Shown here piece by piece: positions 1 to 64,000 of a stretch of 64,000 nucleotides of DNA. Position numbers and translations under genes: made by a program. Every line of letters starts with the position of its first letter. The first letter of the stretch is position 1. The stretch is taken from assembly GCA_030446715.1 (NCBI GenBank), contig JAUJMU010000011.1:125503-189502 (forward strand). The letters run 5' to 3'. The notes below the pieces were generated by a model. That model was not told where the DNA came from. It searched no databases and saw nothing but the letters and a program-made list of their open reading frames with translations. This DNA is from Cytophagales bacterium (GTDB taxonomy: Bacteria; Bacteroidota; Bacteroidia; Cytophagales; 172606-1).

Positions 1-412
1 GCACGTTTTCGGTGCCTTTGATCAATAGCTGCATTACGGCCACGTCGCCATACACGTCAGCAATGACGCCGGGCAGAAAATCGCCTTCAGCGTGCAGGAG
101 CCGGTAGGCGGTGGTTGATTCACTGAAGATGTGTTCTTCCCGGATGGCGTATGCCTGGCGGATGCGCTGGTGCCAGAAATCAGGTCCCGAAAAATCAGTT
201 TCCTCTTTGGTGAAAGCAAACAGCCGGCAGACAATCTGGCTATGAGGCGAAAAAAAACCGTAGCCAAGCAACCCGTTGTGGTTATCCCGCACGGCGACGA
301 TGTCACCATTCCGGGCGTCGGGTAAGTCTTTGATAGCTCCCGAAAAAAGCCAGGGATGCCGGTTATATATGGACCGGTCGCGGCCGGACTTCAGGATCAG
401 ATTTTTGTACAT
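1..412 (-). CDS. rlmI: 23S rRNA (cytosine-C5) methyltransferase, RlmI family, N-terminal part
   Basis: The frame starts at an ATG at 410-412 and is open to the window edge, so only the first 137 residues are visible and the C-terminus lies outside. RlmI-family enzymes methylate a cytosine in 23S rRNA with S-adenosylmethionine. The visible part holds the PUA-like N-terminal domain typical of the family, with the motif RHPWLFSGAI near residues 18-27, followed by the start of the linker to the Rossmann methyltransferase domain (GDFLPGVIADVYGD around residues 112-125). The catalytic Cys motifs are not in the window. It lies downstream of the nuclease gene on the same strand, separated by two hairpins. 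The family call is firm; the exact target base is inferred. Confidence 0.88.
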   Translation of the reverse strand, partial: MYKNLILKSGRDRSIYNRHPWLFSGAIKDLPDARNGDIVAVRDNHNGLLGYGFFSPHSQIVCRLFAFTKEETDFSGPDFWHQRIRQAYAIREEHIFSESTTAYRLLHAEGDFLPGVIADVYGDVAVMQLLIKGTENV

Positions 413-418
413 GGGTGG

Positions 419-445
419 TTAGCGATTAGCTGTTCAGCCATTGGC
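419..445. repeat. degenerate heptanucleotide tract
   Basis: About four units in 7-nt phase (TTAGCGA, TTAGCTG, TTCAGCC, ATTGGC). The tract begins a few bases outside the rlmI start codon. It belongs to the dispersed tract family described in the findings. Confidence 0.5.
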
Positions 446-462
446 TTTACTCTCAAAGGTGT

Positions 463-533
463 CGGGATTTTGAGAAAATCCCGCCTCGGGTGACTACGGA
501 GCAGCTGGTTCAGGCGTGGACGCCTGAACCAGC
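463..533 (-). terminator. two hairpins in the gap after the nuclease gene
   Basis: Two perfect inverted repeats sit in the 213-bp gap between the nuclease stop and the rlmI start. The first has arms 463-471 and 475-483 with a 3-nt loop. The second has 14-bp arms 504-517 and 520-533 around a two-base loop. No T-run follows either arm on the minus strand, so the second may be a REP-like palindrome and not a terminator. Confidence 0.45.
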
Positions 534-625
534 AGGGGGCAGCTACAGGCCATTTCACAAAATAAAATTAATCAGAAGAGATTGATAGGTCGTTATTTAC
601 CACCAACGAATAACGAACAACCTTC

Positions 626-1492
626 TCACTGCACTCTTCTTCTATCCACCCTGCTCTCCAGCGTATTCTGAAGATTCCGGGAAAGTTCGGAAAGAAAATC
701 GTATCCGGTGGCGACCTCAATGGCGTCTACCGTTACAAGGTAATGGTCCCAGTTCTTGTTGCCGTTGTCCGCCGACTGCCGGTTGGGTACGTCCACGGCA
801 ATCACCCGGGTGGAGGCATTGATCCGCTTGAGGTCATTTCTGCCTTCCGGCAGCACTACCACGATCTTCCAGCAACGGGCCGGCACGGTCACCTTTCCGT
901 CGGCAATGGTGTTGCGGGAGCCGTTGCTGCCGGTGCCGCCCCGGCCGTACGTACCGGAAATAATGTACAGTTCGTTGCCTTCATCCAGCAGTTTGCGGCA
1001 GTACTCTTCCAGCAGCCGCCACGTCTGACGGTTCAGGTCGGAGGCCTGCGGAATGATGTTGGTCATCAGAAAAGTAGCGGAGTTGTCTTCCGGCGTGGCA
1101 TCGCGGTCATCGGAAGGGCAGAGGTGGCCGCGGTCAAAGCCGGTATTGGTGTAGTCGGCGGGAACTACGCGGTAGCAATTTGATGGCAGGGCATTGTCGG
1201 GACGAAAATCATTGCCGCGGGAAGCTGCGCCTTTCCAGGCTTTGCTCAGGTGCCAGCTTACCCAGTTGGCCGTTCCCTTTGAGCAATTGTAGGAAAGTGC
1301 AAACTGCGGCTTCCGGAGCAGGTAATTATCCGGATCAGCGGTGCCGGCCCCACTCGGGTTGCCTAAGGTTAAGTTATGCTCCCGGCCTGTATCCGGCGCT
1401 ACCTGCGCGTTCTTACAGCCATTGGTCAGCCACAGGGCTGATGTCAGCAGCAGAATGAATCTGTACCTGTTCAGAGAGAGATTTTTTAGCAT
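626..1492 (-). CDS. secreted lipoprotein DNA/RNA non-specific endonuclease
   Basis: A 288-aa member of the NucA/NUC1 (Serratia-nuclease-like, beta-beta-alpha metal) family, which cuts DNA and RNA using one bound metal ion. A lipoprotein signal with cysteine at residue 26 (LTNGC) places it in the envelope. The active-site motif DRGH lies at residues 120-123, with His123 the expected general base. Asn154 in the segment SDLNRQTW is the expected metal ligand, and a Glu follows at 162-163. The length fits a single nuclease domain. No immunity-like partner is next door, so nutrient scavenging or nucleic-acid turnover is more likely than a toxin role. It is followed on the same strand by hairpins and rlmI. 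Confidence 0.9.
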   Translation of the reverse strand: MLKNLSLNRYRFILLLTSALWLTNGCKNAQVAPDTGREHNLTLGNPSGAGTADPDNYLLRKPQFALSYNCSKGTANWVSWHLSKAWKGAASRGNDFRPDNALPSNCYRVVPADYTNTGFDRGHLCPSDDRDATPEDNSATFLMTNIIPQASDLNRQTWRLLEEYCRKLLDEGNELYIISGTYGRGGTGSNGSRNTIADGKVTVPARCWKIVVVLPEGRNDLKRINASTRVIAVDVPNRQSADNGNKNWDHYLVTVDAIEVATGYDFLSELSRNLQNTLESRVDRRRVQ

Positions 1493-1511
1493 AAAAGAAG
1501 AAAGTCAATTT

Positions 1512-2213
1512 TTAGCGGGCAACAATTTCGTAGCCGATCTGCAGCGGCTCCTGCTCAATGGGATCACCCAGCAATGCGGACCGCAAGAGCCGGTAGCAGC
1601 GGTACTTGAACGTCCACGACCAGGCACCCGGAGCCCGGAACACTTTGGTGTTGATCCTTGCAGCCAGTCCGCTTTCGGTTAAAAAGTCAAACGAATCCTG
1701 ATAGAAGCTCGTTACGTGAAATTTGCCGTGCTTCAGCCGCATCGGGCTTCGGTTTTTCAGTTCACTGAAGGGTGTAATTACGTATAAAATTTTACAATGC
1801 TTGATCAGGTGCGCGGCAATCTGTTCGTACGCCTCAAAATGTTCCAGCACGTTGGAGCAGTAGATCACATCGTACACTTCATTTAATTCTTCAAATCCCC
1901 CCACAAAGAACTGGGCCAGATTGCCGGATTTTTCTTCCGCGCGGCGGATGGCAGTAGGAGAAACATCGCATCCGTACAGCCGGGCCTGCGGGTACTTTTG
2001 CTTCCAGACGGGTAAGGCGTTACCTACGGCACAGCCCATATCCAGCACCGAAAATGCTCCGGACAATGGTACCCGGAAGTGCCGGTGAAAGTACTTTGCG
2101 AACAGGTACGTCTGACAGCTGCCGCCCTGCTGGTCGTACAAGCCGCCTTCTTGGTACTCCTCCTCATAGGTGTCGCGGGTGTTGGGGTTAAGGGGAGAGA
2201 GGTTCAGGTGCAT
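1512..2213 (-). CDS. class I SAM-dependent methyltransferase
   Basis: A predicted 233-aa methyltransferase with a Rossmann SAM-binding motif I (VLDMGCAVGNALP) in its first third, an acidic motif (GCDVSP) after it, and a post-motif segment (DVIYCSNVLEHFE) typical of methyltransferase_11/25 proteins. An upstream in-frame start at 2264 would add 17 residues without family character; the internal ATG at 2211-2213 begins a more plausible N-terminus. The C-terminal third is cysteine-poor and basic and gives no clue to substrate. It lies 19 bp upstream of the nuclease gene on the same strand and may be cotranscribed with it. Substrate unknown. Confidence 0.8.
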   Translation of the reverse strand: MHLNLSPLNPNTRDTYEEEYQEGGLYDQQGGSCQTYLFAKYFHRHFRVPLSGAFSVLDMGCAVGNALPVWKQKYPQARLYGCDVSPTAIRRAEEKSGNLAQFFVGGFEELNEVYDVIYCSNVLEHFEAYEQIAAHLIKHCKILYVITPFSELKNRSPMRLKHGKFHVTSFYQDSFDFLTESGLAARINTKVFRAPGAWSWTFKYRCYRLLRSALLGDPIEQEPLQIGYEIVAR

Positions 2214-2574
2214 GAGAATCCGGATAGGCTGAAAAGGTGACAGGTCCGTTGGACGTACTACCAAAATTAAGCAACTCCGGTAATTGTAAGATTATTACGT
2301 AAAGAAAGTGTAACTCTTAGTTTAATCAACTGACTATGAATCTATTATAAACGGAGGTAGAACATCTGTCATACGCTTGCCGGATACTGCACCTCATGTG
2401 GGAAAGCAAGAACGTGAAGTTTACTTTTTCCTTCACCAACCTTACTTCCGTTGCCGGGATAAGAAATATCCGGAAGTGGATCAATCATTATTAACAACTT
2501 AATTTGTCCACTGTAAGAAGGATTACCCGGACGGCTTCCCGGCAGGCCAGTTTCTGAAGAATGAATTTTATAGT
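2214..2574. other. divergent intergenic region, 361 bp
   Basis: This gap separates the divergent methyltransferase and M48 protease genes, so it should carry promoters for both. I see AT-rich stretches but no convincing TAnnTTTG box at a good distance from either start, no large repeat and no RNA gene. Confidence 0.5.
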
Positions 2575-4845
2575 ATGAAAAAAATTTACCAGCCCCTTTC
2601 CCTGTTCCTGATCAGCCTGATGATGTTTCCGGTATTTGCGCAGGATTTGGGCAACTACCAGCCTTTGAAGTCATCCGGGCAGATTCCCGCCGATTTTCTT
2701 CAGCGGTCTTCAGAAAAGTACGAGCAGGATAAATCTTCCATCAACCGCAAGGAGAAGGCATTCGACAAGAGAGCCCAAAGGCAGTTCTACCTCGAAAACA
2801 GCTTCCGGGTACGCGAACTGCTCTACAGCGGTAAAATATTGTTCAATGACCCGGTAGGCGTGTACGTGAATAAAGTGGCCGATCAGTTGCTCAGGCACGA
2901 CCCGGAGAAGCGCCGGCAGGTGCGGATCTACGTGGTCAGATCATCAGCCGTCAATGCTTTTGCCACCAGCAGCGGCATGATTTTCATCAATCTGGGATTG
3001 ATTTCCCAACTGGAGACCGAATCCCAGCTTGCCTTTGTGCTGGCGCACGAGTTTACCCATTATTTCAACAAGCACGTGGTTAACCGTTACGTGGAGAATG
3101 AAAAAATCAGTACGGGACGGAAAGTATACCAGTCACTGTCGGTTGAAGAAAAAATGCTGACCCGCAGTAACTATTCCAAGGAACTTGAAACCGAAGCTGA
3201 CCTGCACGGGCTGGAGCTTTTTCTCAAGTCAGACTACAGCACGGCCCGGTTGAAGGGCGTATTTGACGTACTGCAGTATTCCTACCTTCCGTTTGACGAC
3301 ATCGTGTTTGAAAAGTCTTTTCTGGAGACAAAGCACCTTCAGTTTCCCTCTTCTTATTTTCTGGAGAAAGTAAAACCTATCGTACCGCCGGACGAGGAAG
3401 ATGAAAAGAAAAGTACCCACCCGAGCATTGACAAGAGAAGGGCTTATGTACTGGATAAGATCACCGGCAATGTCGGGTCTGGAAAGCAAACGTATCTGGT
3501 TTCAGAAGAACAGTTCGTAAATGCCCGGAAAACAGCCCGTTACGAGATTGCTTCCCTGTATCTGGCCAACCGGCAGTACGAAAGGGCAATGTATCATGCT
3601 TATCTGCTGCTGAAGGAAAATCCGGCCAACCCGTATCTGGAAAAGGTGGTCGCCAAATCGTTGTATGGACTGGCACGCTATGCTTCCAATGATGCCATTG
3701 ATAAAGTACACGGTGATTACAAGGAGGTGGAAGGCCAGTCGCAGCAGGTGTATTATCTGATCAGTAAACTGAAGCCCAAAGAACTCACTACTGTTGCCCT
3801 CAAGTATACCTGGGACCTGAAAAAGAAATATCCCGCTGATAATGAGCTGGTCAACCTGTCGGACAGCCTGCTTCGGTCACTGGTGATGAAGCACTGCGAG
3901 AACAGACTTGACTTTTCAACCAAGGCGCCGGCCGAACTCCGCCGCGATGAAGTTACGCTGGCAAGCACCGATACAACGGCCACGCAGCGGATGAACAAGT
4001 ATGCAAAAATTGATCAGGCGCAGGTCAGTGAGAAGCTGTCGTGGGAAAACCATTTTACCCGCTACGCCCTGGTGGAAAACTTTCAGGAGAAAGAATTTGC
4101 AGCCGCATTTGACCGATACTGGCAGGAGAAGGAAGCCGCCGGCAGTAAGCCGAAGGAAACCAAAAAGCAGGAAAGAGTCCGGCTGAGGCACCAGAAGCAA
4201 CTGAAAGCCAAAGAGGCAAAGCGGTTGAAGAAAAAAGGCGCGGCTCTTGGCATTGACAAAATTGTAATGGTGAACCCCTGGTTTTCCAGGGTAGACCAGC
4301 GGAAGAAAAAGCCGGTTCAGTACATAGCCTCCGAAAGCGCCGAAATAGCCCTGAGCGACCAGATCCTTCAGAACGCACGGATGGCTAAACTGGAAATAGA
4401 GCTTTTGGGCGATTATTCCTTCAGGAGCAATGATGCAGAAAAATTCAACGATTATGCTTTTCTGAAAGGCTGGATCAGTGAACGCCTCAAGCACCTTGAC
4501 GCCGATGTGTCAATGTCTGGTCTGGATGCGGCACAGACGCAGGCCCTGGTTGGAAAATATGGTACCCGTTATTTCTGCTGGTCAGGACTGGTGGATGTAC
4601 GGGAGCGGAAAAAGGATGCCGGAACTGTAGTCCTGTATTCTCTGCTGGTGTATCCGATGCTGCCCTACGCCATCTACTACGCGGCTACGCCAAAGTATAG
4701 TACCTATTACTACTCTCTGGTATTTGATATTACCACCGGCAAGCCAGTTTTTACTGATTTTCAGTTTATTGACCGCAAAGGGTCCCGGGATGTACTGAAC
4801 TCCACCATGTACAACACCTTTTATCAACTGAAAAAGAAGAAATAA
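2575..4845 (+). CDS. M48-family zinc metalloprotease, secreted
   Basis: A 756-aa protein with a signal peptide (about residues 1-22, ending PVFAQ). The zinc-binding motif HEFTH is at residues 158-162 and the third ligand is probably Glu207 in ETEADLHG, the usual M48 arrangement (HtpX/BepA-like). A helical region with TPR-like character follows (about 320-460), then a very basic Lys/Arg segment (about 530-560), then a C-terminal domain ending with a short hydrophobic stretch. BepA-like proteases clean up outer-membrane proteins in the periplasm; that role is inferred. The two genes downstream on the same strand (gaps of 32 and 50 bp) encode envelope proteins, so a three-gene envelope operon is likely. 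Confidence 0.85.
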   Translation: MKKIYQPLSLFLISLMMFPVFAQDLGNYQPLKSSGQIPADFLQRSSEKYEQDKSSINRKEKAFDKRAQRQFYLENSFRVRELLYSGKILFNDPVGVYVNKVADQLLRHDPEKRRQVRIYVVRSSAVNAFATSSGMIFINLGLISQLETESQLAFVLAHEFTHYFNKHVVNRYVENEKISTGRKVYQSLSVEEKMLTRSNYSKELETEADLHGLELFLKSDYSTARLKGVFDVLQYSYLPFDDIVFEKSFLETKHLQFPSSYFLEKVKPIVPPDEEDEKKSTHPSIDKRRAYVLDKITGNVGSGKQTYLVSEEQFVNARKTARYEIASLYLANRQYERAMYHAYLLLKENPANPYLEKVVAKSLYGLARYASNDAIDKVHGDYKEVEGQSQQVYYLISKLKPKELTTVALKYTWDLKKKYPADNELVNLSDSLLRSLVMKHCENRLDFSTKAPAELRRDEVTLASTDTTATQRMNKYAKIDQAQVSEKLSWENHFTRYALVENFQEKEFAAAFDRYWQEKEAAGSKPKETKKQERVRLRHQKQLKAKEAKRLKKKGAALGIDKIVMVNPWFSRVDQRKKKPVQYIASESAEIALSDQILQNARMAKLEIELLGDYSFRSNDAEKFNDYAFLKGWISERLKHLDADVSMSGLDAAQTQALVGKYGTRYFCWSGLVDVRERKKDAGTVVLYSLLVYPMLPYAIYYAATPKYSTYYYSLVFDITTGKPVFTDFQFIDRKGSRDVLNSTMYNTFYQLKKKK

Positions 4846-4877
4846 CCGGGCTTTGCCTGGTTACATCCCTCATGTTT

Positions 4878-5546
4878 ATGAAAAACAATATACAATTTCT
4901 TGTCTTTACGCTACTCCTCGCCGGCAGCACAGCCGTAGCGCAACCGGGGTATCAGGGCAGAAAACTCAGCGTTCAGGCCAATTTGCTCTTTTTGCCGGCG
5001 CTGACCAATGCCAGTTACAGCCGGGAGCCGGGTTCCTCTACCTTTAACACTACTGGCGAGGCTTCTGCGGACTACGTACTCAACAAGCGCAATTCTCTTG
5101 GCTTGTCATTCCGCCGTTCGCGGACCAGCAACATCAACAGCTACGGGGCAGAAGGTATTTCGGCTGCCAAAGTATTCACCAATTCACTGGAACTGCAATA
5201 CCGGATCTACAAAAAGAAGAACGGGAACATTGCACCGCTGGGTAAATACTTTCAATGCGGGGCAGGGATGCTGTTCAGTCAGGTACAAGAAGCAGGCTCT
5301 GTCAGTGTCATTCCCTTCCGGATGTACGCCTTCCGCATGGGCCGGGGCCGTAACCGGATTATTGCCGACCGGCTGATCCTTTACCACGGCTGGGAACTGA
5401 GCCACGTAATGCCGGCAAGCGGGGGAGAAGGATTATGGGGGGCTACCCGTTACTACAAAGATGACGCACAGACTATGGCTCAGTACCGGTTATGGCGCCA
5501 CTCTCTGCTTAACTTCAAGATCGGCCTGGGCTTCCTGGCTTACTGA
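4878..5546 (+). CDS. secreted protein of unknown function, possible outer-membrane beta-barrel
   Basis: About 222 aa with a signal peptide (MKNNIQFLVFTLLLAG, cleavage near TAVAQ). An ATG two codons upstream (4872) is also possible; the later start puts lysine right after Met, as usual for signal peptides. The mature part has alternating polar and hydrophobic residues (for example SLGLSFRRSRTSNIN, LEYRIY-like strands) and ends with Tyr, consistent with a small beta-barrel, but no family is recognised. It follows the M48 protease by 32 bp and precedes a lipoprotein gene by 50 bp, so it may be a client or partner of the protease. Confidence 0.6.
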   Translation: MKNNIQFLVFTLLLAGSTAVAQPGYQGRKLSVQANLLFLPALTNASYSREPGSSTFNTTGEASADYVLNKRNSLGLSFRRSRTSNINSYGAEGISAAKVFTNSLELQYRIYKKKNGNIAPLGKYFQCGAGMLFSQVQEAGSVSVIPFRMYAFRMGRGRNRIIADRLILYHGWELSHVMPASGGEGLWGATRYYKDDAQTMAQYRLWRHSLLNFKIGLGFLAY

Positions 5547-5596
5547 TTTATTTCCCTTTTTATTTTCCTTTAATCATTTTGCCTGTCACGCAACTC

Positions 5597-6292
5597 ATGA
5601 AAGTCAGATCAGTCTTTGCTATACTGCTTTTCTTTATAACCGTCTGGCTGCCGGGTTGTCTGCCGCTGACGCTGGAGCCTCTCGAAAATCCGCCTCCCCG
5701 GGAAAGAATTGTAGTGGATAAATATGATGAATACGGTTTCATCCCTGCCAACCGGAAAACCTTGATTCTGGATGAGCAATTTACCACCAATACGCGGGGC
5801 TGGCGGCAGGTCACCAGTTCGCCGGATTATACCATTACCAGTTCCGGAGGAGAGATGTATATGCTCACCCGCAGCACCCGGCAGCAGAATACCATTTCCT
5901 TTCCTGAGTTACAGAGCACCGGTAATTTTGAAATAGAGGCCTTGGTAAAGCTATCCAATTCAAGCAATTACGAAGGAAGTTCACTGATATGGGGTGGCAA
6001 CATCAATGCCCGGCAGTGGAGTTTCTTTGAAGCAAATGATTATAGCCAGGCGCTGAGGTCAGGCAGAATGGGCGGTATTGAAAGCAATTACAGGTCATAT
6101 GCCTATAGCCGGGGTGCCTACAATAAATTTACCGTCCGCAAGGTAGCATCAACCTGTTACTACTTCATCAACGAAACCTATCTGGGTAAAGAGCCTTTCA
6201 GTCCCTTTTATGGGGCAGCAATTGGATTTGAGGCGGGTTTTCAAACCACAATGCGGGTAGATTATCTGAAAGTCAGCCGGTTAAATATCTGA
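5597..6292 (+). CDS. lipoprotein with a lectin-like beta-sandwich pattern
   Basis: A 231-aa lipoprotein: hydrophobic signal segment followed by the lipobox LPGC. The start at 5597 (MKVRSVFA) is preferred over an ATG six codons upstream because it gives a normal signal peptide. The mature domain has the pattern of LamG/DUF1080-like beta sandwiches (LDEQFTTNTRGW, EIEALVKLSN, KFTVRKVASTCYYFINETYLG), with a ligand-free-looking loop region. No catalytic residues are seen. It is the last gene of the probable M48 operon, and its stop codon is immediately followed by a GTAG palindrome. Function unknown; binding of glycans is a guess from fold pattern only. Confidence 0.65.
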   Translation: MKVRSVFAILLFFITVWLPGCLPLTLEPLENPPPRERIVVDKYDEYGFIPANRKTLILDEQFTTNTRGWRQVTSSPDYTITSSGGEMYMLTRSTRQQNTISFPELQSTGNFEIEALVKLSNSSNYEGSSLIWGGNINARQWSFFEANDYSQALRSGRMGGIESNYRSYAYSRGAYNKFTVRKVASTCYYFINETYLGKEPFSPFYGAAIGFEAGFQTTMRVDYLKVSRLNI

Positions 6293-6321
6293 GTAGCGTC
6301 GTTGCACTGCAACGACGCTAC
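6293..6321. repeat. REP-like palindrome starting with GTAG
   Basis: Perfect inverted repeat with 14-bp arms (6293-6306 and 6308-6321) around one base; outer ends are GTAG and CTAC. It fills the whole gap between two convergent genes, and its right arm provides the purL stop codon. It can act as a bidirectional terminator. Confidence 0.75.
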
Positions 6322-8548
6322 GCCTCCATGATCTTACCCAATGCATTGTCATACAATTCCTTTGCCTGAGCAGAAGTAAGCAGCGGCTTTTCTTCAAAGC
6401 GGAAATCGGCTGCGTGTACCTTGCCAAGGAGGCTGAACGGCACGCCGGTTTTTTGCATCGTTTCCGTAAAAAGGTCTAATCCTTCTGCTTTTACCGATAC
6501 CACTACACGGCTCTGGCTTTCGCCGAACAGGAATGCATCCAGCCGGATGCCTCTGTCCGGATTGATGTTGAAGCCAAGGCCGCGTGGCATTGCCGATTCG
6601 GCAAGCGTCACAAGCAGACCACCGTCTGATACGTCGTGCGCCGATTGAATGAGTTTTTCAACAATCAGCGTTTTTACTGCCTGATGCACCCGGTATTCTT
6701 CTTCCAGATCGAAATACGGTGCCGGTGAACCCTTCACTTTGCGGTAAGAATACAGGTACTCAGAACTGCCGAGGTCGTTGCGTGACTGGCCGATCAGAAA
6801 GATCAGGTCGCCTTCCTTCTTGAAGTCCAGCGTCATCTGCATTTCCGGCTTCTCCATCAGGCCAAGCATACCAATAGTCGGCGTCGGAAACACGGGACCT
6901 TCGTCGGAGGATTGATTGTAGAAGCTGACGTTGCCGCCCGTAACCGGCGTCTTGAATTTTTCGCAGGATTTCTTCATGCCCTTGATGGCTCCCACAAACT
7001 GCCAGTACACTTCCGGCACATATGGGTTGCCAAAGTTGAGGCAATTGGTGATGGCTACCGGTTCGCCGCCACTACAGGTGATGTTGCGGGCGGCTTCGGC
7101 TACGGCAATGGCGCAGCCCTGTTCCGGGTCGGCGTGTACGTAGCGGGAGTTGCAGTCAACCGTAATGACGATTGACTTTTGGGTACCTCTTACCCGCACA
7201 ATGGCCGCATCAGAAGGTTGATTGGTGCTCCGGTTGGCCACGCCGACCATCGAGTCATATTGCTCATACACCCACCGCCTGGAGGCGATATTAGGGTGCT
7301 GCAGCAGGAACTTTGCTATCTGCGAACACTCTTCCGTGTCCCTGATGTCAGGCACAGAGTTAATGTCAAATTTCTGATACTGCTGATAATACGCCGGTTC
7401 GCGGTACTCACGGTGGTAAACGGGTGCGCCGCCGCCCAGCACCAGATCATCGGCCGGCACGTCGGCTACCAGTTCGCCCTGCATGTAAAAGTGCAGCCGG
7501 CCAGTGTCGGTTACGTTTCCGATCTGGGCGCAATTAAGGTCCCACTTATCGAAAATAGCCTGTATTTCGGCTTCTTTTCCCTTCTGCACCACAATCAGCA
7601 TCCGCTCCTGCGACTCGGAAAGCAGGATTTCGAATGGAACCATGTTGCTCTGCCGGGTTGGCACGCGGTCAAGGTAAATTTCCATGCCATGTTCGCCCTT
7701 GGCACTCATCTCGGAAGTGGAGCAGATGATGCCAGCCGCCCCATATCCTGAATGCCGACTACGCTGCCGGTACCGATAACCTCCAGCGTGGCTTCCAGCA
7801 GCAGTTTTTCCTGAAACGGGTCACCCACCTGCACAGCGGGTAGTTTTTCGGCGGGTGTTCGCCAATGTCTTCGGAGGCAAAGGTAGCCCCGTGAATGCCG
7901 TCTTTGCCCGTGGCTGAGCCCACGATGAAGACCGGATTGCCTACACCGCAGGAAATTGCCCTGGCTACTTTGCCCGTTTCCACAATACCCGCCGAAAAAG
8001 CATTCACCAGCGGATTTACGTTGAAAGAATCATCGAAAAACACCTCGCCGCCGACGGTGGGGATGCCGAATGCATTGCCGTAGTCGCCAATTCCTTTTAC
8101 CACGCCTTTCAGCAGGCGCTTCGTTTTATCCAGCTTCAGATCGCCGAAACGCAGGGAATTAAGCTGCGCAATGGGCCGGGCACCCATCGTAAAAATGTCG
8201 CGGTTGATGCCGCCCACGCCAGTAGCTGCGCCCTGGTATGGTTCAATGGCTGAAGGGTGGTTATGGGATTCTATCTTGAAGGAGCAGGCTAGTCCGCCGC
8301 CAATGTCTACCAGACCGGCATTTTCTTCACCGGCCCTGGCTAGCATCCGGGGGAATCTTTAGGCAGTTGCTTCAGCCAGATAATTGAATTTTTATAAGAA
8401 CAGTGCTCCGACCACATCACCGAAAAAATACTCAGCTCGGTAAAATTAGGGGTACGCCCCAGAATCTGCTGGATGCGTTCGAATTCTTCGGGCAGCAAGC
8501 CCAGCTTTTGGCAGTTTCGGTGGTGGGCAGGTGCGTTTCGGTAAGCAT
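6318..8548 (-). pseudogene. purL: phosphoribosylformylglycinamidine synthase II (PurL), interrupted by four one-base frameshifts
   Basis: PurL makes FGAM from FGAR, glutamine-derived ammonia and ATP in purine synthesis. The frame runs from an ATG at 8546-8548 ([14 protein letters not shown]) and is broken four times: near 8504-8509, 8349-8353, 7852-7855 and 7739-7742. Each break is repaired by adding one base to a homopolymer (A4 to A5, C5 to C6, C3 to C4, G4 to G5 on the coding strand). Repaired, the gene is 744 codons plus stop, the normal size of the small Bacteroidota PurL, with [21 protein letters not shown] and GGNVSFYN motifs intact. Because the enzyme is normally needed for purine synthesis and all lesions are homopolymer losses, consensus errors are much more likely than a true pseudogene. 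Confidence 0.93.
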
Positions 8549-8799
8549 GAGAACGGGATTATAATAAAGTATTTCAATTGTCCGCAGCAATTTTTGCCCA
8601 TACCTTAGCAGGCTCACCGGCGGAAGATGGCCCCAAAATTAGACAAAATAGGCAGTAATATCCCGTAAGGATAGATTTTTAAGAATGTCATTCTATATTA
8701 TTTTCTCAAACAGTACATAGACAACCAATTGGGGATAAGGCCATTGGAGGTGAGACAGTTATTGTCTTACTTTATAATCTATTGTTTTTGTTCATTTAT

Positions 8800-9174
8800 A
8801 TGCAACGAATTATACAAAGCAGCAAGAAAGCCATGATCTGTTTAGCATTGCTGGCCTCAGCAACATCGTGCGTGAAAGTGCAGCGTAACTGCCAGCCGGC
8901 CGTGCAGAATCCCCAGTCGGATCACGATACTGAAATCAGCGTATATACTTCCCAGCCCACCTTCCGCAGCTTCCGCGAAACGGTAAAATACGAAGCAATC
9001 GGCAGCAATATCACCTCATTTGAGCGGGTGCTTGAGCGGATAAAAAGCCAGGCCCGCCGGGATGGTTGCGAGGCGCTGGTAAACGTGAAATTTTATAAGC
9101 AGCCCATTGGCAACGGACGCTTCAGTTCAGCGTTCCCGAAGATAGAAGCCGTGGGCGTAGTTTTTGAAGACTAA
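8800..9174 (+). CDS. small lipoprotein of unknown function
   Basis: About 124 aa. In-frame starts exist at 8782, 8800 and 8833; 8800 gives a normal lipoprotein signal with Lys-Lys before the hydrophobic stretch and a lipobox-like SATSC. The mature part ends with a compact domain (ERIKSQARRDGCEALVNVKF) resembling small YbjQ-like or heavy-metal-binding-like folds in spacing, but I do not claim a family. The gene stands alone, diverging from purL and converging on the next lipoprotein gene, with a strong shared terminator downstream. Confidence 0.55.
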   Translation: MQRIIQSSKKAMICLALLASATSCVKVQRNCQPAVQNPQSDHDTEISVYTSQPTFRSFRETVKYEAIGSNITSFERVLERIKSQARRDGCEALVNVKFYKQPIGNGRFSSAFPKIEAVGVVFED

Positions 9175-9206
9175 GTTCACTTCGTCTATCAGACCCGCAA
9201 CAAGGT

Positions 9207-9245
9207 AAATAAGAAGCCCTTCCAAAACGGAAGGGCTTCTTATTT
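9207..9245. terminator. bidirectional terminator
   Basis: Perfect 17-bp arms (9207-9223 and 9229-9245) with a 5-nt loop, with A-rich left end and T-rich right end, placed between two convergent genes. Confidence 0.85.
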
Positions 9246-9261
9246 GAGTATGGTTTTCTAT

Positions 9262-10125
9262 TTAGCGAACCATGATCTCCCAGGACCGGTCATTGACGCT
9301 GATGGTTACGGTACGCTCACAGTTGCCGTTGCCATAATTCACTGTTCTCTTTAAATCGTTCTGAGGCGTAACTTCCAGAACTCCTTTTACCGGCAACCAG
9401 CTTTTCTGGGAAACCGCACACGATACCGTCAGCACCAGCGGGGAGGCAACGGCAGCTGTGAAGGTTCTGCCATCGCGGCTTTTTCCGCTGGCTGTTCCGG
9501 TGATGGTGACTTCGTCGTCGCCCAGGTCAGTCAGCGTATTTTTGTAATCATACTTTCTGACCCGGTCGCTTGCCCACTCCGTGATTTTGCCGTCCCTCCA
9601 GGTGATTTTACCTCCTTCCACCTTAATGGAAGTAAAGAAAACGGGGTAGCTGGTACTGCTGTAGTCGGTGGTGGTGAACAGTGTCTTTTTGCCTTCTACT
9701 TTGTTATTTTCTACAAAATAATTGTCGAAGGTGATGATCTGCTGACTGTTGTTGGTGCGGTGCCTGCCGGAGTAATCAACCAGAATTTTGCCTTTGCGGC
9801 TACGGCCATCGCGGCTGGTGAGACCAGCGCCGAAGTCAATTACGATACTGCCGGTGCCGTCACCGTTTCGGGTTATAGTGACGGTAGCGCCGTACGTACT
9901 TTCAAATACTTCTTTCTCAGCGGAAACGCGCATGCTGGCACCGCCCCGGTCCATGGCGTCTTCGGCAACCGCGATTACGTCGTCTGATTCACCCAGACCG
10001 GAGGTGTTATCCGTAACGGCTACTTCGTCAGGCTGCGCACTTTTTTCCTCATTTTGATTGCAGGCGGTAAAGGCGAAGCCGAGGGTAAGGGCTACAACCG
10101 ACATTCTCAGAATGGTTTTTTTCAT
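9262..10125 (-). CDS. lipoprotein of unknown function
   Basis: A 287-aa predicted lipoprotein (MKKTILRMSVVALTLGFAF then lipobox FTAC with Cys21). An acidic low-complexity linker (residues about 25-60) leads to a beta-rich domain with repeated short strands such as TVTITRNGDGTGSIVIDFG and KGKILVDYSG. No catalytic motif is seen. It is the last gene of the long minus-strand series that starts with the sigma factor, but a 112-bp gap separates it from the glycosyltransferase gene, so it may have its own promoter. Similar Asp/Gly-rich lipoproteins are common in Cytophagales; function unknown. Confidence 0.6.
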   Translation of the reverse strand: MKKTILRMSVVALTLGFAFTACNQNEEKSAQPDEVAVTDNTSGLGESDDVIAVAEDAMDRGGASMRVSAEKEVFESTYGATVTITRNGDGTGSIVIDFGAGLTSRDGRSRKGKILVDYSGRHRTNNSQQIITFDNYFVENNKVEGKKTLFTTTDYSSTSYPVFFTSIKVEGGKITWRDGKITEWASDRVRKYDYKNTLTDLGDDEVTITGTASGKSRDGRTFTAAVASPLVLTVSCAVSQKSWLPVKGVLEVTPQNDLKRTVNYGNGNCERTVTISVNDRSWEIMVR

Positions 10126-10237
10126 GGCAGTACTTTTCTGGGTTTTGTTTGCGGGTAAGTACCGCTCAGCGCAGAAAGGTAAGCTTTGCTTTCACAGCGG
10201 CCATATAATAATTATAATTCCTGTAAGTGGCAGATAT

Positions 10238-11254
10238 TCAAATGCTTGCTTTTTTACTGTGGAGGAGGCGCCTGTGCAGGTACAGCTCATAAAGTCTGAA
10301 GAGAGGTATCTTGTGCCGGGCCAGCAGAAGTAAAGCTTTGTCGGCGGGATTAAAGGAGGTCACTTTGGCAAGCAATGCAGCGTAAGAGCCGGCGAGATGA
10401 AAATTTTCGGTGAATATTGCCTGCCGGAGATGATAACGTACGGAATGTGCCAGTGCCTGATGTTCAGCGGGAATGTGGTTGAGGTTGTATGCTTTTTCGC
10501 ATACGGTCAGCGTTGAAGCGAGGTGAGGATTTTGCCGGCGGCGGTACCATTTGGTGGAGTCCGACCCGGCGCAGCGGCGTTTGAGGGTAAGCACCTCATC
10601 GAGAAAGAAGTACTTGTAACAGCGGGAAGACCGGACCCAAAAATCAAAATCTTCGTAGCACAGGCTTTCGTCGTATCCACCTAACTCGTCGTACACGGCA
10701 CGGCGGCTCATCATGGTGGGAGTGCAGATAAAATAGCTCCGCAGAATACTGGTGTATACATCACCGGAAGGAACCGGCCTGTCCGGTGTACCGTCTGGCC
10801 CGCGGCTGTAAAAGTTTCCGGCTGGCCGGGAATGTTCATCAATGATTCCCGCATCCGTAAACACCACGCCCCATGATTGGTCTAACCGGCTGAATGTCGC
10901 TACCTGTTTCTTTATCCGGTCAGGCAGCAGCACATCGTCTCCGGCAAGGTCAATGATAAACTCGCCTTTTGCCAGTTGCAGCCCCCGGTTAAAGGCTGCG
11001 CACATACCAAGATTAGTATTCATCGGCAGGAAGATAACAGCGGGAAATCGTACCAGAAACTCGCTGATCCGGGAGACGCTGTCGTCGGTGCTGCCGTCGT
11101 CCACGATGATCAGCTCTACGTTTGGGTACGTCTGGTTCACTACCGACCACAGGGCTTCCTGCACGAACCTTCCCTGGTTGTAGCAAAGGCAGATTACCGT
11201 CACCAGCGGAAGGTGTGTTGCAGGAGTTGCCCGAAGAGGAGTTGACGGAGACAA
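10238..11254 (-). CDS. family 2 glycosyltransferase
   Basis: A 338-aa GT-A fold glycosyltransferase that moves a sugar from an activated donor onto an unknown acceptor. The N-terminal nucleotide-sugar domain starts at about residue 17 (LVTVICLCYNQGRFVQEAL) with the WSVVNQTYPNVELIIVDDGS motif and the metal-binding DD in IDLAGDDVLLP. The middle holds GGYDESLCYEDFDFWVR, the ED motif typical of catalytic-base regions in GT2 enzymes. No membrane segments. The nearest genes (HMA protein upstream, lipoprotein downstream) do not form a polysaccharide cluster, so the product is unknown. Confidence 0.88.
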   Translation of the reverse strand: MSPSTPLRATPATHLPLVTVICLCYNQGRFVQEALWSVVNQTYPNVELIIVDDGSTDDSVSRISEFLVRFPAVIFLPMNTNLGMCAAFNRGLQLAKGEFIIDLAGDDVLLPDRIKKQVATFSRLDQSWGVVFTDAGIIDEHSRPAGNFYSRGPDGTPDRPVPSGDVYTSILRSYFICTPTMMSRRAVYDELGGYDESLCYEDFDFWVRSSRCYKYFFLDEVLTLKRRCAGSDSTKWYRRRQNPHLASTLTVCEKAYNLNHIPAEHQALAHSVRYHLRQAIFTENFHLAGSYAALLAKVTSFNPADKALLLLARHKIPLFRLYELYLHRRLLHSKKASI

Positions 11255-11341
11255 AGTTGCCGAGGAAAGAGGACGGCAAAAGCACCGTCCTCTTTCACAA
11301 AGTTAGTCAGGCAGATCCGGATTCTGATCTCCGGCAATTGG

Positions 11342-11692
11342 TTAGTCTACGTGAGAAGGGGCATCTTTCTTACAGCATGCTTCCAGGGCATTATAAGCTT
11401 TAGCATCGGCCGGCAGCTCGTCGGCATCGTAGCCGCTCTTGTTAATGGCCTGTTTGATCTTGCTGATGTCCGTCTTTTTCGGGTTATAGACTACGGTTAT
11501 TACTTTGGATGGCACATCCAGATCAGAAACTTTTACACCTTTTTCGTACGCCAGATACTTCTCAATGGTTGCCTTGCACATTTTGCATACAGCCGAGGTT
11601 TTGATCTGTACTTTGGCTTCATTGCCGTTCTGTCCGAAGGAAGAAGTGAGTCCGGCCAAAAATAACGCGGTGATTGCAACTGCTTTTTTCAT
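11342..11692 (-). CDS. exported heavy-metal-associated (HMA) domain protein
   Basis: A 116-aa protein with a signal peptide (about residues 1-20, cut near SSFGQ) and one HMA ferredoxin-like domain. The metal-binding CKMC motif is at Cys36 and Cys39 (TSAVCKMCKATIEKYL), as in copper chaperones. It has an extra Cys-Cys pair at 106-107 near the C-terminus, absent from the minimal domain. It is the third gene of a minus-strand group with the TonB receptor and the Cys-rich HYC_CC_PP-type protein. A periplasmic copper or other soft-metal carrier role is inferred from the motif and the neighbours; the metal itself cannot be read from the sequence. Confidence 0.85.
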   Translation of the reverse strand: MKKAVAITALFLAGLTSSFGQNGNEAKVQIKTSAVCKMCKATIEKYLAYEKGVKVSDLDVPSKVITVVYNPKKTDISKIKQAINKSGYDADELPADAKAYNALEACCKKDAPSHVD

Positions 11693-11717
11693 GATTTTCT
11701 AAAAGTTATTTGATTAG

Positions 11718-11763
11718 TTCTCAATTCTCAATTCTCAATTCTCAATTCTCAATTCTCAATTCT
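11718..11763. repeat. heptanucleotide tandem repeat, about 6.5 copies
   Basis: Nearly perfect tandem copies of TTCTCAA. The tract fills the gap between the HMA gene start and the TonB-receptor stop and overlaps the first bases of the stop codon at 11762-11764. As the most regular member of the tract family it is the most likely to vary in copy number. Confidence 0.9.
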
Positions 11764-14047
11764 ATTTTATCCTGAACCGCATACCGGCGTAAATCATCCG
11801 GCCGTACACGGGTCCCCAGATCAAAGATGCATCAAAGTCCGGGCCAAAGGGCTGATCAGCGCCAATGATGGGATCGGGCTGGCGGAAATTCCCCAGGTTC
11901 TCGCCTCCCAGGTATACGTCCCACTTGCGGAAGGACCGGGTGATCTGCGCATTCATAAGTGCATAGTTGGGCGAAAAGGTGTCCGGCCGATTACCGCCTG
12001 CATCGGTGAACTTGCCCGGTATCCGCCTGGCACCGATCAGTTGGGTGGTGAAGTCAAACTTCCACTTGTCGAATTTGGTTGCGTAACCCACGTTGAAAAG
12101 CAGCCGGTGGCGACTCACGAAAGGACGGCGGATCAACTCGTCACCGATGGTGGTCCGCACGTCGTAAAATTTATAAGCAGCCTTTACATCCATTCGCTTT
12201 ACCGGCTGAAACTGCACTTCTGCCTGAGCACTGTTGGCAAATGATTTTCCGTTCAGGTTATAAAAGAAAATCTTGCCGGGGTCAGTGTCCATATCCATCA
12301 CCAGCTGATTGGTGAAGTCAGTGCGGTAAAAGTCAAGGCTGACGGCGGCATTCCTACCCAAAGCAGTAAAGTCGTGCGTCAGGCTGGCACCGTAGTTCCA
12401 CGCCCTTTCCGGCAATAGATTACCATTCACCACCAGTTGCCGCGAACTGACCAGCACCGGCGTATTTTCGGCAATGGGATTAGGCACCCGGAAACCGCTG
12501 CCGGCTGAAGCCCGCAGAGCAGTAGTGGGGGTAAGGTTGTACTTCAGGTGCAGGCGCGGCGTCACGAATGGGCCGTACAGGTTATGAAAATCGGCCCGTA
12601 AGCCAGCTACTGCCGTAAACTTCTCCCCGGAAGTCCATGTGTATTCGCCGAAAACGCCGGGTACTGATTCTGTGCGGGCAAAGGCTGAGTCACGGTAAGC
12701 CTCCTGGTAATCGTCGAGCAGGTAGCTGGCTCCCATCTTGATGCCGTGATTGGTGGTACCAATGATGGACTGGTAAATCAGATTTGCGTACAAAGTACGC
12801 TGCCGGCCCCGGTAAGTATTCAGGCCGAAAAAAGCATCCTGTTCGTGATTGACCACAGAAGTCACAAGACCTATACCCTTGTAGGGAGTCTGCGGAAAAA
12901 TAATACCGGTTTTAGAAAAGGCTTCCACCCGGCGGACAGTACTGCCCGTGCCGTACACGTGCATGGTTTTTTCCACGGGCATTTCGTGGCCCATTGACGG
13001 GTCGTATTCCATCACAATTTCGGTGTGCCGCATTGACTGGTCATAAAAGGCCATTTGCCCGCCCCGGCGGTTCTCGTACAGGGCTTTTACGCCAAACTGC
13101 GCCTTCAGCCGGTCACCGTCGTATTTCCAGCGGTTGATGCCGTTGTACTGGGTAAACATGGGCGTATCCAGAAATCCGTCGTTGTTGCGGTCCATACGGC
13201 CCAGTTCATCACCAAGGCGGCTCGAATGCAGCAGGAAGCCGGTACTCCACCGCTTGTTCAGCTTATGCGCTGAATTGAGGTTGATCTCGGCCCGGCCCAT
13301 GTCGTTGAGGTAAGCGTTCAGGTACAGTTTCTCACTGTCCTCGGGCTTCTGCAACTCCACGTTGATCTGCCCGGTGATGGATTCATAGCCGTTCACGACC
13401 GAACCGGCTCCCTTGCCCACGTCAATGGAGGATACCCAGGTGCCCGGTGTGTAGTTCAGGCCGTAGACGGTGGAAAGGCCCCGGATAGAAGGTACATTCT
13501 CGGAATTGATCTGTACATACGTGCCGTCCAGGCCCAGCATCTGAATCTGTTTGGCTCCCGTAACAGCGTCGCTGTAGGAAACATCCACGGAAGCGTTGGT
13601 TTCAAAGCTCTCCGACAGGTTGCAGCAGGCGGCCTTCTGGAGTTCCTTAGCCGTAATGGTTTCGGTTTTCATCGGGTCAACGGCCGAGATGCGGCTACCG
13701 AAGGAACGGGACTCTACGACCACTTCCGCCAAAGTAGTGTTGGACTGCAGCACTATTTCAATTGTGGTCTGGCCGTGTATGTGAATGGTATCAGTTTTAT
13801 AGCCCACAAAACTGATGAGCAGGGGCGTATGCTGGTCTTGCGGTTGAAGGAGACTGAACTTGCCTTCTCCATCGGAAGTAGTGCCTTGGGTGGTGCCCAG
13901 CCAATAAATGCTGGCACCCGGCAGCGGGTCTTTCTGTCCGGCGCTGCTGCCATCCCGGACAATTCCCGAAATGGTCTGGGCGGTGGTGGTCAGGTGAAAG
14001 GTAACCAGCAGCAAAAATGCTGTCAAGGCAACTGGTTTGGATTTCAT
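11762..14047 (-). CDS. TonB-dependent outer-membrane receptor, probable metal transport
   Basis: A 761-aa receptor when started at the ATG at 14045-14047 (MKSKPVALTAFLLL, signal peptide ending near TTTAQ); an upstream in-frame extension to 14122 lacks signal character. Order of parts: signal, carboxypeptidase-like beta domain (ISGIVRDGSS to LQSNTT), TonB-box-like link, plug domain with a Cys-Cys pair at residues 141-142 (ELQKAACCNLSESF), then a 22-strand-type barrel ending in the aromatic-terminated FRIK. The plug segment KQIQMLGLDGTYVQINSENV is typical of the receptor type found next to HMA proteins in Bacteroidota. With its neighbours it probably moves copper or a similar metal across the outer membrane; the substrate is inferred. 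Confidence 0.87.
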   Translation of the reverse strand: MKSKPVALTAFLLLVTFHLTTTAQTISGIVRDGSSAGQKDPLPGASIYWLGTTQGTTSDGEGKFSLLQPQDQHTPLLISFVGYKTDTIHIHGQTTIEIVLQSNTTLAEVVVESRSFGSRISAVDPMKTETITAKELQKAACCNLSESFETNASVDVSYSDAVTGAKQIQMLGLDGTYVQINSENVPSIRGLSTVYGLNYTPGTWVSSIDVGKGAGSVVNGYESITGQINVELQKPEDSEKLYLNAYLNDMGRAEINLNSAHKLNKRWSTGFLLHSSRLGDELGRMDRNNDGFLDTPMFTQYNGINRWKYDGDRLKAQFGVKALYENRRGGQMAFYDQSMRHTEIVMEYDPSMGHEMPVEKTMHVYGTGSTVRRVEAFSKTGIIFPQTPYKGIGLVTSVVNHEQDAFFGLNTYRGRQRTLYANLIYQSIIGTTNHGIKMGASYLLDDYQEAYRDSAFARTESVPGVFGEYTWTSGEKFTAVAGLRADFHNLYGPFVTPRLHLKYNLTPTTALRASAGSGFRVPNPIAENTPVLVSSRQLVVNGNLLPERAWNYGASLTHDFTALGRNAAVSLDFYRTDFTNQLVMDMDTDPGKIFFYNLNGKSFANSAQAEVQFQPVKRMDVKAAYKFYDVRTTIGDELIRRPFVSRHRLLFNVGYATKFDKWKFDFTTQLIGARRIPGKFTDAGGNRPDTFSPNYALMNAQITRSFRKWDVYLGGENLGNFRQPDPIIGADQPFGPDFDASLIWGPVYGRMIYAGMRFRIK

Positions 14048-14155
14048 AAAGTTTTTAGCGGAATAGATTACACATAGGTGACTGCCTCTGAGGAAGACAG
14101 CAAAAGCTACCCCACTATGCACAAAAGCAAAGCAGGCGGCAAGTGTAATGATCCG

Positions 14156-14581
14156 CTAAACGACGAGGGTGCAATGTTTGGTCAGCAGGGTACGACCGGC
14201 GACCGGGGGCGAAGAATTGGTGTAGGAACAGGCAGTTTCGCTCTTTTCAATGAGCAGATTGAAAACATTCACCAACTTTTCCGCTACAAAAAAGCAGAAG
14301 CTGGAAAAAACCTTGGAAAGCTTCTCCTGGATGGAAACGAAATCAACCTGAATGTAATGGGTATTTACTTCGCAGCAGTTATCTGCTTTTACGGTGGCCG
14401 CTCCGGCGGGAATAACAGCCTGAGTTGACTTTTTAGAGCAGCAGCTCTTTTGAGAATGGGCAGACAGTGATTTTTTGCCGCTCATCAGACAAGTGTGTTC
14501 CACAAAGCCCATACCGGTGTTGAGGGTGATAATCACCCCAAGCATCAGAAATGCGAATATGCGGGAACGAACTGCCTTCAT
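14156..14581 (-). CDS. HYC_CC_PP-type small Cys-rich membrane protein
   Basis: A 141-aa protein from the ATG at 14579-14581; a TTG three codons upstream is less likely. One N-terminal hydrophobic segment (residues 8-25), then a His/Cys motif (EHTC, His29 and Cys31), Cys-Cys pairs at 47-48 and 69-70, a second hydrophobic stretch near 92-111, and Pro-Pro at 125-126 before a C-terminal HCTLVV. This order matches the Bacteroidota family named for its HYC, CC and PP motifs, which is often found beside TonB receptors. The paired cysteines suggest soft-metal binding. It is 108 bp upstream of the receptor gene, on the same strand, and just downstream of crtB. Confidence 0.72.
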   Translation of the reverse strand: MKAVRSRIFAFLMLGVIITLNTGMGFVEHTCLMSGKKSLSAHSQKSCCSKKSTQAVIPAGAATVKADNCCEVNTHYIQVDFVSIQEKLSKVFSSFCFFVAEKLVNVFNLLIEKSETACSYTNSSPPVAGRTLLTKHCTLVV

Positions 14582-14630
14582 AGGGTGCAAATATCGGAAA
14601 GAGAAACTACAATTTCAAGACCTTTTTTAG

Positions 14631-15464
14631 CTATAAATAGTTCATTTTGTGCTGAAAGTATGTCTGCACCAGCAACGCCATCTTCTGATTGTCCGGCACG
14701 CGGATGCGTTCGTGCAGTATCCGGGAGGGCGGCATCTTCTTGATTTTCCGGAACAGGGTTTTGTAGTAGAGGTACGCCAGGTATACGCCCCATTTAGCCC
14801 CCTGCGGCAACCGGATGATCCCTTCGTAAGCGGCATCAAAATCGGCCTGAATGTAGGCTTCAATCTCCGCTTTGGCTGATTCGGTGAAGGATCCGAAGTT
14901 GACGCCGGGAAAATACACGCGTCCCCGTTCGTGGTAGTCGCTGCGGATGTCGCGCAGGAAATTTACTTTCTGAAAAGCGGCTCCCAACCGGCGGGCCGGT
15001 TCTTTCAGGTCGTCGTACATCTGCTTGTTGCCCTCGCAGAATATCCGCAGGCACATTAGTCCTACCACTTCGGCCGAGCCGTAGATGTATTCGGCGTACC
15101 CTTCCTGGTTATATTCCTGCTGGTGGAGGTCCATCTCCATGCTGTTGAGGAAAGCGTCAATCAGGTGCTGGTCAATGTGGTATTTGTTCACGATCAGCTG
15201 GAAGGAGTGGAGGACGGGATTCAGGCTGATCCGGTCGCGGATGGCCTTGTACGTGTCCTGCCGGAATCCGCTGAGCAGATCTGCTTTGTTATAAGCGTGG
15301 AAAGTATCTACGATCTCATCGGCATAGCGCACAAAGCCGTAGATGGCGTAAATGGGCAGGCGGTACCGGGCGTCGAGGGTTTTGATGCCCAGCGTAAACG
15401 AGGTACTGTAATGCTGGGTGATGAGCCGGCTGCATTTCAGCGTGGTTTCGTCAAATAACTCCAT
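14631..15464 (-). CDS. crtB: phytoene synthase
   Basis: A predicted 277-aa squalene/phytoene synthase from the ATG at 15462-15464 (MELFDETTLK); an upstream start at 15503 adds 13 unlikely residues. It joins two geranylgeranyl diphosphates into phytoene. Both Asp-rich motifs are present: DEIVD and, about 120 residues later, NFLRDIRSD, each binding Mg-diphosphate. The family signature YGFVRYADEIVD and the RVYFPG segment are also clear. The gene lies 166 bp downstream of crtI on the same strand, and the pair implies carotenoid production in the membrane. No cyclase or hydroxylase gene is visible here. Confidence 0.94.
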   Translation of the reverse strand: MELFDETTLKCSRLITQHYSTSFTLGIKTLDARYRLPIYAIYGFVRYADEIVDTFHAYNKADLLSGFRQDTYKAIRDRISLNPVLHSFQLIVNKYHIDQHLIDAFLNSMEMDLHQQEYNQEGYAEYIYGSAEVVGLMCLRIFCEGNKQMYDDLKEPARRLGAAFQKVNFLRDIRSDYHERGRVYFPGVNFGSFTESAKAEIEAYIQADFDAAYEGIIRLPQGAKWGVYLAYLYYKTLFRKIKKMPPSRILHERIRVPDNQKMALLVQTYFQHKMNYL

Positions 15465-15630
15465 AATCAGATAGTGATGGCCGCTGGTCTGGTTAACACA
15501 CAAGGTAGAGATTTTTCACAAAGAATTCAGCTGGCGACAGGCAAAATCAGCTGGCAGAAAGCTTTCCAGAGGTATCTATAACCAAATGAGAGGCAAATTG
15601 TTATTGTACACTTATTTTCACTGACCCGAA

Positions 15631-17106
15631 TCAACTGAATTCCTTTGCGATTTCCTTCGCGACCACCTGCCCCGAAATCAGGGAGGGCGGTACGCCGGGT
15701 CCCGGCACTGTCAGCTGGCCGGTGTAGTACAGGTTATCCACTTTCCTGCTTTTCAGCGAAGGTTTCAATAATGCCGTTTGCATCAGCGTATTGGCCAGCC
15801 CGTAAGCATTGCCCTTGAAAGCGTGGTAATCGGCTTTGAAGTCGCGGTGCGCGTAGCTGCGCTTAAATACCACAGCGTCCCGGATGCTCTGGCCGGTCAG
15901 CTTCTCCAGCCGGTCCATTACCAGGTGGTAATACCTCTCGCGAAACTCCTCCGTATCTTCCAGGTCCGGCGCCAGCGGAATCAGGACGAACAGGTTTTCG
16001 CAGCCGTCCGGCGCCACGCCGGGGTCCGTCTGCGACGGGGCCGATACGTAAAACAGGGGCTTGGTGGGCCATTTGGGCGTCTGGTATATTTCTTTGGCGT
16101 GCAGCCCGAAATCCGCGTCAAAAAACAGGTTGTGATGCCGCAGCCGCTTCAGCTTTTTGTTGATGCCGAGGTAAAACAGCAGCGAAGACGGTGCCATTAC
16201 CCGTTTGTTCCAGTAGTCATCAGAGTAGCTGCGGCTTTCGGTGCCCAGCAACTGACTTTCCACGTGCTGGTAATCGGCTCCGGCCACGACGATGTCTGCT
16301 TCGTAAGTGTGGCCGGCGGTAATCACTTTCCGGGCTTTTCCGCCGGTGATCTCTATCTTCTGTACTTCCTGATTATACCGGAAGGTTACGCCTTTCTCTT
16401 CGGCCAGCTTGGCCATACCCTCCACTATTTTGTGCATCCCGCCCATCGGGTACCAAGTGCCCAGTTGGATATCCGCGTAATTCATGAGGCTGTACAGGGC
16501 CGGCGTATTCTGCGGCACCGCCCCCAGAAAGAGAATCGGGAACTCCATCAGCTGCAAGATCTTTTCATTCCGGAAAAAGCGCCGCACGTGGGTGTGAAAC
16601 GACTGGAAAATATCCATCCGGAGGGCACTGATCAGTATCCGCGGGTCAATGAACTCTGTAACCGACCGGCTGGGCTTGTGCACAAATTCATTGATACCTA
16701 CCTGATACTTGTACGCCGCCTGTTTCAGGAACGCATCGAGTTGCCGGCTGCTGCCCGGCTCCAGCGATTCAAACAGGGCATGAAATTTTTCCATCCGGGC
16801 CGGGAGGTCCATAAAATCATCTTCGCCGAATATGACCGTGTAGGATGGATCAAGCCGCACGAGTTTGTAATAATCGGATGGATGCTTGCCGAACCGGGCA
16901 AAGTAGGCTTCAAAAACATCGGGCATCCAGTACCAGCTGGGACCCATGTCAAACACGAAACCTTTTTCGGAGAATTGCCGGGCCCTGCCACCGGGGGAAT
17001 CATTTTTTTCCAGCACCGTAACCTCAAAGCCCTGACTGGCAAGGTTGGTAGCGGCGGATAAACCCGCAAATCCGGAACCGATTACTATGACTTTTTTACC
17101 GATCAC
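15631..17106 (-). CDS. crtI: phytoene desaturase
   Basis: A 491-aa FAD-dependent carotenoid desaturase that introduces double bases into phytoene to give coloured products such as lycopene. The dinucleotide-binding motif is at the N-terminus (VIVIGSGFAGLSAATNLASQ, residues 6-25), followed by VLEKNDSPGGRARQF and the CrtI hallmark FDMGPSWYWMPDVFE. The C-terminal signature (NLYYTGQLTVPGPGVPPSLISG) is intact. Length is normal. It sits downstream of the sigma-factor gene, from which it is separated by a hairpin terminator, and upstream of crtB, as in many carotenoid loci of Bacteroidota. Confidence 0.95.
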   Translation of the reverse strand: MIGKKVIVIGSGFAGLSAATNLASQGFEVTVLEKNDSPGGRARQFSEKGFVFDMGPSWYWMPDVFEAYFARFGKHPSDYYKLVRLDPSYTVIFGEDDFMDLPARMEKFHALFESLEPGSSRQLDAFLKQAAYKYQVGINEFVHKPSRSVTEFIDPRILISALRMDIFQSFHTHVRRFFRNEKILQLMEFPILFLGAVPQNTPALYSLMNYADIQLGTWYPMGGMHKIVEGMAKLAEEKGVTFRYNQEVQKIEITGGKARKVITAGHTYEADIVVAGADYQHVESQLLGTESRSYSDDYWNKRVMAPSSLLFYLGINKKLKRLRHHNLFFDADFGLHAKEIYQTPKWPTKPLFYVSAPSQTDPGVAPDGCENLFVLIPLAPDLEDTEEFRERYYHLVMDRLEKLTGQSIRDAVVFKRSYAHRDFKADYHAFKGNAYGLANTLMQTALLKPSLKSRKVDNLYYTGQLTVPGPGVPPSLISGQVVAKEIAKEFS

Positions 17107-17159
17107 AAAAAAAATTAAAGGTGTTGCTGCCGTGCCTGATGTATACCGTAATAGACAAA

Positions 17160-17193
17160 AAACTACCCAAACGCAAAATGGTTTGGGTAGTTT
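17160..17193 (-). terminator. terminator after the sigma-factor gene
   Basis: Perfect 13-bp arms (17160-17172 and 17181-17193) with an 8-nt loop; T-rich on the minus strand after the stem. It separates the sigma factor from crtI, so crtI probably has its own promoter or depends on partial read-through. Confidence 0.75.
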
Positions 17194-17229
17194 AATAATT
17201 TAGCAGGCTATTTTATGCCCCTGCACCGG

Positions 17230-17742
17230 TCAGGATGCGTAGGCATAATTCTGCAGGTTTTCCTTCAGCTCCTTACGGGCAATGTGAATCCGGTTTTTGA
17301 CCGTCCCGATCGGGATGTTCAGCTTCTGGGCAATCTCGTGGTACTTAAAACCCCGGAAATACATCATAAACGGGGTCCGGTAAACCTCATCCAGTCTCTC
17401 CATTGCCTGGTCTATGTCGTCCATCGCGAAGGTGGAATAGGCCAAGTTCTTTGTGATTGCCGCCGGAGAATTGAGGTAATGTAAATTGCTGGTTGAGTCA
17501 ATAAATGTGTTTCTTCTCACCATCCGCTGGTAGTTGGTAATGAAGGTGTTCTTCATAATGGTGTACAACCACGCTTTCAGATTGGTACCGTCCGCAAATT
17601 TCTCGCGGTTTACAAATGCTTTCATCAGCGTTTCCTGCAACAGATCGTTTGCATCTTCGCTGTCTTTTGTGAGTCGCATGGCGAAAGGCTTAAGCGACCG
17701 GGATACCTTATTGATAGAATAAGTGAACTCTAGGGCAGTCAT
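17230..17742 (-). CDS. ECF-like RNA polymerase sigma factor
   Basis: A 170-aa sigma-70-family factor with region 2 in the first half (DSEDANDLLQETLMKAFVN, LKAWLYTIMKNTFITNYQR) and region 4 helix-turn-helix in the second half (YRTPFMMYFRGFKYHEIAQKLN with IGTVKNRIHIARKEL). The linker holds a long insertion-like loop (residues about 75-110). No anti-sigma factor gene is adjacent. The position just upstream of crtI and crtB suggests it controls carotenoid synthesis, as light- or stress-linked sigma factors do at other carotenoid loci; that is inferred. A good Bacteroidota-type promoter lies 24 bp upstream. Confidence 0.9.
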   Translation of the reverse strand: MTALEFTYSINKVSRSLKPFAMRLTKDSEDANDLLQETLMKAFVNREKFADGTNLKAWLYTIMKNTFITNYQRMVRRNTFIDSTSNLHYLNSPAAITKNLAYSTFAMDDIDQAMERLDEVYRTPFMMYFRGFKYHEIAQKLNIPIGTVKNRIHIARKELKENLQNYAYAS

Positions 17743-18061
17743 AGGGCTTTTGAGTTTTGTTTAACCAAATGTACGTAAAGGTTAAACAATAGTTCAAACA
17801 TTTATCGAACTATTTTTTCTGCCGGCTCAACAAAGTGTCAGGACGTGGGGTAAGTTCTGGTTTTCAGAATGACCTTTGCGCCTTCAGAATATGCGCAACC
17901 TGTATCGTTCTACAGCTGTAGTAGCAGCTGAGTTCAATAAAATCTAAATATAAGTGGTTGTGCAGCAAGAATTTTGCGTTAAAGGGACAAGTAGACTACG
18001 GAGCCGTTGTGCCGAGAAAGATAAGATTAGTGTTTAAGTAATTATCAAAAAAAGTTAAACG
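17743..18061. other. intergenic region, 319 bp
   Basis: The stretch lies between the LytTR regulator and sigma-factor genes, both on the minus strand. It holds the sigma-factor promoter near its left end. The rest is AT-rich with a short palindrome (AGCTG around 17924 and 17933) but no repeat tract or gene that I can support. Confidence 0.5.
17766..17798 (-). promoter_or_regulatory. Bacteroidota-type promoter of the sigma-factor gene
   Basis: On the minus strand the -7 box TACATTTG is at 17773-17766 and an upstream TTTG (-33) is at 17798-17795, 21 bp apart. This matches the TTTG and TAnnTTTG consensus. Transcription would begin about 17 bases before the start codon. Confidence 0.65.
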
Positions 18062-18829
18062 CTATGCACCCAGCCACTTCTTGAATGCTGATGCCCGTTC
18101 GCGGCTGACAAGCACTTCTTCCTCAGGTACCGGTTGCAGATGCAGCTTCAGTTTGCCATTAAAATACGAATGGATGGACTGAATGGATCTCAGGTTGGCA
18201 ATAAACTGGCGGTTCAGCCGGAAGAAGGTAGCCGGGTCGAGGAGGGAGTCGAGTTCATCCAGCGTGTGGTCCAGCGGATACTTTTTGTTTTCGCGGGTAA
18301 GAATAAACACGTACTTGTCTTCCGCCATGAAATAGGCAATATCTTCCGCCTGAATAAAAACCAGCTTGTCGGCGAAACGTACCAGAAAGCGGTTCTTGAA
18401 CTGCGGCTGACCCGGCTGCAGCGACTGTACCAGCGACCTGAGCACCTGCGGATCCAGTGGGGCGGTAAACTGGTCGCGCATTTTCCGCAGTTTGAGCAGA
18501 CTATTCTTTAATTCCTCCGGTTCGATGGGCTTGAGCAGGTAATCAACGCTGTTTACCTTGAAAGCCTTCAGGGCGTACTCATCGTATGCGGTCGTGAATA
18601 TAACCGGTGCCTGTACTTCTGCCAGGCTGAAAATATTAAAGCTGAGCCCGTCGGCCAGCTGAATATCCATAAAAATAAGATCGGGAGAGGTGTGCGTCTG
18701 CAGCCATTTTACGGCGGACTGCACAGAATCTATCGTATCCATAATTTCCGCTCCAGGTTCAGTACTACGGATCAGGCTGATCAGCCGCCGTGCTGCCGGT
18801 GCTTCGTCTTCGATGATCAGAATTTTCAT
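18062..18829 (-). CDS. LytTR-family response regulator
   Basis: A predicted 255-aa regulator from the ATG at 18827-18829 (MKILIIEDEAPAARRL); the longer reading from 18901 adds a hydrophobic stretch that does not fit the family. Receiver domain at 1-120 with Asp8, phosphoacceptor Asp55 (LIFMDIQ), and Lys100 in DYLLKPIE. DNA-binding LytTR domain at about 150-255 (FLVRFADKLVFIQAEDIAYF, FFRLNRQFIANLRSI). Such regulators are phosphorylated by LytS/YehU-like kinases; a kinase of that type is 1.9 kb away on the same strand, with two unrelated genes between, one of them on the opposite strand. The pairing is inferred. Confidence 0.92.
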   Translation of the reverse strand: MKILIIEDEAPAARRLISLIRSTEPGAEIMDTIDSVQSAVKWLQTHTSPDLIFMDIQLADGLSFNIFSLAEVQAPVIFTTAYDEYALKAFKVNSVDYLLKPIEPEELKNSLLKLRKMRDQFTAPLDPQVLRSLVQSLQPGQPQFKNRFLVRFADKLVFIQAEDIAYFMAEDKYVFILTRENKKYPLDHTLDELDSLLDPATFFRLNRQFIANLRSIQSIHSYFNGKLKLHLQPVPEEEVLVSRERASAFKKWLGA

Positions 18830-19179
18830 AGGGTTGACTTGAAAGCAGTACACAATAAGAAAAAGGCAGAAGATATACAAGCAGTAAGTAGCTGTCAGCA
18901 ATCAACTGTCAGCGGGTGAAGGATAGGTTTAGTTTCCCGCAGACCTGCCGACGGGCAAGTCTGCGCCCTGTGATCATCTGCGGGCAATATCAATCTCTTT
19001 GAGAACTTGTCCTGCACGGAACAGGTGAGAAAAGATGAAGAATAACCAAGGTAAGATAATCCGATAACAAAGCAGTTTAATACCTGATATTACATTAACG
19101 GCATATGTTATTTTTTCATGGAGGTTAAAGCCGAAACCTTTAGTAATTTTATTTTCATCAAGCAACCCTATTCTCATTT
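18830..19179. other. divergent intergenic region, 350 bp
   Basis: It separates the LytTR regulator from the divergent heme-oxygenase-fold gene. It contains a heptad tract (18879-18913) and a 7-bp-arm inverted repeat (18938-18944 and 18959-18965). No clear TAnnTTTG box was found near either start. Confidence 0.5.
18879..18913. repeat. degenerate heptanucleotide tract
   Basis: Five units in exact 7-nt phase: AAGCAGT, AAGTAGC, TGTCAGC, AATCAAC, TGTCAGC. It lies upstream of the LytTR regulator. Confidence 0.7.
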
Positions 19180-19908
19180 ATGCAAAACATTCTGTTTTCT
19201 ACCATTCGCCAACGCCGGCAAGAGCTGGAGAAAGCCCCTTTTATCAAGTTCTTAGCGGATAAGACAGCCGATCCCGAGGCCCGGTTGTCTTATGTGCCGC
19301 ACATGCTGTATTTCATAATGGGCTTCAAAGACATGCTTTACTGCCTCAGACGAGAAGGTTCTCCCGATCCTGTTCAGCAGGATGTGAATGAGCATTGTGA
19401 TGAAGACAATGGTCACTGGAAATGGTTTCTGGCCGATCTGAAGGCAATTCGCCTGAAAGATAATTTTTATGATCAGGATAAGACAAGGCTTTTTTCCGAA
19501 CTTTATTCAGACGAAAACTACGTCATCCGGGATATGGTTTACGAGGCCATGCACTACTGCAAAATGGCAAATACGCCGGCCATCCGGATGATTATCCTGG
19601 AAGTAATTGAAGCTATCTTTTCCGTATTTGTAGAAAGCATGAACGTGCTCGTATTTCAGATGGGTAAGTACGAAGAATATAAGTTCTTCGGCAGGGTGCA
19701 TCACGAAGCAGAAAGCGGACACTCAAACGGGAGCTGGCTGGACGGTGGTAAAAAAGAGGTCCACGTGGAAGCTGATATGGCTGAAGAGGAAAAAGAATTG
19801 GCTCTTATCATCATCAACGGGCTATTTGACGGATTCGCGGCAATGGCCACCCGCTGGCACATTCAGCAAAAACAGTATCTGCGCAAGAATGCCCGTGTTC
19901 TCGCCTGA
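19180..19908 (+). CDS. heme-oxygenase-fold protein, possible diiron enzyme
   Basis: A 242-aa all-helical protein with the look of the heme-oxygenase-like/TenA-like fold. Candidate metal ligands cluster as in diiron oxidases of this fold: HCDEDNGH at residues 72-79, Glu141 and Glu144, and HHEAESGH at 174-181. Such enzymes (for example UndA-type) use iron and oxygen on small organic substrates; heme oxygenase itself uses only one axial His. No biosynthetic partner is adjacent. It has its own transcript, closed by a strong bidirectional terminator shared with the convergent STAS-like gene. The fold call is moderate, the diiron reading is inferred from ligand spacing. Confidence 0.65.
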   Translation: MQNILFSTIRQRRQELEKAPFIKFLADKTADPEARLSYVPHMLYFIMGFKDMLYCLRREGSPDPVQQDVNEHCDEDNGHWKWFLADLKAIRLKDNFYDQDKTRLFSELYSDENYVIRDMVYEAMHYCKMANTPAIRMIILEVIEAIFSVFVESMNVLVFQMGKYEEYKFFGRVHHEAESGHSNGSWLDGGKKEVHVEADMAEEEKELALIIINGLFDGFAAMATRWHIQQKQYLRKNARVLA

Positions 19909-19920
19909 TGTTTCTTTTTA

Positions 19921-19969
19921 AGCAAAAACAGATAAGCCCATTGTACCAATGGGCTTATCTGTTTTTGCT
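19921..19969. terminator. bidirectional terminator
   Basis: Perfect 23-bp arms (19921-19943 and 19947-19969) with a 3-nt loop, flanked by A-rich and T-rich ends, between two convergent genes. Confidence 0.92.
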
Positions 19970-20000
19970 ATACTACGGTTCAGGAGCTGCGGCCGGCAGC

Positions 20001-20408
20001 TTACGCTACCTGTTTCAACCAGCTTATCGCCTCACTGGCGCCGCTAAACAGTCTGGCGGTAAATAAAGCCTCATTTTTTTTGCCCAGAATGTTTTGCACG
20101 GATGCTTGTCCAAAAACATTTTCCGGAATAATGATTCCCGCGTATTTAGACCCGCTGGCGGCCATCTGAGGGAAATATACTTCATTGGTATATTTCTGGT
20201 CCTGGGCACTGACTACTCCCATCCGGCGCAGATCATAAATGATTTTCGCTGCTTTTTTCTCCCTGGTCAGGTCAATCTGCTTTTGCAGGATAGCCAGATA
20301 ATCGCTGCTGGATGCATAGCCTTTCCATTCAACCTGCAGGTATTTGTCCTGCTGGTTCCAATAAATGGTGACGGCTTTGTTCTCAAATACAATAGCTGAA
20401 GAACTCAT
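20001..20408 (-). CDS. STAS/SpoIIAA-like domain protein
   Basis: A 135-aa cytoplasmic protein with an alternating strand-helix pattern close to SpoIIAA-like/STAS proteins: VTIYWNQQDKYLQVEWKGY at the N-terminus, AAKIIYDLRRMGVV in the middle and SGASEAISWLKQ as the last helix. Similar stand-alone proteins are common in Cytophagales, and their roles are unknown. No conserved phosphorylatable Ser is obvious in the usual DSxG place. It lies between the LytS kinase and the LytTR regulator on the same strand, so a link to that signalling pair is possible but not shown. Confidence 0.6.
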   Translation of the reverse strand: MSSSAIVFENKAVTIYWNQQDKYLQVEWKGYASSSDYLAILQKQIDLTREKKAAKIIYDLRRMGVVSAQDQKYTNEVYFPQMAASGSKYAGIIIPENVFGQASVQNILGKKNEALFTARLFSGASEAISWLKQVA

Positions 20409-20705
20409 GATTTTAATAAATTGTTAATTTTCCCGCCAAAGATATGATGGGGCTGCCTGATCCGGCGGTTGCGTTTTCCGCTTTTACTACTTCTGACCTA
20501 TCCGAGGCGGTTTTACAGACTGTTTTAAAGCATTATGTATAAAAAGGACGTAGAAATGGCAAAATTCAATAAATCTTACCTGCCGGCGCAGGAAAACAAT
20601 TTCAACTTGCATATTATAAATTTTGAATGACCCAACTTCATTCATGCCGCCCGGGTACTTAAAAACAGGATAAAGCAAGCTTTGCGGACAAAAGGGGTGT
20701 TGCCT

Positions 20706-21728
20706 CTACCGCTCCGGATGCTGAACGGAAAGCAGAGGCAACACCACCATAAAATTAGACGCCGTCACAATCACCTCTACTGTCCGCTGGCACAACAGTT
20801 TATACCGCTGGCTGATGTTGGCCAGTCCGGTCTGAGTAGAGTCAGACACGCCGGACTTGCGCTGAAGGTTGTTTTTTACGACCAGCACTTCATCCTTTTC
20901 CACGTACAGATCAATGCGCAGCGGTTTTTCGGACGAAACTACGTTGTGTTTGATGGCATTTTCCAGCAGCATCTGCAAGGTAAGCGGTGCCACGAATTTC
21001 TGCAGGTGCACCGGCGGGATATTGATCTGTACCTGCAGGTTTTCGCCGAAACGGGTCTTAAGCAGAAAAAGGTAGGCCTGGGCTATTTTCATCTCTTCCG
21101 CCAGCGTCACCACTTCTTTGTCATTGTTCTGCAATATATACCGGTATACGTTGGAGAGTTTCTGCACAAAATCTATCGCCAGCCGGGTGTCTTCGGGAAT
21201 GATCGAAATCAGCGTGTTGAGGCTGTTGAACAGGAAGTGCGGGTTCACCTGGTTTTTCAGCGTTTCAAACTGAGAAGCAATGTTCTCTTTTTTCAGTTGC
21301 TCCGCTTCAAGGATCGTCTTGCGCCACTCGCCGAAGAAGTAAATCGCTTCCTGAATGGAAACGACAATCAGGGTACCGATCAGGCTGGGTTTGAGGGCGA
21401 TGGAAAAGTCGCGCAGCAGGTTGTCCATGGTGCAGTTGCCGTAGTTCAGCAGGATGATCAGGGCACTGAGGCCAAAAACGGCTACCACCGTGTAAACAGC
21501 GCAAAAGCCGATCTCGGTAGTGATCCGTTGGGAGGTCTGGCTGTACTGCGGGTATTTTCTCCTCAGTAACCTCACCACAAACTCGTTGCCTTCCCACAGC
21601 ACCAGCGTGAAGAGAGAAGAGTAGAGCACACTCATCCAGTAACCTGATTCGGTGTACTGATCGCTCAGGTTAAAAAAGTACACCACCAGAAAACCTGAGA
21701 GAATATAAACAGGCAGGCGCTTTAGCAT
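20706..21728 (-). CDS. LytS/YehU-type sensor histidine kinase
   Basis: A 340-aa kinase: membrane segments in residues 1-130 (about four hydrophobic stretches), a short coiled link, then the His_kinase domain with NPHFLFNSLN, phospho-His164, and an ATPase domain (LTLQMLLENAIKHNVVS, TGLANISQRYKLL). It has no separate extracytoplasmic sensor domain, so it probably senses a signal in the membrane. The expected partner is the LytTR regulator at 18062-18829. A 297-bp gap separates its stop from the STAS-like gene; nothing notable was seen there beyond AT-rich sequence. Confidence 0.93.
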   Translation of the reverse strand: MLKRLPVYILSGFLVVYFFNLSDQYTESGYWMSVLYSSLFTLVLWEGNEFVVRLLRRKYPQYSQTSQRITTEIGFCAVYTVVAVFGLSALIILLNYGNCTMDNLLRDFSIALKPSLIGTLIVVSIQEAIYFFGEWRKTILEAEQLKKENIASQFETLKNQVNPHFLFNSLNTLISIIPEDTRLAIDFVQKLSNVYRYILQNNDKEVVTLAEEMKIAQAYLFLLKTRFGENLQVQINIPPVHLQKFVAPLTLQMLLENAIKHNVVSSEKPLRIDLYVEKDEVLVVKNNLQRKSGVSDSTQTGLANISQRYKLLCQRTVEVIVTASNFMVVLPLLSVQHPER

Positions 21729-22057
21729 AAGGGTAGCGGATAAAATGACTAAGAGTACTCATTCCGGAATTCATAGGTAGTGAAGCAGAATTAAATAGAT
21801 TTTTAATTCTGGATTATGAATTTTAATCGGCTGACCGTCAAATATATTTATACAATAACCTCAAAATCCCAAATTCATAATTTAAAATAGCGTTCCTGCT
21901 TGATGTATGTACCGGATGAGCAGATTAAAGGTAGTCAAAAAGAGATTTGTCCAGGTATTTAGGAAGTACTCTTCCGGCAAAAACTTTCTGCCACAGATAT
22001 TCAGGGTTGGAGCAACAAGCCTCAAAGTGCTTTAGTTAACTAAAAAAGGTAAATGAA
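21729..22057. other. intergenic region, 329 bp, with heptad tracts
   Basis: The gap lies upstream of the kinase gene and downstream of the DUF2306-like gene. Two heptad tracts (21800-21827 and 21862-21889) occur; the second carries an inverted copy of the TTATGAATTT core of the first. No gene is supported. Confidence 0.5.
21800..21889. repeat. pair of inverted heptanucleotide tracts
   Basis: First tract 21800-21827 reads TTTTTAA, TTCTGGA, TTATGAA, TTTTAAT. Second tract 21862-21889 reads CAAAATC, CCAAATT, CATAATT, TAAAATA. The cores TTATGAATTT and AAATTCATAA are reverse complements. Confidence 0.65.
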
Positions 22058-22732
22058 TCACGCGTTTGCCGGGATATGCCCGTTAAACTTTTTCTGGTAG
22101 TACCGTTTCCAGTACGCCAGCAGGGGAGCACCGATCAGCGTCGGCCACAGCCACCGGAGGGCATCAGGCAGAAAATAGAAGTTGACTGCTGAAAAAGCGG
22201 ATACCGCTGCGATGTAAGAACCAATCATGCCCTGCATATGGTCGTACCACCACTCCATCCGGTCGGCGGACGGTCTGAAGTATTTATATATTTCGATCAG
22301 TGAAAAGCGAAGCCCGGTTGCCGCAAAAGCAAGGGAAACGTAACCGAAAGGGTGGTGACTACGCAGCGCGAAAAGATGGATGCCCCAGCCGGCCAGCGCC
22401 AGATAAAACACCACCATCAAGGTGGCCATAGCAGTATCTGTCTTTATTGCCCGGTCCGGATAGGCTGCTTTCCGGCGAACCACTGCCCGGTAACCAGACC
22501 ACGACAGATGAAAGCTGAATACGGCCACCAGAAAGAGAAACACGTTTGGCCGGATGTAAGTCATTGGTATGGCAGAGGCTGCTACCGATGCCATACTCCA
22601 GAAAAAGATGCGTCCCCAGAAAGCGTGGGTTTTTCCTCCCTTCCGGGTGACAAGGGCTACCGGAGCCACAAAAAAGGCGGTCATGCCGGCGGCAATGTGC
22701 AGGATGCGAAATACCTGATAGATCGTTTCCAT
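22058..22732 (-). CDS. DUF2306-like multi-pass membrane protein
   Basis: A 224-aa integral membrane protein with about six hydrophobic segments. The N-terminus RILHIAAGMTAFFVAPVALV followed by GGKTHAFWGRIFFWSM is characteristic of DUF2306-type proteins, which keep His residues in the first helices; a heme or quinone role has been suggested for relatives but is not known. The C-terminal helix is followed by a basic tail. It is transcribed away from the next lipoprotein gene, with 199 bp between. Function unknown. Confidence 0.65.
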   Translation of the reverse strand: METIYQVFRILHIAAGMTAFFVAPVALVTRKGGKTHAFWGRIFFWSMASVAASAIPMTYIRPNVFLFLVAVFSFHLSWSGYRAVVRRKAAYPDRAIKTDTAMATLMVVFYLALAGWGIHLFALRSHHPFGYVSLAFAATGLRFSLIEIYKYFRPSADRMEWWYDHMQGMIGSYIAAVSAFSAVNFYFLPDALRWLWPTLIGAPLLAYWKRYYQKKFNGHIPANA

Positions 22733-22931
22733 GTGGGAGGATTAAGCATTTACTTGCTGACCTGAAGGTACGGCAGGGGAGGGCACCGCAACGATTGGAA
22801 ACCGACGGGGTGCCCGGGACCATCGCTGAACCGTAAGAAGAACAGGAGGAAACGGATGCCTGCGCTAAAAGAAAGCTGCCATGCAACCTGCGGAGGCCAA
22901 ACCGTGTCAGTAGAGAAAAAGCAAGAATAAT

Positions 22932-23429
22932 ATGCGCTACACAAAAAAAAAGCTGCTGATTTGTCTGATGCTTCTTATTATAAGTATGGTATTCCATGCC
23001 TGCAGTACGGTTGCCGATCCGGAAGGTGAACGCCAGCCCGCTGCGCTGGTGATCCGGAGCGGGACTTCCTTTGGCATGTGTGCCGGATACTGCTACTCTG
23101 AGGTTACCATCGCTGCCGGAGCCACCACCGTTGCCAGAAAGAGCTTTCTGGACAGGGCCAATTATCCGGACAAGCAATGCACCGGTTCTGCCGTTGGGGA
23201 TGACTGGCAGCAACTGCAACGGCTGATCAACCGGGAGGTGCTCCGGCAACTGCCCGAAACCCTGGGCTGCCCTGACTGCGCGGATGGCGGCGCTGAATGG
23301 ATCGAAATTGAAGAGGGAGAAAATACGTACCGGATTACCTTCGAGTACAACACGGACATTCCGGAGATCGGGCCCCTGCTGAGCAAAGTGCGGGAAATCC
23401 GGAACCGGCAAATCCGGCAATGCCAGTAA
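22932..23429 (+). CDS. Cys-containing lipoprotein of unknown function
   Basis: A 165-aa lipoprotein with a basic start (MRYTKKKLLICLMLL) and lipobox FHAC. The mature domain opens with SGTSFGMCAGYCYSEVTI and has a later CPDC motif (LGCPDCADGG), so disulfides are likely. The first segment resembles a conserved Bacteroidota domain seen in other small lipoproteins, but I cannot name it with confidence. It converges on the beta-barrel gene at 23497 with a perfect terminator between. Confidence 0.6.
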   Translation: MRYTKKKLLICLMLLIISMVFHACSTVADPEGERQPAALVIRSGTSFGMCAGYCYSEVTIAAGATTVARKSFLDRANYPDKQCTGSAVGDDWQQLQRLINREVLRQLPETLGCPDCADGGAEWIEIEEGENTYRITFEYNTDIPEIGPLLSKVREIRNRQIRQCQ

Positions 23430-23446
23430 AAGACAGGCCATTAAAT

Positions 23447-23479
23447 AAAAGAAGCTTTCCCGTACGGAAAGCTTCTTTT
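23447..23479. terminator. bidirectional terminator
   Basis: Perfect 14-bp arms (23447-23460 and 23466-23479) with a 5-nt loop and A/T-rich outer ends, between convergent genes. Confidence 0.9.
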
Positions 23480-23496
23480 GTATCAGTGAATAAAGG

Positions 23497-24369
23497 TTAC
23501 CGTTCGGGGATGCCACCCGTGCCGCCCATGGAGGACCGGTTGCCGCCAAACATCCAGTGCAGGCCCACCTGAACGCCTGCCACTACGTTGGCACGCCTGC
23601 CGAACATATTATCCGTAAATTGCCTGCCGGTGTTGGTTCTGATGGCATTGATCAGATCCTCGTTGCGGACATCAACAAAGCCGTAGTTGCCGCGCAACTG
23701 CGTAGACAGATAAAGATTACTGCCAAGATCAATGTCAAGGCCGAGGCCGACAGCCACTTGCAAATCCGTTTTCTTGAACTGCTCCACTGCTTTGTTCGCC
23801 TCTGTGCTGAGTATCACCGTTTCCTGCACCGGAGAGGTATAGGTACGGTCGGCAGCGTTATAGTCGGTGGCATTGGCGGGCAGTTCCTGTCCTTCGGGTA
23901 AAACCAGCCGGCCCGTCTGAAACTGAGCGTAGACCTCCTGACCTCTCGTCAGCAGGGAAAGCTGGGGGCCGAACATAAAATTGAACCGCGTCCGGGCCGG
24001 GCCGGTGCTGAACGAACGCAGCAGCAGGGGCAGGTGCACGTAGCTGAGTTCGATACGCCGCTCACCTACTACTTTCTCAGCCACATCAATGATTTCGTAC
24101 GTCTGGCCCTGTCGTGAGAAGATAGACTCCAGCTGCAGGCCAAAACCCCGGCCAAAGTCGGCACCGGCTGTAAATCCGGCCGGCGCGAAATTATAGGTAG
24201 GTTTGGCCGTGTAACGTGGGTCTTCAGACAAACCTTTGTCCAATACCATCGTACTGCTGAAGGCGGTGGTCAGGCCAAGGTGTAATTTCGTTGTCTGCGC
24301 GAAACCGGTCAGCGCCGGCAATAATGCCGCAATACTGACGGATAAAAGCGGGTAAATTATTTTTCTCAT
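23497..24369 (-). CDS. outer-membrane beta-barrel protein (porin-family/PorT-like)
   Basis: A 290-aa exported protein with signal peptide (MRKIIYPLLSVSIAALLPAL, cut near GFAQ). Amphipathic strands recur every 10-14 residues (FGLQLESIFSRQGQTYEI, ELSYVHLPLLLRSF, VAVGLGLDIDLG, VVAGVQVGLHWMFGG), the usual pattern of the outer-membrane beta-barrel domain common in Bacteroidota. It ends with a short Gly/Ser-rich tail after the last strand, not with Phe. The strand pattern supports barrel and location; the cargo is unknown. Confidence 0.75.
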   Translation of the reverse strand: MRKIIYPLLSVSIAALLPALTGFAQTTKLHLGLTTAFSSTMVLDKGLSEDPRYTAKPTYNFAPAGFTAGADFGRGFGLQLESIFSRQGQTYEIIDVAEKVVGERRIELSYVHLPLLLRSFSTGPARTRFNFMFGPQLSLLTRGQEVYAQFQTGRLVLPEGQELPANATDYNAADRTYTSPVQETVILSTEANKAVEQFKKTDLQVAVGLGLDIDLGSNLYLSTQLRGNYGFVDVRNEDLINAIRTNTGRQFTDNMFGRRANVVAGVQVGLHWMFGGNRSSMGGTGGIPER

Positions 24370-24535
24370 AATCGTGTTTACAATCAGTTCCGGGGCTGAA
24401 TTTAGTCAGCAGGCCCTGCCCGGTTATTCCATACTTGGGTGATATATTACCTGCACTACTAAATGGGGCGAAAAGGCGGGCTGGACTGCACCGAATGGAA
24501 TGTAAATGAACTTTTTATAATCAAAATTATCTAAC

Positions 24536-24543
24536 TAACTTTG
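24536..24543 (+). promoter_or_regulatory. -7 promoter element of the DUF177-rpmF operon
   Basis: TAACTTTG matches TAnnTTTG and lies 25 bp before the GTG start. The -33 TTG is weak. A purine-rich GGAGGG at 24557-24562 precedes the GTG and helps fix that start. Confidence 0.55.
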
Positions 24544-24568
24544 CAATCTTGCTTTCGGAGGGATAGCC

Positions 24569-24994
24569 GTGAAAGATTTAAGACAATTTGAAACAGAGAT
24601 TTCGACCCTTAAGCCTAAGCGGTACGAATACGAATATGATATAGATGCTGCGTTCTTTTCTTTTTTTGAACACAGCCTGGTGCAGAAAGGCAGCTTCAAA
24701 GTAAAGCTGGAACTGGATAAGTCTGAAACCATGATTCAGCTCCGTTTTCACATTGCCGGAGTAGCTGAACTGATCTGCGACCGTACTTCCGAGCCTTTTG
24801 ATTATCCGCTTGAGGTTACGCACAAGCTAATTCTCAAATTCGGGGATGAGAATCAGGAGCTTTCGGATGAGATTGAGATCATCTCGCGGGCCGCGCAGCA
24901 GATCAATGTAGCACAGTATATTTATGAGTACATTGGCCTTGCTATACCTATGAAGAAGATACATCCGAAAGTGGCCGGTGAGCAGTATGAATAA
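24569..24994 (+). CDS. yceD: DUF177 (YceD) family protein, C-terminus cut by in-frame stops
   Basis: A 141-aa DUF177 protein starting at a GTG. YceD proteins are normally encoded just before the L32 gene; their function, linked to rRNA metabolism in plants and bacteria, is not settled. The zinc-like ICDRTSEPFDYP core and the NVAQYIYEYIGLAIPMK segment are intact. The reading stops at TAA 24992-24994, but the same frame continues with NEDGILV, a TAG at 25016-25018, and then an acidic segment ending DPRWQILKNL and TGA at 25115-25117. DPRW with a following LK is the normal end of Bacteroidota DUF177 proteins, so about 40 residues appear cut off. Confidence 0.85.
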   Translation: MKDLRQFETEISTLKPKRYEYEYDIDAAFFSFFEHSLVQKGSFKVKLELDKSETMIQLRFHIAGVAELICDRTSEPFDYPLEVTHKLILKFGDENQELSDEIEIISRAAQQINVAQYIYEYIGLAIPMKKIHPKVAGEQYE

Positions 24995-25186
24995 AACGAA
25001 GATGGGATTCTGGTTTAGCGGTCTGCCCGGGAAGAGGAAGATGGCGATGGAAGTGAAGATGGCGACGAAGCAGTTGATCCCCGCTGGCAGATCCTGAAGA
25101 ACCTCCCAAAAAATTGATTTTCAGGTCATTTAAGAACTGAAGTAAATTCCGATAACCGTAATCAGTGATTCAAATAGTATAATAAA

Positions 25187-25381
25187 ATGGCACATCCTAA
25201 ACGAAGAACGTCCAGTACCAGAAGGGATAAAAGAAGAACGCACTACAAGGCAATTGCCGACAATGTTTCTATCTGCCCTACCACCAATGAGCCGCACCTG
25301 AGACACCGTGCTTATGTGGTTGACGGAAACCTGTACTACAAAGGCAAAGTGGTGATCGAAAACTACACTTCTGTTGCCTGA
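25187..25381 (+). CDS. rpmF: 50S ribosomal protein L32
   Basis: A 64-aa ribosomal protein L32 ([17 protein letters not shown]). It is a component of the large subunit. The family start MAHPKRR(T/H)S is exact and the [10 protein letters not shown] segment is present. No CxxC zinc ribbon is seen except Cys at residue 30 ([10 protein letters not shown]), so this is probably the Zn-independent or partially degenerate form common in Bacteroidota. It follows DUF177 and precedes plsX, the usual order. Confidence 0.96.
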
Positions 25382-25403
25382 TCGGGAGAATTATCGTATC
25401 GTT

Positions 25404-25439
25404 GAGGGCTGAACGGGACAACTAGTCCTTTCAGCCCTC
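25404..25439 (+). terminator. hairpin between rpmF and plsX
   Basis: Arms 25404-25413 and 25430-25439 (10 bp) with an inner GGAC/GTCC stem. A T5 run comes about 20 bases later, so it may be a partial terminator or attenuator that lowers plsX relative to rpmF. Confidence 0.5.
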
Positions 25440-25486
25440 GGCGGTTTCAGCCCTTTTTAAATATATACCAAACCCGTTAATCTGCA

Positions 25487-26434
25487 ATGAAAATTGCCCT
25501 GGATGCAATGGGCGGTGATTACGCACCGCAGGCCATAGTGGAAGGTGCATTGCTGGCTTGCGAAGGACTGCCCTCAGACGTGGAGATCGTACTGATCGGC
25601 CGCGAACAAGTCATCCAAGACCTCCTGCATACCCCTACATTTTCTTCTGCCTCCGTGTCGGTGATTCATGCCGATGAAGTGATAGAGATGGGCGAACATC
25701 CCACCAGAGCCCTTGCCCAAAAAACCAATTCAAGTATTGCCATAGGATTTGGCCTGCTCAAAGCGGGTCAGGTAGATGCCTTCTGCAGTGCCGGCAATAC
25801 GGGTGCCATGCTGGTAGGGGCTATGTTCAGCGTAAAAGCCATTGAAGGTGTACAGCGGCCCTCCATTGCCAGCCATTTTCCCAAAGAAGACGGCAGCTAC
25901 GGCGTGATTCTGGATGTTGGCGCCAATGCCGACTGCAAACCCGAATTTCTGGATCAGTTTGCCGAACTGGGTTCCATATACGCCAAAAGTGTACTCGGCA
26001 TTCCAAAGCCCCGGGTAGGTCTGATGAACATGGGAGAAGAAGAGCAGAAGGGAAACATTCTTGCCCAGGCAGCCCACCAACTGCTGAAGGCCAATCCGCG
26101 GATTCATTTTATCGGTAATATCGAGGGGCGTGACGTATACAGTAATAAAGCGGATGTTATTGTCTGCGACGGATTTACCGGCAACGTAATCCTGAAGCTG
26201 GCGGAATCTGCCTACGATGTATTTCACCGCCGCGGTGTACGGGATGAGTATCTGGACAAGTACAATTATGAGGCCACCGGCGGCAGTCCGATTCTGGGAG
26301 TCAACGGCAATGTGGTGATCGGACACGGCGTGTCTTCCCCGCTGGCGGTCAAAAATATGCTGCTGCAAGCCCGGAAAATGGCAGAGACCAAACTGCACAT
26401 CAAGATAAAACAAGCTTTTAACAGCCAGAAGTAA
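25487..26434 (+). CDS. plsX: phosphate acyltransferase PlsX
   Basis: A 315-aa PlsX that converts acyl-ACP and phosphate to acyl-phosphate, the first step of phospholipid synthesis in the PlsX/PlsY route. The N-terminal [20 protein letters not shown] is the family signature, followed by [18 protein letters not shown] and [12 protein letters not shown], and [16 protein letters not shown] in the last third. Length is normal. It follows the L32 gene by 105 bp and precedes fabH by 114 bp, consistent with coupling of membrane-lipid and fatty-acid synthesis. Confidence 0.97.
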
Positions 26435-26548
26435 ATAGTTACCAGAGTATTGGGTTAACAGGTTATCAGACGGGATTCGTTGTATACTTTTCTGCCAGTA
26501 CGTGCCCAATAACAGGATAACTCAGCATCTGAACAATTTGATTCTCTC

Positions 26549-27559
26549 ATGACGCAAATCAAGGCCGCGATAACGGGTATTTGTGGGTACGTCCCTGATT
26601 ATATTCTCACCAACGCGGAACTGGAAACTCTGGTAGATACTTCCGACGAATGGATTACCTCCCGCACCGGGATAAGTGAAAGAAGAATTCTGATAGGCGA
26701 AGGAAAGGGCACTTCGCACATGGGAGCTGAAGCCGTAAAAGGCTTGCTTCGCAAAACCAACACAAAGCCGGAGGAAATTGATCTCCTCATCTGTTCTACT
26801 ACTACTCCTGACTTTGTTTTTCCGGCCTCAGCCAATATTATTTCCGACATGGTGGGGGCAAAAAACGCATTCAGCTACGATATGCAGGCTGCCTGCTCAG
26901 GTTTCCTTTACGGCATGAGCGCCGGAGCCCAGTTTATCGAAACCGGCCGGTACAAAAAAGTGGTCATTGTAGGTGCCGATAAAATGTCTTCCATTGTAGA
27001 TTATCAAGACCGGTCCACCTGTATCATTTTCGGTGACGGTGCAGGGGCAGCCCTGCTGGAGCCGAATACGGATGGCTATGGGCTGATTGATTTTGTGCTG
27101 AAATCGGATGGATCAGGCGTAAACCACCTGGTACAGAAAGCTGGTGGCAGCCGCCGGCCTCCTTCCCTCGAAACGGTGACCAACCGGGAGCATTACATTT
27201 ACCAGGAAGGTGCCGCCGTATTCAAATTTGCCGTAACCAACATGGCCGAGGCTGCTGCCCGGATCATGGAACGCAACGACCTGAAAAGTGATATGGTGCA
27301 GTGGCTGTGTCCGCATCAGGCCAATAAGCGGATCATCAATGCTACTGCCGAACGGATGGGCATCAGCGAAGATAAAGTAATGATCAACATTCATAAGTAC
27401 GGCAACACCACCAACGCTACACTGCCCCTCGCCCTCTGGGATTACGAATCCCAGTTGAAAATGGGGGATAATATCGGATTTGCGGCCTTTGGGGGCGGCT
27501 TTACGTGGGGGTCAGCCTATCTCCGCTGGGCTTACAATGGTGCCGGCGTAGCAGACTGA
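26549..27559 (+). CDS. fabH: beta-ketoacyl-ACP synthase III
   Basis: A 336-aa KAS III that condenses acetyl-CoA or another starter with malonyl-ACP to begin fatty-acid synthesis. Catalytic residues are all present: Cys116 in AACSGF, His256 in PHQANKRI and Asn286 in GNTTNA. DEWITSRTGISERR near the N-terminus is the family signature. The gene follows plsX. In many Bacteroidota efp lies between fabH and accB; here the 214-bp gap 27560-27773 has no such gene. Confidence 0.96.
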   Translation: MTQIKAAITGICGYVPDYILTNAELETLVDTSDEWITSRTGISERRILIGEGKGTSHMGAEAVKGLLRKTNTKPEEIDLLICSTTTPDFVFPASANIISDMVGAKNAFSYDMQAACSGFLYGMSAGAQFIETGRYKKVVIVGADKMSSIVDYQDRSTCIIFGDGAGAALLEPNTDGYGLIDFVLKSDGSGVNHLVQKAGGSRRPPSLETVTNREHYIYQEGAAVFKFAVTNMAEAAARIMERNDLKSDMVQWLCPHQANKRIINATAERMGISEDKVMINIHKYGNTTNATLPLALWDYESQLKMGDNIGFAAFGGGFTWGSAYLRWAYNGAGVAD

Positions 27560-27773
27560 AAAGTGCAGGCATGGTATCAACCGCAGCGCAGGCTGCTTCC
27601 GGATGCCTTTGTTCAATGAGTAACGCGGAAAAACAGAACTTCAAGCCCTTGCGCGGAAGTACGCAAACCGGGCAAACCGATATCAGGCCTTACGCTATAA
27701 GGGTAGAGTAAGGCTGTTTATTTTCAGTAAAGAAAGGAAAGGGTAAACTTTCCGGATTCCAAACCAATAAACC

Positions 27774-28277
27774 ATGAAAGCAAAGGAAATTCAGGATCTG
27801 ATTGATTTTATTGCCAAATCCGGTCTGGATGAGGTCAATATCGAGACAGAGCAATTCAAACTAAAGGTAAAGCGGGCTTCCGGTGCTGTCCGTCCGGCCG
27901 AACAACTGCTGCTGCCGGCTGCATCAACTGCCCTGCCAACCGCAACCTCGTCTTCAGTGCCGGTTTCGCAGCCATCTTTTACATCACCCCAAACCCCGGC
28001 TGCTCCGACGCCGGCTGCACCAGCTTCCGGTGCCAGTCACTACACCCTCAAGTCACCGATGATCGGTACCTTTTACCGGTCGGCCAATCCGGAATCACCC
28101 GTTTTTGTAAACGTAGGTGACGAGGTGAAGAAAGGCCAGACCCTCTGCATTATTGAAGCCATGAAGCTTTTTAATGAAATTGAGAGCGAAGTATCCGGCC
28201 GGATCGTGAAGGTACTTGCCGAAAATTCTTCTCCGGTGGAGTACGATCAGCCACTTTTCCTGATTGATCCGAGCTAA
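27774..28277 (+). CDS. accB: biotin carboxyl carrier protein of acetyl-CoA carboxylase
   Basis: A 167-aa BCCP that carries the biotin swinging between the carboxylase and transferase parts of acetyl-CoA carboxylase. Helical N-terminus ([13 protein letters not shown]), a long Ala/Pro/Thr linker (about residues 42-88), then the biotinyl domain with biotin attachment at Lys131 in [10 protein letters not shown]. It is followed by accC with a 103-bp gap that holds a heptad tract. Confidence 0.97.
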
Positions 28278-28282
28278 ATCAT

Positions 28283-28310
28283 ATTCTGAATTTCGAATTT
28301 TAAATGCCCA
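28283..28310. repeat. degenerate heptanucleotide tract
   Basis: Units ATTCTGA, ATTTCGA, ATTTTAA, ATGCCCA in strict 7-nt phase, starting five bases after the accB stop codon. Confidence 0.7.
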
Positions 28311-28380
28311 ATGATGTGTACAGGATATTCAAGGTTACTCATGAAGCATTGGGCCCTCAACATTCAACAGTATACAAAGC

Positions 28381-29724
28381 GTGTTTAAAAAGATATTAAT
28401 AGCCAACAGGGGAGAAATCGCGCTTCGGATCATCCGTACGTGCCGGGAGATGGGAATCAAAACGGTGGCCATCTACTCCACGGCTGATAAAGAAAGCCTG
28501 CACGTTAAATTCGCCGACGAGGCGGTCTGCATCGGGCCCCCGGCCAGCAAACTTTCCTACCTGAACATCCCCAATATTATTGCGGCAGCCGAAATCACCA
28601 ACGCCGATGCAATTCACCCCGGCTACGGCTTCCTCTCCGAAAACGCCGATTTTTCGCGGATCTGTCAGGAATACAACATCAAATTTATCGGACCCACGCC
28701 CGAAATGATCGAATCCATGGGCGATAAGGCATCGGCCAAGGACACCATGAAGCGGGCAGGTGTGCCGACCATTCCCGGCTCGGATGGTTTGCTGGAATCA
28801 GCGGCAGAAGGCAAAAAGATGGCCGCCCGGATTTCCTATCCGGTTATCATCAAGGCTACAGCGGGAGGTGGCGGAAGGGGTATGCGGGTGATTGCATCAG
28901 AAAGTGAATTTGATAAAGCCTGGAACGATGCCCGCACTGAGGCCGAGGCCGCTTTCGGCAACGGAGGGCTGTACCTGGAGAAGTTTGTCGAGGAACCGAG
29001 GCACGTGGAGATTCAGATTGTAGGCGATAAGTACGGCAAAGTGTGCCACCTGTCGGAGCGGGATTGCTCTATTCAGCGGCGCCACCAGAAATTGCTGGAA
29101 GAAACGCCTTCCCCGATCATTACCCCGGAACTGCGCGAAAGGATGGGGGCGGCGGCGATCAAAGGCGCTTCGGCAATCAGTTACGAAGGAGCCGGTACCA
29201 TCGAATTTCTGGTAGATAAGCACGGCGACTTTTACTTCATGGAAATGAATACACGTATCCAGGTGGAGCATCCGGTTACGGAAGAAGTAACTGATTTTGA
29301 CCTGATCAAGGAACAGATCAAAGTGGCGGCCGGCATTCCTATTTCCGGTAAAAACTACGAGCCAAACCTGTTTGCCATCGAGTGCCGGATCAACGCCGAA
29401 GACCCGGCCAACGGGTTCAGGCCTTCACCGGGCAAAATTACCAACCTGCACCTGCCCGGCGGCCACGGCGTCAGGGTAGACAGTCACGTATACGCCGGCT
29501 ATACCATTCCGCCCAATTACGATTCCATGATTGCCAAGCTGATTGTAAGCGCACAGTCAAGGGAAGAAGCCATTGTGCGGATGAAGCGGGCATTGCAGGA
29601 GTTTGTGATTGAAGGCATAAAGACTACCATTCCCTTCCACATTAAGCTGATGGACGACAAAGGTTTCCGGTCCGGCAAGTTCACGACCAGATACCTCGAT
29701 ACCTTCGATTTTTCTGACTTATAG
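28381..29724 (+). CDS. accC: biotin carboxylase subunit of acetyl-CoA carboxylase
   Basis: A 447-aa AccC with a GTG start that matches the family N-terminus ([21 protein letters not shown]). It carboxylates biotin on AccB with ATP and bicarbonate. The ATP-grasp glycine-rich loop ([13 protein letters not shown]) and the catalytic [15 protein letters not shown] segment are intact, as is the RNLFDS-type C-terminal [12 protein letters not shown] stem-loop with T-run follows. It ends the operon that begins with DUF177. Confidence 0.98.
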
Positions 29725-29747
29725 GAGGAAGCAGTTCTATCTTTACC

Positions 29748-29782
29748 AGTGCCACGGTCAGCCGCCGTGGCACTTTATTTTT
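29748..29782 (+). terminator. terminator of the accC operon
   Basis: 10-bp arms 29748-29757 and 29765-29774 with a 7-nt loop, followed by a T-rich run (TTATTTTTG). Confidence 0.85.
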
Positions 29783-29910
29783 GTGCGGATGAGAAGCATT
29801 ACGCAAAGTTCCTGAGAGAAGGAACGACGGAAGATTCTTGTAGTTGTGTTGCTTTCTGAAAGTAGAATCAGTCTGCGGCAACTCATATTCCGCCGGCGGC
29901 GGCGGGCATA

Positions 29911-30029
29911 AAAAGCACAAAGCAAAGCTTGGCGCCATCAGTCCGGCAGGTGCGGAGCCGGGCTGCAGCCATGGTTATCAGCTGCGCCATGTCTCCTTAC
30001 GATAGCGCGAAGCTGTGTTTCGTGCTTTT
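29911..30029. repeat. imperfect 119-bp inverted repeat
   Basis: Arms 29911-29935 and 30005-30029 pair at 21 of 25 positions, beginning AAAAGCAC and ending GTGCTTTT. The centre is GC-rich and does not fold as strongly. It may be a decayed palindromic element. Confidence 0.5.
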
Positions 30030-30179
30030 CTTTAACTCCTGGTCTGCTTCACCACGCAGCAGCACGGGGTGTGATCCGGGTTGCGTGAGCAGCCCGGCAG
30101 ATTTTAATTTGAGTGACCGGGCAAAAGTGGTTCTATCAATCACTTTTGATAAGAAACTGATTGATAGGATAACATGAGT

Positions 30180-30214
30180 TGAACAGCGAACAACTAATAA
30201 CGAACAACTACTCA
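30180..30214. repeat. degenerate heptanucleotide tract
   Basis: Units TGAACAG, CGAACAA, CTAATAA, CGAACAA, CTACTCA in 7-nt phase. A similar CGAATAACGAACAACC stretch lies near 605-620. Confidence 0.7.
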
Positions 30215-30314
30215 AATGCTTTGAATCACTGAGTAATTCGTTGTTGGATCAAGGCTTAAATCCATGATATGAAGCCGGGGATACCGCGTCACGTCTGATG
30301 GCGTATTTGGTAAC

Positions 30315-31142
30315 CTACGCCGGAAAAGCCGCCAGTTCGATGATCTTCCGGAGAATCACCAGTGCCAGAAAGAAGGAAAACAGATAACCGATCAGCTTCG
30401 AGGAAAGCAGATTGCTGGCCTTGACCCCGAACGGTGAAGCAATCATTACCCCGACAGACAGCGCCAGTACCACCGGGAAAATCACGTAGCCGACATTGTA
30501 GTAGGAGAAAGGATACCTTGGTGACTCCAGGAGACTGGAAATAGTCATGGTGAAGGAAGTAATGCCGATCACGCCCAGCGAAATGGAATTAGCCTTCCTG
30601 ATGTCCATCCTAAAAACGGAATTCAGGATGGGAATGATGATAACTCCACCGCCCAGGCCCGACAGGGCGGATACTGCACCGCTGGCAAGCCCGGCCAGAC
30701 CAAGCTTCAGCCGTCGGCCTTCCGGTTCCATGTTCTCCGCGGGAAGTATTCTGAACGCATTGACCAGCGTTTTGAGCAGCATATAGAGCAGCAGCAGCAC
30801 GATGATCAGGTTGAATGTGCCCCGCGAATACCAGTAGGTGTTGACAATGCCGTGCAGCACCAGCATGGCCGAAATCACACTGAAGCCGCTGATGATCAGT
30901 ACCTCCGGGAGGTGAAAGTTGCGGCTCCGGACCAGGTAATAGTTGGCGGATGCCGATGAGAAAAGGGTAGCTACAATAGAGTTGGCAATGGTGTACTGCA
31001 CCAGTTCATTCATGGGAACCCCCAGGTGCTGAAGAGTGACCGGAATTACAATTATATAGATAATTCCTCCGCCAATGCCCAGCAACCCACCCAGAAAGCC
31101 GCCAACCAGCCCCGCTAAAAAGAGGAAAAAAAAGTCTGTCAC
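30315..31142 (-). CDS. TSUP (TauE/SafE) family anion transporter
   Basis: A 275-aa membrane protein with about eight helices arranged in two repeats, each with the Gly-rich motif typical of TauE/SafE proteins: GGFLGGLLGIGGGIIYI near residues 15-29 and GAVSALSGLGGGVIIIP near 155-172. Such proteins export or import sulfite, sulfoacetate or similar anions. It lies alone between the accC operon (convergent) and the S41 protease, with hairpins upstream. A second TSUP gene is found at 57798-58595, beside sulfur transport genes; the role of this one is not fixed by its context. Confidence 0.88.
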   Translation of the reverse strand: MTDFFFLFLAGLVGGFLGGLLGIGGGIIYIIVIPVTLQHLGVPMNELVQYTIANSIVATLFSSASANYYLVRSRNFHLPEVLIISGFSVISAMLVLHGIVNTYWYSRGTFNLIIVLLLLYMLLKTLVNAFRILPAENMEPEGRRLKLGLAGLASGAVSALSGLGGGVIIIPILNSVFRMDIRKANSISLGVIGITSFTMTISSLLESPRYPFSYYNVGYVIFPVVLALSVGVMIASPFGVKASNLLSSKLIGYLFSFFLALVILRKIIELAAFPA

Positions 31143-31168
31143 CGGATACCTTATTTACTGACCGCAGA

Positions 31169-31252
31169 AATCAGATTTGCTTCGGATGCAACGCGAAAGC
31201 AAATCTGATTCTACAAAACAAAAAAGGACTGTGCAAAATCCAGTCCTTTTTT
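31169..31252 (-). terminator. two tandem hairpins after the S41 protease gene
   Basis: First hairpin arms 31169-31182 and 31197-31210 (14 bp). Second hairpin arms 31220-31231 and 31241-31252 (12 bp) with A/T-rich ends, a classic terminator. Both are read after the S41 gene on the minus strand. Confidence 0.85.
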
Positions 31253-31280
31253 GGTGTGCGGGAGGCAATCAGTTGCTGTA

Positions 31281-32939
31281 TTATTTTCCTTTTAAAAGCT
31301 GATTGTAGCGGCTGTTGTTGTTGAGTACATCCACTGCTGCCCGGATGTCGGCGTCGTCGTCAAACGAAGCCTCTACGTATCCCTTCTGCAGGTAATAACG
31401 GGAGGCTATCTCCTGCTCCAGCATTTCCTTGATTTCGGGCTTGAATTTCTGCAAGTCAGAATCCTTGTTGTGGTAAATGCGGGTTTTCAGCGATTTGACC
31501 TGCTCCTGAATATCTTCGTAATATTTCTCCTTCTTGGCGTGGGCAATCAGGTCTTCCACTGATTTCTCTACCTGAGTAGTGTAATCATATTCTTTGTTAC
31601 TCAGCCACTTCACAAACGCCTGATAGTCTTCGTCCGGCAACTGGAACTCTTTGGCAGGTTTGATGCCCGGGTGCTCCACAAAGTACTTATTGACGTACTC
31701 AAACAGCAGGTTCTTGGTTTCAAGGCTTTGGGCAATGGCGGGGGAGGTGGTACGTTCCACGGGAAGATCGGGAGTGATGCCGCCACCGTCGTATACCATC
31801 CGGCCACTGCGGGTTTTGAAGGCGACCTGCAGGGAATCCGGAATTTTGCCTACGCTGCCATCCGTATTGCGGTGGCTGTAATCAATGGCCTGGATGCACC
31901 GGCCGCTGGGAATGTAGTATTTGGCAGTGGTGATTTTCAGCTGCGAATTGTAGGAGAGCGGCCGGGTGGCCTGTACAAGTCCCTTGCCGTAGGTTTTCTG
32001 GCCGATCAGTACCCCGCGGTCGTAGTCCTGGATTACGCCGGCCACGATTTCGGCGGCAGAAGCACTGCGGCTGCTGGTAAGCACCACCACGGGAATATCC
32101 GTATCCACGGGAGGATTCAGCGCGGTATAGACCTTGTTCCAGTCGGTTACCTTGCCCCTGGTGCTCACGATTTCGGCATCTTTGGGCACGAAGATGTTGG
32201 ATATATTAACGGCTTCGCTCAGCAAGCCACCGGGGTTGTCGCGCAGGTCGAGGATGATCTTTTTGGCACCCTTGCTTTTCAGCTCAACCAGGGCATTTTT
32301 TACCTCCCGGTGCGCCCCGGTAGTAAAATCCGACAGGTGAATGTAACCAATATCAGCCGTAACCAGCCCGTAGTAGGGTACATTGTCGATTTTGATGTTT
32401 TCCCGGACAATAGGCACCTCTACGGTTTTATCCTGCCCGTACCGCTTGATGGTCAGCTTTACGGTGCTGCTGGCCTGGCCGCGGAGCAGTTTGTTTACGT
32501 CCAGATAAGATTTATTCTTCAGATCGATGTCGTCGATCCTGATGATTTCGTCGCTGATGCGCAGACCGGCCTTGGTGGCAGGAGAATTTTCATGCGGCAT
32601 CACCACGTACGTTTTGCCGTTGCGGGTGCCCACCACCGCGCCGATGCCGCCGTACTGGCCGGTAGTCATGGTGCGGTAATCTTCTATTTCGTCCTCCGGA
32701 ATGTAGTCGGTGTAAGGATCAAGGGAACGCAGCATGGCATCAATCCCGGTCTTCATCAGGCGGTTGGGATTGATTTCATCAACGTAGTAAGTGTTTACCT
32801 CGCGGTAAAGGGTTGCGAAAATGTCAAGGTTCTTTACGATTGCAAAATACCGCTCACCCGGGTCGTTAAACGACATCAGACCCAACCCGGCTGCTGCCAC
32901 TCCCACCAGAGCTGCCTTCCGGAACCACTTTTTATTCAT
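31281..32939 (-). CDS. S41-family C-terminal processing protease with PDZ domain
   Basis: A 552-aa CtpA/Prc-type protease. N-terminal membrane anchor or signal (residues 8-24), a PDZ domain around 85-170 (TTGQYGGIGAVVG to LTIKRYGQ), then the S41 catalytic domain. The catalytic Ser294 lies in RSASAAE and Lys319 in KTYGKG, 25 residues apart as in other S41 enzymes. A C-terminal helical extension (about 400-552) follows. These proteases cut the C-termini of periplasmic proteins. The order rpmH-rnpA-S41 protease is common in Bacteroidota, and rnpA ends 40 bp upstream. Confidence 0.93.
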   Translation of the reverse strand: MNKKWFRKAALVGVAAAGLGLMSFNDPGERYFAIVKNLDIFATLYREVNTYYVDEINPNRLMKTGIDAMLRSLDPYTDYIPEDEIEDYRTMTTGQYGGIGAVVGTRNGKTYVVMPHENSPATKAGLRISDEIIRIDDIDLKNKSYLDVNKLLRGQASSTVKLTIKRYGQDKTVEVPIVRENIKIDNVPYYGLVTADIGYIHLSDFTTGAHREVKNALVELKSKGAKKIILDLRDNPGGLLSEAVNISNIFVPKDAEIVSTRGKVTDWNKVYTALNPPVDTDIPVVVLTSSRSASAAEIVAGVIQDYDRGVLIGQKTYGKGLVQATRPLSYNSQLKITTAKYYIPSGRCIQAIDYSHRNTDGSVGKIPDSLQVAFKTRSGRMVYDGGGITPDLPVERTTSPAIAQSLETKNLLFEYVNKYFVEHPGIKPAKEFQLPDEDYQAFVKWLSNKEYDYTTQVEKSVEDLIAHAKKEKYYEDIQEQVKSLKTRIYHNKDSDLQKFKPEIKEMLEQEIASRYYLQKGYVEASFDDDADIRAAVDVLNNNSRYNQLLKGK

Positions 32940-32979
32940 AACGCAATAGATTTTAAGGAGACGGATTAAAAAAGAAGCT

Positions 32980-33414
32980 TTATTCCCGGTTGCCTTTAGG
33001 TTGAGGCTCTTCCTGCAGAACCAGACGCTGCCATACTAATATCAGTTTTTTTTTCATAAACGCAAAGGAAACGGGCTCTTTTGCCGTGTAAACAAACGCG
33101 ATGCAGGCCGGTATTTTTTCCGGTGAGAGATCAGCCAGCAACTGATGACGGCCCGTACGCCAGGCTTCGCGCATGCGCCGGCGGAGCGTGTTCCGGTCTA
33201 CAGCCCGCCTGAAGTTCTTTTTGGAAACGGAGAAAAGCACCTGCGGCACGGCCGACTGGCCGGGGGGACCGGGCATGTATTGCAGGCGGAAAGGATACAA
33301 ATAAACAGAGGAACCCCTTTTGAAGAGTTCCTCTATCTGTTTTTTACTGGTAAGCCGTTCGTGCTTACGGAATGTCTGGTCAGGAGCCGGAGAAGGGAGA
33401 CGTTCCATGCGCAA
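32980..33414 (-). CDS. rnpA: ribonuclease P protein component
   Basis: A 144-aa RnpA that helps the catalytic RNA trim tRNA 5-prime ends. The RNA-binding signature RRAVDRNTLRRRMREAW (about residues 68-84) and FRKHERLTSKKQIEELF near the N-terminus are clear. It is 35 bp downstream of rpmH and followed by the S41 protease, the usual arrangement. An ATG one codon in (MRMERL) is an alternative start. Confidence 0.95.
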   Translation of the reverse strand: MRMERLPSPAPDQTFRKHERLTSKKQIEELFKRGSSVYLYPFRLQYMPGPPGQSAVPQVLFSVSKKNFRRAVDRNTLRRRMREAWRTGRHQLLADLSPEKIPACIAFVYTAKEPVSFAFMKKKLILVWQRLVLQEEPQPKGNRE

Positions 33415-33449
33415 CGGGATATACAGCCGTCCGGCTGCTGAATGCGGTA

Positions 33450-33647
<198 letters not shown>

Positions 33648-33706
33648 TTATTCGGGAATTGCAAAAATGGGAATCAAATATTGCCTGATTTACCTCCGTG
33701 CCGGCA

Positions 33707-34462
33707 TTATAACTCCCGGACCCAGATGTTGCGGAAGCTGATCGGCTTGCTCGGGTCACCGTGATCCTGCAGCCTGAGGGGGCCTTTGCCGTGCTGCTTG
33801 TAGGTGGGCAGACCCATGTATTCAGTGCCGCCTTTGATTTCAAAATTGTTCTGCACCAGCACGCCATTGTGCAGTACAGTTACCCGGGCAGGGGTAAACA
33901 GGGTACCGTCTTCCTTGAAACGCGGTGCCGTGTAGACCACGTCGTAAATGTTCCATTCGCCGGGCTTGCGCATGGCATTGACCAGCGGTGGATTCTGCTT
34001 GTAAATACTGGCTGCCTGCCCGTTGGAATACGTGCGGTTGTTGTAGGAGTCAAGTACCTGTAGTTCGTAACGCCCCTGCAGGAATATACCGCTGTTACCG
34101 CGGGTCTGGCTCTGGCCCTGAATTTCTTCGGGAATGCGGTATTCGATGTGTAACTGGAAGTCGCCGAAATCCTGACGGGTAGTGATGTCGCCGGTGCCCT
34201 TCACAACGGTAAATACGCCGTTCTTCACCTCCCATTTGGCTGCGTTGCCGTCCTTGTCTTTCCACCTGGAAAGGTCTTTGCCATCAAACAGCACAACCGC
34301 GTCGGAGGGAGGCGCATCATTGCTTTTGCCGGGCGTTACTACTTTGGGTACGGGCTCCCAGAATTCGGTCATTTCGGGTTTCATTTTAGGCGTCTCGGCC
34401 GGCTGCTGGGCCAGTACCCGGGCAGCGGCAAGCACAAAAAAAAGACTTAACGGTGCACGCAT
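33707..34462 (-). CDS. DUF1080 family secreted protein (3-keto-disaccharide hydrolase type)
   Basis: About 251 aa from the ATG at 34460-34462, which gives a signal peptide (MRAPLSLFFVLAAARVLAQ). The DUF1080 concanavalin-like beta-sandwich covers most of the mature part: LFDGKDLSRWKDKDGNAAKW, GNSGIFLQGRYELQVLDS, GPLRLQDHG and ISFRNIWVREL. Some members hydrolyse 3-keto-glycosides; many are uncharacterised. It lies downstream of and divergent from the interrupted porin gene and has no other carbohydrate genes next to it. Confidence 0.85.
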   Translation of the reverse strand: MRAPLSLFFVLAAARVLAQQPAETPKMKPEMTEFWEPVPKVVTPGKSNDAPPSDAVVLFDGKDLSRWKDKDGNAAKWEVKNGVFTVVKGTGDITTRQDFGDFQLHIEYRIPEEIQGQSQTRGNSGIFLQGRYELQVLDSYNNRTYSNGQAASIYKQNPPLVNAMRKPGEWNIYDVVYTAPRFKEDGTLFTPARVTVLHNGVLVQNNFEIKGGTEYMGLPTYKQHGKGPLRLQDHGDPSKPISFRNIWVREL

Positions 34463-34680
34463 GGTTGGTAAGTACGGGTTAGGTAAATGAGTAAAATTTA
34501 CGACAGGCCACCAATATACGGCATTCCAGAAAATTTTGTGATATAAGGAGAAATGGCCCGATGCCTGCCACTCCCGGAAGTACCAAGCGCTTTGATAAGG
34601 TAAAGATGAAGCTTGCGGCGCAACCAACGGCCCGGAAAATGAGAATACGGAACAGATTCATCTCTCCTGACCCTGCCCGA

Positions 34681-35883
34681 ATGACAAAACGCTTCTCCCT
34701 TTTTCTCTTTCTGGTCTGTGCCGGCCTCCGGGCCAGTGGCCAGGCAGTGCCTGCTGATTCCACTCAGTCGCCTAAACTGTTGCGTTTCAGCGCCTACGTG
34801 GACGTATATTATCTTTATGACTTCAATCAGCCACCCGACCGGGAACGGCCTCCTTTCGTGTACCAGTACAGCCGGCACAACGAATTTAACCTCAACAATG
34901 CCATTCTGCTGGCCGAGTATGCAAATGACCGGGTCCGGGGCAATATTGGTCTGCACTCCGGCACCTACCTACAACGCAATTACGCTGCCGAAGAATTGAA
35001 TGGCTCTGAAGTGCTGAAATTCATCTATCAGGCCAATGCCGGTGTACGGCTTGCCCGACAGCTATGGCTGGATGCCGGTATTCTGCCTTCACACATCGGC
35101 TACGAATCGGCCGTAGCACTGGATAATCCGACGGTGACGCGTTCCATTATGGCCGACAATACGCCGTACTACGAAACCGGCGCCAGGCTTACCTGGGAGG
35201 TTAATGACCGGCTGACTTTAACGGGACTGGTGCTCAACGGCTGGCAGCGGATCGTGGAAACTGATAACAATAAAGCCATCGGCACCCAGATTCAGTATAA
35301 GCCAAAAGAAGGGGTTCTGCTTAATTCCAGCACCTTTTTCGGGCGTGAAGGCACCCGCCGCTACTTCCATAATTTTTACGCCGAATTTGACCCCACCGCC
35401 CAGCTGAAGGTGGTGACGGCATTTGACATTGGCTGGCAAGAAAGACCGGACCCCACCGGGAGACGCAGTGGCTTCAACAATTGGTGGAACCCTAGGCTGT
35501 GTCTGATGAATCATTTCACGGGGTAAAATCCGCTGGAAAAGTGCCTTCTATTGCCTTAAACTTCATGATTGGGGATTCATCAGACACAGCCTAACCTGAT
35601 TGTCAGGTACCAGCCGGCCGGTCATTGGGCAGTAGCGGCCCGGCTGGAATATTATCACGATCCGTCCAATGTGATCATTCCGCAAACGGAGCTGGAAGGC
35701 CATACTGTAACCGGCTTCCGTACCTTCAGCCCCTCACTGAACCTTGATTACCGGCCCGTAGAACAGGTCGCCCTCCGTCTGGAAGGCCGGCTGTACCGGG
35801 CTGCCAATCCGGTATTTGTGCAGGGCGATGCACTGGTGCCTTACGATGCGCTGTTGGTTGCCTCACTGGCCTTGCGGCTCTGA
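34681..35883 (+). pseudogene. beta-barrel porin (OmpL/BBP2-like), interrupted by a MITE-like insertion
   Basis: The gene begins with a signal peptide (MTKRFSLFLFLVCAGL, ending near ASGQ) and encodes a barrel (PKLLRFSAYVDVYYLYDFNQ, RHNEFNLNNAILLAEY, LWLDAGILPSHIGYESA). At 35493 a 97-bp element plus a duplicated TA brings a TAA stop at 35524-35526. The insert adds 99 bases, so the frame resumes after it (NLIVRYQPAGHWAVAARLEY to LRL at the end). Without the insert the protein would be 367 aa, reading NNWWNPNLIVRY across the join. The remainder is otherwise intact, so the insertion looks recent. Confidence 0.85.
35495..35591. mobile_element. 97-bp MITE-like element with 18-bp inverted ends
   Basis: The terminal inverted repeats are perfect over 18 bp (35495-35512, GGCTGTGTCTGATGAATC, and 35574-35591). 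The element is flanked by TA at 35493-35494 and 35592-35593, a 2-bp target duplication as made by IS630/Tc1-mariner and some IS5-group transposases. It is too short for a transposase, so it must have been moved by an enzyme from elsewhere. It lies inside the porin gene. Confidence 0.88.
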
Positions 35884-36075
35884 GTAGCTGCGCAGTCATA
35901 AATTTTGAATAAGGACATAACCTTTTGACTTAGCAGAGCTTTAAAATTAAGAGAAGGGATTTTCGTAGTGTACGGTTAACATTGCCCGTCAGCCACAAAG
36001 ATCCTCTCAGAATGATATAGTCTGGGGAGTCACGCAAATTTAAGAACCCTGAAATACTCCTTCTACAGTGTGTTT

Positions 36076-36115
36076 AAAACAAAAGCGGCGCCCCCAGGCA
36101 CGCCTCTTTTGTTTT
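36076..36115. terminator. bidirectional terminator
   Basis: Arms AAAACAAAAG at 36076-36085 and CTTTTGTTTT at 36106-36115 with an inner GGCG/CGCC stem and a 10-nt loop, between the convergent porin and DUF2911 genes. Confidence 0.85.
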
Positions 36116-36157
36116 CAGACTTGCATCTCCGGTCTTACATCTGGGATCTTATCCGAG

Positions 36158-37012
36158 CTACTTCGCCTTTGGCAGTTCGGCCAGCAGCTTTTCGTTGAGG
36201 CGCACGTAGTCGTCGTTCTTGGCAACTTTGGCCAGTTCAATAGACTTACGGGCAGTGGCTTCAGCGTTCTTGTAATCCTTCATTTTAGCCTGCAGGCGGG
36301 CTTTCTGGTGCAACTGCCAGAACTTAGGATCTTTCTCCGTGGCCTTATTCATCCAGGTCAGCGCCTGTTTCAGGTCTTTGTTGTTGTCCAGGTAGTAGAT
36401 GGAGGCTGCGTAAAGGTCCTGCGGCTTCGGGTCCGCGTTGTCAATTACCTTTTCTTTGATCTGCGCCATTACCTTGCTGTCTGCGTCGGTTTCCAGTTTC
36501 AGGGCTACTTTCGTATTTTCCCACTTGATGTTCATGTTAGCCCCGTTGGCGGTGAGGTCAGAGAAATCAATGGTGAAGGTTTCGTAGGGAGCGGCCGTTT
36601 TAGTCGGCTTCACTTTAAAACGGGCTACATCTTCCGACTCCTTATAGTCGTTAGCGCTGGCTTTGGCGTTTTTGTTGATCATTACTGTCCACTCGTCTTT
36701 GCCGGGAATGGTAAACAGGGAGTACTCACCTGCCGGAACTTTATTGCCGTTCAGGGTGACATCCTCACTGAAAGTAAGTTTGGTGGCTGCATTGGCACCG
36801 GTGCGCCAAAGTTGGCCGTAAGGCAGCAGATCACCGAAAATCTTCCGGCCCCGGGCACTGGGGCGGGAGTAGGAAACGGAAACGTCGGCCATGCCAACTT
36901 TCTGCGTTACGGTTGCCGCCGGACTCGGCTGGGGCATGGCAATCTGGGCGTGGGATACAGTTGTGCCGAGCAGAAGAGCCGCCAGCACAAAAGGTAAAAA
37001 GTATTTCTTCAT
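36158..37012 (-). CDS. DUF2911 domain secreted protein
   Basis: A 284-aa exported protein (signal MKKYFLPFVLAALLLG, cut near SHAQ). The DUF2911 domain occupies residues about 30-180: VSYSRPSARGRKIFGDLLPYG, WRTGANAATKLTFSEDV and AGEYSLFTIPG. A TPR-like C-terminal part (about 195-280) with QALTWMNKATEKDPKFWQLH follows. Domain of unknown function common in Cytophagales; the TPR suggests protein contacts. It is cotranscribed in direction with trpS but 86 bp from it. Confidence 0.87.
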   Translation of the reverse strand: MKKYFLPFVLAALLLGTTVSHAQIAMPQPSPAATVTQKVGMADVSVSYSRPSARGRKIFGDLLPYGQLWRTGANAATKLTFSEDVTLNGNKVPAGEYSLFTIPGKDEWTVMINKNAKASANDYKESEDVARFKVKPTKTAAPYETFTIDFSDLTANGANMNIKWENTKVALKLETDADSKVMAQIKEKVIDNADPKPQDLYAASIYYLDNNKDLKQALTWMNKATEKDPKFWQLHQKARLQAKMKDYKNAEATARKSIELAKVAKNDDYVRLNEKLLAELPKAK

Positions 37013-37098
37013 AAATAGGTTGGATGAAAGAATGGTATAACAGCGGTAAAGTTAAACACAAAAGCTGATCTGAGGCGGTAATGCTGAATTATGTTAGG

Positions 37099-38091
37099 TT
37101 AAGCGTATCCCAGCGCTTTCCGTATCCGGCCCAGCGTTTTTTGGGCAATTAAGCGGGCTTTGGCTTCCCCTTCCTGCAACCGCTGGTCAAGCTCGGCCGG
37201 GTTGCTCATGTAGTGGTGAAACACCTCCCGCTGCCGGGCAAATTTCTGGATTATCAACTCGTACAGGGCCGTTTTGGCGTGGCCGTAGCCGTAGCCGCCC
37301 GCCAGGTAATTCTGTCGCATCTGTTCGGCCTGTGCCGGTTCGGCCAGTAAGGAATACAGCTTGAATACCGTGTCGGTATCCGGATTTTTGGGAGCCTCCA
37401 GCGGCGTACTGTCCGTCTGAATAGACATAACTACTTTTTTTAATTCCTTGTCCGGCAGGAAGATATCAATGGTATTCCCGTAGGTCTTGCTCATTTTCTG
37501 GCCGTCTGTACCCGGAATGATCATCACCTGCTCATCAATACGGGCTTCGGGCAGCACGAAAATGTCGCCGTACCGGTGGTTGATGGTGCCGGCAATGTCG
37601 CGGGTAATCTCAAGGTGCTGGAGCTGGTCTTTGCCCACGGGCACCAAATGGGCGTCGTACAGGAGAATATCCGCCGCCATCAGCACCGGGTAGTTAAATA
37701 TGCCGGCGTTCACGTCGGCGAGGCGGTCGGCTTTGTCCTTGAATGAAGTGGCATTGGCCAGCATCGGGTACGGCGCAAAGCAATCCAGGTACCAGGTGAG
37801 TTCGCATACTTCGGGAATGCGCGACTGCCGGTACAGCACGTTCCGGGTGGTATCAAAGCCAAAAGCCAGCCAGGCGGCGGCAACGGAGTTTACGTTGGCT
37901 ATGCGGGTCTGGGCGTCTTTGATCGTGGTCAGCGAATGCAGATCGGCAATGAAAAAGAAGGACTCATTGCCCGGTTCCTGCGAAAGGCGGATAGCCGGCA
38001 TAATGGCGCCGAGAAGATTGCCGAGGTGCGGCCTTCCTGACCCTTGCGCGCCTCCTCCCGAACTCTGGATTCCCGTTAAAATTCTTGCCAT
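37099..38091 (-). CDS. trpS: tryptophanyl-tRNA synthetase
   Basis: A 330-aa class I synthetase that charges tRNA-Trp. The HIGH-type motif PHLGNLLGA (His22 to Ala29) and the KMSKT loop (GQKMSKTYGN) are both present. The N-terminus is unusual: the expected TGIQSSGRPHLGN is interrupted by about seven extra residues (TGIQSSGGGAQGSGRPHLGN), placed right next to the ATP-binding loop. Otherwise the length is normal. It stands at the start of a minus-strand pair with the DUF2911 gene, divergent from lpxK. Confidence 0.95.
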   Translation of the reverse strand: MARILTGIQSSGGGAQGSGRPHLGNLLGAIMPAIRLSQEPGNESFFFIADLHSLTTIKDAQTRIANVNSVAAAWLAFGFDTTRNVLYRQSRIPEVCELTWYLDCFAPYPMLANATSFKDKADRLADVNAGIFNYPVLMAADILLYDAHLVPVGKDQLQHLEITRDIAGTINHRYGDIFVLPEARIDEQVMIIPGTDGQKMSKTYGNTIDIFLPDKELKKVVMSIQTDSTPLEAPKNPDTDTVFKLYSLLAEPAQAEQMRQNYLAGGYGYGHAKTALYELIIQKFARQREVFHHYMSNPAELDQRLQEGEAKARLIAQKTLGRIRKALGYA

Positions 38092-38166
38092 GCCCTTAGT
38101 TGGATAAAGTTGCCGGCAAATTTAGGGATTCCGGTTTATTGTTCCGGCTTTTGAATTAGTTTTGGT

Positions 38167-38229
38167 AAACTGCCTGTTGCCTGCTGCAAACTTCCAATTG
38201 CCCACTGTTCACTGCCAACTTCCCGATTC
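38167..38229. repeat. degenerate heptanucleotide tract, 9 units
   Basis: Nine units in exact 7-nt phase (for example CTGTTGC, CTGCTGC, CAATTGC, TCACTGC, CAACTTC). The tract lies directly upstream of, and in an open frame with, the lpxK coding sequence. Confidence 0.8.
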
Positions 38230-38272
38230 TCCCTTGCCTGATAGTGCCAACCGTCTTCTGCAACCCTTCCTG

Positions 38273-39307
38273 ATGCCTTTGGGCTGGCTGTACGCGGGCA
38301 TTATGGCCATCCGGAACTGGCTGTATGACCGCAACCTGAAGAAAGTCCACCGCTTCCCGGTACCCGTGATCAGCATTGGCAATCTGACGGTGGGCGGCAC
38401 CGGCAAGACCCCCCACGCCGAGTACCTGATCCGCCTTTTGAAAAAAGATTATCAACTGGCAATGCTGAGCCGGGGCTACGGCCGCCGGACGAAAGGGTTC
38501 CGGCTGGCCGGTGAAGATGCCACCGCAGCTTCCATCGGCGACGAGCCGTACCAGCTGTACCGAAAATTTGCGCCGGAAGTAACCGTGGCCGTCGGGGAGC
38601 GGCGGGCCAGAGCCATTCCGGCCATCCTGCAACATCTGCCCGGCACCGGGGCCGTTATTCTGGACGATGCCTACCAGCACCGGAGCGTTGCCCCCCGCCT
38701 TTCGATTCTGCTCACTGATTACAACCGGCCATTTTACCAGGACCATGTATTACCCGCCGGTCGGTTGCGCGAAAGCCGCAGCGGTGCCCGCCGGGCCGAC
38801 ATTATTATTGTAACCAAATGCCCGGCCGGACTAAGCAAAGCCGACCGGCAGCAGATCACGGCCCGGACAGACCGGTACAAGCGTCCGGAGGTCCCGGTTT
38901 TCTTTACCGGCATCCGGTACGGGGAGCCAGTCCCGTTTGGGGGAGCCGGTGCATTGTTTAGTCCTGATCTGGTGCTGGTATCCGGCTTGGCCAATGCCGA
39001 TCCGCTGGAGAGCTACGTCCGGCAGCATTTTCGTTTGCTGAAGCACCTGGAGTTCCGGGACCACCACCAATATAGTATTGCGGATCTGGTGACTATGCAA
39101 AAGGCGCTGGAGGAAACCGGCGGCCGGACGGTGCTGGTGACCGAAAAAGATTACGTGAAGCTGATCGGGCCTGAACTCCGGGACCTGGCGGCGCAGCTTC
39201 CCCTGTTTTATCTGCCCATTGAAGTGGTTTTTCTGGAAAGGCAGGCAGAGTTCGATGCATTGGTTGAGCACAACGCATTTACCGGGCGTCCGGCCACATT
39301 CCGTTAA
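38273..39307 (+). CDS. lpxK: tetraacyldisaccharide 4'-kinase
   Basis: A 344-aa LpxK that phosphorylates the lipid A disaccharide at the inner membrane. The P-loop-like motif VISIGNLTVGGTGKTPHAEYL and the RGYGRRTKGF, GDEPYQL, DDAYQHR motifs are all present. The start is not certain: the ATG at 38273 begins MPLGWLYAGIMAIRNWLYDR, but homologues begin a few residues earlier (RLLQPF), and the open frame runs back to a TTG at 38162 through a heptad tract. The stop overlaps the end of the convergent HupE/UreJ gene by 4 bp. Confidence 0.93.
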   Translation: MPLGWLYAGIMAIRNWLYDRNLKKVHRFPVPVISIGNLTVGGTGKTPHAEYLIRLLKKDYQLAMLSRGYGRRTKGFRLAGEDATAASIGDEPYQLYRKFAPEVTVAVGERRARAIPAILQHLPGTGAVILDDAYQHRSVAPRLSILLTDYNRPFYQDHVLPAGRLRESRSGARRADIIIVTKCPAGLSKADRQQITARTDRYKRPEVPVFFTGIRYGEPVPFGGAGALFSPDLVLVSGLANADPLESYVRQHFRLLKHLEFRDHHQYSIADLVTMQKALEETGGRTVLVTEKDYVKLIGPELRDLAAQLPLFYLPIEVVFLERQAEFDALVEHNAFTGRPATFR

Positions 39308-39897
39308 AAAAGCCATGTACTGCGGATCAGCGTCAGGGCAATGCCGGCTACCGCGCCGGATACCACCAGGTTCCAGTCGCGGTGGGCGATACGCAGCAGG
39401 CGGATAAAGAGAAAAGCCAGCACCAGTACAATGAGTACAATCAGCAACTGCCCGATTTCCAGCCCGATGTTGAAAGCCAGCAGCGGCTGCACGATACTGG
39501 CCTCGCGGCCCAGCATGCTGCGCAGAAAATTGGAGAAACCCAACCCGTGGATAAGCCCGAAGAGGAGTGCCAGCACGTACCGGCCGTAGCCGGAAGCGCC
39601 TTTTTTGGCCGGTGCCTTGCCGCGGATCACAAACAGATTGCCAATAGCCGTAATGAAGATCGTAACCGGAATCAGAAATTCGATTACTTCACTCGGGTAC
39701 GTAAACAGTCGCAGGGTGGCAAGGGCCAGCGTAACCGAATGCCCCACCGTAAACGCCGTGACCAGAATCAGAATCCGCCGCCAGTCCTGAAGCTGATGGA
39801 CAGCGCACAGGGCCACAATGAACAGAATATGGTCGTAGCCCGCCAGATCGGTAATGTGGGCGAACCCGAGCCGAAGATAAGCTTCAAAGGAAGTCAT
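39304..39897 (-). CDS. HupE/UreJ-like membrane protein
   Basis: A 197-aa membrane protein with about six helices. The N-terminus GFAHITDLAGYDHILFIVAL and the middle GLIHGLGFSNFLR are typical of HupE/UreJ_2 proteins; HupE takes up nickel for hydrogenase, UreJ for urease, but many members have no known metal. The His-x4-D-H cluster at the first helix is kept. No nickel enzyme is nearby. The C-terminus overlaps lpxK tail to tail by 4 bp. Confidence 0.8.
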   Translation of the reverse strand: MTSFEAYLRLGFAHITDLAGYDHILFIVALCAVHQLQDWRRILILVTAFTVGHSVTLALATLRLFTYPSEVIEFLIPVTIFITAIGNLFVIRGKAPAKKGASGYGRYVLALLFGLIHGLGFSNFLRSMLGREASIVQPLLAFNIGLEIGQLLIVLIVLVLAFLFIRLLRIAHRDWNLVVSGAVAGIALTLIRSTWLF

Positions 39898-40220
39898 TTT
39901 TTATAGTTGCAAGTAGTCAGTCGTAAGTCGTAAGTGAAGAGGCGGTAGTTGGCAGTAGCAGTTGTAAGTGGCTGAGGCCGATAATTCCAGACACCAAATC
40001 CCTTACGACCTGCGGCTTTCCGCTTATCCGTGTGCATGGCGTCTCTTCGGGCAAAATAAGCGAATAAACTTACTTCGGGTGAGAAGCCGGGTAAATCGCA
40101 GATTATGCTCCGCACCTGCACCCCAAAAAATCGTAACTTTATTACTACGGAGGACACTGATCGCCAGCCATAACCCACGGACGGGGATTCTGCTCCCCTT
40201 TCATCAGCTATTTACTATTC
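39898..40220. other. divergent intergenic region, 323 bp
   Basis: It lies between the HupE/UreJ gene and the WG-repeat gene. A heptad tract begins seven bases from the HupE start codon (39904-39975). A TAACTTTA near 40134 is close to a -7 box but lies 85 bp before the WG gene. Confidence 0.5.
39904..39975. repeat. degenerate heptanucleotide tract
   Basis: Units TAGTTGC, AAGTAGT, CAGTCGT, AAGTCGT in phase, then a break and further AGT-rich units. The core AGT (ACT on the other strand) matches the 38167 and 55399 tracts. Confidence 0.7.
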
Positions 40221-42854
40221 ATGCTATACCGAAGATGTTACCGGATGAGTTGGGCGCTGCTCCTGACCATCTGCGCTTTTTCAGCCTACGCCGACCGGGT
40301 AACGGGTGCCCGGAAGGCACTGCATAAAAATAAGCCTGAACAGGCCCGTAAGCTGCTCGACAAAGAACTCGCCAGACACCCTCAGAATGCGGGTGCGAAA
40401 TACATCTACGCGCTGCTGTTTCTGCAAGCCGATTCTACCGGAAGTGGACTCGATTCAGCGCATGCGTACCTGCAGCAGGCCGCGCAATTTTTTCCGCGGA
40501 CGGATGCCAAAATCCGGAAAAGTTGGCGTAAACAGGGCATTACTGACGAGGCCATTGCCCGGAAAAGAGCTTACGTTGTGGCCCGGGCGTTTACCATTTC
40601 GCAAGCCGCTGATACCGAAGAAGCTTATCTCTCCTTCCTGAGCCGCTTTCCCGAAGCCGGGCAGCGTCTGGAGGCCATCCGGCGCCGCGATGAACTGGCT
40701 TTTGCCCTTGCTGCGCGCGAAAATACCTACGACAGCTACAAGCTTTTTATCAAAAAATACCCCGATTCGAGGCAGGCCCGCGAGGCAGAGAAATTATATG
40801 AACTGCTGCTGTACGAATTTCACACGAAGGACGACGACCTGCAGGCCTACGAACTTTTCGTGGAATTGTATCCGGCGAGTCCCTACCGGCCGCAAGCCGA
40901 GAAGCGCATGTACGAGCTTTTTACCACCCCCCACACCCGGCAGACGTACCACGATTTTACAAAGCAGTATCCCGGCAATGCGTACGCCAAAATTGCCTGG
41001 CACTGGGTTTATTCCCTCTACAAGCAGGAGAAAAATCCTGCTACTTTCCTGAAGGATTACCCCGATTTTTATGACCGCCAATGGGTGCAGCAACTGATTG
41101 GGTCCCTGCCGCTGGCGTATTTCCCCATTTTTGAGGAAGAAACGCAGCTGTATGGTTTCATGGATGCCGAAGGACGCACCGTGATCCCGGCCCGGTACGA
41201 CTCGGTGGCCAGCGACTATTTCTGTGACGGCGTGAAAGATCCTTTTTTGCTGGTATTCAGGCAGAAACAGCTGGGCATTATCGACAAAACCGGCCGCAGC
41301 ATTGCTCCTTTCGGCGTGGAGGAAATCGAAAACATGGACGACGACCTGCTTCTGGTCCGCAAGAACAAAAAAGCCGGCATCATTCATCAGGGTGGTTTCA
41401 CGGTGCTGGAGCCCGAGTACGACGGAGCAGAACTGCTCGACGAAACATTTATTGCGGTGCAGAAAGAAGGCAGGGAAGGCCTCGTTGCCTATACCGGCCG
41501 GGAGATCATGCCCGTGGCCTACGACGAAATCAAAAGCTTGCCGGGAGGGGTGGTCGCCTTCAGACGCGACAAAAGGTTTGCCCTGATTACCCGCGACAAG
41601 CTGCTGGCCGGCAAGGATACCGCCCTCCGGTTTACCTACGACCGGGTGGAGCCCCTGCGGAAAGGCTACTTCAAGGTATGCTCCGACAGCACCGAGGCCA
41701 TCCTGAACCCGAAGCTGGAGACGGTATTATCGGCTCCGGGGCGCATCGTGGCGCTGGGCAACCACTGGGCTACTTCCCGAAACCACCTCTGGCAACTGCA
41801 CGACGAAAGCGGGAAAGTAATTGCCGATACCCTGTTCGACGAACTCATGGGCAACGAAGCTTTTCTGGCGGGCCGCAAGGGCGATAACTGGGCCTTGTGG
41901 CGCAGCAACATTGCGCCCCGGCTCAAGTTTGACTACGATACCGTCATGCTGCTTGGCCCGGAGGGGTTTGCCGTAAAGCAGGGCAATGCGTCTTTTGCCT
42001 ACTTTCGCCCCGACAACTTTGTGAAACTGGGCAGCTTTGCCCGGCTGAGCCTGTTGCGCCTGCCCAATAGCAGCCATTACTGGCTGCAGGTGGAGGACAG
42101 GGCAGGTAAAAAAGGCCTCTACAGCCCCGGTGGCGGCGTGGTATTACCGGTGCGTTACGAGAAGATTGTTCCGTGGCGGGCCGACCTGTTCTGCGTGCAG
42201 CTGAACGGCAAGTACGGGGTGGTCAATCAGAGTGGCAAGGTGATGCTGCCTCCCGGCTACGCGGCTCTCGATTACAATCCGGACGGGTCAATTGCTACCC
42301 TGCGCGACGGAAAATTTGGACTGATCCACTCGGCGCGGGAAACCAATATCCAGCCGCAATACGAAAAGCTGCTCCGCCCATACGACGAGGCAGGGCATAT
42401 GTTTGTAGCCGTCAAGGGCGGACGGCACGGCCTGATCAATGCCGCCAATCAGCCGCTTTCGGATTTTGTGTTTGACGAAGTGCGCTACTGGCAGTACGGC
42501 GTTGCTCTGGTAAAGCAGGACCAGCAGTGGCATCTGTATCAGATCAACGACAAGCGGTTCATCTTCACACCGGTAGAGGATATTGGGTACATCCGGCAGG
42601 ACAAGGAAGAAATTGTTCTGAGAATGTACGCCTCCAAAAAATACGGCATTCTGAGCAACGTCAAAGGCGTGGTGGCCGACCTTGAGTACGATGATCTGCG
42701 CAACGTGGGTTCCGCCCGGATTCCCTTCTACCTTGCCGAAAAATACGTTGATGATACCGACGTTTACCTCGTATTCTACATTGACCGGAACGGCAAGCAG
42801 GTGCATCGCCAGCTGTTCGACCAGAAGCGGTACGAACGGATCATCTGCGAGTAG
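40221..42854 (+). CDS. WG-repeat protein with helical N-terminal part
   Basis: An 877-aa exported protein (start MLYRRCYRMSWALLLT, with M9 at 40245 as an alternative; signal end near SAYA). Residues about 25-300 are helical, TPR-like (ARKLLDKELARHPQNAGAKY, YDSYKLFIKKYPDSRQAREA). From about 305 on, repeated WG (KWG_leptospira) units occur: FMDAEGRTVIPARYDSV, IIDKTGRS, LVAYTGREIMPVAYDEI, VVNQSGKVMLPPGYAAL, LINAANQPLSDFVFDEV. WG repeats make beta-rich solenoids that bind partners; the partner is unknown. It is a single-gene unit ahead of a strong palindrome. Confidence 0.87.
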   Translation: MLYRRCYRMSWALLLTICAFSAYADRVTGARKALHKNKPEQARKLLDKELARHPQNAGAKYIYALLFLQADSTGSGLDSAHAYLQQAAQFFPRTDAKIRKSWRKQGITDEAIARKRAYVVARAFTISQAADTEEAYLSFLSRFPEAGQRLEAIRRRDELAFALAARENTYDSYKLFIKKYPDSRQAREAEKLYELLLYEFHTKDDDLQAYELFVELYPASPYRPQAEKRMYELFTTPHTRQTYHDFTKQYPGNAYAKIAWHWVYSLYKQEKNPATFLKDYPDFYDRQWVQQLIGSLPLAYFPIFEEETQLYGFMDAEGRTVIPARYDSVASDYFCDGVKDPFLLVFRQKQLGIIDKTGRSIAPFGVEEIENMDDDLLLVRKNKKAGIIHQGGFTVLEPEYDGAELLDETFIAVQKEGREGLVAYTGREIMPVAYDEIKSLPGGVVAFRRDKRFALITRDKLLAGKDTALRFTYDRVEPLRKGYFKVCSDSTEAILNPKLETVLSAPGRIVALGNHWATSRNHLWQLHDESGKVIADTLFDELMGNEAFLAGRKGDNWALWRSNIAPRLKFDYDTVMLLGPEGFAVKQGNASFAYFRPDNFVKLGSFARLSLLRLPNSSHYWLQVEDRAGKKGLYSPGGGVVLPVRYEKIVPWRADLFCVQLNGKYGVVNQSGKVMLPPGYAALDYNPDGSIATLRDGKFGLIHSARETNIQPQYEKLLRPYDEAGHMFVAVKGGRHGLINAANQPLSDFVFDEVRYWQYGVALVKQDQQWHLYQINDKRFIFTPVEDIGYIRQDKEEIVLRMYASKKYGILSNVKGVVADLEYDDLRNVGSARIPFYLAEKYVDDTDVYLVFYIDRNGKQVHRQLFDQKRYERIICE

Positions 42855-42879
42855 ATGGCGGAGTTCGGGGGCTGCTGGT

Positions 42880-42940
42880 CCGGAAAGCTTTAAAGGCGTG
42901 GCATGGTTCTGAACCATGCCACGCCTTTAAAGCTTTCCGG
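42880..42940. terminator. 61-bp near-perfect palindrome between the WG and SMP-30 genes
   Basis: Arms of 30 bp (42880-42909 and 42911-42940) match perfectly around one base. There is no T-run, so it may serve as terminator, transcript end-protector or REP-like element. It precedes the promoter of the next gene. Confidence 0.85.
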
Positions 42941-42949
42941 CGGCACCGG

Positions 42950-42980
42950 TTGGGTAAATTCAGGGACAATCTTATATTTG
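42950..42980 (+). promoter_or_regulatory. Bacteroidota-type promoter of the SMP-30-like gene
   Basis: TTG (-33) at 42950-42952 and TATATTTG (-7) at 42973-42980, 20 bp apart, a close match to the TTTG/TAnnTTTG consensus. Transcription would begin about 20 bases before the ATG at 43008. Confidence 0.7.
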
Positions 42981-43007
42981 GTTCAGAAACCATCAAGCCT
43001 GAACCTT

Positions 43008-43889
43008 ATGCCTTCCCGTCACCTGATCATGGCCAGCCTGCTGGCTGCTGCCGTCAGCGGCCTCTGCGTAGACAGCAATCACTCCCTCCCGGCACAGGAA
43101 GCAGTGAAGTTGGTAAAAGTCTGGGAAACCGACACGCTGCTCCGTATCCCGGAGTCAGTGCTGTATCACCCGAAGCAGAACGTGCTTTTCGTAGCCAATA
43201 TCAATGGCAAAAGCAACGAAATGGACGGCAACGGCTTTATATCCAAAGTCTCGACGGAGGGGAAAATCACGGAGCTGCAATGGGCCAAAGGTCTGAATGC
43301 GCCCAAGGGAATGGGGTATTTCAAAGACCGCCTCTACGTGACCGACATCAACCGGATTGCCGCTGTCAGCCTCACCAACGGGCAGATCGTCAAGACATGG
43401 GAGGCAGACTATGAAGGTGCGTTTCTGAACGACATCACGGTAGACGACAAAGGAACCGTGTACGTCTCCGACAGCCGGCAGGATAAAATATTCCGTCTGC
43501 AAAACGACAAACTGGAGCTTTTTATGGAAGGCGAACACCTCAACAAGCCCAACGGATTGCTGGCCGGGAAGGGAAAACTGCTCATTGGCAGCACCAAAAC
43601 CAATAGCCTGCGGTCGGTTGATCTGGCTACGAAGCAGATCACCGACATCGCTGGTGACATGGGTGCCACCGACGGCATTGTCACCGACAGCAAGGGAAAC
43701 TACATGGTATCGGACTGGAACGGGCAGATTTTCTGGGTAACGGCCGAAGGCGAAAAAACGAAGTTGCTCGACACCAGGGGCGAAAAGATCAACTCGGCCG
43801 ACATCGAGTACATTCCCGTCAGAAAGCTGCTGCTGGTGCCTGCTTTCTTTACCAACCGGGTGGTCGCCTACCGGGTAGAAGGCGTGTAA
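43008..43889 (+). CDS. SMP-30/gluconolactonase-like beta-propeller protein
   Basis: A predicted 293-aa exported protein from the ATG at 43008 (MPSRHLIMASLLAAAVSG); the frame is open upstream to 42903 only because of the palindrome. The six-bladed propeller pattern shows in ESVLYHPKQNVLFVANIN, NDITVDDKGTVYVSDSRQDKIF, KPNGLLAGKGKLLIG, TDGIVTDSKGNYMVSDWNGQIF. Metal-binding residues of true gluconolactonases (Glu, Asn, Asp at blade starts) are in place (E at PESV, N at FLNDI, D at TDGIV). Substrate unknown. It has its own promoter and is followed by an SDR gene in the same direction. Confidence 0.8.
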   Translation: MPSRHLIMASLLAAAVSGLCVDSNHSLPAQEAVKLVKVWETDTLLRIPESVLYHPKQNVLFVANINGKSNEMDGNGFISKVSTEGKITELQWAKGLNAPKGMGYFKDRLYVTDINRIAAVSLTNGQIVKTWEADYEGAFLNDITVDDKGTVYVSDSRQDKIFRLQNDKLELFMEGEHLNKPNGLLAGKGKLLIGSTKTNSLRSVDLATKQITDIAGDMGATDGIVTDSKGNYMVSDWNGQIFWVTAEGEKTKLLDTRGEKINSADIEYIPVRKLLLVPAFFTNRVVAYRVEGV

Positions 43890-43946
43890 TTCTGCCCGCC
43901 GGCAACAGCCGCAGCTTCTCTGCCGTTTCTAACTCCAAACTTTGCC

Positions 43947-44723
43947 ATGGCATCACCCGCAGACAATATCTGTTTTGACCTCAGCAACAGAGTAGCCATC
44001 ATCACCGGGGCCAGCAAAGGCATTGGCGAAAGCATTGCCCGGCTGCTGGCGGCGGCCGGCGCCAAAGTGGTGGTAAGCAGCCGCAAACAGGAAGCCGTAG
44101 ACGAAGTGGCCGGAGGCATCCGGGCGGCTGGGGGTCAGGCTGCCGGAGTAGCCGCCCACGTGGGCGACCTGGCGCAGGTGCAGACCCTGGTGGACCGGAC
44201 TCTCCAGCTATACGGCGGCGCGGATATTCTGGTCAACAACGCCGCTACCAACCCCGTGTTCGGGCCAGTGACTGAATGTGACGGGAATGCCTTCGATAAA
44301 ATAATGGCCGTAAACGTAAAGGCTCCCTTCGAACTGGCGAAACTCTTTTACCCGGTCATGAAAAGCCGCGGCGGTGGTTCGGTGATCAACATCAGCAGCA
44401 TCGGCGGCGTGTCGCCGGAGCCGAACCTGGGCATTTACAGCGTCAGCAAAGCCGCCCTCATTTCGCTTACGCAGGTAATGGCCAAAGAGTGGGGCAAAGA
44501 CAATATCCGCGTCAATGCGATCTGCCCCGGCCTGATCCAGACCAAATTCAGCCAGGCCCTCTGGCAAAACGAACAGATTCTCAAACAGTTTCTGAAAGCC
44601 ACGCCGCTGGCCCGCATGGGGCAGCCGGACGAAATCGGTGCCCTTGCCCTGTTTCTGGCTTCCGATTTTTCTTCCTACTGCACCGGCGGCGTATTCATGG
44701 CGGACGGCGGGCTGACGGTGTAA
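43947..44723 (+). CDS. short-chain dehydrogenase/reductase
   Basis: A 258-aa classical SDR that oxidises or reduces alcohols or ketones with NAD(P). Cofactor motif TGASKGIG at residues 20-27, NNAA at 97-100, catalytic Ser at 150-151, Tyr164 and Lys168 in YSVSK. The C-terminal GGVFMADGGLTV is usual. Arg or Lys choice after the second strand (SSRKQE) suggests NADP use, but this is weak. It follows the SMP-30-like gene by 57 bp and precedes the flavoprotein gene by 108 bp, so a small catabolic operon is possible. Confidence 0.93.
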   Translation: MASPADNICFDLSNRVAIITGASKGIGESIARLLAAAGAKVVVSSRKQEAVDEVAGGIRAAGGQAAGVAAHVGDLAQVQTLVDRTLQLYGGADILVNNAATNPVFGPVTECDGNAFDKIMAVNVKAPFELAKLFYPVMKSRGGGSVINISSIGGVSPEPNLGIYSVSKAALISLTQVMAKEWGKDNIRVNAICPGLIQTKFSQALWQNEQILKQFLKATPLARMGQPDEIGALALFLASDFSSYCTGGVFMADGGLTV

Positions 44724-44831
44724 ATCTTTTGTCAGTGCACCGGGCGAAAAAAGGTTTTTTCTGCAACTTGGTTGCGGAGCAGGAGGTAAAATGTTTACTT
44801 TCAGTCCATAAGGCCACTTTACGAAGCAACC

Positions 44832-46199
44832 ATGAACCGTCGAAATTTTCTCCGCTCTTCCGGCGCGTTGTCCGCCGCTACGCTGCTTGCGTCCCGGAAT
44901 CAGGCTGAAGCCGCCTCCCGCCTGAAGAAAAGAGAACGCGTACTCATCTTAGGTGCCGGGCTTGCCGGCTTGGCTGCCGCGTATTACCTCACTAAAAAAG
45001 ACGTTCCGGTTACGATTCTGGAAGCCCGCAACCGCCCCGGTGGGCGCGTGTTCACCCAGCAGGTGGACCCGGAAAGTAAACTGCACGCCGAACTCGGTGC
45101 CGAATGGGTTGGCGTTTCGCACAACCGGATGATCGAACTGTGCAGGGAACTCGGCCTGCCCCTGCTGAACCACCAATTCGATACTCACCTGCTGCTCGAC
45201 GGTACGCATTACCCGGCCGGCAAGTGGAACTTTGATGCCGGCTGGGAAGGGACCTACAGGAAACTGCTGGCCGACTTCAAAGGACTGAGCGAAAAGCAGG
45301 GCCGCACCTACGACCGGCTCGACTGGTGGCGCTACCTCAATAACCACGGCATTCCCGAACGGGACCTTGAAATAAAGGAATTACTGGACAGCACCGACTT
45401 CGGTGAATCCATCCGCAACGTGTCAGCCTTCTCCAGCCTGTCGGAATACGCCTTTTCGTCCGAAAAAAACGAGATGGATTTCCGGATTGAAGGCGGCAAC
45501 TCCCGCTTCGTGCAGGGGCTGGCCGCAAAGATCGGGACAAGTAACATTCTGCTGGGGAAAAAGGCAAAGTTGGTCCGGCAGGATACGGGCGACGTAACCG
45601 TGGTTTGCGAAGATGGTACGCAACATTCGGGGTCGCGGCTGATCTGCACGGTCCCGGTATTTGCCATGAATAAAATAAACTGGCAGCCGGCATTGCCCGC
45701 CGCTAAAGTTGAAGCACTCAATGAGTTGCAGTACTGCCGGATCATTAAATCGGTGGTGGTGTTTAAAGAGAGATTCTGGCAGGAAGACACTTTTGACATG
45801 ATTACCGACACGCCGGGGCACTACTTTTTCCACTCTTCCAAAAACCAGCCGGGAACCAAAGGCACGCTTACCTCGTACGCCGTGGGCGATAAGGCGCACA
45901 TGCTGTCGCGGATGAACAAAGAGGTGCGGAAAAGTGTGATCTGCGACGCCATCCGGCCCGTGTTCGGCAACGTGCTGCCGCACGCCGAAGAAGTGGTCAG
46001 CTACTACTGGGGCGGCGATCCGTATACGCAGGGGGCCTACGCCATTTACGACACCCGGCAGTGGTTCGGCATCCGCCAGGAACTGGCCCGCCCTTACCGC
46101 AACGTTTCCTTCGCCGGCGAACACCTGGCCGATTGGCAGGGCTTTATGGAAGGTGCCGTCCAGACGGGTGAAGATGCCGCAAGGGCCCTGGCAGGGTAG
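44832..46199 (+). CDS. Tat-exported flavin amine oxidase-like protein
   Basis: A 455-aa FAD enzyme of the amine-oxidase superfamily. It begins with a Tat-like signal (MNRRNFLRSSGALSAATLLA), so it folds in the cytoplasm and is exported with FAD. Dinucleotide motif VLILGAGLAGLAAAYYL at residues 37-53, then VTILEARNRPGGRVFTQQ, and a C-terminal FAD motif (NVSFAGEHLADWQGFMEGAVQ). An amine or amino-acid oxidase role is likely; the substrate is unknown. A heptad tract starts right after the stop codon. Confidence 0.9.
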   Translation: MNRRNFLRSSGALSAATLLASRNQAEAASRLKKRERVLILGAGLAGLAAAYYLTKKDVPVTILEARNRPGGRVFTQQVDPESKLHAELGAEWVGVSHNRMIELCRELGLPLLNHQFDTHLLLDGTHYPAGKWNFDAGWEGTYRKLLADFKGLSEKQGRTYDRLDWWRYLNNHGIPERDLEIKELLDSTDFGESIRNVSAFSSLSEYAFSSEKNEMDFRIEGGNSRFVQGLAAKIGTSNILLGKKAKLVRQDTGDVTVVCEDGTQHSGSRLICTVPVFAMNKINWQPALPAAKVEALNELQYCRIIKSVVVFKERFWQEDTFDMITDTPGHYFFHSSKNQPGTKGTLTSYAVGDKAHMLSRMNKEVRKSVICDAIRPVFGNVLPHAEEVVSYYWGGDPYTQGAYAIYDTRQWFGIRQELARPYRNVSFAGEHLADWQGFMEGAVQTGEDAARALAG

Positions 46200-46202
46200 G
46201 GT

Positions 46203-46258
46203 GGTAATGGGTGATGGGGGTTGGGTATTGGAGTTGGGTATTAGGTAACGGGTACTGA
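46203..46258. repeat. degenerate heptanucleotide tract, 8 units
   Basis: Eight units in exact 7-nt phase: GGTAATG, GGTGATG, GGGGTTG, GGTATTG, GAGTTGG, GTATTAG, GTAACGG, GTACTGA. The tract starts three bases after the stop codon at 46197-46199. Confidence 0.85.
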
Positions 46259-46339
46259 AAAGCCGGTTTCTGCAGGCCACTATACTTTTTCTCATCAATT
46301 CAATGCCTGAAACCTAACTGTACTGACAATTCAGTCGTA

Positions 46340-46379
46340 TGGTTAATTGGCTGCATGGTTGAATGGCTAAATGGTTGTC
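46340..46379. repeat. degenerate octanucleotide tract, 5 units
   Basis: Units TGGTTAAT, TGGCTGCA, TGGTTGAA, TGGCTAAA, TGGTTGTC in 8-nt phase. The same octad (TGGTTAAA, CTATTGAA, TGGTTAGC) occurs at 61811-61834. Confidence 0.75.
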
Positions 46380-46452
46380 TGCTGAACGGTCCTTTTCCGG
46401 CTCCGGACAAATCAGCAGTTAAACAATTTAACCGTCCCCTTCCTGTCAGTAC

Positions 46453-46480
46453 ACCCAGTATCTAATACCCAATACCCTTG
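46453..46480. repeat. heptanucleotide tract ending at the next start codon
   Basis: Units ACCCAGT, ATCTAAT, ACCCAAT, ACCCTTG; the last three bases are the TTG start codon of the following gene. Reverse-complement units match the GTATTGG units at 46224-46244. Confidence 0.8.
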
Positions 46481-47317
46481 AGAGAAGTTGAACCCATATT
46501 TACGGCCCATCTCTTCGCCGGTCTGCACGGCAAGCTGATGGAATTGCTGCAGTCTCTGTCCCGGGAAGACTGGGGACGGAGAACCGTAGCCCCGGACTGG
46601 ACGGTAAAGGACGTAGCCGCCCACCTGCTGGATGGTAACCTCCGGACGCTTTCCATGCTGCGCGACAACCACTACGCAGCCCCGCCGGAGGATGCCGGCT
46701 CCTACCGGGGGCTGGTGCAGTACCTCAACGGCCTGAATGCCCGGTGGATACAGGCCACCAGCCGCCTGAGCCCGGAGGTGCTGACGACGCTGCTTGACTG
46801 GTCGGGCCGGCAGTATACGGACTTTATCCAGTCCCTCAACCCGTTTGACATGGCCCCCTTTCCGGTCGCATGGGCGGGTGAGACGGAGTCCGAGAACTGG
46901 TTTCACATTGCCCGCGAATACACCGAGAAGTGGCACCACCAGCAACAGATCCGGCTGGCGGTGGGCAAAGACCACGAACTGCTGACGCCCGAATTTTACT
47001 TCCCGTACCTCGATACCTCCCTACGGGCCCTGCCTTACCACTACCGCAACGTAAAGCCGGCGCAACCGGAGCTGATACAGTTTACCGTTACCGGAAAAGG
47101 TGGCGGTATCTGGCTGCTGTACTTCAACGGCGACACCTGGGAACTGGTCTCCCGGTGCTTTATTTCGCCGGTAAGTACGGTGAAAATAGAGGAGAAGTAT
47201 GCCTGGCGCATTTTTACCAAAGGAATCAGCCGGGAGGAAGCCGCCGCGCACGTCCAGATCACCGGCGACCAGGCGCTGGGCAGCCACGTGCTGACCATGC
47301 CGGCGGTTATGGCTTAA
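46478..47317 (+). CDS. DinB/maleylpyruvate-isomerase-like metal-binding protein
   Basis: A 279-aa protein starting with TTG (in heptad tract), with the four-helix pattern of DinB and mycothiol-dependent maleylpyruvate isomerase N-terminal domains. Candidate metal ligands are His near residue 49 (DVAAHLLDGN) and the HIAREYTEKWHHQ cluster near residues 143-155. The second half (about 180-279) has a beta-rich SCP2-like or uncharacterised region (IQFTVTGKGGGIWLLYFNGD, ALGSHVLTMPA). Related proteins act as thiol-dependent enzymes, often with bacillithiol in this phylum; the reaction here is unknown. It is followed by a GNAT in the same direction. Confidence 0.75.
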   Translation: MREVEPIFTAHLFAGLHGKLMELLQSLSREDWGRRTVAPDWTVKDVAAHLLDGNLRTLSMLRDNHYAAPPEDAGSYRGLVQYLNGLNARWIQATSRLSPEVLTTLLDWSGRQYTDFIQSLNPFDMAPFPVAWAGETESENWFHIAREYTEKWHHQQQIRLAVGKDHELLTPEFYFPYLDTSLRALPYHYRNVKPAQPELIQFTVTGKGGGIWLLYFNGDTWELVSRCFISPVSTVKIEEKYAWRIFTKGISREEAAAHVQITGDQALGSHVLTMPAVMA

Positions 47318-47354
47318 CGTTGATAATTGCTTTGTTTATCCAGCTTGCAGGTGT

Positions 47355-47813
47355 ATGGAAAAAATATTGTACCGGCCGATGACGGCTGCCGACCGGGAAA
47401 GCGTGGCCGGAATGATTGCGCAATTTTATCAGGAAGCCGGCGAAGGGGAGAATATGAACGCCGGCAAGATAAATCTCACTTTTGTCCGGCTGGCTGCCCA
47501 CCCGGAATCAGGATCGGTATTCGTATTTGAAAGGTCCGGAGCACTGGTAGGTTATTCCATTCTGATCAACTACTGGAGCAATGAATACGGCGGCAACCTG
47601 CTTACCATTGATGAACTGTACACCCTGCCGGAATGGCGGGGGCAGCGAATCGGCACCAACTTCGTCCACCACCTGATCCTGGAGAATGTGGGCGATTTTG
47701 TGGTGCTCAGGCTGGAAGTGCTGCCCTACAACCGTCGTGCCCTCCGGCTGTACGAGAAGCTGGGTTTCGTTAAATCGGACCGCGATTTTCTGATGCTGCA
47801 CAAAAGCCCGTAA
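47355..47813 (+). CDS. GNAT-family N-acetyltransferase
   Basis: A 152-aa acetyltransferase using acetyl-CoA. The core signature LPEWRGQRIGTNFVHHLI (about residues 92-109) contains the R/Q-x-x-G-x-G/A loop that binds the CoA pyrophosphate, and EVLPYNRRALRLYEKLGFVKSD the end of the fold. N-terminal YRPMTAADRESVAGMIAQFY is the usual first helix. Target amine unknown. It follows the DinB-like gene by 38 bp. Confidence 0.9.
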   Translation: MEKILYRPMTAADRESVAGMIAQFYQEAGEGENMNAGKINLTFVRLAAHPESGSVFVFERSGALVGYSILINYWSNEYGGNLLTIDELYTLPEWRGQRIGTNFVHHLILENVGDFVVLRLEVLPYNRRALRLYEKLGFVKSDRDFLMLHKSP

Positions 47814-47919
47814 TCTTTCGCCGGGAAAAATAAGCGGCCATGCAACCCTGCTGCGTTTTGCCGGGTCATGCAACTGAGCAACTACTGACAGCGAAGCTTA
47901 CAGTAAAAAGTTTGAACGG

Positions 47920-48099
47920 ATGGACCTCCTTACCAAAGATATTTCTACCGCATACGATTCCGGCATGAGCCTTTCGCCGCAGTGGTATTTTACGCATTGG
48001 ACCGGGTCAGACGGAATGGATGAGATCCAGCTCCATCTCCGGGAGGGAAAGCTACAGACCATTGTCATAAAACACTACCAGTACCATACCAAACGCTGA
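47920..48099 (+). CDS. small protein of unknown function, 59 aa
   Basis: A short reading from ATG 47920 to TGA 48097-48099: MDLLTKDISTAYDSGMSLSP at the start, ending in HTKR. It has no signal or membrane segment, is rich in His, Tyr and Trp (QWYFTHWTG), and lies between the GNAT and the hydrolase genes with 106 and 76 bp on either side. No family recognised; codon use fits neighbours and the frame is open, so it is plausibly real but unproven. Confidence 0.45.
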   Translation: MDLLTKDISTAYDSGMSLSPQWYFTHWTGSDGMDEIQLHLREGKLQTIVIKHYQYHTKR

Positions 48100-48175
48100 T
48101 AAAGCCTGAACAGGCGGATCAGGGTTAGGCGAACAATCTGCGTTTTCCTATATTACCGGTGTAACAAACCACCGT

Positions 48176-49093
48176 ATGATACGCATTCTGTTCGCCGCCA
48201 CTTTACTTATGGGCCTGTATTCCCAATCTTCAGCTCAGGAACTGATCATTCCGCTCTATACCGGCAAAGTGCCCAACACCAAAGCCAATTCCCGGCAGGA
48301 GAAAACCGAAAGGGGCAATGACGGGATTGAAAGAGTATCCAATGTAATTACGCCCAATCTGATTGTTTACCGCCCGGCCCCTGACAAAGTGAATGGTACC
48401 TCCGTTATTATCTGTCCTGGCGGAGGCTACAGCATACTGGCCATTGACCACGAGGGGCATCAGGTGGCCCGGCGGTTCAAAGAAATGGGTGTAACCGCTT
48501 TTGTGCTCAAATACCGGCTGCCCAACGATGCCTCACAGAACGATAAAAGCATCGCCCCGCTGCAGGATGCCCAGCAGGCATTCCGGGTGGTGCGGGAACG
48601 CGCTGCCGATTTCAACCTGAAACCTGACCAGGTAGGCATCATGGGGTTTTCGGCCGGCGGACATCTTGCCTCCACTGCCGGCACTCACTTTGCCCGGCCA
48701 GTGGGCGAAGGGGCCGGCAACGCCAATGTGCGGCCCGATTTCATGATCCTGATCTATCCCGTGATCAGTTTTACCGACAGCCTGGGCCACGGCGGGTCGC
48801 GCACCAACCTGCTGGGCAAAACGCCAACGCCGGCTCAGAAAAGATTGTATTCCAACGAATTGCAGGTAACGCCCCGGACGCCGCCCACGTTTCTGGTGCA
48901 CAGCGGCGACGACAAGGGTGTAAAGGTGCAGAACAGCGTGCAGTTTTACCTGGCCTGCCTCCGCAACGGGGTGCCAGCCGAAATGCACCTCTACCCGAAG
49001 GGTGGCCATGGCTACGGCATGGACAACAAAACCACCCCTGACCTTTGGATGGACCGGCTCCGGAACTGGATGCAGGCCAGCGGATGGCTGTAG
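48176..49093 (+). CDS. secreted alpha/beta-hydrolase (acetyl esterase/lipase-like)
   Basis: A 305-aa exported esterase (signal MIRILFAATLLMGLYSQSSA). The oxyanion-hole motif ICPGGGYSI is at residues 79-87 and the nucleophile Ser159 is in MGFSAGGH. Asp245 or Asp246 (VHSGDDKG) and His278 (KGGHGYG) complete the triad. This layout matches BD-FAE/acetyl-xylan-esterase-like enzymes that remove acyl groups from sugars or polysaccharides in the periplasm. It stands alone, closed by a hairpin terminator. Confidence 0.9.
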   Translation: MIRILFAATLLMGLYSQSSAQELIIPLYTGKVPNTKANSRQEKTERGNDGIERVSNVITPNLIVYRPAPDKVNGTSVIICPGGGYSILAIDHEGHQVARRFKEMGVTAFVLKYRLPNDASQNDKSIAPLQDAQQAFRVVRERAADFNLKPDQVGIMGFSAGGHLASTAGTHFARPVGEGAGNANVRPDFMILIYPVISFTDSLGHGGSRTNLLGKTPTPAQKRLYSNELQVTPRTPPTFLVHSGDDKGVKVQNSVQFYLACLRNGVPAEMHLYPKGGHGYGMDNKTTPDLWMDRLRNWMQASGWL

Positions 49094-49144
49094 CGGCAGG
49101 CGAGAACGGACAGCTGACTGCCAATCAATAAGTACTCAAATGAA

Positions 49145-49176
49145 AAGGCCCGGCTGCAGATGCACCACCGGGCCTT
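49145..49176 (+). terminator. terminator of the hydrolase gene
   Basis: Arms 49145-49153 and 49168-49176 (9 bp, AAGGCCCGG and complement), with a 14-nt loop and a short TTGTTG tail. Confidence 0.7.
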
Positions 49177-49330
49177 GTTGTGTTCGGGAGCAACAGGTTC
49201 TCCCTTTTGCGGAATCACCCTCCCTTTCCCTGAGAAAACCAGAAGTAAAATAAGGAGAGCGTGACAGGAAGGGCGGAAAAATAAAAAATAAAAGAGAGCA
49301 ACTGGCCGCAAAAGCGGCGGCCGGAAGCCG

Positions 49331-49462
49331 CTAAAGGCTGTTTCTGCGCTGCTTGTGCGCCATATAAAAGCTGTACACCAATACCGCGGTGAAGAACAGT
49401 ATCACACCTCCCATGCAATACCAGTAGGTAGGCTCGATTTGGGTAAGCAGGTTCTTTATCAT
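49331..49462 (-). CDS. small single-pass membrane protein, 43 aa
   Basis: From the ATG at 49460-49462 the product is 43 aa: MIKNLLTQIEPTYWYCMGG then a hydrophobic stretch and a basic tail (HKQRRNSL). A longer reading upstream to 49684 has no membrane or family character and overlaps intergenic repeats, so the short start is preferred. The shape resembles small accessory subunits of membrane complexes, but no partner is near. Function unknown. Confidence 0.5.
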   Translation of the reverse strand: MIKNLLTQIEPTYWYCMGGVILFFTAVLVYSFYMAHKQRRNSL

Positions 49463-49695
49463 GTAAGTTTCGATTAGGTTATTGAAAATCGGATAAGGAA
49501 AGGAGCGTTTCGGGCTTATTGTTTTTCTGCTCTTTCTGCTCATTAATAACCTTTTGGAGTGAATTGTAACCGGAAATGCGACAATAATGTGATTTGGCTG
49601 ACGTATGTAAGGATTGGGGCTGCTGTGTATCCCATAAACGGCCTTGCCACCGGTTACCGGCGGGCTGAGGCCAAAGGGCTTCACCGGCTGCCAAC

Positions 49696-49776
49696 AAGAA
49701 GAAGCCCGCCGGTAAAACTACCGGCGGGCTTCTTCTTTTCTAAAACATCTAACCCAAAGTTGTTGGGTTAGATGTT
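49696..49776 (-). terminator. two tandem hairpins after the Asn-rich protein gene
   Basis: First (closest to the gene) arms 49744-49757 and 49763-49776 (14 bp, core ATCTAACCCAA). Second arms 49696-49714 and 49719-49737 (19 bp, GC-rich core) with A/T-rich ends. Both are perfect. They occupy most of the gap 49463-49792, in which no gene is seen. Confidence 0.85.
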
Positions 49777-49792
49777 TGTCTTCTCATACTTC

Positions 49793-50170
49793 CTAAGGAA
49801 GGGGAAGGTTTTGAATTACAAATAGGCCGCCACTCAGAACACCCACTACAACCTGATTGTCAGTGATGATATTGGCATCCCGCAGCAGGTCATTCAGAAG
49901 GTTAGAGTTGTTGCTGGCAATTTGATTGTTGTTCAGCACATTGTTTAGCGCTTCAATGTTGTTGTTGTTCAGTACATTGTTAACATCTACTAAGTCTTCA
50001 AGTGTGATGTCGCCAACATTGACGGCAACGGCTCCTACGTTAACGTTGATCAGGCCGGAAACAAGCTGGCCTACGTTGGTCCGCTGCTGGCTCTGCGCCT
50101 GAGCGTCATTGGTACCTACGGCAAACAGCATGAGTGCTGCCAAGGCGAAAGTTGCAAATAATTTTTTCAT
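49793..50170 (-). CDS. exported Asn-rich repetitive protein
   Basis: A 125-aa exported protein (signal MKKLFATFALAALMLFAVG, cut near AQAQ). The mature 98 residues are rich in Asn, Val and Leu. Two copies of a short repeat of the form L-N-N-V-L-N-N-N are seen (about residues 64-72 and 76-83), followed by SNNSNLLNDLLRDANIITDN. There are no Cys, Trp, Tyr and few charged residues. Such composition is seen in amyloid-forming or matrix proteins, but no curli repeat is present; this is only a suggestion. Function unknown. Its start codon is overlapped by the stop of a 9-codon leader. Confidence 0.7.
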   Translation of the reverse strand: MKKLFATFALAALMLFAVGTNDAQAQSQQRTNVGQLVSGLINVNVGAVAVNVGDITLEDLVDVNNVLNNNNIEALNNVLNNNQIASNNSNLLNDLLRDANIITDNQVVVGVLSGGLFVIQNLPLP

Positions 50171-50196
50171 AAGACTGGTTGTAATAATTTTTTCAT
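50167..50196 (-). CDS. 9-codon leader peptide from a duplicated gene start
   Basis: A reading MKKLLQPVL from ATG 50194-50196 ends in TGA that overlaps the ATG of the downstream gene (ATGA). It results from a tandem copy of about 25 bases around the start codon: ATAATTTTTTCATAAGACTGG and ATAATTTTTTCATAAAGCTGG on the plus strand. Translation coupling is possible; it may also be a neutral duplication. Confidence 0.45.
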   Translation of the reverse strand: MKKLLQPVL

Positions 50197-50699
50197 AAAG
50201 CTGGTTGTTGTTAAATGGTTAAAGATGCTGGTACTTACGACCTCAAGTTTTAAAGGTTGCAATCTGGAAATTAAAATAGTGCTACAATTTATATTTTTCA
50301 CAATATGTTTAGTGAAGAAAAAATTAAAAAAAAAGCAAATATGTCCCTCTGCTGAATGCATACAGGCTAAAAATTTGGAATAAGTACTGAAAACAAAATT
50401 TTATTTGCCGCAGAAAAAATGATTTTAAAAGAGGTTGTCATGCAGCCGGTAAGCACGAGGGAAGGGAGGAATTTGCCGGCATCTGATATTTGGGAAAGAG
50501 AGATGAAAAGCGTTCAGAAATGACATTTTACTACTATCTCAGTACAATTCTGTGATCTTCAAATGTGCCCCCGATTAATCTCAAAAGATCCTGGATTTTG
50601 AAAAAAAAGGAGGGTTTATCCAAATCTGACAATTTTTCTGAACAAGCAGACCGCAGAATTGCTTTTTCTAACCTGTTTTACAATTTTGTCCGCAATTCT
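50197..50699. other. AT-rich gene-free stretch, 503 bp
   Basis: It lies upstream of the Asn-rich gene and downstream of the large outer-membrane gene. It is clearly more AT-rich than its neighbours. A 91-codon reading (50565-50840, plus) has no family resemblance and overlaps the receptor gene, so I do not call it. No clear promoter box or repeat seen. Confidence 0.5.
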
Positions 50700-53363
50700 T
50701 TATTGCTGTTTGTTAAGATTATAAGTAAAGCTGAGCATGTAAAAATTACCCAAAGCATTATGGGTGGATTGCTCGATGTAATTCAGCGAAGCAAACTGTG
50801 TAACGCCGGCGTTGCGGTTAAGCACATTAAAGGCCGATAACCGGAGTTCGCCGCGGTTGTCTTTTAGTAAAAAACTTGATACTGAAAGATTACAAATTGG
50901 AACAGACTGGTTAAAGCCGGCACTTCTGTTGGTAAACCTGGTATAGTTCAATTCGGCTGTTGCATTGAAGCGCTTCAGGAAATGCACGGTTGCATCTCCC
51001 TCGTGTCCGGAGTTGATGAACTTCTGGTTCTGCGCCTGGTTGAGCTGGTAGCGGGAACGGGTCACGGTTACATGGGTTCGCAGGTTTACATCCAGATATT
51101 GCTTATACCGGTAAGTGTACCCGATGCTGCCTCCTGCCGACTGTTGATTGACCGTGCCGGCCACCCCGTTCAGCAGATTGACGCTTTGCCCCTGCCGGAA
51201 ATAGGGACTCAGATTAAACCGGCTGTTGATCTTCTTAACCGGCAGGCTTACGTTGAGAAAAGCCGCTACCGATCCACTCTGCCTTACGTTTACGTATTGG
51301 GTGGTACGTACCTGCCGCTCATCAATGGTCACTGCCGCCGTGATCGGGCTGGCGTTGTAATTAAAATTAACCGAGGCTGTTACGAACAGACCCGATTTGG
51401 GCCGCACTGTGTTCAGCGTCAGCTTTCCCTGATGCAGGTATTCGGGCCGCAGACCGGGATTCCCGATGTACAGATTCAGCGGATCGAACCGCGACACCAC
51501 TGGTTGGAGCTGGTTGATATTGGGTTCCCGAATGGAAGTACCGTACACGAAACCCATCCGGGTAGATTTGTTGATTTGTTGATTGAAATTAAAATTGGGC
51601 AGCACATTCTGGTAGCTTCGCTTTATTTTCTCAGCGGGCTCTCCAAACCGGCCTGATAAATCAGACTGCTGCGCATTCAGGCCAAGTGACAGATTGAGTT
51701 TGCCCCGGTTCAGCCGGTAGGAAAGTCCCACTTGCTGATAGAGAAAAAGCGACCTGAACCGGCTGCTCTGTTCAGGATTGAGTACTCTGGTTTCATTGAA
51801 TACGTCAAATACCTCGAGATCAGTGGCCGAAGAACGGTTGGATACCGTGTAGCCAGCCTGCAGGTATTGTTTTTTGCCGATGGGTTCGGTATAAGAAAAC
51901 GTTGTGTTGAAACTGATATCCCGGGTGCCCTCTGTGTTCTGTTGCTGCAGATTTTCGTCGCCCCCGTCGGCGAAGCGGGTAAAGGACAAAGACTGACCGT
52001 TGAGATCGTCCAGGTTAGCCGATACCTGGTTATTGACGGTGAACAGCCGGCCGCTTTTGCCGAAGCGGTGCCCGTAAAAGGCACTGGCATTGAAGTTCAG
52101 GTTCTTGTTTTGATTGAGGGAGTTTCGCTCCCCCTCATTTACCAGCGTATCGGCTACCGAATAAGACTGCCGGCTGCTGACAGCCGACATGCGGGCGGTT
52201 GAATAATTGAAACCAGTATTGATTTTGAATGTGTTCAGCGAATCTTTATGCTCGATGCCGGCAACTGCATTGTGTAGCCCGCTGGTGTTTTGCTGCCGGC
52301 TGTTTTCGAAGTACAGAGCTGTTCCTCCGGGCAGGAAGTTCTGACGCGTCAGGTTGGTAATTACGCCAGTATTGGAATAGTTAAGCAGGTAATTGCCGTG
52401 TACAGTCGTTTTAGAATTGATCTGGTTGAAAGCTGTTATTCCTCCCGAATGCGCAGTCATCAGACCGGGTTGCCCTGACCTGCCACCCGGCCGGGCTGAT
52501 CTGCCAGCTTCGGATGTGCCGCCGGAAAGATCGAGGTTGTTGATGTTGTTACTCGACCCCATCACTGATACCAGGTTGCCGCCATCCATGCGGTTGTAGT
52601 TGCCCTGGGCGGCATACCGGCTGTTGGTGCCCACCCCGGCGGTGGCTTTTCCGAAGCCCATGTTGCGCCGGTCTTCCTTCAGGATAAGGTTGATTACTTT
52701 CTGGCGCTGCCCGTCGTCGATGCCCGAGAACCTGGCCTCCTCCGATTTTCCGTCGATTACCTGAATCTTGTCAATGGCGTCGGCAGGCAGGTTTCTGGTA
52801 GCCATCTGCAGGTTGCCGCCGAAAAACTCTTTGCCGTCCACGAAAATCCGGGTTACGTTCTCGCTCTGTACGCTGATGTTGCCGTCGCTGCCAACGTCCA
52901 CGCCGGGCAGCCTTTTAAGGAGCTGTTCCGCATTGGCATTGGGGCGGGTACCGTACGAACCGGCGTTGTACTCGACGGTATCTCCTTTGACCACCACCGG
53001 ATCGCGGTCCCCTTTCACCGTTACTTCCTTCAGCTCGATGGCTACGGGCCGAAGTTCAATGGTGCCCAGATCAAGCGTATCAGAGCCGGAAGGAGTTGTG
53101 ATGTTTCTGATGAAGGGGCCATACCCCACGAAGGTGATCTTGAGAATGTATTTTCCCTCCCCGACGCCATTAAAATTGAACACACCTTCAGTGTTGGTAA
53201 GCGTATAGGTAACCACCGACGAGTCCTGAGGCTGCAGCAGTGAAACCGAAGCTGAAGGTAGGCCGCCGATTTCCTTGTCCATGACCTTTCCCCGGATGCC
53301 GTACTGCTGGGCAAAGGCAACCTGACCCGCAATCAACAACAGGAACAATAAAAAATTTCTCAT
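50700..53363 (-). CDS. outer-membrane beta-barrel receptor with carboxypeptidase-like domain
   Basis: An 887-aa protein with signal peptide (MRNFLLFLLLIAGQVAFAQ), a carboxypeptidase-regulatory-like beta domain (about 22-105: GIRGKVMDKEIGGLPSASVSL, ILKITFVGYGPFIRNI), a TonB plug-like part (about 115-235: NAEQLLKRLPGVDVGSDGNIS, RIFVDGKEFFGGN) and a barrel of the outer_membrane_beta-barrel_3 type to the end (FYMLSFTYNLNKQQ). These proteins resemble TonB receptors, but the plug lacks the strict TonB box and ligands are mostly unknown. A structured leader precedes the start codon. No SusD partner is next to it, so a SusC-type pair is unlikely. Confidence 0.88.
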   Translation of the reverse strand: MRNFLLFLLLIAGQVAFAQQYGIRGKVMDKEIGGLPSASVSLLQPQDSSVVTYTLTNTEGVFNFNGVGEGKYILKITFVGYGPFIRNITTPSGSDTLDLGTIELRPVAIELKEVTVKGDRDPVVVKGDTVEYNAGSYGTRPNANAEQLLKRLPGVDVGSDGNISVQSENVTRIFVDGKEFFGGNLQMATRNLPADAIDKIQVIDGKSEEARFSGIDDGQRQKVINLILKEDRRNMGFGKATAGVGTNSRYAAQGNYNRMDGGNLVSVMGSSNNINNLDLSGGTSEAGRSARPGGRSGQPGLMTAHSGGITAFNQINSKTTVHGNYLLNYSNTGVITNLTRQNFLPGGTALYFENSRQQNTSGLHNAVAGIEHKDSLNTFKINTGFNYSTARMSAVSSRQSYSVADTLVNEGERNSLNQNKNLNFNASAFYGHRFGKSGRLFTVNNQVSANLDDLNGQSLSFTRFADGGDENLQQQNTEGTRDISFNTTFSYTEPIGKKQYLQAGYTVSNRSSATDLEVFDVFNETRVLNPEQSSRFRSLFLYQQVGLSYRLNRGKLNLSLGLNAQQSDLSGRFGEPAEKIKRSYQNVLPNFNFNQQINKSTRMGFVYGTSIREPNINQLQPVVSRFDPLNLYIGNPGLRPEYLHQGKLTLNTVRPKSGLFVTASVNFNYNASPITAAVTIDERQVRTTQYVNVRQSGSVAAFLNVSLPVKKINSRFNLSPYFRQGQSVNLLNGVAGTVNQQSAGGSIGYTYRYKQYLDVNLRTHVTVTRSRYQLNQAQNQKFINSGHEGDATVHFLKRFNATAELNYTRFTNRSAGFNQSVPICNLSVSSFLLKDNRGELRLSAFNVLNRNAGVTQFASLNYIEQSTHNALGNFYMLSFTYNLNKQQ

Positions 53364-53719
53364 GAGTAACGAAAGAGGACATAACGGGGGAGCAGGATTG
53401 GTTAATCAATCCGCCCTTGTTATGTCCTTAGCGGAGGATACGGATAAGACCTGCGCTGGGTTTATTCCGGGGGAGATGAGAGGACACATTAGAAAACGCA
53501 CCTGACTGGTGGCAACGTACCACCGGAAACTGGCAGGCTTTTTAAAACGTTGCTGTTCTGGAACCACAACCAGTCCGGGATTGCTGCAGCTTCCGGTTCG
53601 GCAGCACAAGAAGAGCCGGCGACTGCTGCACAACTTCCAAACTTTCTGCCTGCGCAACGGCTTCGGGCACAATAATTGGTTAGCGTTCCGGTTAAGTACC
53701 ACAACCCATTTTTTACCTG
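53364..53719. other. divergent intergenic region, 356 bp
   Basis: It separates the receptor gene from the CAP gene. It contains a nested hairpin (53376-53428) close to the receptor start. A 90-codon plus-strand reading at 53509-53781 lacks any family pattern. No consensus promoter box was found. Confidence 0.5.
53376..53428 (-). promoter_or_regulatory. structured leader hairpin upstream of the outer-membrane receptor
   Basis: Outer arms 53376-53385 and 53419-53428 (10 bp, AGGACATAAC and complement) and inner arms 53395-53400 and 53407-53412 (6 bp) form a nested stem 12 bases before the start codon. If transcribed it would sit at the ribosome-binding site. It may be a regulatory leader, but no known riboswitch class is recognised. 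Confidence 0.5.
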
Positions 53720-54421
53720 ATGAGAATATTTTTTGCCTGCATCTTTTCGCTTTTGCCCGGCTTGCTCACTGCCCGGGATAACGCTCCGCTGTATTACCGG
53801 ATGGCCCGGCAGGAGTTTTTCAAGCTGCCTGACCTCAACCGGCCCATGAACCTCGCCCAGCCGGACCACGAACTGCTGGATGCCGCTTTGTTCCACGCCA
53901 CCAACGAGGTACGCTCAACCTACGGATTGCCGCCATTCACGTATGCTCCGGTATTGTTTGGAGCAGCTTCGTTTCACGCGCAGTCCATGATTGACCGGAA
54001 TTTTTATGATCATCAGAATAAAACCAGTCCCACTTATGCTACTCCCGACCGGCGCATCCGGACATTCGGGGGTAAATACCAGGTCACTGCCGAAAACATT
54101 GCCCAGTTTCAGACACTTGATCTGCCCCGGCAGTATTGCCCCCGCCGGCAAGCGGATGGCACCTACGGGTATTTTGATTGCCGCACCGGGAGGGCTTACC
54201 AGCCATTTACGTACGCGGCTTTTGCCCGGCAGGCAGTACAGAAGTGGATGGCCTCGCCGGGGCACCGGGCCAATATCCTCAACCGCGACCTGACGTACCT
54301 GGCTTGTGCGGCCCGGCTCAGCCGCAGTCCCGGTAGGAGCAAAACCGCTCCCTTTGCCCGGCCGGTACAGAACTTCGGCGGCTACCTGACCCGGCAGGAG
54401 CCACGGGCTTCAATAAAGTAG
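53720..54421 (+). CDS. CAP (SCP/PR1) domain secreted protein
   Basis: A 233-aa exported protein with a signal peptide (MRIFFACIFSLLPGLLTA). CAP motifs are present: NEVRSTYGLPPFTYAPVL, FHAQSMIDRNFYDHQ with His, AENIAQF with the Glu, MASPGHRANIL with the second His, and QNFGGYL. These residues make the CAP cavity tetrad. Bacterial CAP proteins are of uncertain function; some bind lipids or peptides. Two Cys (YCPRR and FDCRT, about residues 140 and 152) suggest a disulfide. It is followed by a 609-bp gene-free stretch. Confidence 0.87.
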   Translation: MRIFFACIFSLLPGLLTARDNAPLYYRMARQEFFKLPDLNRPMNLAQPDHELLDAALFHATNEVRSTYGLPPFTYAPVLFGAASFHAQSMIDRNFYDHQNKTSPTYATPDRRIRTFGGKYQVTAENIAQFQTLDLPRQYCPRRQADGTYGYFDCRTGRAYQPFTYAAFARQAVQKWMASPGHRANILNRDLTYLACAARLSRSPGRSKTAPFARPVQNFGGYLTRQEPRASIK

Positions 54422-54448
54422 CAGGACGGGAGATTGAAGTAGCTGCGC

Positions 54449-54476
54449 AATTTTAGATTATGAATTCTGAATTTTA
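54449..54476. repeat. degenerate heptanucleotide tract
   Basis: Units AATTTTA, GATTATG, AATTCTG, AATTTTA in 7-nt phase, the same word family as 28283-28310 and 21800-21889. Confidence 0.7.
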
Positions 54477-54541
54477 AGTGGAAATAAATAACTATCAGAT
54501 TTATAACTCCCAGACATCAGGGGTTAAAATCTATACTATAC

Positions 54542-54654
54542 TACGGTACATTTTCTTTTTTGCCACCAGGACACAAAGGCACGACGGTTCACTACCGCCA
54601 TCCCTTTGTGTTTTCTTCGTGTCTGGGTGACTTTGTGGCAGGTCATGTACCGTA
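54542..54654. repeat. 113-bp fold-back repeat
   Basis: The ends TACGGTACAT (54542-54551) and ATGTACCGTA (54645-54654) are perfect inverses. Inside, TGCCACCAGGACACAAAG faces CTTTGTG and TGTCTGGGTGACTTTGTGGCA with mismatches. The word CCACC-A-GACACAAAG is a recurrent intergenic palindrome in unrelated bacterial genomes in my experience; that comparison needs a search. Confidence 0.7.
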
Positions 54655-54697
54655 ATAAGTGCTTCGATAAAATTAGTTTAGACCGACTTTCCGCTCT

Positions 54698-54771
54698 GTC
54701 ATTCCCGCAGGGAATCTTCGTAGTAAAAGGACAGCCATTTGGTTACTACAAAGATTCCCTGCGGGAATGAC
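54698..54771. repeat. inverted repeat with 29-bp arms
   Basis: Arms 54698-54726 and 54743-54771 match at 28 of 29 positions (the exception pairs as G-U in RNA) with a 16-nt loop. The inner word ATTCCCGCAGGGAAT is itself partly palindromic. Confidence 0.8.
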
Positions 54772-54992
54772 CAAAGAGTAGTCTAAAGTAATTGTAGTGA
54801 TCTACTTATAAACCTATATTTGATTCTGCTTCGGTACTTGAGACTTGAGAGCCCACTGCCCGGGCAGCATTTCTTCTTGCTATTTACCGGCGCGGGGCAG
54901 ATCCCCCTGCCGGATCGAAAACATTATACCGGGTACAAGCCGTTAATACATTCAGGCCAGCTTAACTGAGAACCGCACAGTTACCCGCCCTT

Positions 54993-55027
54993 ATCATTTT
55001 CAATTGTTCACTGTCAATTTTCAAATT
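54993..55027. repeat. heptanucleotide tract ending at the DUF427 start
   Basis: Units ATCATTT, TCAATTG, TTCACTG, TCAATTT, TCAAATT in exact phase; three bases later is the DUF427 ATG. Confidence 0.75.
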
Positions 55028-55030
55028 ATT

Positions 55031-55312
55031 ATGAAGGCCATCTGGAAAGACAAAATCATCGCCCAGAGCGACAATACCGTAGTGGTGGAGGGGAATCATT
55101 ATTTCCCCAAAGAAGCCGTCCGAAAGGAATATCTGCAGGAAAGTGCCACGCACACCGTCTGCCCCTGGAAGGGAACCGCTTCCTACTACAGCCTGCAGGT
55201 AGACGGGGAAACCAACAAGGACGCTGCCTGGTACTACCCGCAGGCAAAAGACGCCGCCAAAAACATTGAGGGCCGCGTGGCTTTCTGGAAAGGGGTGAGA
55301 ATAAGCGAGTGA
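55031..55312 (+). CDS. DUF427 domain protein
   Basis: A 93-aa protein from the ATG at 55031 (MKAIWKDKIIAQSDNTVVVE); an upstream start at 55004 lies in the heptad tract. DUF427 proteins are single-domain beta-rich proteins with the pattern NHYFPKEAVRKEYLQESATHTVCPWKG and AAWYYPQAKDAAKNIEGRVAFW, all visible here. The conserved CPWKG and the Tyr pairs suggest a ligand pocket, but function is unknown. It is flanked on both sides by heptad tracts. Confidence 0.9.
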   Translation: MKAIWKDKIIAQSDNTVVVEGNHYFPKEAVRKEYLQESATHTVCPWKGTASYYSLQVDGETNKDAAWYYPQAKDAAKNIEGRVAFWKGVRISE

Positions 55313-55336
55313 ATAGTGGTAAGTGATTAGTAGAGA
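55309..55336. repeat. heptanucleotide tract starting in the DUF427 stop codon
   Basis: Units GTGAATA, GTGGTAA, GTGATTA, GTAGAGA. The first unit contains the TGA stop codon at 55310-55312. Confidence 0.7.
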
Positions 55337-55353
55337 CGCCATGCATGGCGTCT
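55330..55353. repeat. REP-like palindrome
   Basis: A perfect 20-bp palindrome (55334-55353, AGACGCCATGCATGGCGTCT) preceded by GTAG at 55330-55333, so close to the GTAG-headed REP form seen at 6293. Confidence 0.65.
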
Positions 55354-55398
55354 GTATCAGTCATAAAGGGTTTGGCGGAGGGTAAACAGTTGCGTCAG

Positions 55399-55476
55399 CC
55401 CACTGCTTACTGCCCACTGCCTACTCCCGACACCGCCCCTTGCGACTTACGACTCTGGACTTACGACTATTCCCTA
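55399..55476. repeat. degenerate heptanucleotide tract, 11 units
   Basis: Eleven units in strict phase (for example CCCACTG, CTTACTG, CCTACTC, TGCGACT, TACGACT, CTGGACT). Its end supplies the stop codon of the aldo/keto reductase (55474-55476). Confidence 0.85.
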
Positions 55477-56445
55477 CTGCGACCATTCCGTGGGCTTCCG
55501 GTCCCAGCGGTGGTCCTTCAGCTTTTCCAGCAGGTCCTGTGGCAAGCCTCTGCCGTCGCTGGTGGCGATATTGGACTTTACGTGCTTTGCCTGCCGCATG
55601 CCCGGTATGGTGGTGTGCACCTGCGGATGGCTGAGGATAAACCGCAGCGCCATCTCGGGCATGTTCATATTGGACGGCACCAGCGGCTTGAGCCGGTCGG
55701 CGTGCTCCACGCTGGAATGGAGGTTCTCGGGTACGAAGTACGTGCTTCGCCAGTCGCCGGGCGGGAAGGTGGTGTCTTTGGTAAGGGTGCCGGTAAGGGT
55801 GCCTTCGTCGAAGGGTACGCGGGCAATCACGCCAATGTTCAGCTTTTCGCAGAGCGGAAACAACTCGTCATCGGGGTTCTGATCGAAAATGTTGTAGATT
55901 ACCTGCACGGCGTCAACCAGGCCGGTTTTGAGCGTATCCAGCGCATTCCACGGCTCCCAGCGGTTGATGCTCACGCCCATGGCCCTTATTTTTCCTTCCT
56001 TCTTCAGTTCTTCCACGGACCTTTGCCAGCGTTCATCGTCCGCCCAGCTGTCTTCCCACACGTGAAACTGCTGTAGGTCAATGGTCTCCACGCCGAGGTT
56101 TTTGAGGCTTTTTTCGGTGTATTCGCGGATGTGGCCGGCCGGAAAGCAGTCGTCGAGGGTGAAGCCGCGCCGGGAGGGCCAGGTAAAGTTTTTGGGCGGA
56201 ATTTTGGTAGCAACGTAGAACTGCCTGCCCGCGTGCTTGCGGAGCAGGCTGCCTAATATCTGCTCACTTTTGCCTTCCCCGTAGCCCCATGCAGTATCGA
56301 AGAAGTTACAGCCCAGTTCCACGGACAGGTCCAGTGATCTTTGGATTTCGTTGTCGTCGGAGCCCGTCCAGCCGGCAAGGCCCCACATGCCGTAGCCGAT
56401 TTCGCTTACTTGCCAGCCAGTACGCCCAAAAGTTCGGTATTGCAT
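55474..56445 (-). CDS. aldo/keto reductase
   Basis: A 323-aa NAD(P)H-dependent reductase of the AKR superfamily. Signature GCNFFDTAWGYGEGKSEQILG carries the catalytic Asp and Tyr; Lys is in ATKIPP and the His in LQQFHVW. The phosphate-binding end (VHTTIPGMRQAKHVKSNI) is intact. Such enzymes reduce sugars, aldehydes or ketones; the substrate is unknown. The start MQYRTFGRTGWQVSEIG is exact. It is transcribed in the same direction as the following MDR gene. Confidence 0.93.
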   Translation of the reverse strand: MQYRTFGRTGWQVSEIGYGMWGLAGWTGSDDNEIQRSLDLSVELGCNFFDTAWGYGEGKSEQILGSLLRKHAGRQFYVATKIPPKNFTWPSRRGFTLDDCFPAGHIREYTEKSLKNLGVETIDLQQFHVWEDSWADDERWQRSVEELKKEGKIRAMGVSINRWEPWNALDTLKTGLVDAVQVIYNIFDQNPDDELFPLCEKLNIGVIARVPFDEGTLTGTLTKDTTFPPGDWRSTYFVPENLHSSVEHADRLKPLVPSNMNMPEMALRFILSHPQVHTTIPGMRQAKHVKSNIATSDGRGLPQDLLEKLKDHRWDRKPTEWSQ

Positions 56446-56575
56446 AATCTACAATTGATAAGTGGTGAATTAGGTTATACGGCTAACTGGAGAAATCAGC
56501 AATGGAAAATGAGCCGGATGTCGATTTAAGGCGTTTGATAGCGATTATTAAGAGGTACCCGACTCAGTAAGCCTG

Positions 56576-57613
56576 CTAAAAGGCCGGCTGATCTTCCGTC
56601 AGCACCACCACCTTGCCGGTTGTATGCCCGCTCAGGAAAGTATCCAGGGCTTTGGGCAAACCGGAGAACAGAAAAGTATGCCCGATATAGGGAGCCGGCA
56701 GGGCCAGAGCCATAATCTCGTCTACCAACTGTTGCATCAGGTCGGCCTTTTCGTAGAGCCAGATCAGGTTGAAAGCCATTACGGATTTATTCTGCGTGGG
56801 CATCCGCAGCGGGTCGAGCCGGGGCCGCCGCAAAAACTTCCAGATCAGCATGGGGTAGTTGGGGCTGGGGCCTTTCGGCGAAAAAGTGGCCGAGCCGTAC
56901 GTCACCAGCCGGCCCTGCGGAGCCATCAATTCGTAGCTCCAGGTAAAGTATTTGCCGCCGGCCGCTTCCAGCACCAGATTCAGTTCGCGGCCGCGCAGGG
57001 CTGCCAGCACATCCTGCTTGAATAGCTTACTCCGCACCACCCAGTCGTCGTAACCCTCCTGCTGCAGCAGCGGCACTTTGGCAGCGCTGCCCACCACACC
57101 AATGGTATACGCGCCCATCTTTTTGGCAATCCGGTTGGCCTGCAGACCCACGCCACCCGCCGCACTGTGGATGAGCACCGCTTGCTCCGGCTGGAGATTG
57201 CCCAGCGGCACCAGCGCGTAATACGCCGTGAGTACCTGCACCAGAAAAGCGGCTCCTTCGGCAAAGGACCAACCCTCGGGCAGCGGAATCACGTACCGGG
57301 CGTCGAGGTTCAGGTGCGTGGCGTAGGCCCCGAAGCGGGTAACGCCCATCACAAGGTCGCCCGGCTTCCAATCTTTTACCCCGCTGCCTGCGCTGATGAT
57401 TTTCCCGGCAAATTCGAGTCCGGGCACAAACTCTCCTTTCGGCGTGGCGCTGTAGAGGCCCATCATAGCAAACAGGTCAGCGTAGTTGAGGCCGATGGCT
57501 TGAACGGCTACCGTCACTTCGTGCGGCTGGGGATTGGGGAGTTCTTCCTGCCGCAACACGATGTTCCGCAGAGAGCCGGCTTTGGGAATTACGTACGCTT
57601 GTCGGGTGGTCAT
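56576..57613 (-). CDS. quinone oxidoreductase-like medium-chain dehydrogenase/reductase
   Basis: About 345 aa from the ATG at 57611-57613 (MTTRQAYVIPKAGSLRN); the longer reading from 57700 adds residues without family match. It belongs to the zinc-free MDR group: EVTVAVQAIGLNYADLFAMMG is the substrate-domain signature and IHSAAGGVGLQANRIAKKMGA the NAD(P)-binding turn. No Zn-binding cysteines are present. It reduces quinones or enones in relatives; the substrate is inferred. It follows the aldo/keto reductase gene upstream in direction, 130 bp apart. Confidence 0.9.
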   Translation of the reverse strand: MTTRQAYVIPKAGSLRNIVLRQEELPNPQPHEVTVAVQAIGLNYADLFAMMGLYSATPKGEFVPGLEFAGKIISAGSGVKDWKPGDLVMGVTRFGAYATHLNLDARYVIPLPEGWSFAEGAAFLVQVLTAYYALVPLGNLQPEQAVLIHSAAGGVGLQANRIAKKMGAYTIGVVGSAAKVPLLQQEGYDDWVVRSKLFKQDVLAALRGRELNLVLEAAGGKYFTWSYELMAPQGRLVTYGSATFSPKGPSPNYPMLIWKFLRRPRLDPLRMPTQNKSVMAFNLIWLYEKADLMQQLVDEIMALALPAPYIGHTFLFSGLPKALDTFLSGHTTGKVVVLTEDQPAF

Positions 57614-57797
57614 GGGATTTGAAGTAGTTCCTGACCGCAGTATACGGCAGAAATTGAAAAGAAAGCCTCCCGCCGTGGAGAACACCTCTGCGATAAGCAC
57701 AAACTCGGTTTCAGTTACTCCTCTTTATTGGAGGAATTTAATAATGCGATTTCTCATTGTGATCTTATTTATCGGATACCGAGCCACTACTCTCGTC

Positions 57798-58595
57798 TCA
57801 CATCTGTGGAAAGATGGTTTCCTTCAGCAGAATAGCCACGCCCATCACCAGCACGAACCAGCCGGAGGTGGTCTTTAGTTTCTGGCCGTCGATAAACTGC
57901 GTCAGGTAGCTGCCCATAAAGATGCCGCCAATGGCAATGGCGGACAGCAGCAGGATAAACTGAAAATCGATGGTCCGGCCGGCGTTGATGTCTCCCTCAA
58001 AACCGATCAGCGAATTGACCGCGATGATCAGCAGGGAAGTACCAATGACTTTTTTCATGGGTACCTTAGCCAGCAGAACCAGCGCCGGAATGATCAGAAA
58101 TCCGCCTCCGGCGCCTGCTGTGCCGGTAACCACACCTGCGGCGGTACCGTCGAGGGCAATCAGGGTAGCGTTGCAGGCTTGGTCTGCTGGTCGGGAGGGG
58201 TCAGTTTTCCGGCTGCGGATCATGGCCACCGAAGCCACCAGCATCAGCACGGCAAAAAGCACCATCAGGGCCAGCTCTCTGGTGACCGTAAAGCCGTTGA
58301 CTGTAAACAGATCCAACGGGATCAGCGGAATCAGCAGCCTCCGGGTCAGGTATACGGCAATAAAGGACGGAACGGCAAAGACAACTGCTTTTCTAAGGTC
58401 AACTCCCTGACCCAACATACTGCGCACCGCCCCCACCAGCGAAGTAACCCCCACAATGAACAGGGAGTAAGCCGTGGCCTGAGTAGGCTCAATGTGGAAC
58501 AGGTACACCAGTACGGGGACCGTAAGTATCGAACCTCCGCTGCCGGTTAACCCCAGGGAAATGCCGATGAGGGCCGAGGCCAGGTATCCGATCAT
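57798..58595 (-). CDS. TSUP (TauE/SafE) family transporter
   Basis: A 265-aa membrane protein from the ATG at 58593-58595 (MIGYLASALIGISLGLTGSGG); an upstream start at 58634 is less likely. Two repeats with glycine-rich motifs GISLGLTGSGGSILTVP and GVVTGTAGAGGGFLIIP, and about eight helices. It stands just downstream of the split YeeE/YedE genes on the same strand (87 bp), so it probably handles a sulfur compound such as sulfite, the product of sulfur oxidation or transport. Reaction inferred from the neighbours. Confidence 0.88.
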   Translation of the reverse strand: MIGYLASALIGISLGLTGSGGSILTVPVLVYLFHIEPTQATAYSLFIVGVTSLVGAVRSMLGQGVDLRKAVVFAVPSFIAVYLTRRLLIPLIPLDLFTVNGFTVTRELALMVLFAVLMLVASVAMIRSRKTDPSRPADQACNATLIALDGTAAGVVTGTAGAGGGFLIIPALVLLAKVPMKKVIGTSLLIIAVNSLIGFEGDINAGRTIDFQFILLLSAIAIGGIFMGSYLTQFIDGQKLKTTSGWFVLVMGVAILLKETIFPQM

Positions 58596-58681
58596 TTCTA
58601 TAAGGTTCTGGGTGTGCCGGCGCAAAGATGGCAAAGCCGGATGGAACGGGCAGGATAATCACCCAGGTAACCAACAACTAC

Positions 58682-59206
58682 TCAATGCGGCAGCTTCTCC
58701 CGCAGGTACCCGTACACCCACGTACCGGCAACGGCACTCAGCAGCGTGACGGTAATCACAGTGGCTCCCGTACCGATCTGGGCGAAAAGCGGCCCCGGAC
58801 AAGCTCCCGTCATGGCCCAGCCGAAGCCGAATAACAGCCCGCCATATACCTGGCCTTTGTGGAATTTTTTGGAAGGAAAGGTAATTTTCTCCCCGTGAAC
58901 CGTCTTGATATTCCACTTTTTGATGATCCACACCGACAGTATCCCCACCACAATGGCCGAACCCATTACACCGAACAAATGGAACGCCTGCAGCCGGAAC
59001 ATCTCCTGAATGCGGAACCAGGATACCAGTTCGGCCTTCACAAACACAATTCCGAATACCGTACCCACCAGCAGGTACTTCAGGTTGTGCCACCACGGGT
59101 GGGAAATCCGGGATTCGCTGACAGAAATTGGGTCAAGGGAGCGGACTTCGAAGTCGGTGTTCGTTTCCGGGAGTGGTGGTTCTTTTAATTTAACACGGGT
59201 AGACAT
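58682..59206 (-). CDS. YeeE/YedE-type sulfur transporter, C-terminal-half protein (DUF6691)
   Basis: A 174-aa membrane protein from the ATG at 59204-59206; longer readings in this frame are shadows of the next gene. It has about four hydrophobic segments and the signature GFGWAMTGACPGPLFAQIG with the Cys. YeeE family members carry thiosulfate or similar sulfur compounds through two Cys-containing helices; in many bacteria the two halves are separate genes. It follows the other half by 32 bp and precedes TSUP. Confidence 0.87.
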   Translation of the reverse strand: MSTRVKLKEPPLPETNTDFEVRSLDPISVSESRISHPWWHNLKYLLVGTVFGIVFVKAELVSWFRIQEMFRLQAFHLFGVMGSAIVVGILSVWIIKKWNIKTVHGEKITFPSKKFHKGQVYGGLLFGFGWAMTGACPGPLFAQIGTGATVITVTLLSAVAGTWVYGYLREKLPH

Positions 59207-59238
59207 GGCAATAGGAGGTGTATTGTTTCGGGATAGGG

Positions 59239-59811
59239 TTACAGGCTCAGAATCCACGGCAGCACAATGTTCGCCATTCCGAAGCCGCCGGCCATGAAGC
59301 AGCAGGTGGCCACCAGAGACGGCCATTGCAGGGTCGAAAGGCCAGTAATCGCGTGGCCCGAAGTGCAGCCGCCGGCGTAGCGGGTACCGAAGCCTACCAG
59401 AAACCCGCCCACCACCATCAGCAGAAAGCCCTTGCCGGTGAAAAGCATTTCCCAGTTGAAGAGTTCGGCGGGTACCAATGCCTCGTAACGGGTAATCCCG
59501 TAAGTCGCCAGTTCCGTTTGGAGGGCCGGATGCACCTGCACCGGTACAGGCGAAGCCAACAGGGTAGTCGCCAGAATACCGCCCGGCAGGATGCCGCCCA
59601 CGAAGTACAGGTTCCATGCTTCCTTCTTCCAGTTATACCGGAAAAAAGGAATGTTGGCTGGGATGCATGCTGCGCAGATGTGGCGCAGCGAGGAGGAGAT
59701 GCCGAAAGATTTGTTGCCGATGAGCAGCAAAGCCGGTACGGTAAGTCCGATCAGCGGTCCGGCCACGTACCACGGCCAGGGTTGTTTCAGAAGGTCAATC
59801 AGTTGTTGCAT
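59239..59811 (-). CDS. YeeE/YedE-type sulfur transporter, N-terminal-half protein
   Basis: A 190-aa membrane protein from the ATG at 59809-59811 ([20 protein letters not shown]). The signature [20 protein letters not shown] carries the Cys of the sulfur path; another Cys pair (HICAAC) is in the first third. With the adjacent 174-aa protein it makes a full YeeE/YedE transporter. It lies 73 bp downstream of acs. Whether thiosulfate or another sulfur compound is moved cannot be told from sequence. Confidence 0.87.
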
Positions 59812-59884
59812 GCAGTTTCTAGGTATTGCTCCGGAAAAGATAAGCATAAGATTTATCTATGGGCCATTGCCCTGAAGAAGAACA

Positions 59885-61801
<1,917 letters not shown>

Positions 61802-61810
61802 AGATATAAA

Positions 61811-61834
61811 TGGTTAAACTATTGAATGGTTAGC
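61811..61834. repeat. octanucleotide tract of three units
   Basis: Units TGGTTAAA, CTATTGAA, TGGTTAGC in 8-nt phase, related to 46340-46379. It overlaps the stop codon of the response regulator (61830-61832). Confidence 0.6.
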
Positions 61835-62204
61835 CGGCTTGTGACGCCACTGCCAGTTCTTTCACCTTTTCCATCAGTACCCGCGTGGAAAAAGGCTTGG
61901 TCAGGTACAGACTCGCCCCGGCCTCGTAGCCTTTCCGGATATCCGTTTCCCGTCCCCTGGCACTTAGAAAAATGACCTTTGCAAGGCTGGTTTCCGGCAT
62001 GCTTTTCACGTAGCGGCACACGTCGTAGCCATCCACATCGGGCATCATTACGTCCAGGAGGATGATGTGGGGTTTTTCGCGCCGGATGGTTTCCATGGCC
62101 TCCGTGCCGTTGCGGGCAATAAAGACCTCGTAGCCGTGTTTGCGTAACAGAAACTCCAGTGACATCACTATGTTCGGTTCATCATCTACAATCAGTATTT
62201 TCAT
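61830..62204 (-). CDS. CheY-like single-domain response regulator
   Basis: A 124-aa receiver domain with Asp7-Asp8 (VDDEP), phosphoacceptor Asp51 (IILLDVMMPDVDGY), Thr/Ser near 81 and Lys103 (LYLTKPF). It has no output domain, so it must act through a partner or as a phospho-relay step. It lies between the kinase (22 bp upstream) and acs (28 bp downstream), and is very probably cotranscribed with both. It could be the cognate regulator of the kinase; how the signal reaches transcription is not visible. Confidence 0.95.
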   Translation of the reverse strand: MKILIVDDEPNIVMSLEFLLRKHGYEVFIARNGTEAMETIRREKPHIILLDVMMPDVDGYDVCRYVKSMPETSLAKVIFLSARGRETDIRKGYEAGASLYLTKPFSTRVLMEKVKELAVASQAG

Positions 62205-62226
62205 TGTCTGGTCTGATTAAAAGCCT

Positions 62227-64000
62227 TCAGGTTTCTACAGAGAGGAGATTTCTCCCACCGGGGGAGTTTGGAGGACCCCTTTCTGCGAAAGGTGTATTGC
62301 CGGCAGGGTAATGTGAAAACTGGCCCCCCTGGTTGGGTGCGCTTTCTGCCCAGATGTTACCGCCGTGCATCTGTACAATCTTTTTGCTGATGGCCAGCCC
62401 CAGTCCGCTGCCCAGCGGCTTATCGCGCCGCTGCTGCTGGGCCTGATAAAATTTATCAAAAATCAGCGTCTGCTCCTCCGCTGCAATGCCCATGCCGTTG
62501 TCAGCTACGGTCAGCTGCACCACCTCGCCGTGGCAGACAGCCTGTACGGTAATATGCCCGTTGGCCGCGTCGCAGAACTTGATGGCGTTGGACAGCAGGT
62601 TGATCAGTACCTGAATCATCCGGTCGTGGTCAAGGGCAATTTCCGGGATTCCGGGAAAAATCCGCACCTCAAGGGCAATGTTTCTTTCCTTGATCAATTG
62701 TTTTACCGCCGCTACGGCCTCGCTCAGCAGTAAATCTACTGCCTGTCGCCGGGTCTTGAGCTGGTATCGCCCCGACTCGTATTTTTCCAGGTCAAGCACC
62801 TGCGTGATCAGCCGCGTCATGCGTTCGGTTTCCTTGATGATGGTATCCAGAAAATGCTGCCGCTCGGTCTCGCTCAGGCCGGGGTTGTCGTACAGAATCT
62901 CCGACATTGCCCTGATGGAAGTAATCGGCGTGCGGATTTCGTGCGTGACGGTATAGAGAAACTCGTCTTTCTGCGCGTCGGCTTCGCGGAGTTTGTGGTT
63001 GGCGCGTTGCAACTCACCGGTGGCCCGCTGCAGTTCCGCCGATTTCCGGCGCATTTCCTTGTTGAGCCGAATCCACTGCTGCGACTCCTTGAGGATATCC
63101 ACCACTTCCTCGATGCGTATTTCTTCTTCTTTACTGACCGAAGCCACCATAATCCGGGCGGAAGCTGCGCCGATCACCCCGGCAAGCAGCTTTTCGGCGT
63201 AGCTCACCAGCCGGGCATCGGCGCGTCCCTGGGTCCTGACTTCCACCGAAGCGTTGTTGAGGTAGAAGCTCTGCAGTGCCTGAGCCGTCCGTTTTTCGCC
63301 GAGAAACTGCACCAGCAGGGACCGGATATCGGGCATGTAAGCGGTACCGCGCCCGGTAATCGTATTTTCACCGGCTTTGGAGTACCGGAAAACGTCCACA
63401 AAAATTTCCGCCTGCCCCCGCTCCAGGTTGCTCTGCCCGCCGAACAGCGAAAAACCTACGTACAGCGACACGTTGAAAAACATACTCCAGAACAGGGCGT
63501 GCGGAATGTAATCAGAGGTTTCGAGCCCGAACAGTGCCACCGGCCGCAGCCACGGCAAGCCAAACAACCCTTCCTCCGTGAGCCTGGCCGGGAGCAGGCC
63601 CGCCCCTGCCGCCGACGGGATCACCAGCGTATACAGCCAGATGACGAAACCGGCAAGAATGCCCGCCACGGCACCGTTGCGCGAGCCGCGTTTCCAGAAT
63701 ATACCGCCCAGTACCGCCGGGGCAAACTGCGCCACTGCCGCAAAAGCAACCAGGCCGGTAGAGAGCAGCGAATAGTGTCTGGCCACACCCCTGAAATACG
63801 CGTAGGCCAGCAGCAGAATCACCACCATGCTTACCCGGCAGCTGTAAATCAGTACGCCTACGAAATTATCGGCAAAGCGCCTTTTCAGCCAGGCGCTTTT
63901 GACCACCAGCGGCATCACCAGATTGGTGCTGGTTATGGTGCTCAGGGCGATAACGGTTACAATGATCATTCCCGTTGCGGCCGAAAATCCGCCGGTGTAC
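62227..64000 (-). CDS. SSS-transporter-like sensor histidine kinase (CrbS/CbrA-like), partial, C-terminus frameshifted
   Basis: The frame is open to the window edge, so the N-terminal sodium:solute symporter helices are only partly seen. The visible part shows the last SSS helices (YTGGFSAATGMIIVTV, then FAPAVLGGIFWKRGSRNGA), a STAC-like linker with SFYLNNASVEVR, a coiled coil, and HisKA/HATPase domains with phospho-His in YTVTHEIRTPIT and HATPase motifs NAIKFCD and GSGLGLAISKK. The end is shifted: adding one C to the C6 run at 62324-62329 restores GGASFHITLPAIHL and moves the stop to 62235. This design (CrbS, CbrA) senses acetate or other substrates. Confidence 0.93.
   Translation of the reverse strand, partial: YTGGFSAATGMIIVTVIALSTITSTNLVMPLVVKSAWLKRRFADNFVGVLIYSCRVSMVVILLLAYAYFRGVARHYSLLSTGLVAFAAVAQFAPAVLGGIFWKRGSRNGAVAGILAGFVIWLYTLVIPSAAGAGLLPARLTEEGLFGLPWLRPVALFGLETSDYIPHALFWSMFFNVSLYVGFSLFGGQSNLERGQAEIFVDVFRYSKAGENTITGRGTAYMPDIRSLLVQFLGEKRTAQALQSFYLNNASVEVRTQGRADARLVSYAEKLLAGVIGAASARIMVASVSKEEEIRIEEVVDILKESQQWIRLNKEMRRKSAELQRATGELQRANHKLREADAQKDEFLYTVTHEIRTPITSIRAMSEILYDNPGLSETERQHFLDTIIKETERMTRLITQVLDLEKYESGRYQLKTRRQAVDLLLSEAVAAVKQLIKERNIALEVRIFPGIPEIALDHDRMIQVLINLLSNAIKFCDAANGHITVQAVCHGEVVQLTVADNGMGIAAEEQTLIFDKFYQAQQQRRDKPLGSGLGLAISKKIVQMHGGNIWAESAPNQGGQFSHYPAGNTPFAERGPPNSPGGRNLLSVET

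Follow-up and report, generated by a model that had tools for sequence, protein, structure and literature searches.

A conserved set of Cys-Cys proteins built around a TonB-dependent receptor of Bacteroidota and its putative role in soft-metal uptake

The window, a stretch of 64,000 nucleotides from contig JAUJMU010000011.1 of a Cytophagales bacterium, codes for three consecutive proteins that carry Cys-Cys pairs (CC): a HYC_CC_PP-like protein, a TonB-dependent receptor (TBDT) and an exported HMA protein. The plug CC of the receptor is conserved, its gene is linked to those of the two partners across the phylum, and the HMA protein is naturally fused to it in some genomes. The set is probably a TonB-dependent system for metal uptake that has its own periplasmic chaperone, in some genomes fused to the receptor. 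We propose, at even odds, that the operon works as a thiol relay bringing a soft metal through the outer membrane, with Cu(I) as its likeliest cargo.

The gene row and its products

The three genes lie on the minus strand, spaced by 108 bp (HYC-like/TBDT) and 69 bp (TBDT/HMA), and make up a putative operon. Counts of putative promoters and terminators are about those of shuffled sequence. The sequence-only reading had described a row of three Cys-Cys proteins and named a lack of CC conservation as one refutation of its proposal; coordinates, residues and conservation across relatives confirm the row, and this refutation did not occur. No paper describing the three-protein set was found in the open-licence PMC literature.

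The HYC_CC_PP-like protein (14156..14581, 141 residues) is probably membrane-anchored. It has an N-terminal hydrophobic segment followed by His29/Cys31, CC 47-48 (codons at 14438..14443), CC 69-70 (14372..14377) and a late PP, with single cysteines at positions 31, 96, 118 and 137 besides the two pairs. Its score of 19.9 bits against the NCBIfam HYC_CC_PP model NF047658 is below the cut-off of 28, and its assignment also draws on synteny: 27 of the 40 aligned relatives in the same operon place match the model at E<=0.01, and the protein of locus L131 reaches 108.5 bits. The HxC, CC, CC, PP layout, taken from the family's name, is present in the window protein with HTC for HYC. In the alignment of 40 chosen rows C31, C47, C69 and C70 are invariant and H29 is kept in at least 90%, while C48, which completes the first pair, is not fully conserved. 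A Pfam scan of these rows gave only weak matches, each in a single member. DUF2946 was considered as kin of HYC_CC_PP and set aside after a search gave no match in the window's own genome. The NF047658 description states no function and the family name is absent from papers of the open-licence PMC literature.

The TBDT (11762..14047, 761 residues) has CarbopepD_reg_2, Plug and barrel Pfam domains, with plug and barrel above their cut-offs, and a signal sequence judged by eye. Its sole cysteines are CC 141-142 (codons at 13622..13627), which in the structure model (mean pLDDT 84.8) fall in the gap separating two predicted plug helices (133-138 and 144-150) and align with V40-Q41 of Cir; the topology suggests that they sit low in the plug, on the side facing the periplasm. 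The fold matches BtuB (Z 34.1) and OprC (6z8q; Z 29.7, rmsd 3.1, 547 residues aligned). Because the match list mixes structures of OprC, ZnuD and FyuA with many others, the metal cannot be read from the fold alone. The plug CC is kept in the window and in 79 of 80 relatives at pattern-found loci, the exception being L082, where this stretch is absent from the frame read, and in 50/50 orthologs (the window's own counted) of a separate draw of 198 Bacteroidota genomes. Since cysteine makes up only 0.39% of the residues in these TBDTs, a fixed plug CC is not due to chance. Note that the MGHEM loop (residues 352-356) was first taken for a conserved copper site and then rejected: in the alignment of 81 rows the insertion is found only in the window and in L009, with the variant MGHYM in L010.

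The exported HMA protein (11342..11692, 116 residues) has a signal sequence judged by eye and belongs to the HMA family by its PF00403 score (30.8 bits, cut-off 24.8) and its CxxC at 36-39 (11576..11587). Its model (pLDDT 83.5) is nearest in the PDB to MerP (1osd, the top match by E-value) and CopZ (6ff2). The alignment comprises 66 rows, namely the window and the 65 of the 80 pattern-found loci where the HMA partner was found. The two CxxC cysteines are conserved in 65 and 66 of these rows, and those of the C-terminal pair (CC 106-107, codons at 11372..11377) in 60 and 58, so that the latter pair is missing in 6 to 8. At L145 and L146 a protein that looks HMA-like by eye has no CxxC while the TBDT retains its CC.

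Linkage and natural fusions

An orthologous TBDT is found in 50 of the 198 drawn genomes, about a quarter, the window's own included. The recurrence of the family combination in Bacteroidota, which the sequence-only reading had stated, is borne out within 6 kb of these orthologs: an HMA gene is found at 35/50, a HYC gene at 33/50, either at 42/50 and both at 26/50. A nearby HMA match is absent at 15/50, and several ortholog loci without a partner match hold small ORFs that by eye are CC-rich or HMA-like. The three-protein set is also found in the gut species Parabacteroides distasonis.

A sister TBDT family differs in both respects. The CC occupies the same alignment column in all 49 ortholog rows besides the window and in none of the 25 sister receptors read (of 42), which instead carry a CxxC elsewhere in the plug (25/25), and the sister family has an HMA or HYC neighbour at 0/42 places. 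Some sister receptors adjoin redoxin or thioredoxin-like proteins.

The strongest evidence comes from five natural fusions, in which HMA units with CxxC and CC are found at the TBDT amino terminus, two units in each of L119 and L120 and one in each of L121, L122 and L075. In these loci the operon chain contains no free-standing HMA gene.

The metal and the competing explanations

A motif scan identified a copper marker within 6 kb in only 2 of 49 ortholog neighbourhoods, L131 and L163, so that the copper reading rests largely on paralogous modules. At L163 the marker is an HMBD protein (Pfam). The L131 operon codes for HYC, AraC, P1B ATPase, TBDT and HMA proteins; the ATPase passes the copper model TIGR01511 (577 vs 397 bits), scores below the CopA (E. 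coli-type) equivalog cut-off and also passes the cadmium-family model TIGR01512 (414 vs 313.5). At the pattern-found loci a Cu-type P1B ATPase (by motif) is near 8/80 and an AraC-type regulator with an HMA-like part is present at 18/80. HYC genes outside TBDT operons have a Cus, P1B, HMBD, AraC-HMA or MCO marker within 6 kb in 26/42 cases, or in 25/42 with stricter motifs, compared to 0/25 sister TBDT neighbourhoods at the same distance. Long HMA-LxxCC proteins have a copper-type marker in the stretch examined in 13/15 cases (none for L286, ambiguous for L291), with DUF3347 confirmed in 2/2 and MCO in 4/4 scanned. The MauE-HMA gene of L161 was discarded as a hint to an inner-membrane partner: the 15 other long HMA proteins examined end alike, and the two scanned are HMA-DUF3347 proteins. 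The context of the related modules and the L131 operon thus suggest copper, the first guess of the sequence-only reading, as the likeliest metal.

The heme-copper oxidase subunit COX1 was rejected as a marker of copper need. It is present in 50/50 ortholog genomes but also in 188/198 of those drawn, a near identity that makes its presence uninformative. COX1 is absent from 13 of 68 host genomes checked, that is from 10/22 genomes most of which are titled Bacteroidales and from 3/46 others, many of them MAGs whose completeness is not established. As genomes devoid of COX1 carry the set, copper for respiration is not its general use. Ten of the 13 genomes without COX1 have an HMA partner, which lacks LxxCC in nine of them; a role for copper in all lineages may therefore be an oversimplification. 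LxxCC is found in 41/43 COX1-positive genomes with an HMA partner vs 1/10 COX1-negative ones (Fisher p 1.2e-7), an association that comprises only four LxxCC changes on the tree and two independent pairs and is not significant when kinship is allowed for.

The same observations bear on other explanations. The set could serve copper tolerance rather than nutrition, being induced by copper to mop up or redirect periplasmic Cu(I), with the TBDT clearing or recycling copper chelates and the HYC and HMA proteins acting as buffers alongside Cus and CopA. Such a role, which we consider rather unlikely, agrees with the Cus, CopA-type and MCO genes adjoining HYC and HMA-LxxCC modules, the ATPase and AraC genes of L131, the Dyadobacter-type loci where the operon adjoins CopZ-like, P1B ATPase and AraC-HMA genes, a Haliscomenobacter plasmid whose TBDT gene is ~3.6 kb from a CusA/CzcA gene, and the persistence of the set in genomes devoid of COX1; the 47/49 ortholog neighbourhoods of the phylum draw where the motif scan gave no copper marker within 6 kb, together with the fact that TBDTs are importers as a class, argue against it. 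A common scaffold whose metal varies by clade, for example copper in respiring lineages and zinc, nickel or cobalt in fermenters with His-rich HMA tails, is an unlikely alternative. It would fit the uneven LxxCC distribution, the His-rich tails at L065, L067, L069 and L071, the His-containing tail without CC in P. distasonis, and the passing of the cadmium-family cut-off by the L131 ATPase, but the lack of significance once kinship is considered and the plug CC kept in all orthologs read argue against it.

Vicinal cysteines can also form disulfides, and the pairs might be redox sites, as vicinal disulfides or a thiol relay gating the plug, rather than metal sites. The redoxin and thioredoxin-like neighbours of some sister receptors are in line with this explanation, as is the Cys-containing exported protein, thioredoxin-like by eye, encoded after the relatives at L051 and L053. 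It is nonetheless improbable, given that the partner is no thioredoxin: it has an HMA fold with CxxC, near MerP and CopZ, and five genomes code for it as a fusion with the receptor.

Proposed relay and comparison with known systems

In the metal relay that we favor, the TBDT would use TonB energy to import copper, either as such or as a chelate, the direction being that of the TBDT class, and the metal would be held at the barrel exit by the invariant vicinal CC of the plug. Thiol exchange would next bring it to the CxxC of the exported HMA protein, whose C-terminal LPxCC would serve as a second or bridging ligand. The HYC_CC_PP-like protein might receive the metal next, or serve as a buffer or sensor. 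The soft-metal relay advanced from the sequence alone is partly supported by the conserved Cys sites, the phylum-wide linkage and the HMA-TBDT fusions, the hand-over itself being conjectural.

The HMA step may be likened to MerP giving Hg(II) from its CxxC to the CC of MerT, a published precedent according to the excerpt of PMC5715351. There too an exported HMA protein with CxxC is combined with a vicinal CC on a membrane transporter, but MerP-MerT acts at the inner membrane whereas the present set is placed at the outer one, and the HMA protein here has its own C-terminal CC and is below the MerP equivalog cut-off (TIGR02052; 27.5 vs 92.55 bits). The HMA fold and CxxC are likewise common to CopZ copper chaperones, from which the window protein differs by its export, its C-terminal CC and scores below every CopZ NCBIfam cut-off listed (best 36.1 vs 91 bits).

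The TBDT fold is common to OprC/NosA, TonB-dependent importers of ionic copper, and a plug thiol is the presumed ligand in both cases. The copper site of OprC is CxxxM-HxM, and no chaperone partner is mentioned in the excerpt of PMC8610252. This site is absent here, with CxxxM in 0/49 and HxM in 11/49 orthologs; OprC Cys143 is ~70 residues after the Ton box and the CC ~30, the Ton box of the present receptor being assigned by eye. The CrtA receptors of beta- and gamma-Proteobacteria are similarly TBDTs proposed for copper, in the form of chelates, with their own operon. In the part of PMC12914433 consulted they are described as lacking any conserved Cys or Met and as partnered mostly with PepSY_TM proteins, and few copper TBDTs are said to be described. 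The present receptor is set apart from CrtA by its invariant CC and its linked HYC and HMA partners, and on these traits only.

To our knowledge, copper passage across the Gram-negative outer membrane and its periplasmic receiver are poorly characterized. We propose tentatively, and with slightly more doubt than conviction, that the set forms a Cu(I) thiol wire, complete in itself, that crosses the outer membrane of Bacteroidota and is made of a receptor with a vicinal-Cys exit site in the plug, its own, sometimes covalently tethered, periplasmic metallochaperone and a Cys-rich membrane-anchored acceptor, and that in the sister family the thiol pair has shifted, as CxxC, to the outer plug loop. 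A receptor fused to its chaperone would display the exit step directly, and the fusions of L121 and L122, which have exactly six cysteines forming three pairs, would make the step testable on one six-cysteine protein.

Three linked thiol-site proteins and their conservation

Three linked thiol-site proteins form a real, conserved set. In the window they are coded consecutively on the minus strand (14581-11342) as a HYC_CC_PP-like protein (HYC, 141 aa), a TonB-dependent receptor (TBDT, 761 aa) and an exported HMA protein (116 aa). The TBDT has two cysteines in total, paired in its plug (141-142), the HMA protein carries CxxC (36-39) and CC (106-107), and the small protein, which scores 19.9 bits against the NCBIfam HYC_CC_PP model and is below its cut-off of 28, has CC 47-48, CC 69-70 and four single cysteines. 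The residues named in the sequence-only reading, which had proposed a CC-based relay of a soft metal with copper as first guess, are correct in all three proteins. The HYC gene is preceded on its own strand, at a distance of 49 bp, by genes for a squalene/phytoene synthase and a CrtI-type desaturase (14631-17106); ORFs of matching length (clusters c37 and c38), putative counterparts by that length, also precede HYC in relatives L009 and L010. A 7-bp tandem repeat (TTCTCAA, 6.6 copies) occupies 11718-11763 between the TBDT and HMA genes and is found at 4 further places in the genome.

TBDT relatives were collected by a peptide-pattern search of genome contigs, using patterns none of which contains CC; the best 80 of 128 loci were kept, with Bacteroidota judged by titles. 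Apart from L082, where the frame read misses that part of the plug, all of these loci share the plug CC with the window (79 of 80). This set is biased toward the subfamily of the window TBDT, and therefore 198 genomes evenly drawn from Bacteroidota were searched with the TBDT profile A1. Matches of at least 539 bits occur in at least 50 of them, the window's own included, and the next match, after a gap, has 411 bits; the number 50 is a lower bound because just five first-look candidates were scored per genome. Conservation of the CC residues, on which the sequence-only reading depended, holds for the plug pair in all 50 orthologs (the gene of G146 is split into two pieces), at the same alignment column in the 49 rows besides the window. 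Of the 80 pattern loci, many of them on cut contigs, 65 gave an HMA partner, and in the resulting 66 rows (window included) the CxxC cysteines are present in 65 and 66 and those of the C-terminal CC in 60 and 58. HYC residues C31, C47, C69 and C70 are invariant in 40 chosen rows. HMA-like partners without CxxC (GVGCSAD, GVCCNGD), recognized by eye, adjoin TBDTs that keep the plug CC at L145, L146 and L273:5533-5892. Some Bacteroidales HMA partners (L065, L067, L069, L071, L271:10293-10643) lack LxxCC, the C-terminal tail with CC, and have His-rich or His-containing tails.

Co-occurrence of the three families, proposed earlier as a check, extends across the phylum. Within 6 kb of the TBDT and always on its strand, HMA (E<=1e-10) is found near 35 of the 50 orthologs and HYC (E<=1e-3) near 33; either partner is near 42 and both are near 26. 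Several apparent misses are profile misses, with small Cys-rich or HMA-like ORFs seen by eye in the expected place. Gene order is variable, HMA preceding or following the TBDT, and an HMA-HYC pair is also present in five genomes that lack an ortholog TBDT. No HMA or HYC neighbour was found within 6 kb at the 42 places of a sister TBDT family (320-412 bits), nor at the 6 places weaker than it. Next to the TBDT-HMA pair, four flavobacteria (L083, L084, L085, L088) code for a copper protein of tyrosinase type that has a T9SS tail, or for members of its cluster, the Pfam scan having covered L083 only. A HMA-MauE fusion within the operon at L161:5276-6055 is a possible inner-membrane partner.

The strongest evidence in the sequences for joint action of HMA and TBDT is the fusion of their genes, which are otherwise neighbours. 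The TBDTs of L119 and L120 (887 and 890 aa) start with two HMA units and those of L121, L122 and L075 (900, 860 and 861 aa) with one, each unit showing CxxC followed by CC ~65 residues on. All five keep the plug CC, and their operon chains contain no free-standing HMA gene. L121 and L122 each have six cysteines in total, precisely those of the CxxC, the HMA CC and the plug CC. Among three fusions scanned with Pfam, HMA is above cut-off in L119 and L075 and unreported in L122, where the HMA profile A3 finds it.

Position of the thiol pairs in the receptor plug

The HMA model (mean pLDDT 83.5) is closest to MerP (1osd) and CopZ (6ff2), while the TBDT model (84.8) matches BtuB (Z 34.1) and OprC (Z 29.7). 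The plug CC lies in a turn between short helices 133-138 and 144-150 (local pLDDT 77 to 68), and by our reading of the printed HMMER alignment it is opposite V40-Q41 of Cir. In TBDT plugs this stretch precedes the strand leading up to the outer apical loop, and because of this topology we infer a lower, periplasm-side position for the CC. A clade-specific MxHxM insertion, resembling a copper ligand motif, is found at residues 352-356 of the window TBDT and in L009, with the variant MGHYM in L010.

The sister family (G000:C10:256836-258995 in the window's genome, read as L129:6699-9011; L130, L152-L158, L182-L197) has an invariant plug CxxC, 19 and 22 residues beyond the CC position, in all 25 members read of 42, and CC in none of these 25. 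None of 49 orthologs has Cys at the CxxC columns. In the alignment with PirA the CxxC falls in the loop that leads into the IRG strand, by topology the presumed outer apical loop. A thiol pair has thus become fixed in each of two related families, on plug faces that look opposite, periplasm-side for the CC and outer for the CxxC. Three scanned sister loci with hits (L129, L153, L182) have redoxin or thioredoxin-like operon neighbours, one with a T9SS tail. The window CC is ~30 residues after a Ton box presumed by eye near residue 108, whereas the copper cysteine of OprC is ~70 after its Ton box by the residue numbers in the accessible part of PMC8610252.

The metal and the direction of transport

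Gene context makes copper the likely metal of the set. Copper markers are motif matches here, save where a Pfam or NCBIfam hit is stated. Direct copper context is sparse in the phylum draw, a motif scan placing a marker within 6 kb in 2 of 49 ortholog neighbourhoods (L131, L163) and in none of 25 sister neighbourhoods. The L131 operon reads HYC, AraC, P1B ATPase, TBDT, HMA; its ATPase passes the copper model TIGR01511 (577 bits, cut-off 397) and also the cadmium-family TIGR01512 (414, cut-off 313.5), and is below the CopA equivalog cut-off. P1B ATPases with CPC and MALSS motifs, the rule for Cu-type pumps, are near the TBDT at 8 of the 80 pattern loci (Dyadobacter in six cases), and several of the eight also have genes for CopZ-like and AraC-HMA proteins. 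Regulators of AraC type whose N-terminus is HMA-like occur at 18 of the 80; in the one that was scanned, the HMA part is below the Pfam cut-off.

Outside TBDT operons HYC occurs at 50 places (own count); of the 42 examined, 26 have a copper-type marker within 6 kb (25 with stricter motifs). In the window's genome two HYC-like ORFs, one above the family cut-off, precede CusA-type, OEP and CusB-HMBD genes in a copper/heavy-metal efflux locus (L125, G000:C13:58000-77000) that further holds an AraC regulator and a P1B ATPase, and in G190 HYC precedes AraC, multicopper oxidase and CusA. By eye, the L125 regulator has an HMA-like N-terminus. The CusA-type pump reads as two consecutive ORFs, with the break at roughly matching positions in two genomes (L125:6662-9932, 450+630 aa; L124:8336-11553, 428+644 aa), as a split gene or a frameshift common to both would give. 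Fifteen long exported HMA-LxxCC proteins of the DUF3347 type (L275-L288, L291) were chosen by frame length (283-326 aa) in 11 genomes, several of one genus. In their fetched stretches 13 of the 15 have a multicopper oxidase, P1B ATPase, HMBD or CusA marker; a copper-type marker is absent from that of L286, and the ambiguous L291 was left out of the 13. Pfam confirms DUF3347 in the 2 long proteins scanned, and the multicopper oxidase assignment in all 4 cases scanned for it.

TBDTs import, and import is probable here: the exported HMA protein and the fusions at the periplasmic TBDT N-terminus fit a receiver at the exit. The set may alternatively serve tolerance, given that efflux loci hold these modules too and that a Haliscomenobacter plasmid has a TBDT ~3.6 kb from a CusA/CzcA gene. 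All 50 ortholog genomes have COX1, as do 188 of the 198 drawn. The pattern loci, except 12, are covered by 68 genomes, many of them MAGs listed without completeness values; COX1 is found in 55 of the 68 and missing from 13. Where an HMA partner is present, 41/43 COX1-positive and 1/10 COX1-negative genomes retain the LxxCC tail (Fisher p 1.2e-7), an association that is a lead, no more, because the tree holds 4 changes and 2 independent pairs. In Parabacteroides distasonis the set is found on a record of 68 kb that is classed as a plasmid; it comprises a small CC-rich protein, a TBDT with AACCN and an HMA protein that has CxxC and ends in a His-containing tail lacking CC.

Precedents and the proposed relay

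In the accessible parts of the sources, known copper TBDTs are OprC (PMC8610252) and CrtA, without conserved Cys or Met (PMC12914433), and for a flavobacterium an OprC-like TBDT carrying CxxxM-HxM has been proposed in a paper on a Bizionia genome (PMC11213822). No description of the three-gene set was found in the available text of openly licensed PMC papers. The hand-over from MerP CxxC to MerT Cys24-Cys25, as given in the accessible part of PMC5715351, is a precedent for an HMA domain serving a vicinal Cys pair. Through conserved CC, linkage and fusions, the soft-metal relay put forward earlier is well supported as an association of TBDT, HMA and HYC, and each of its biochemical steps (binding, transport, hand-over) is a proposed one.
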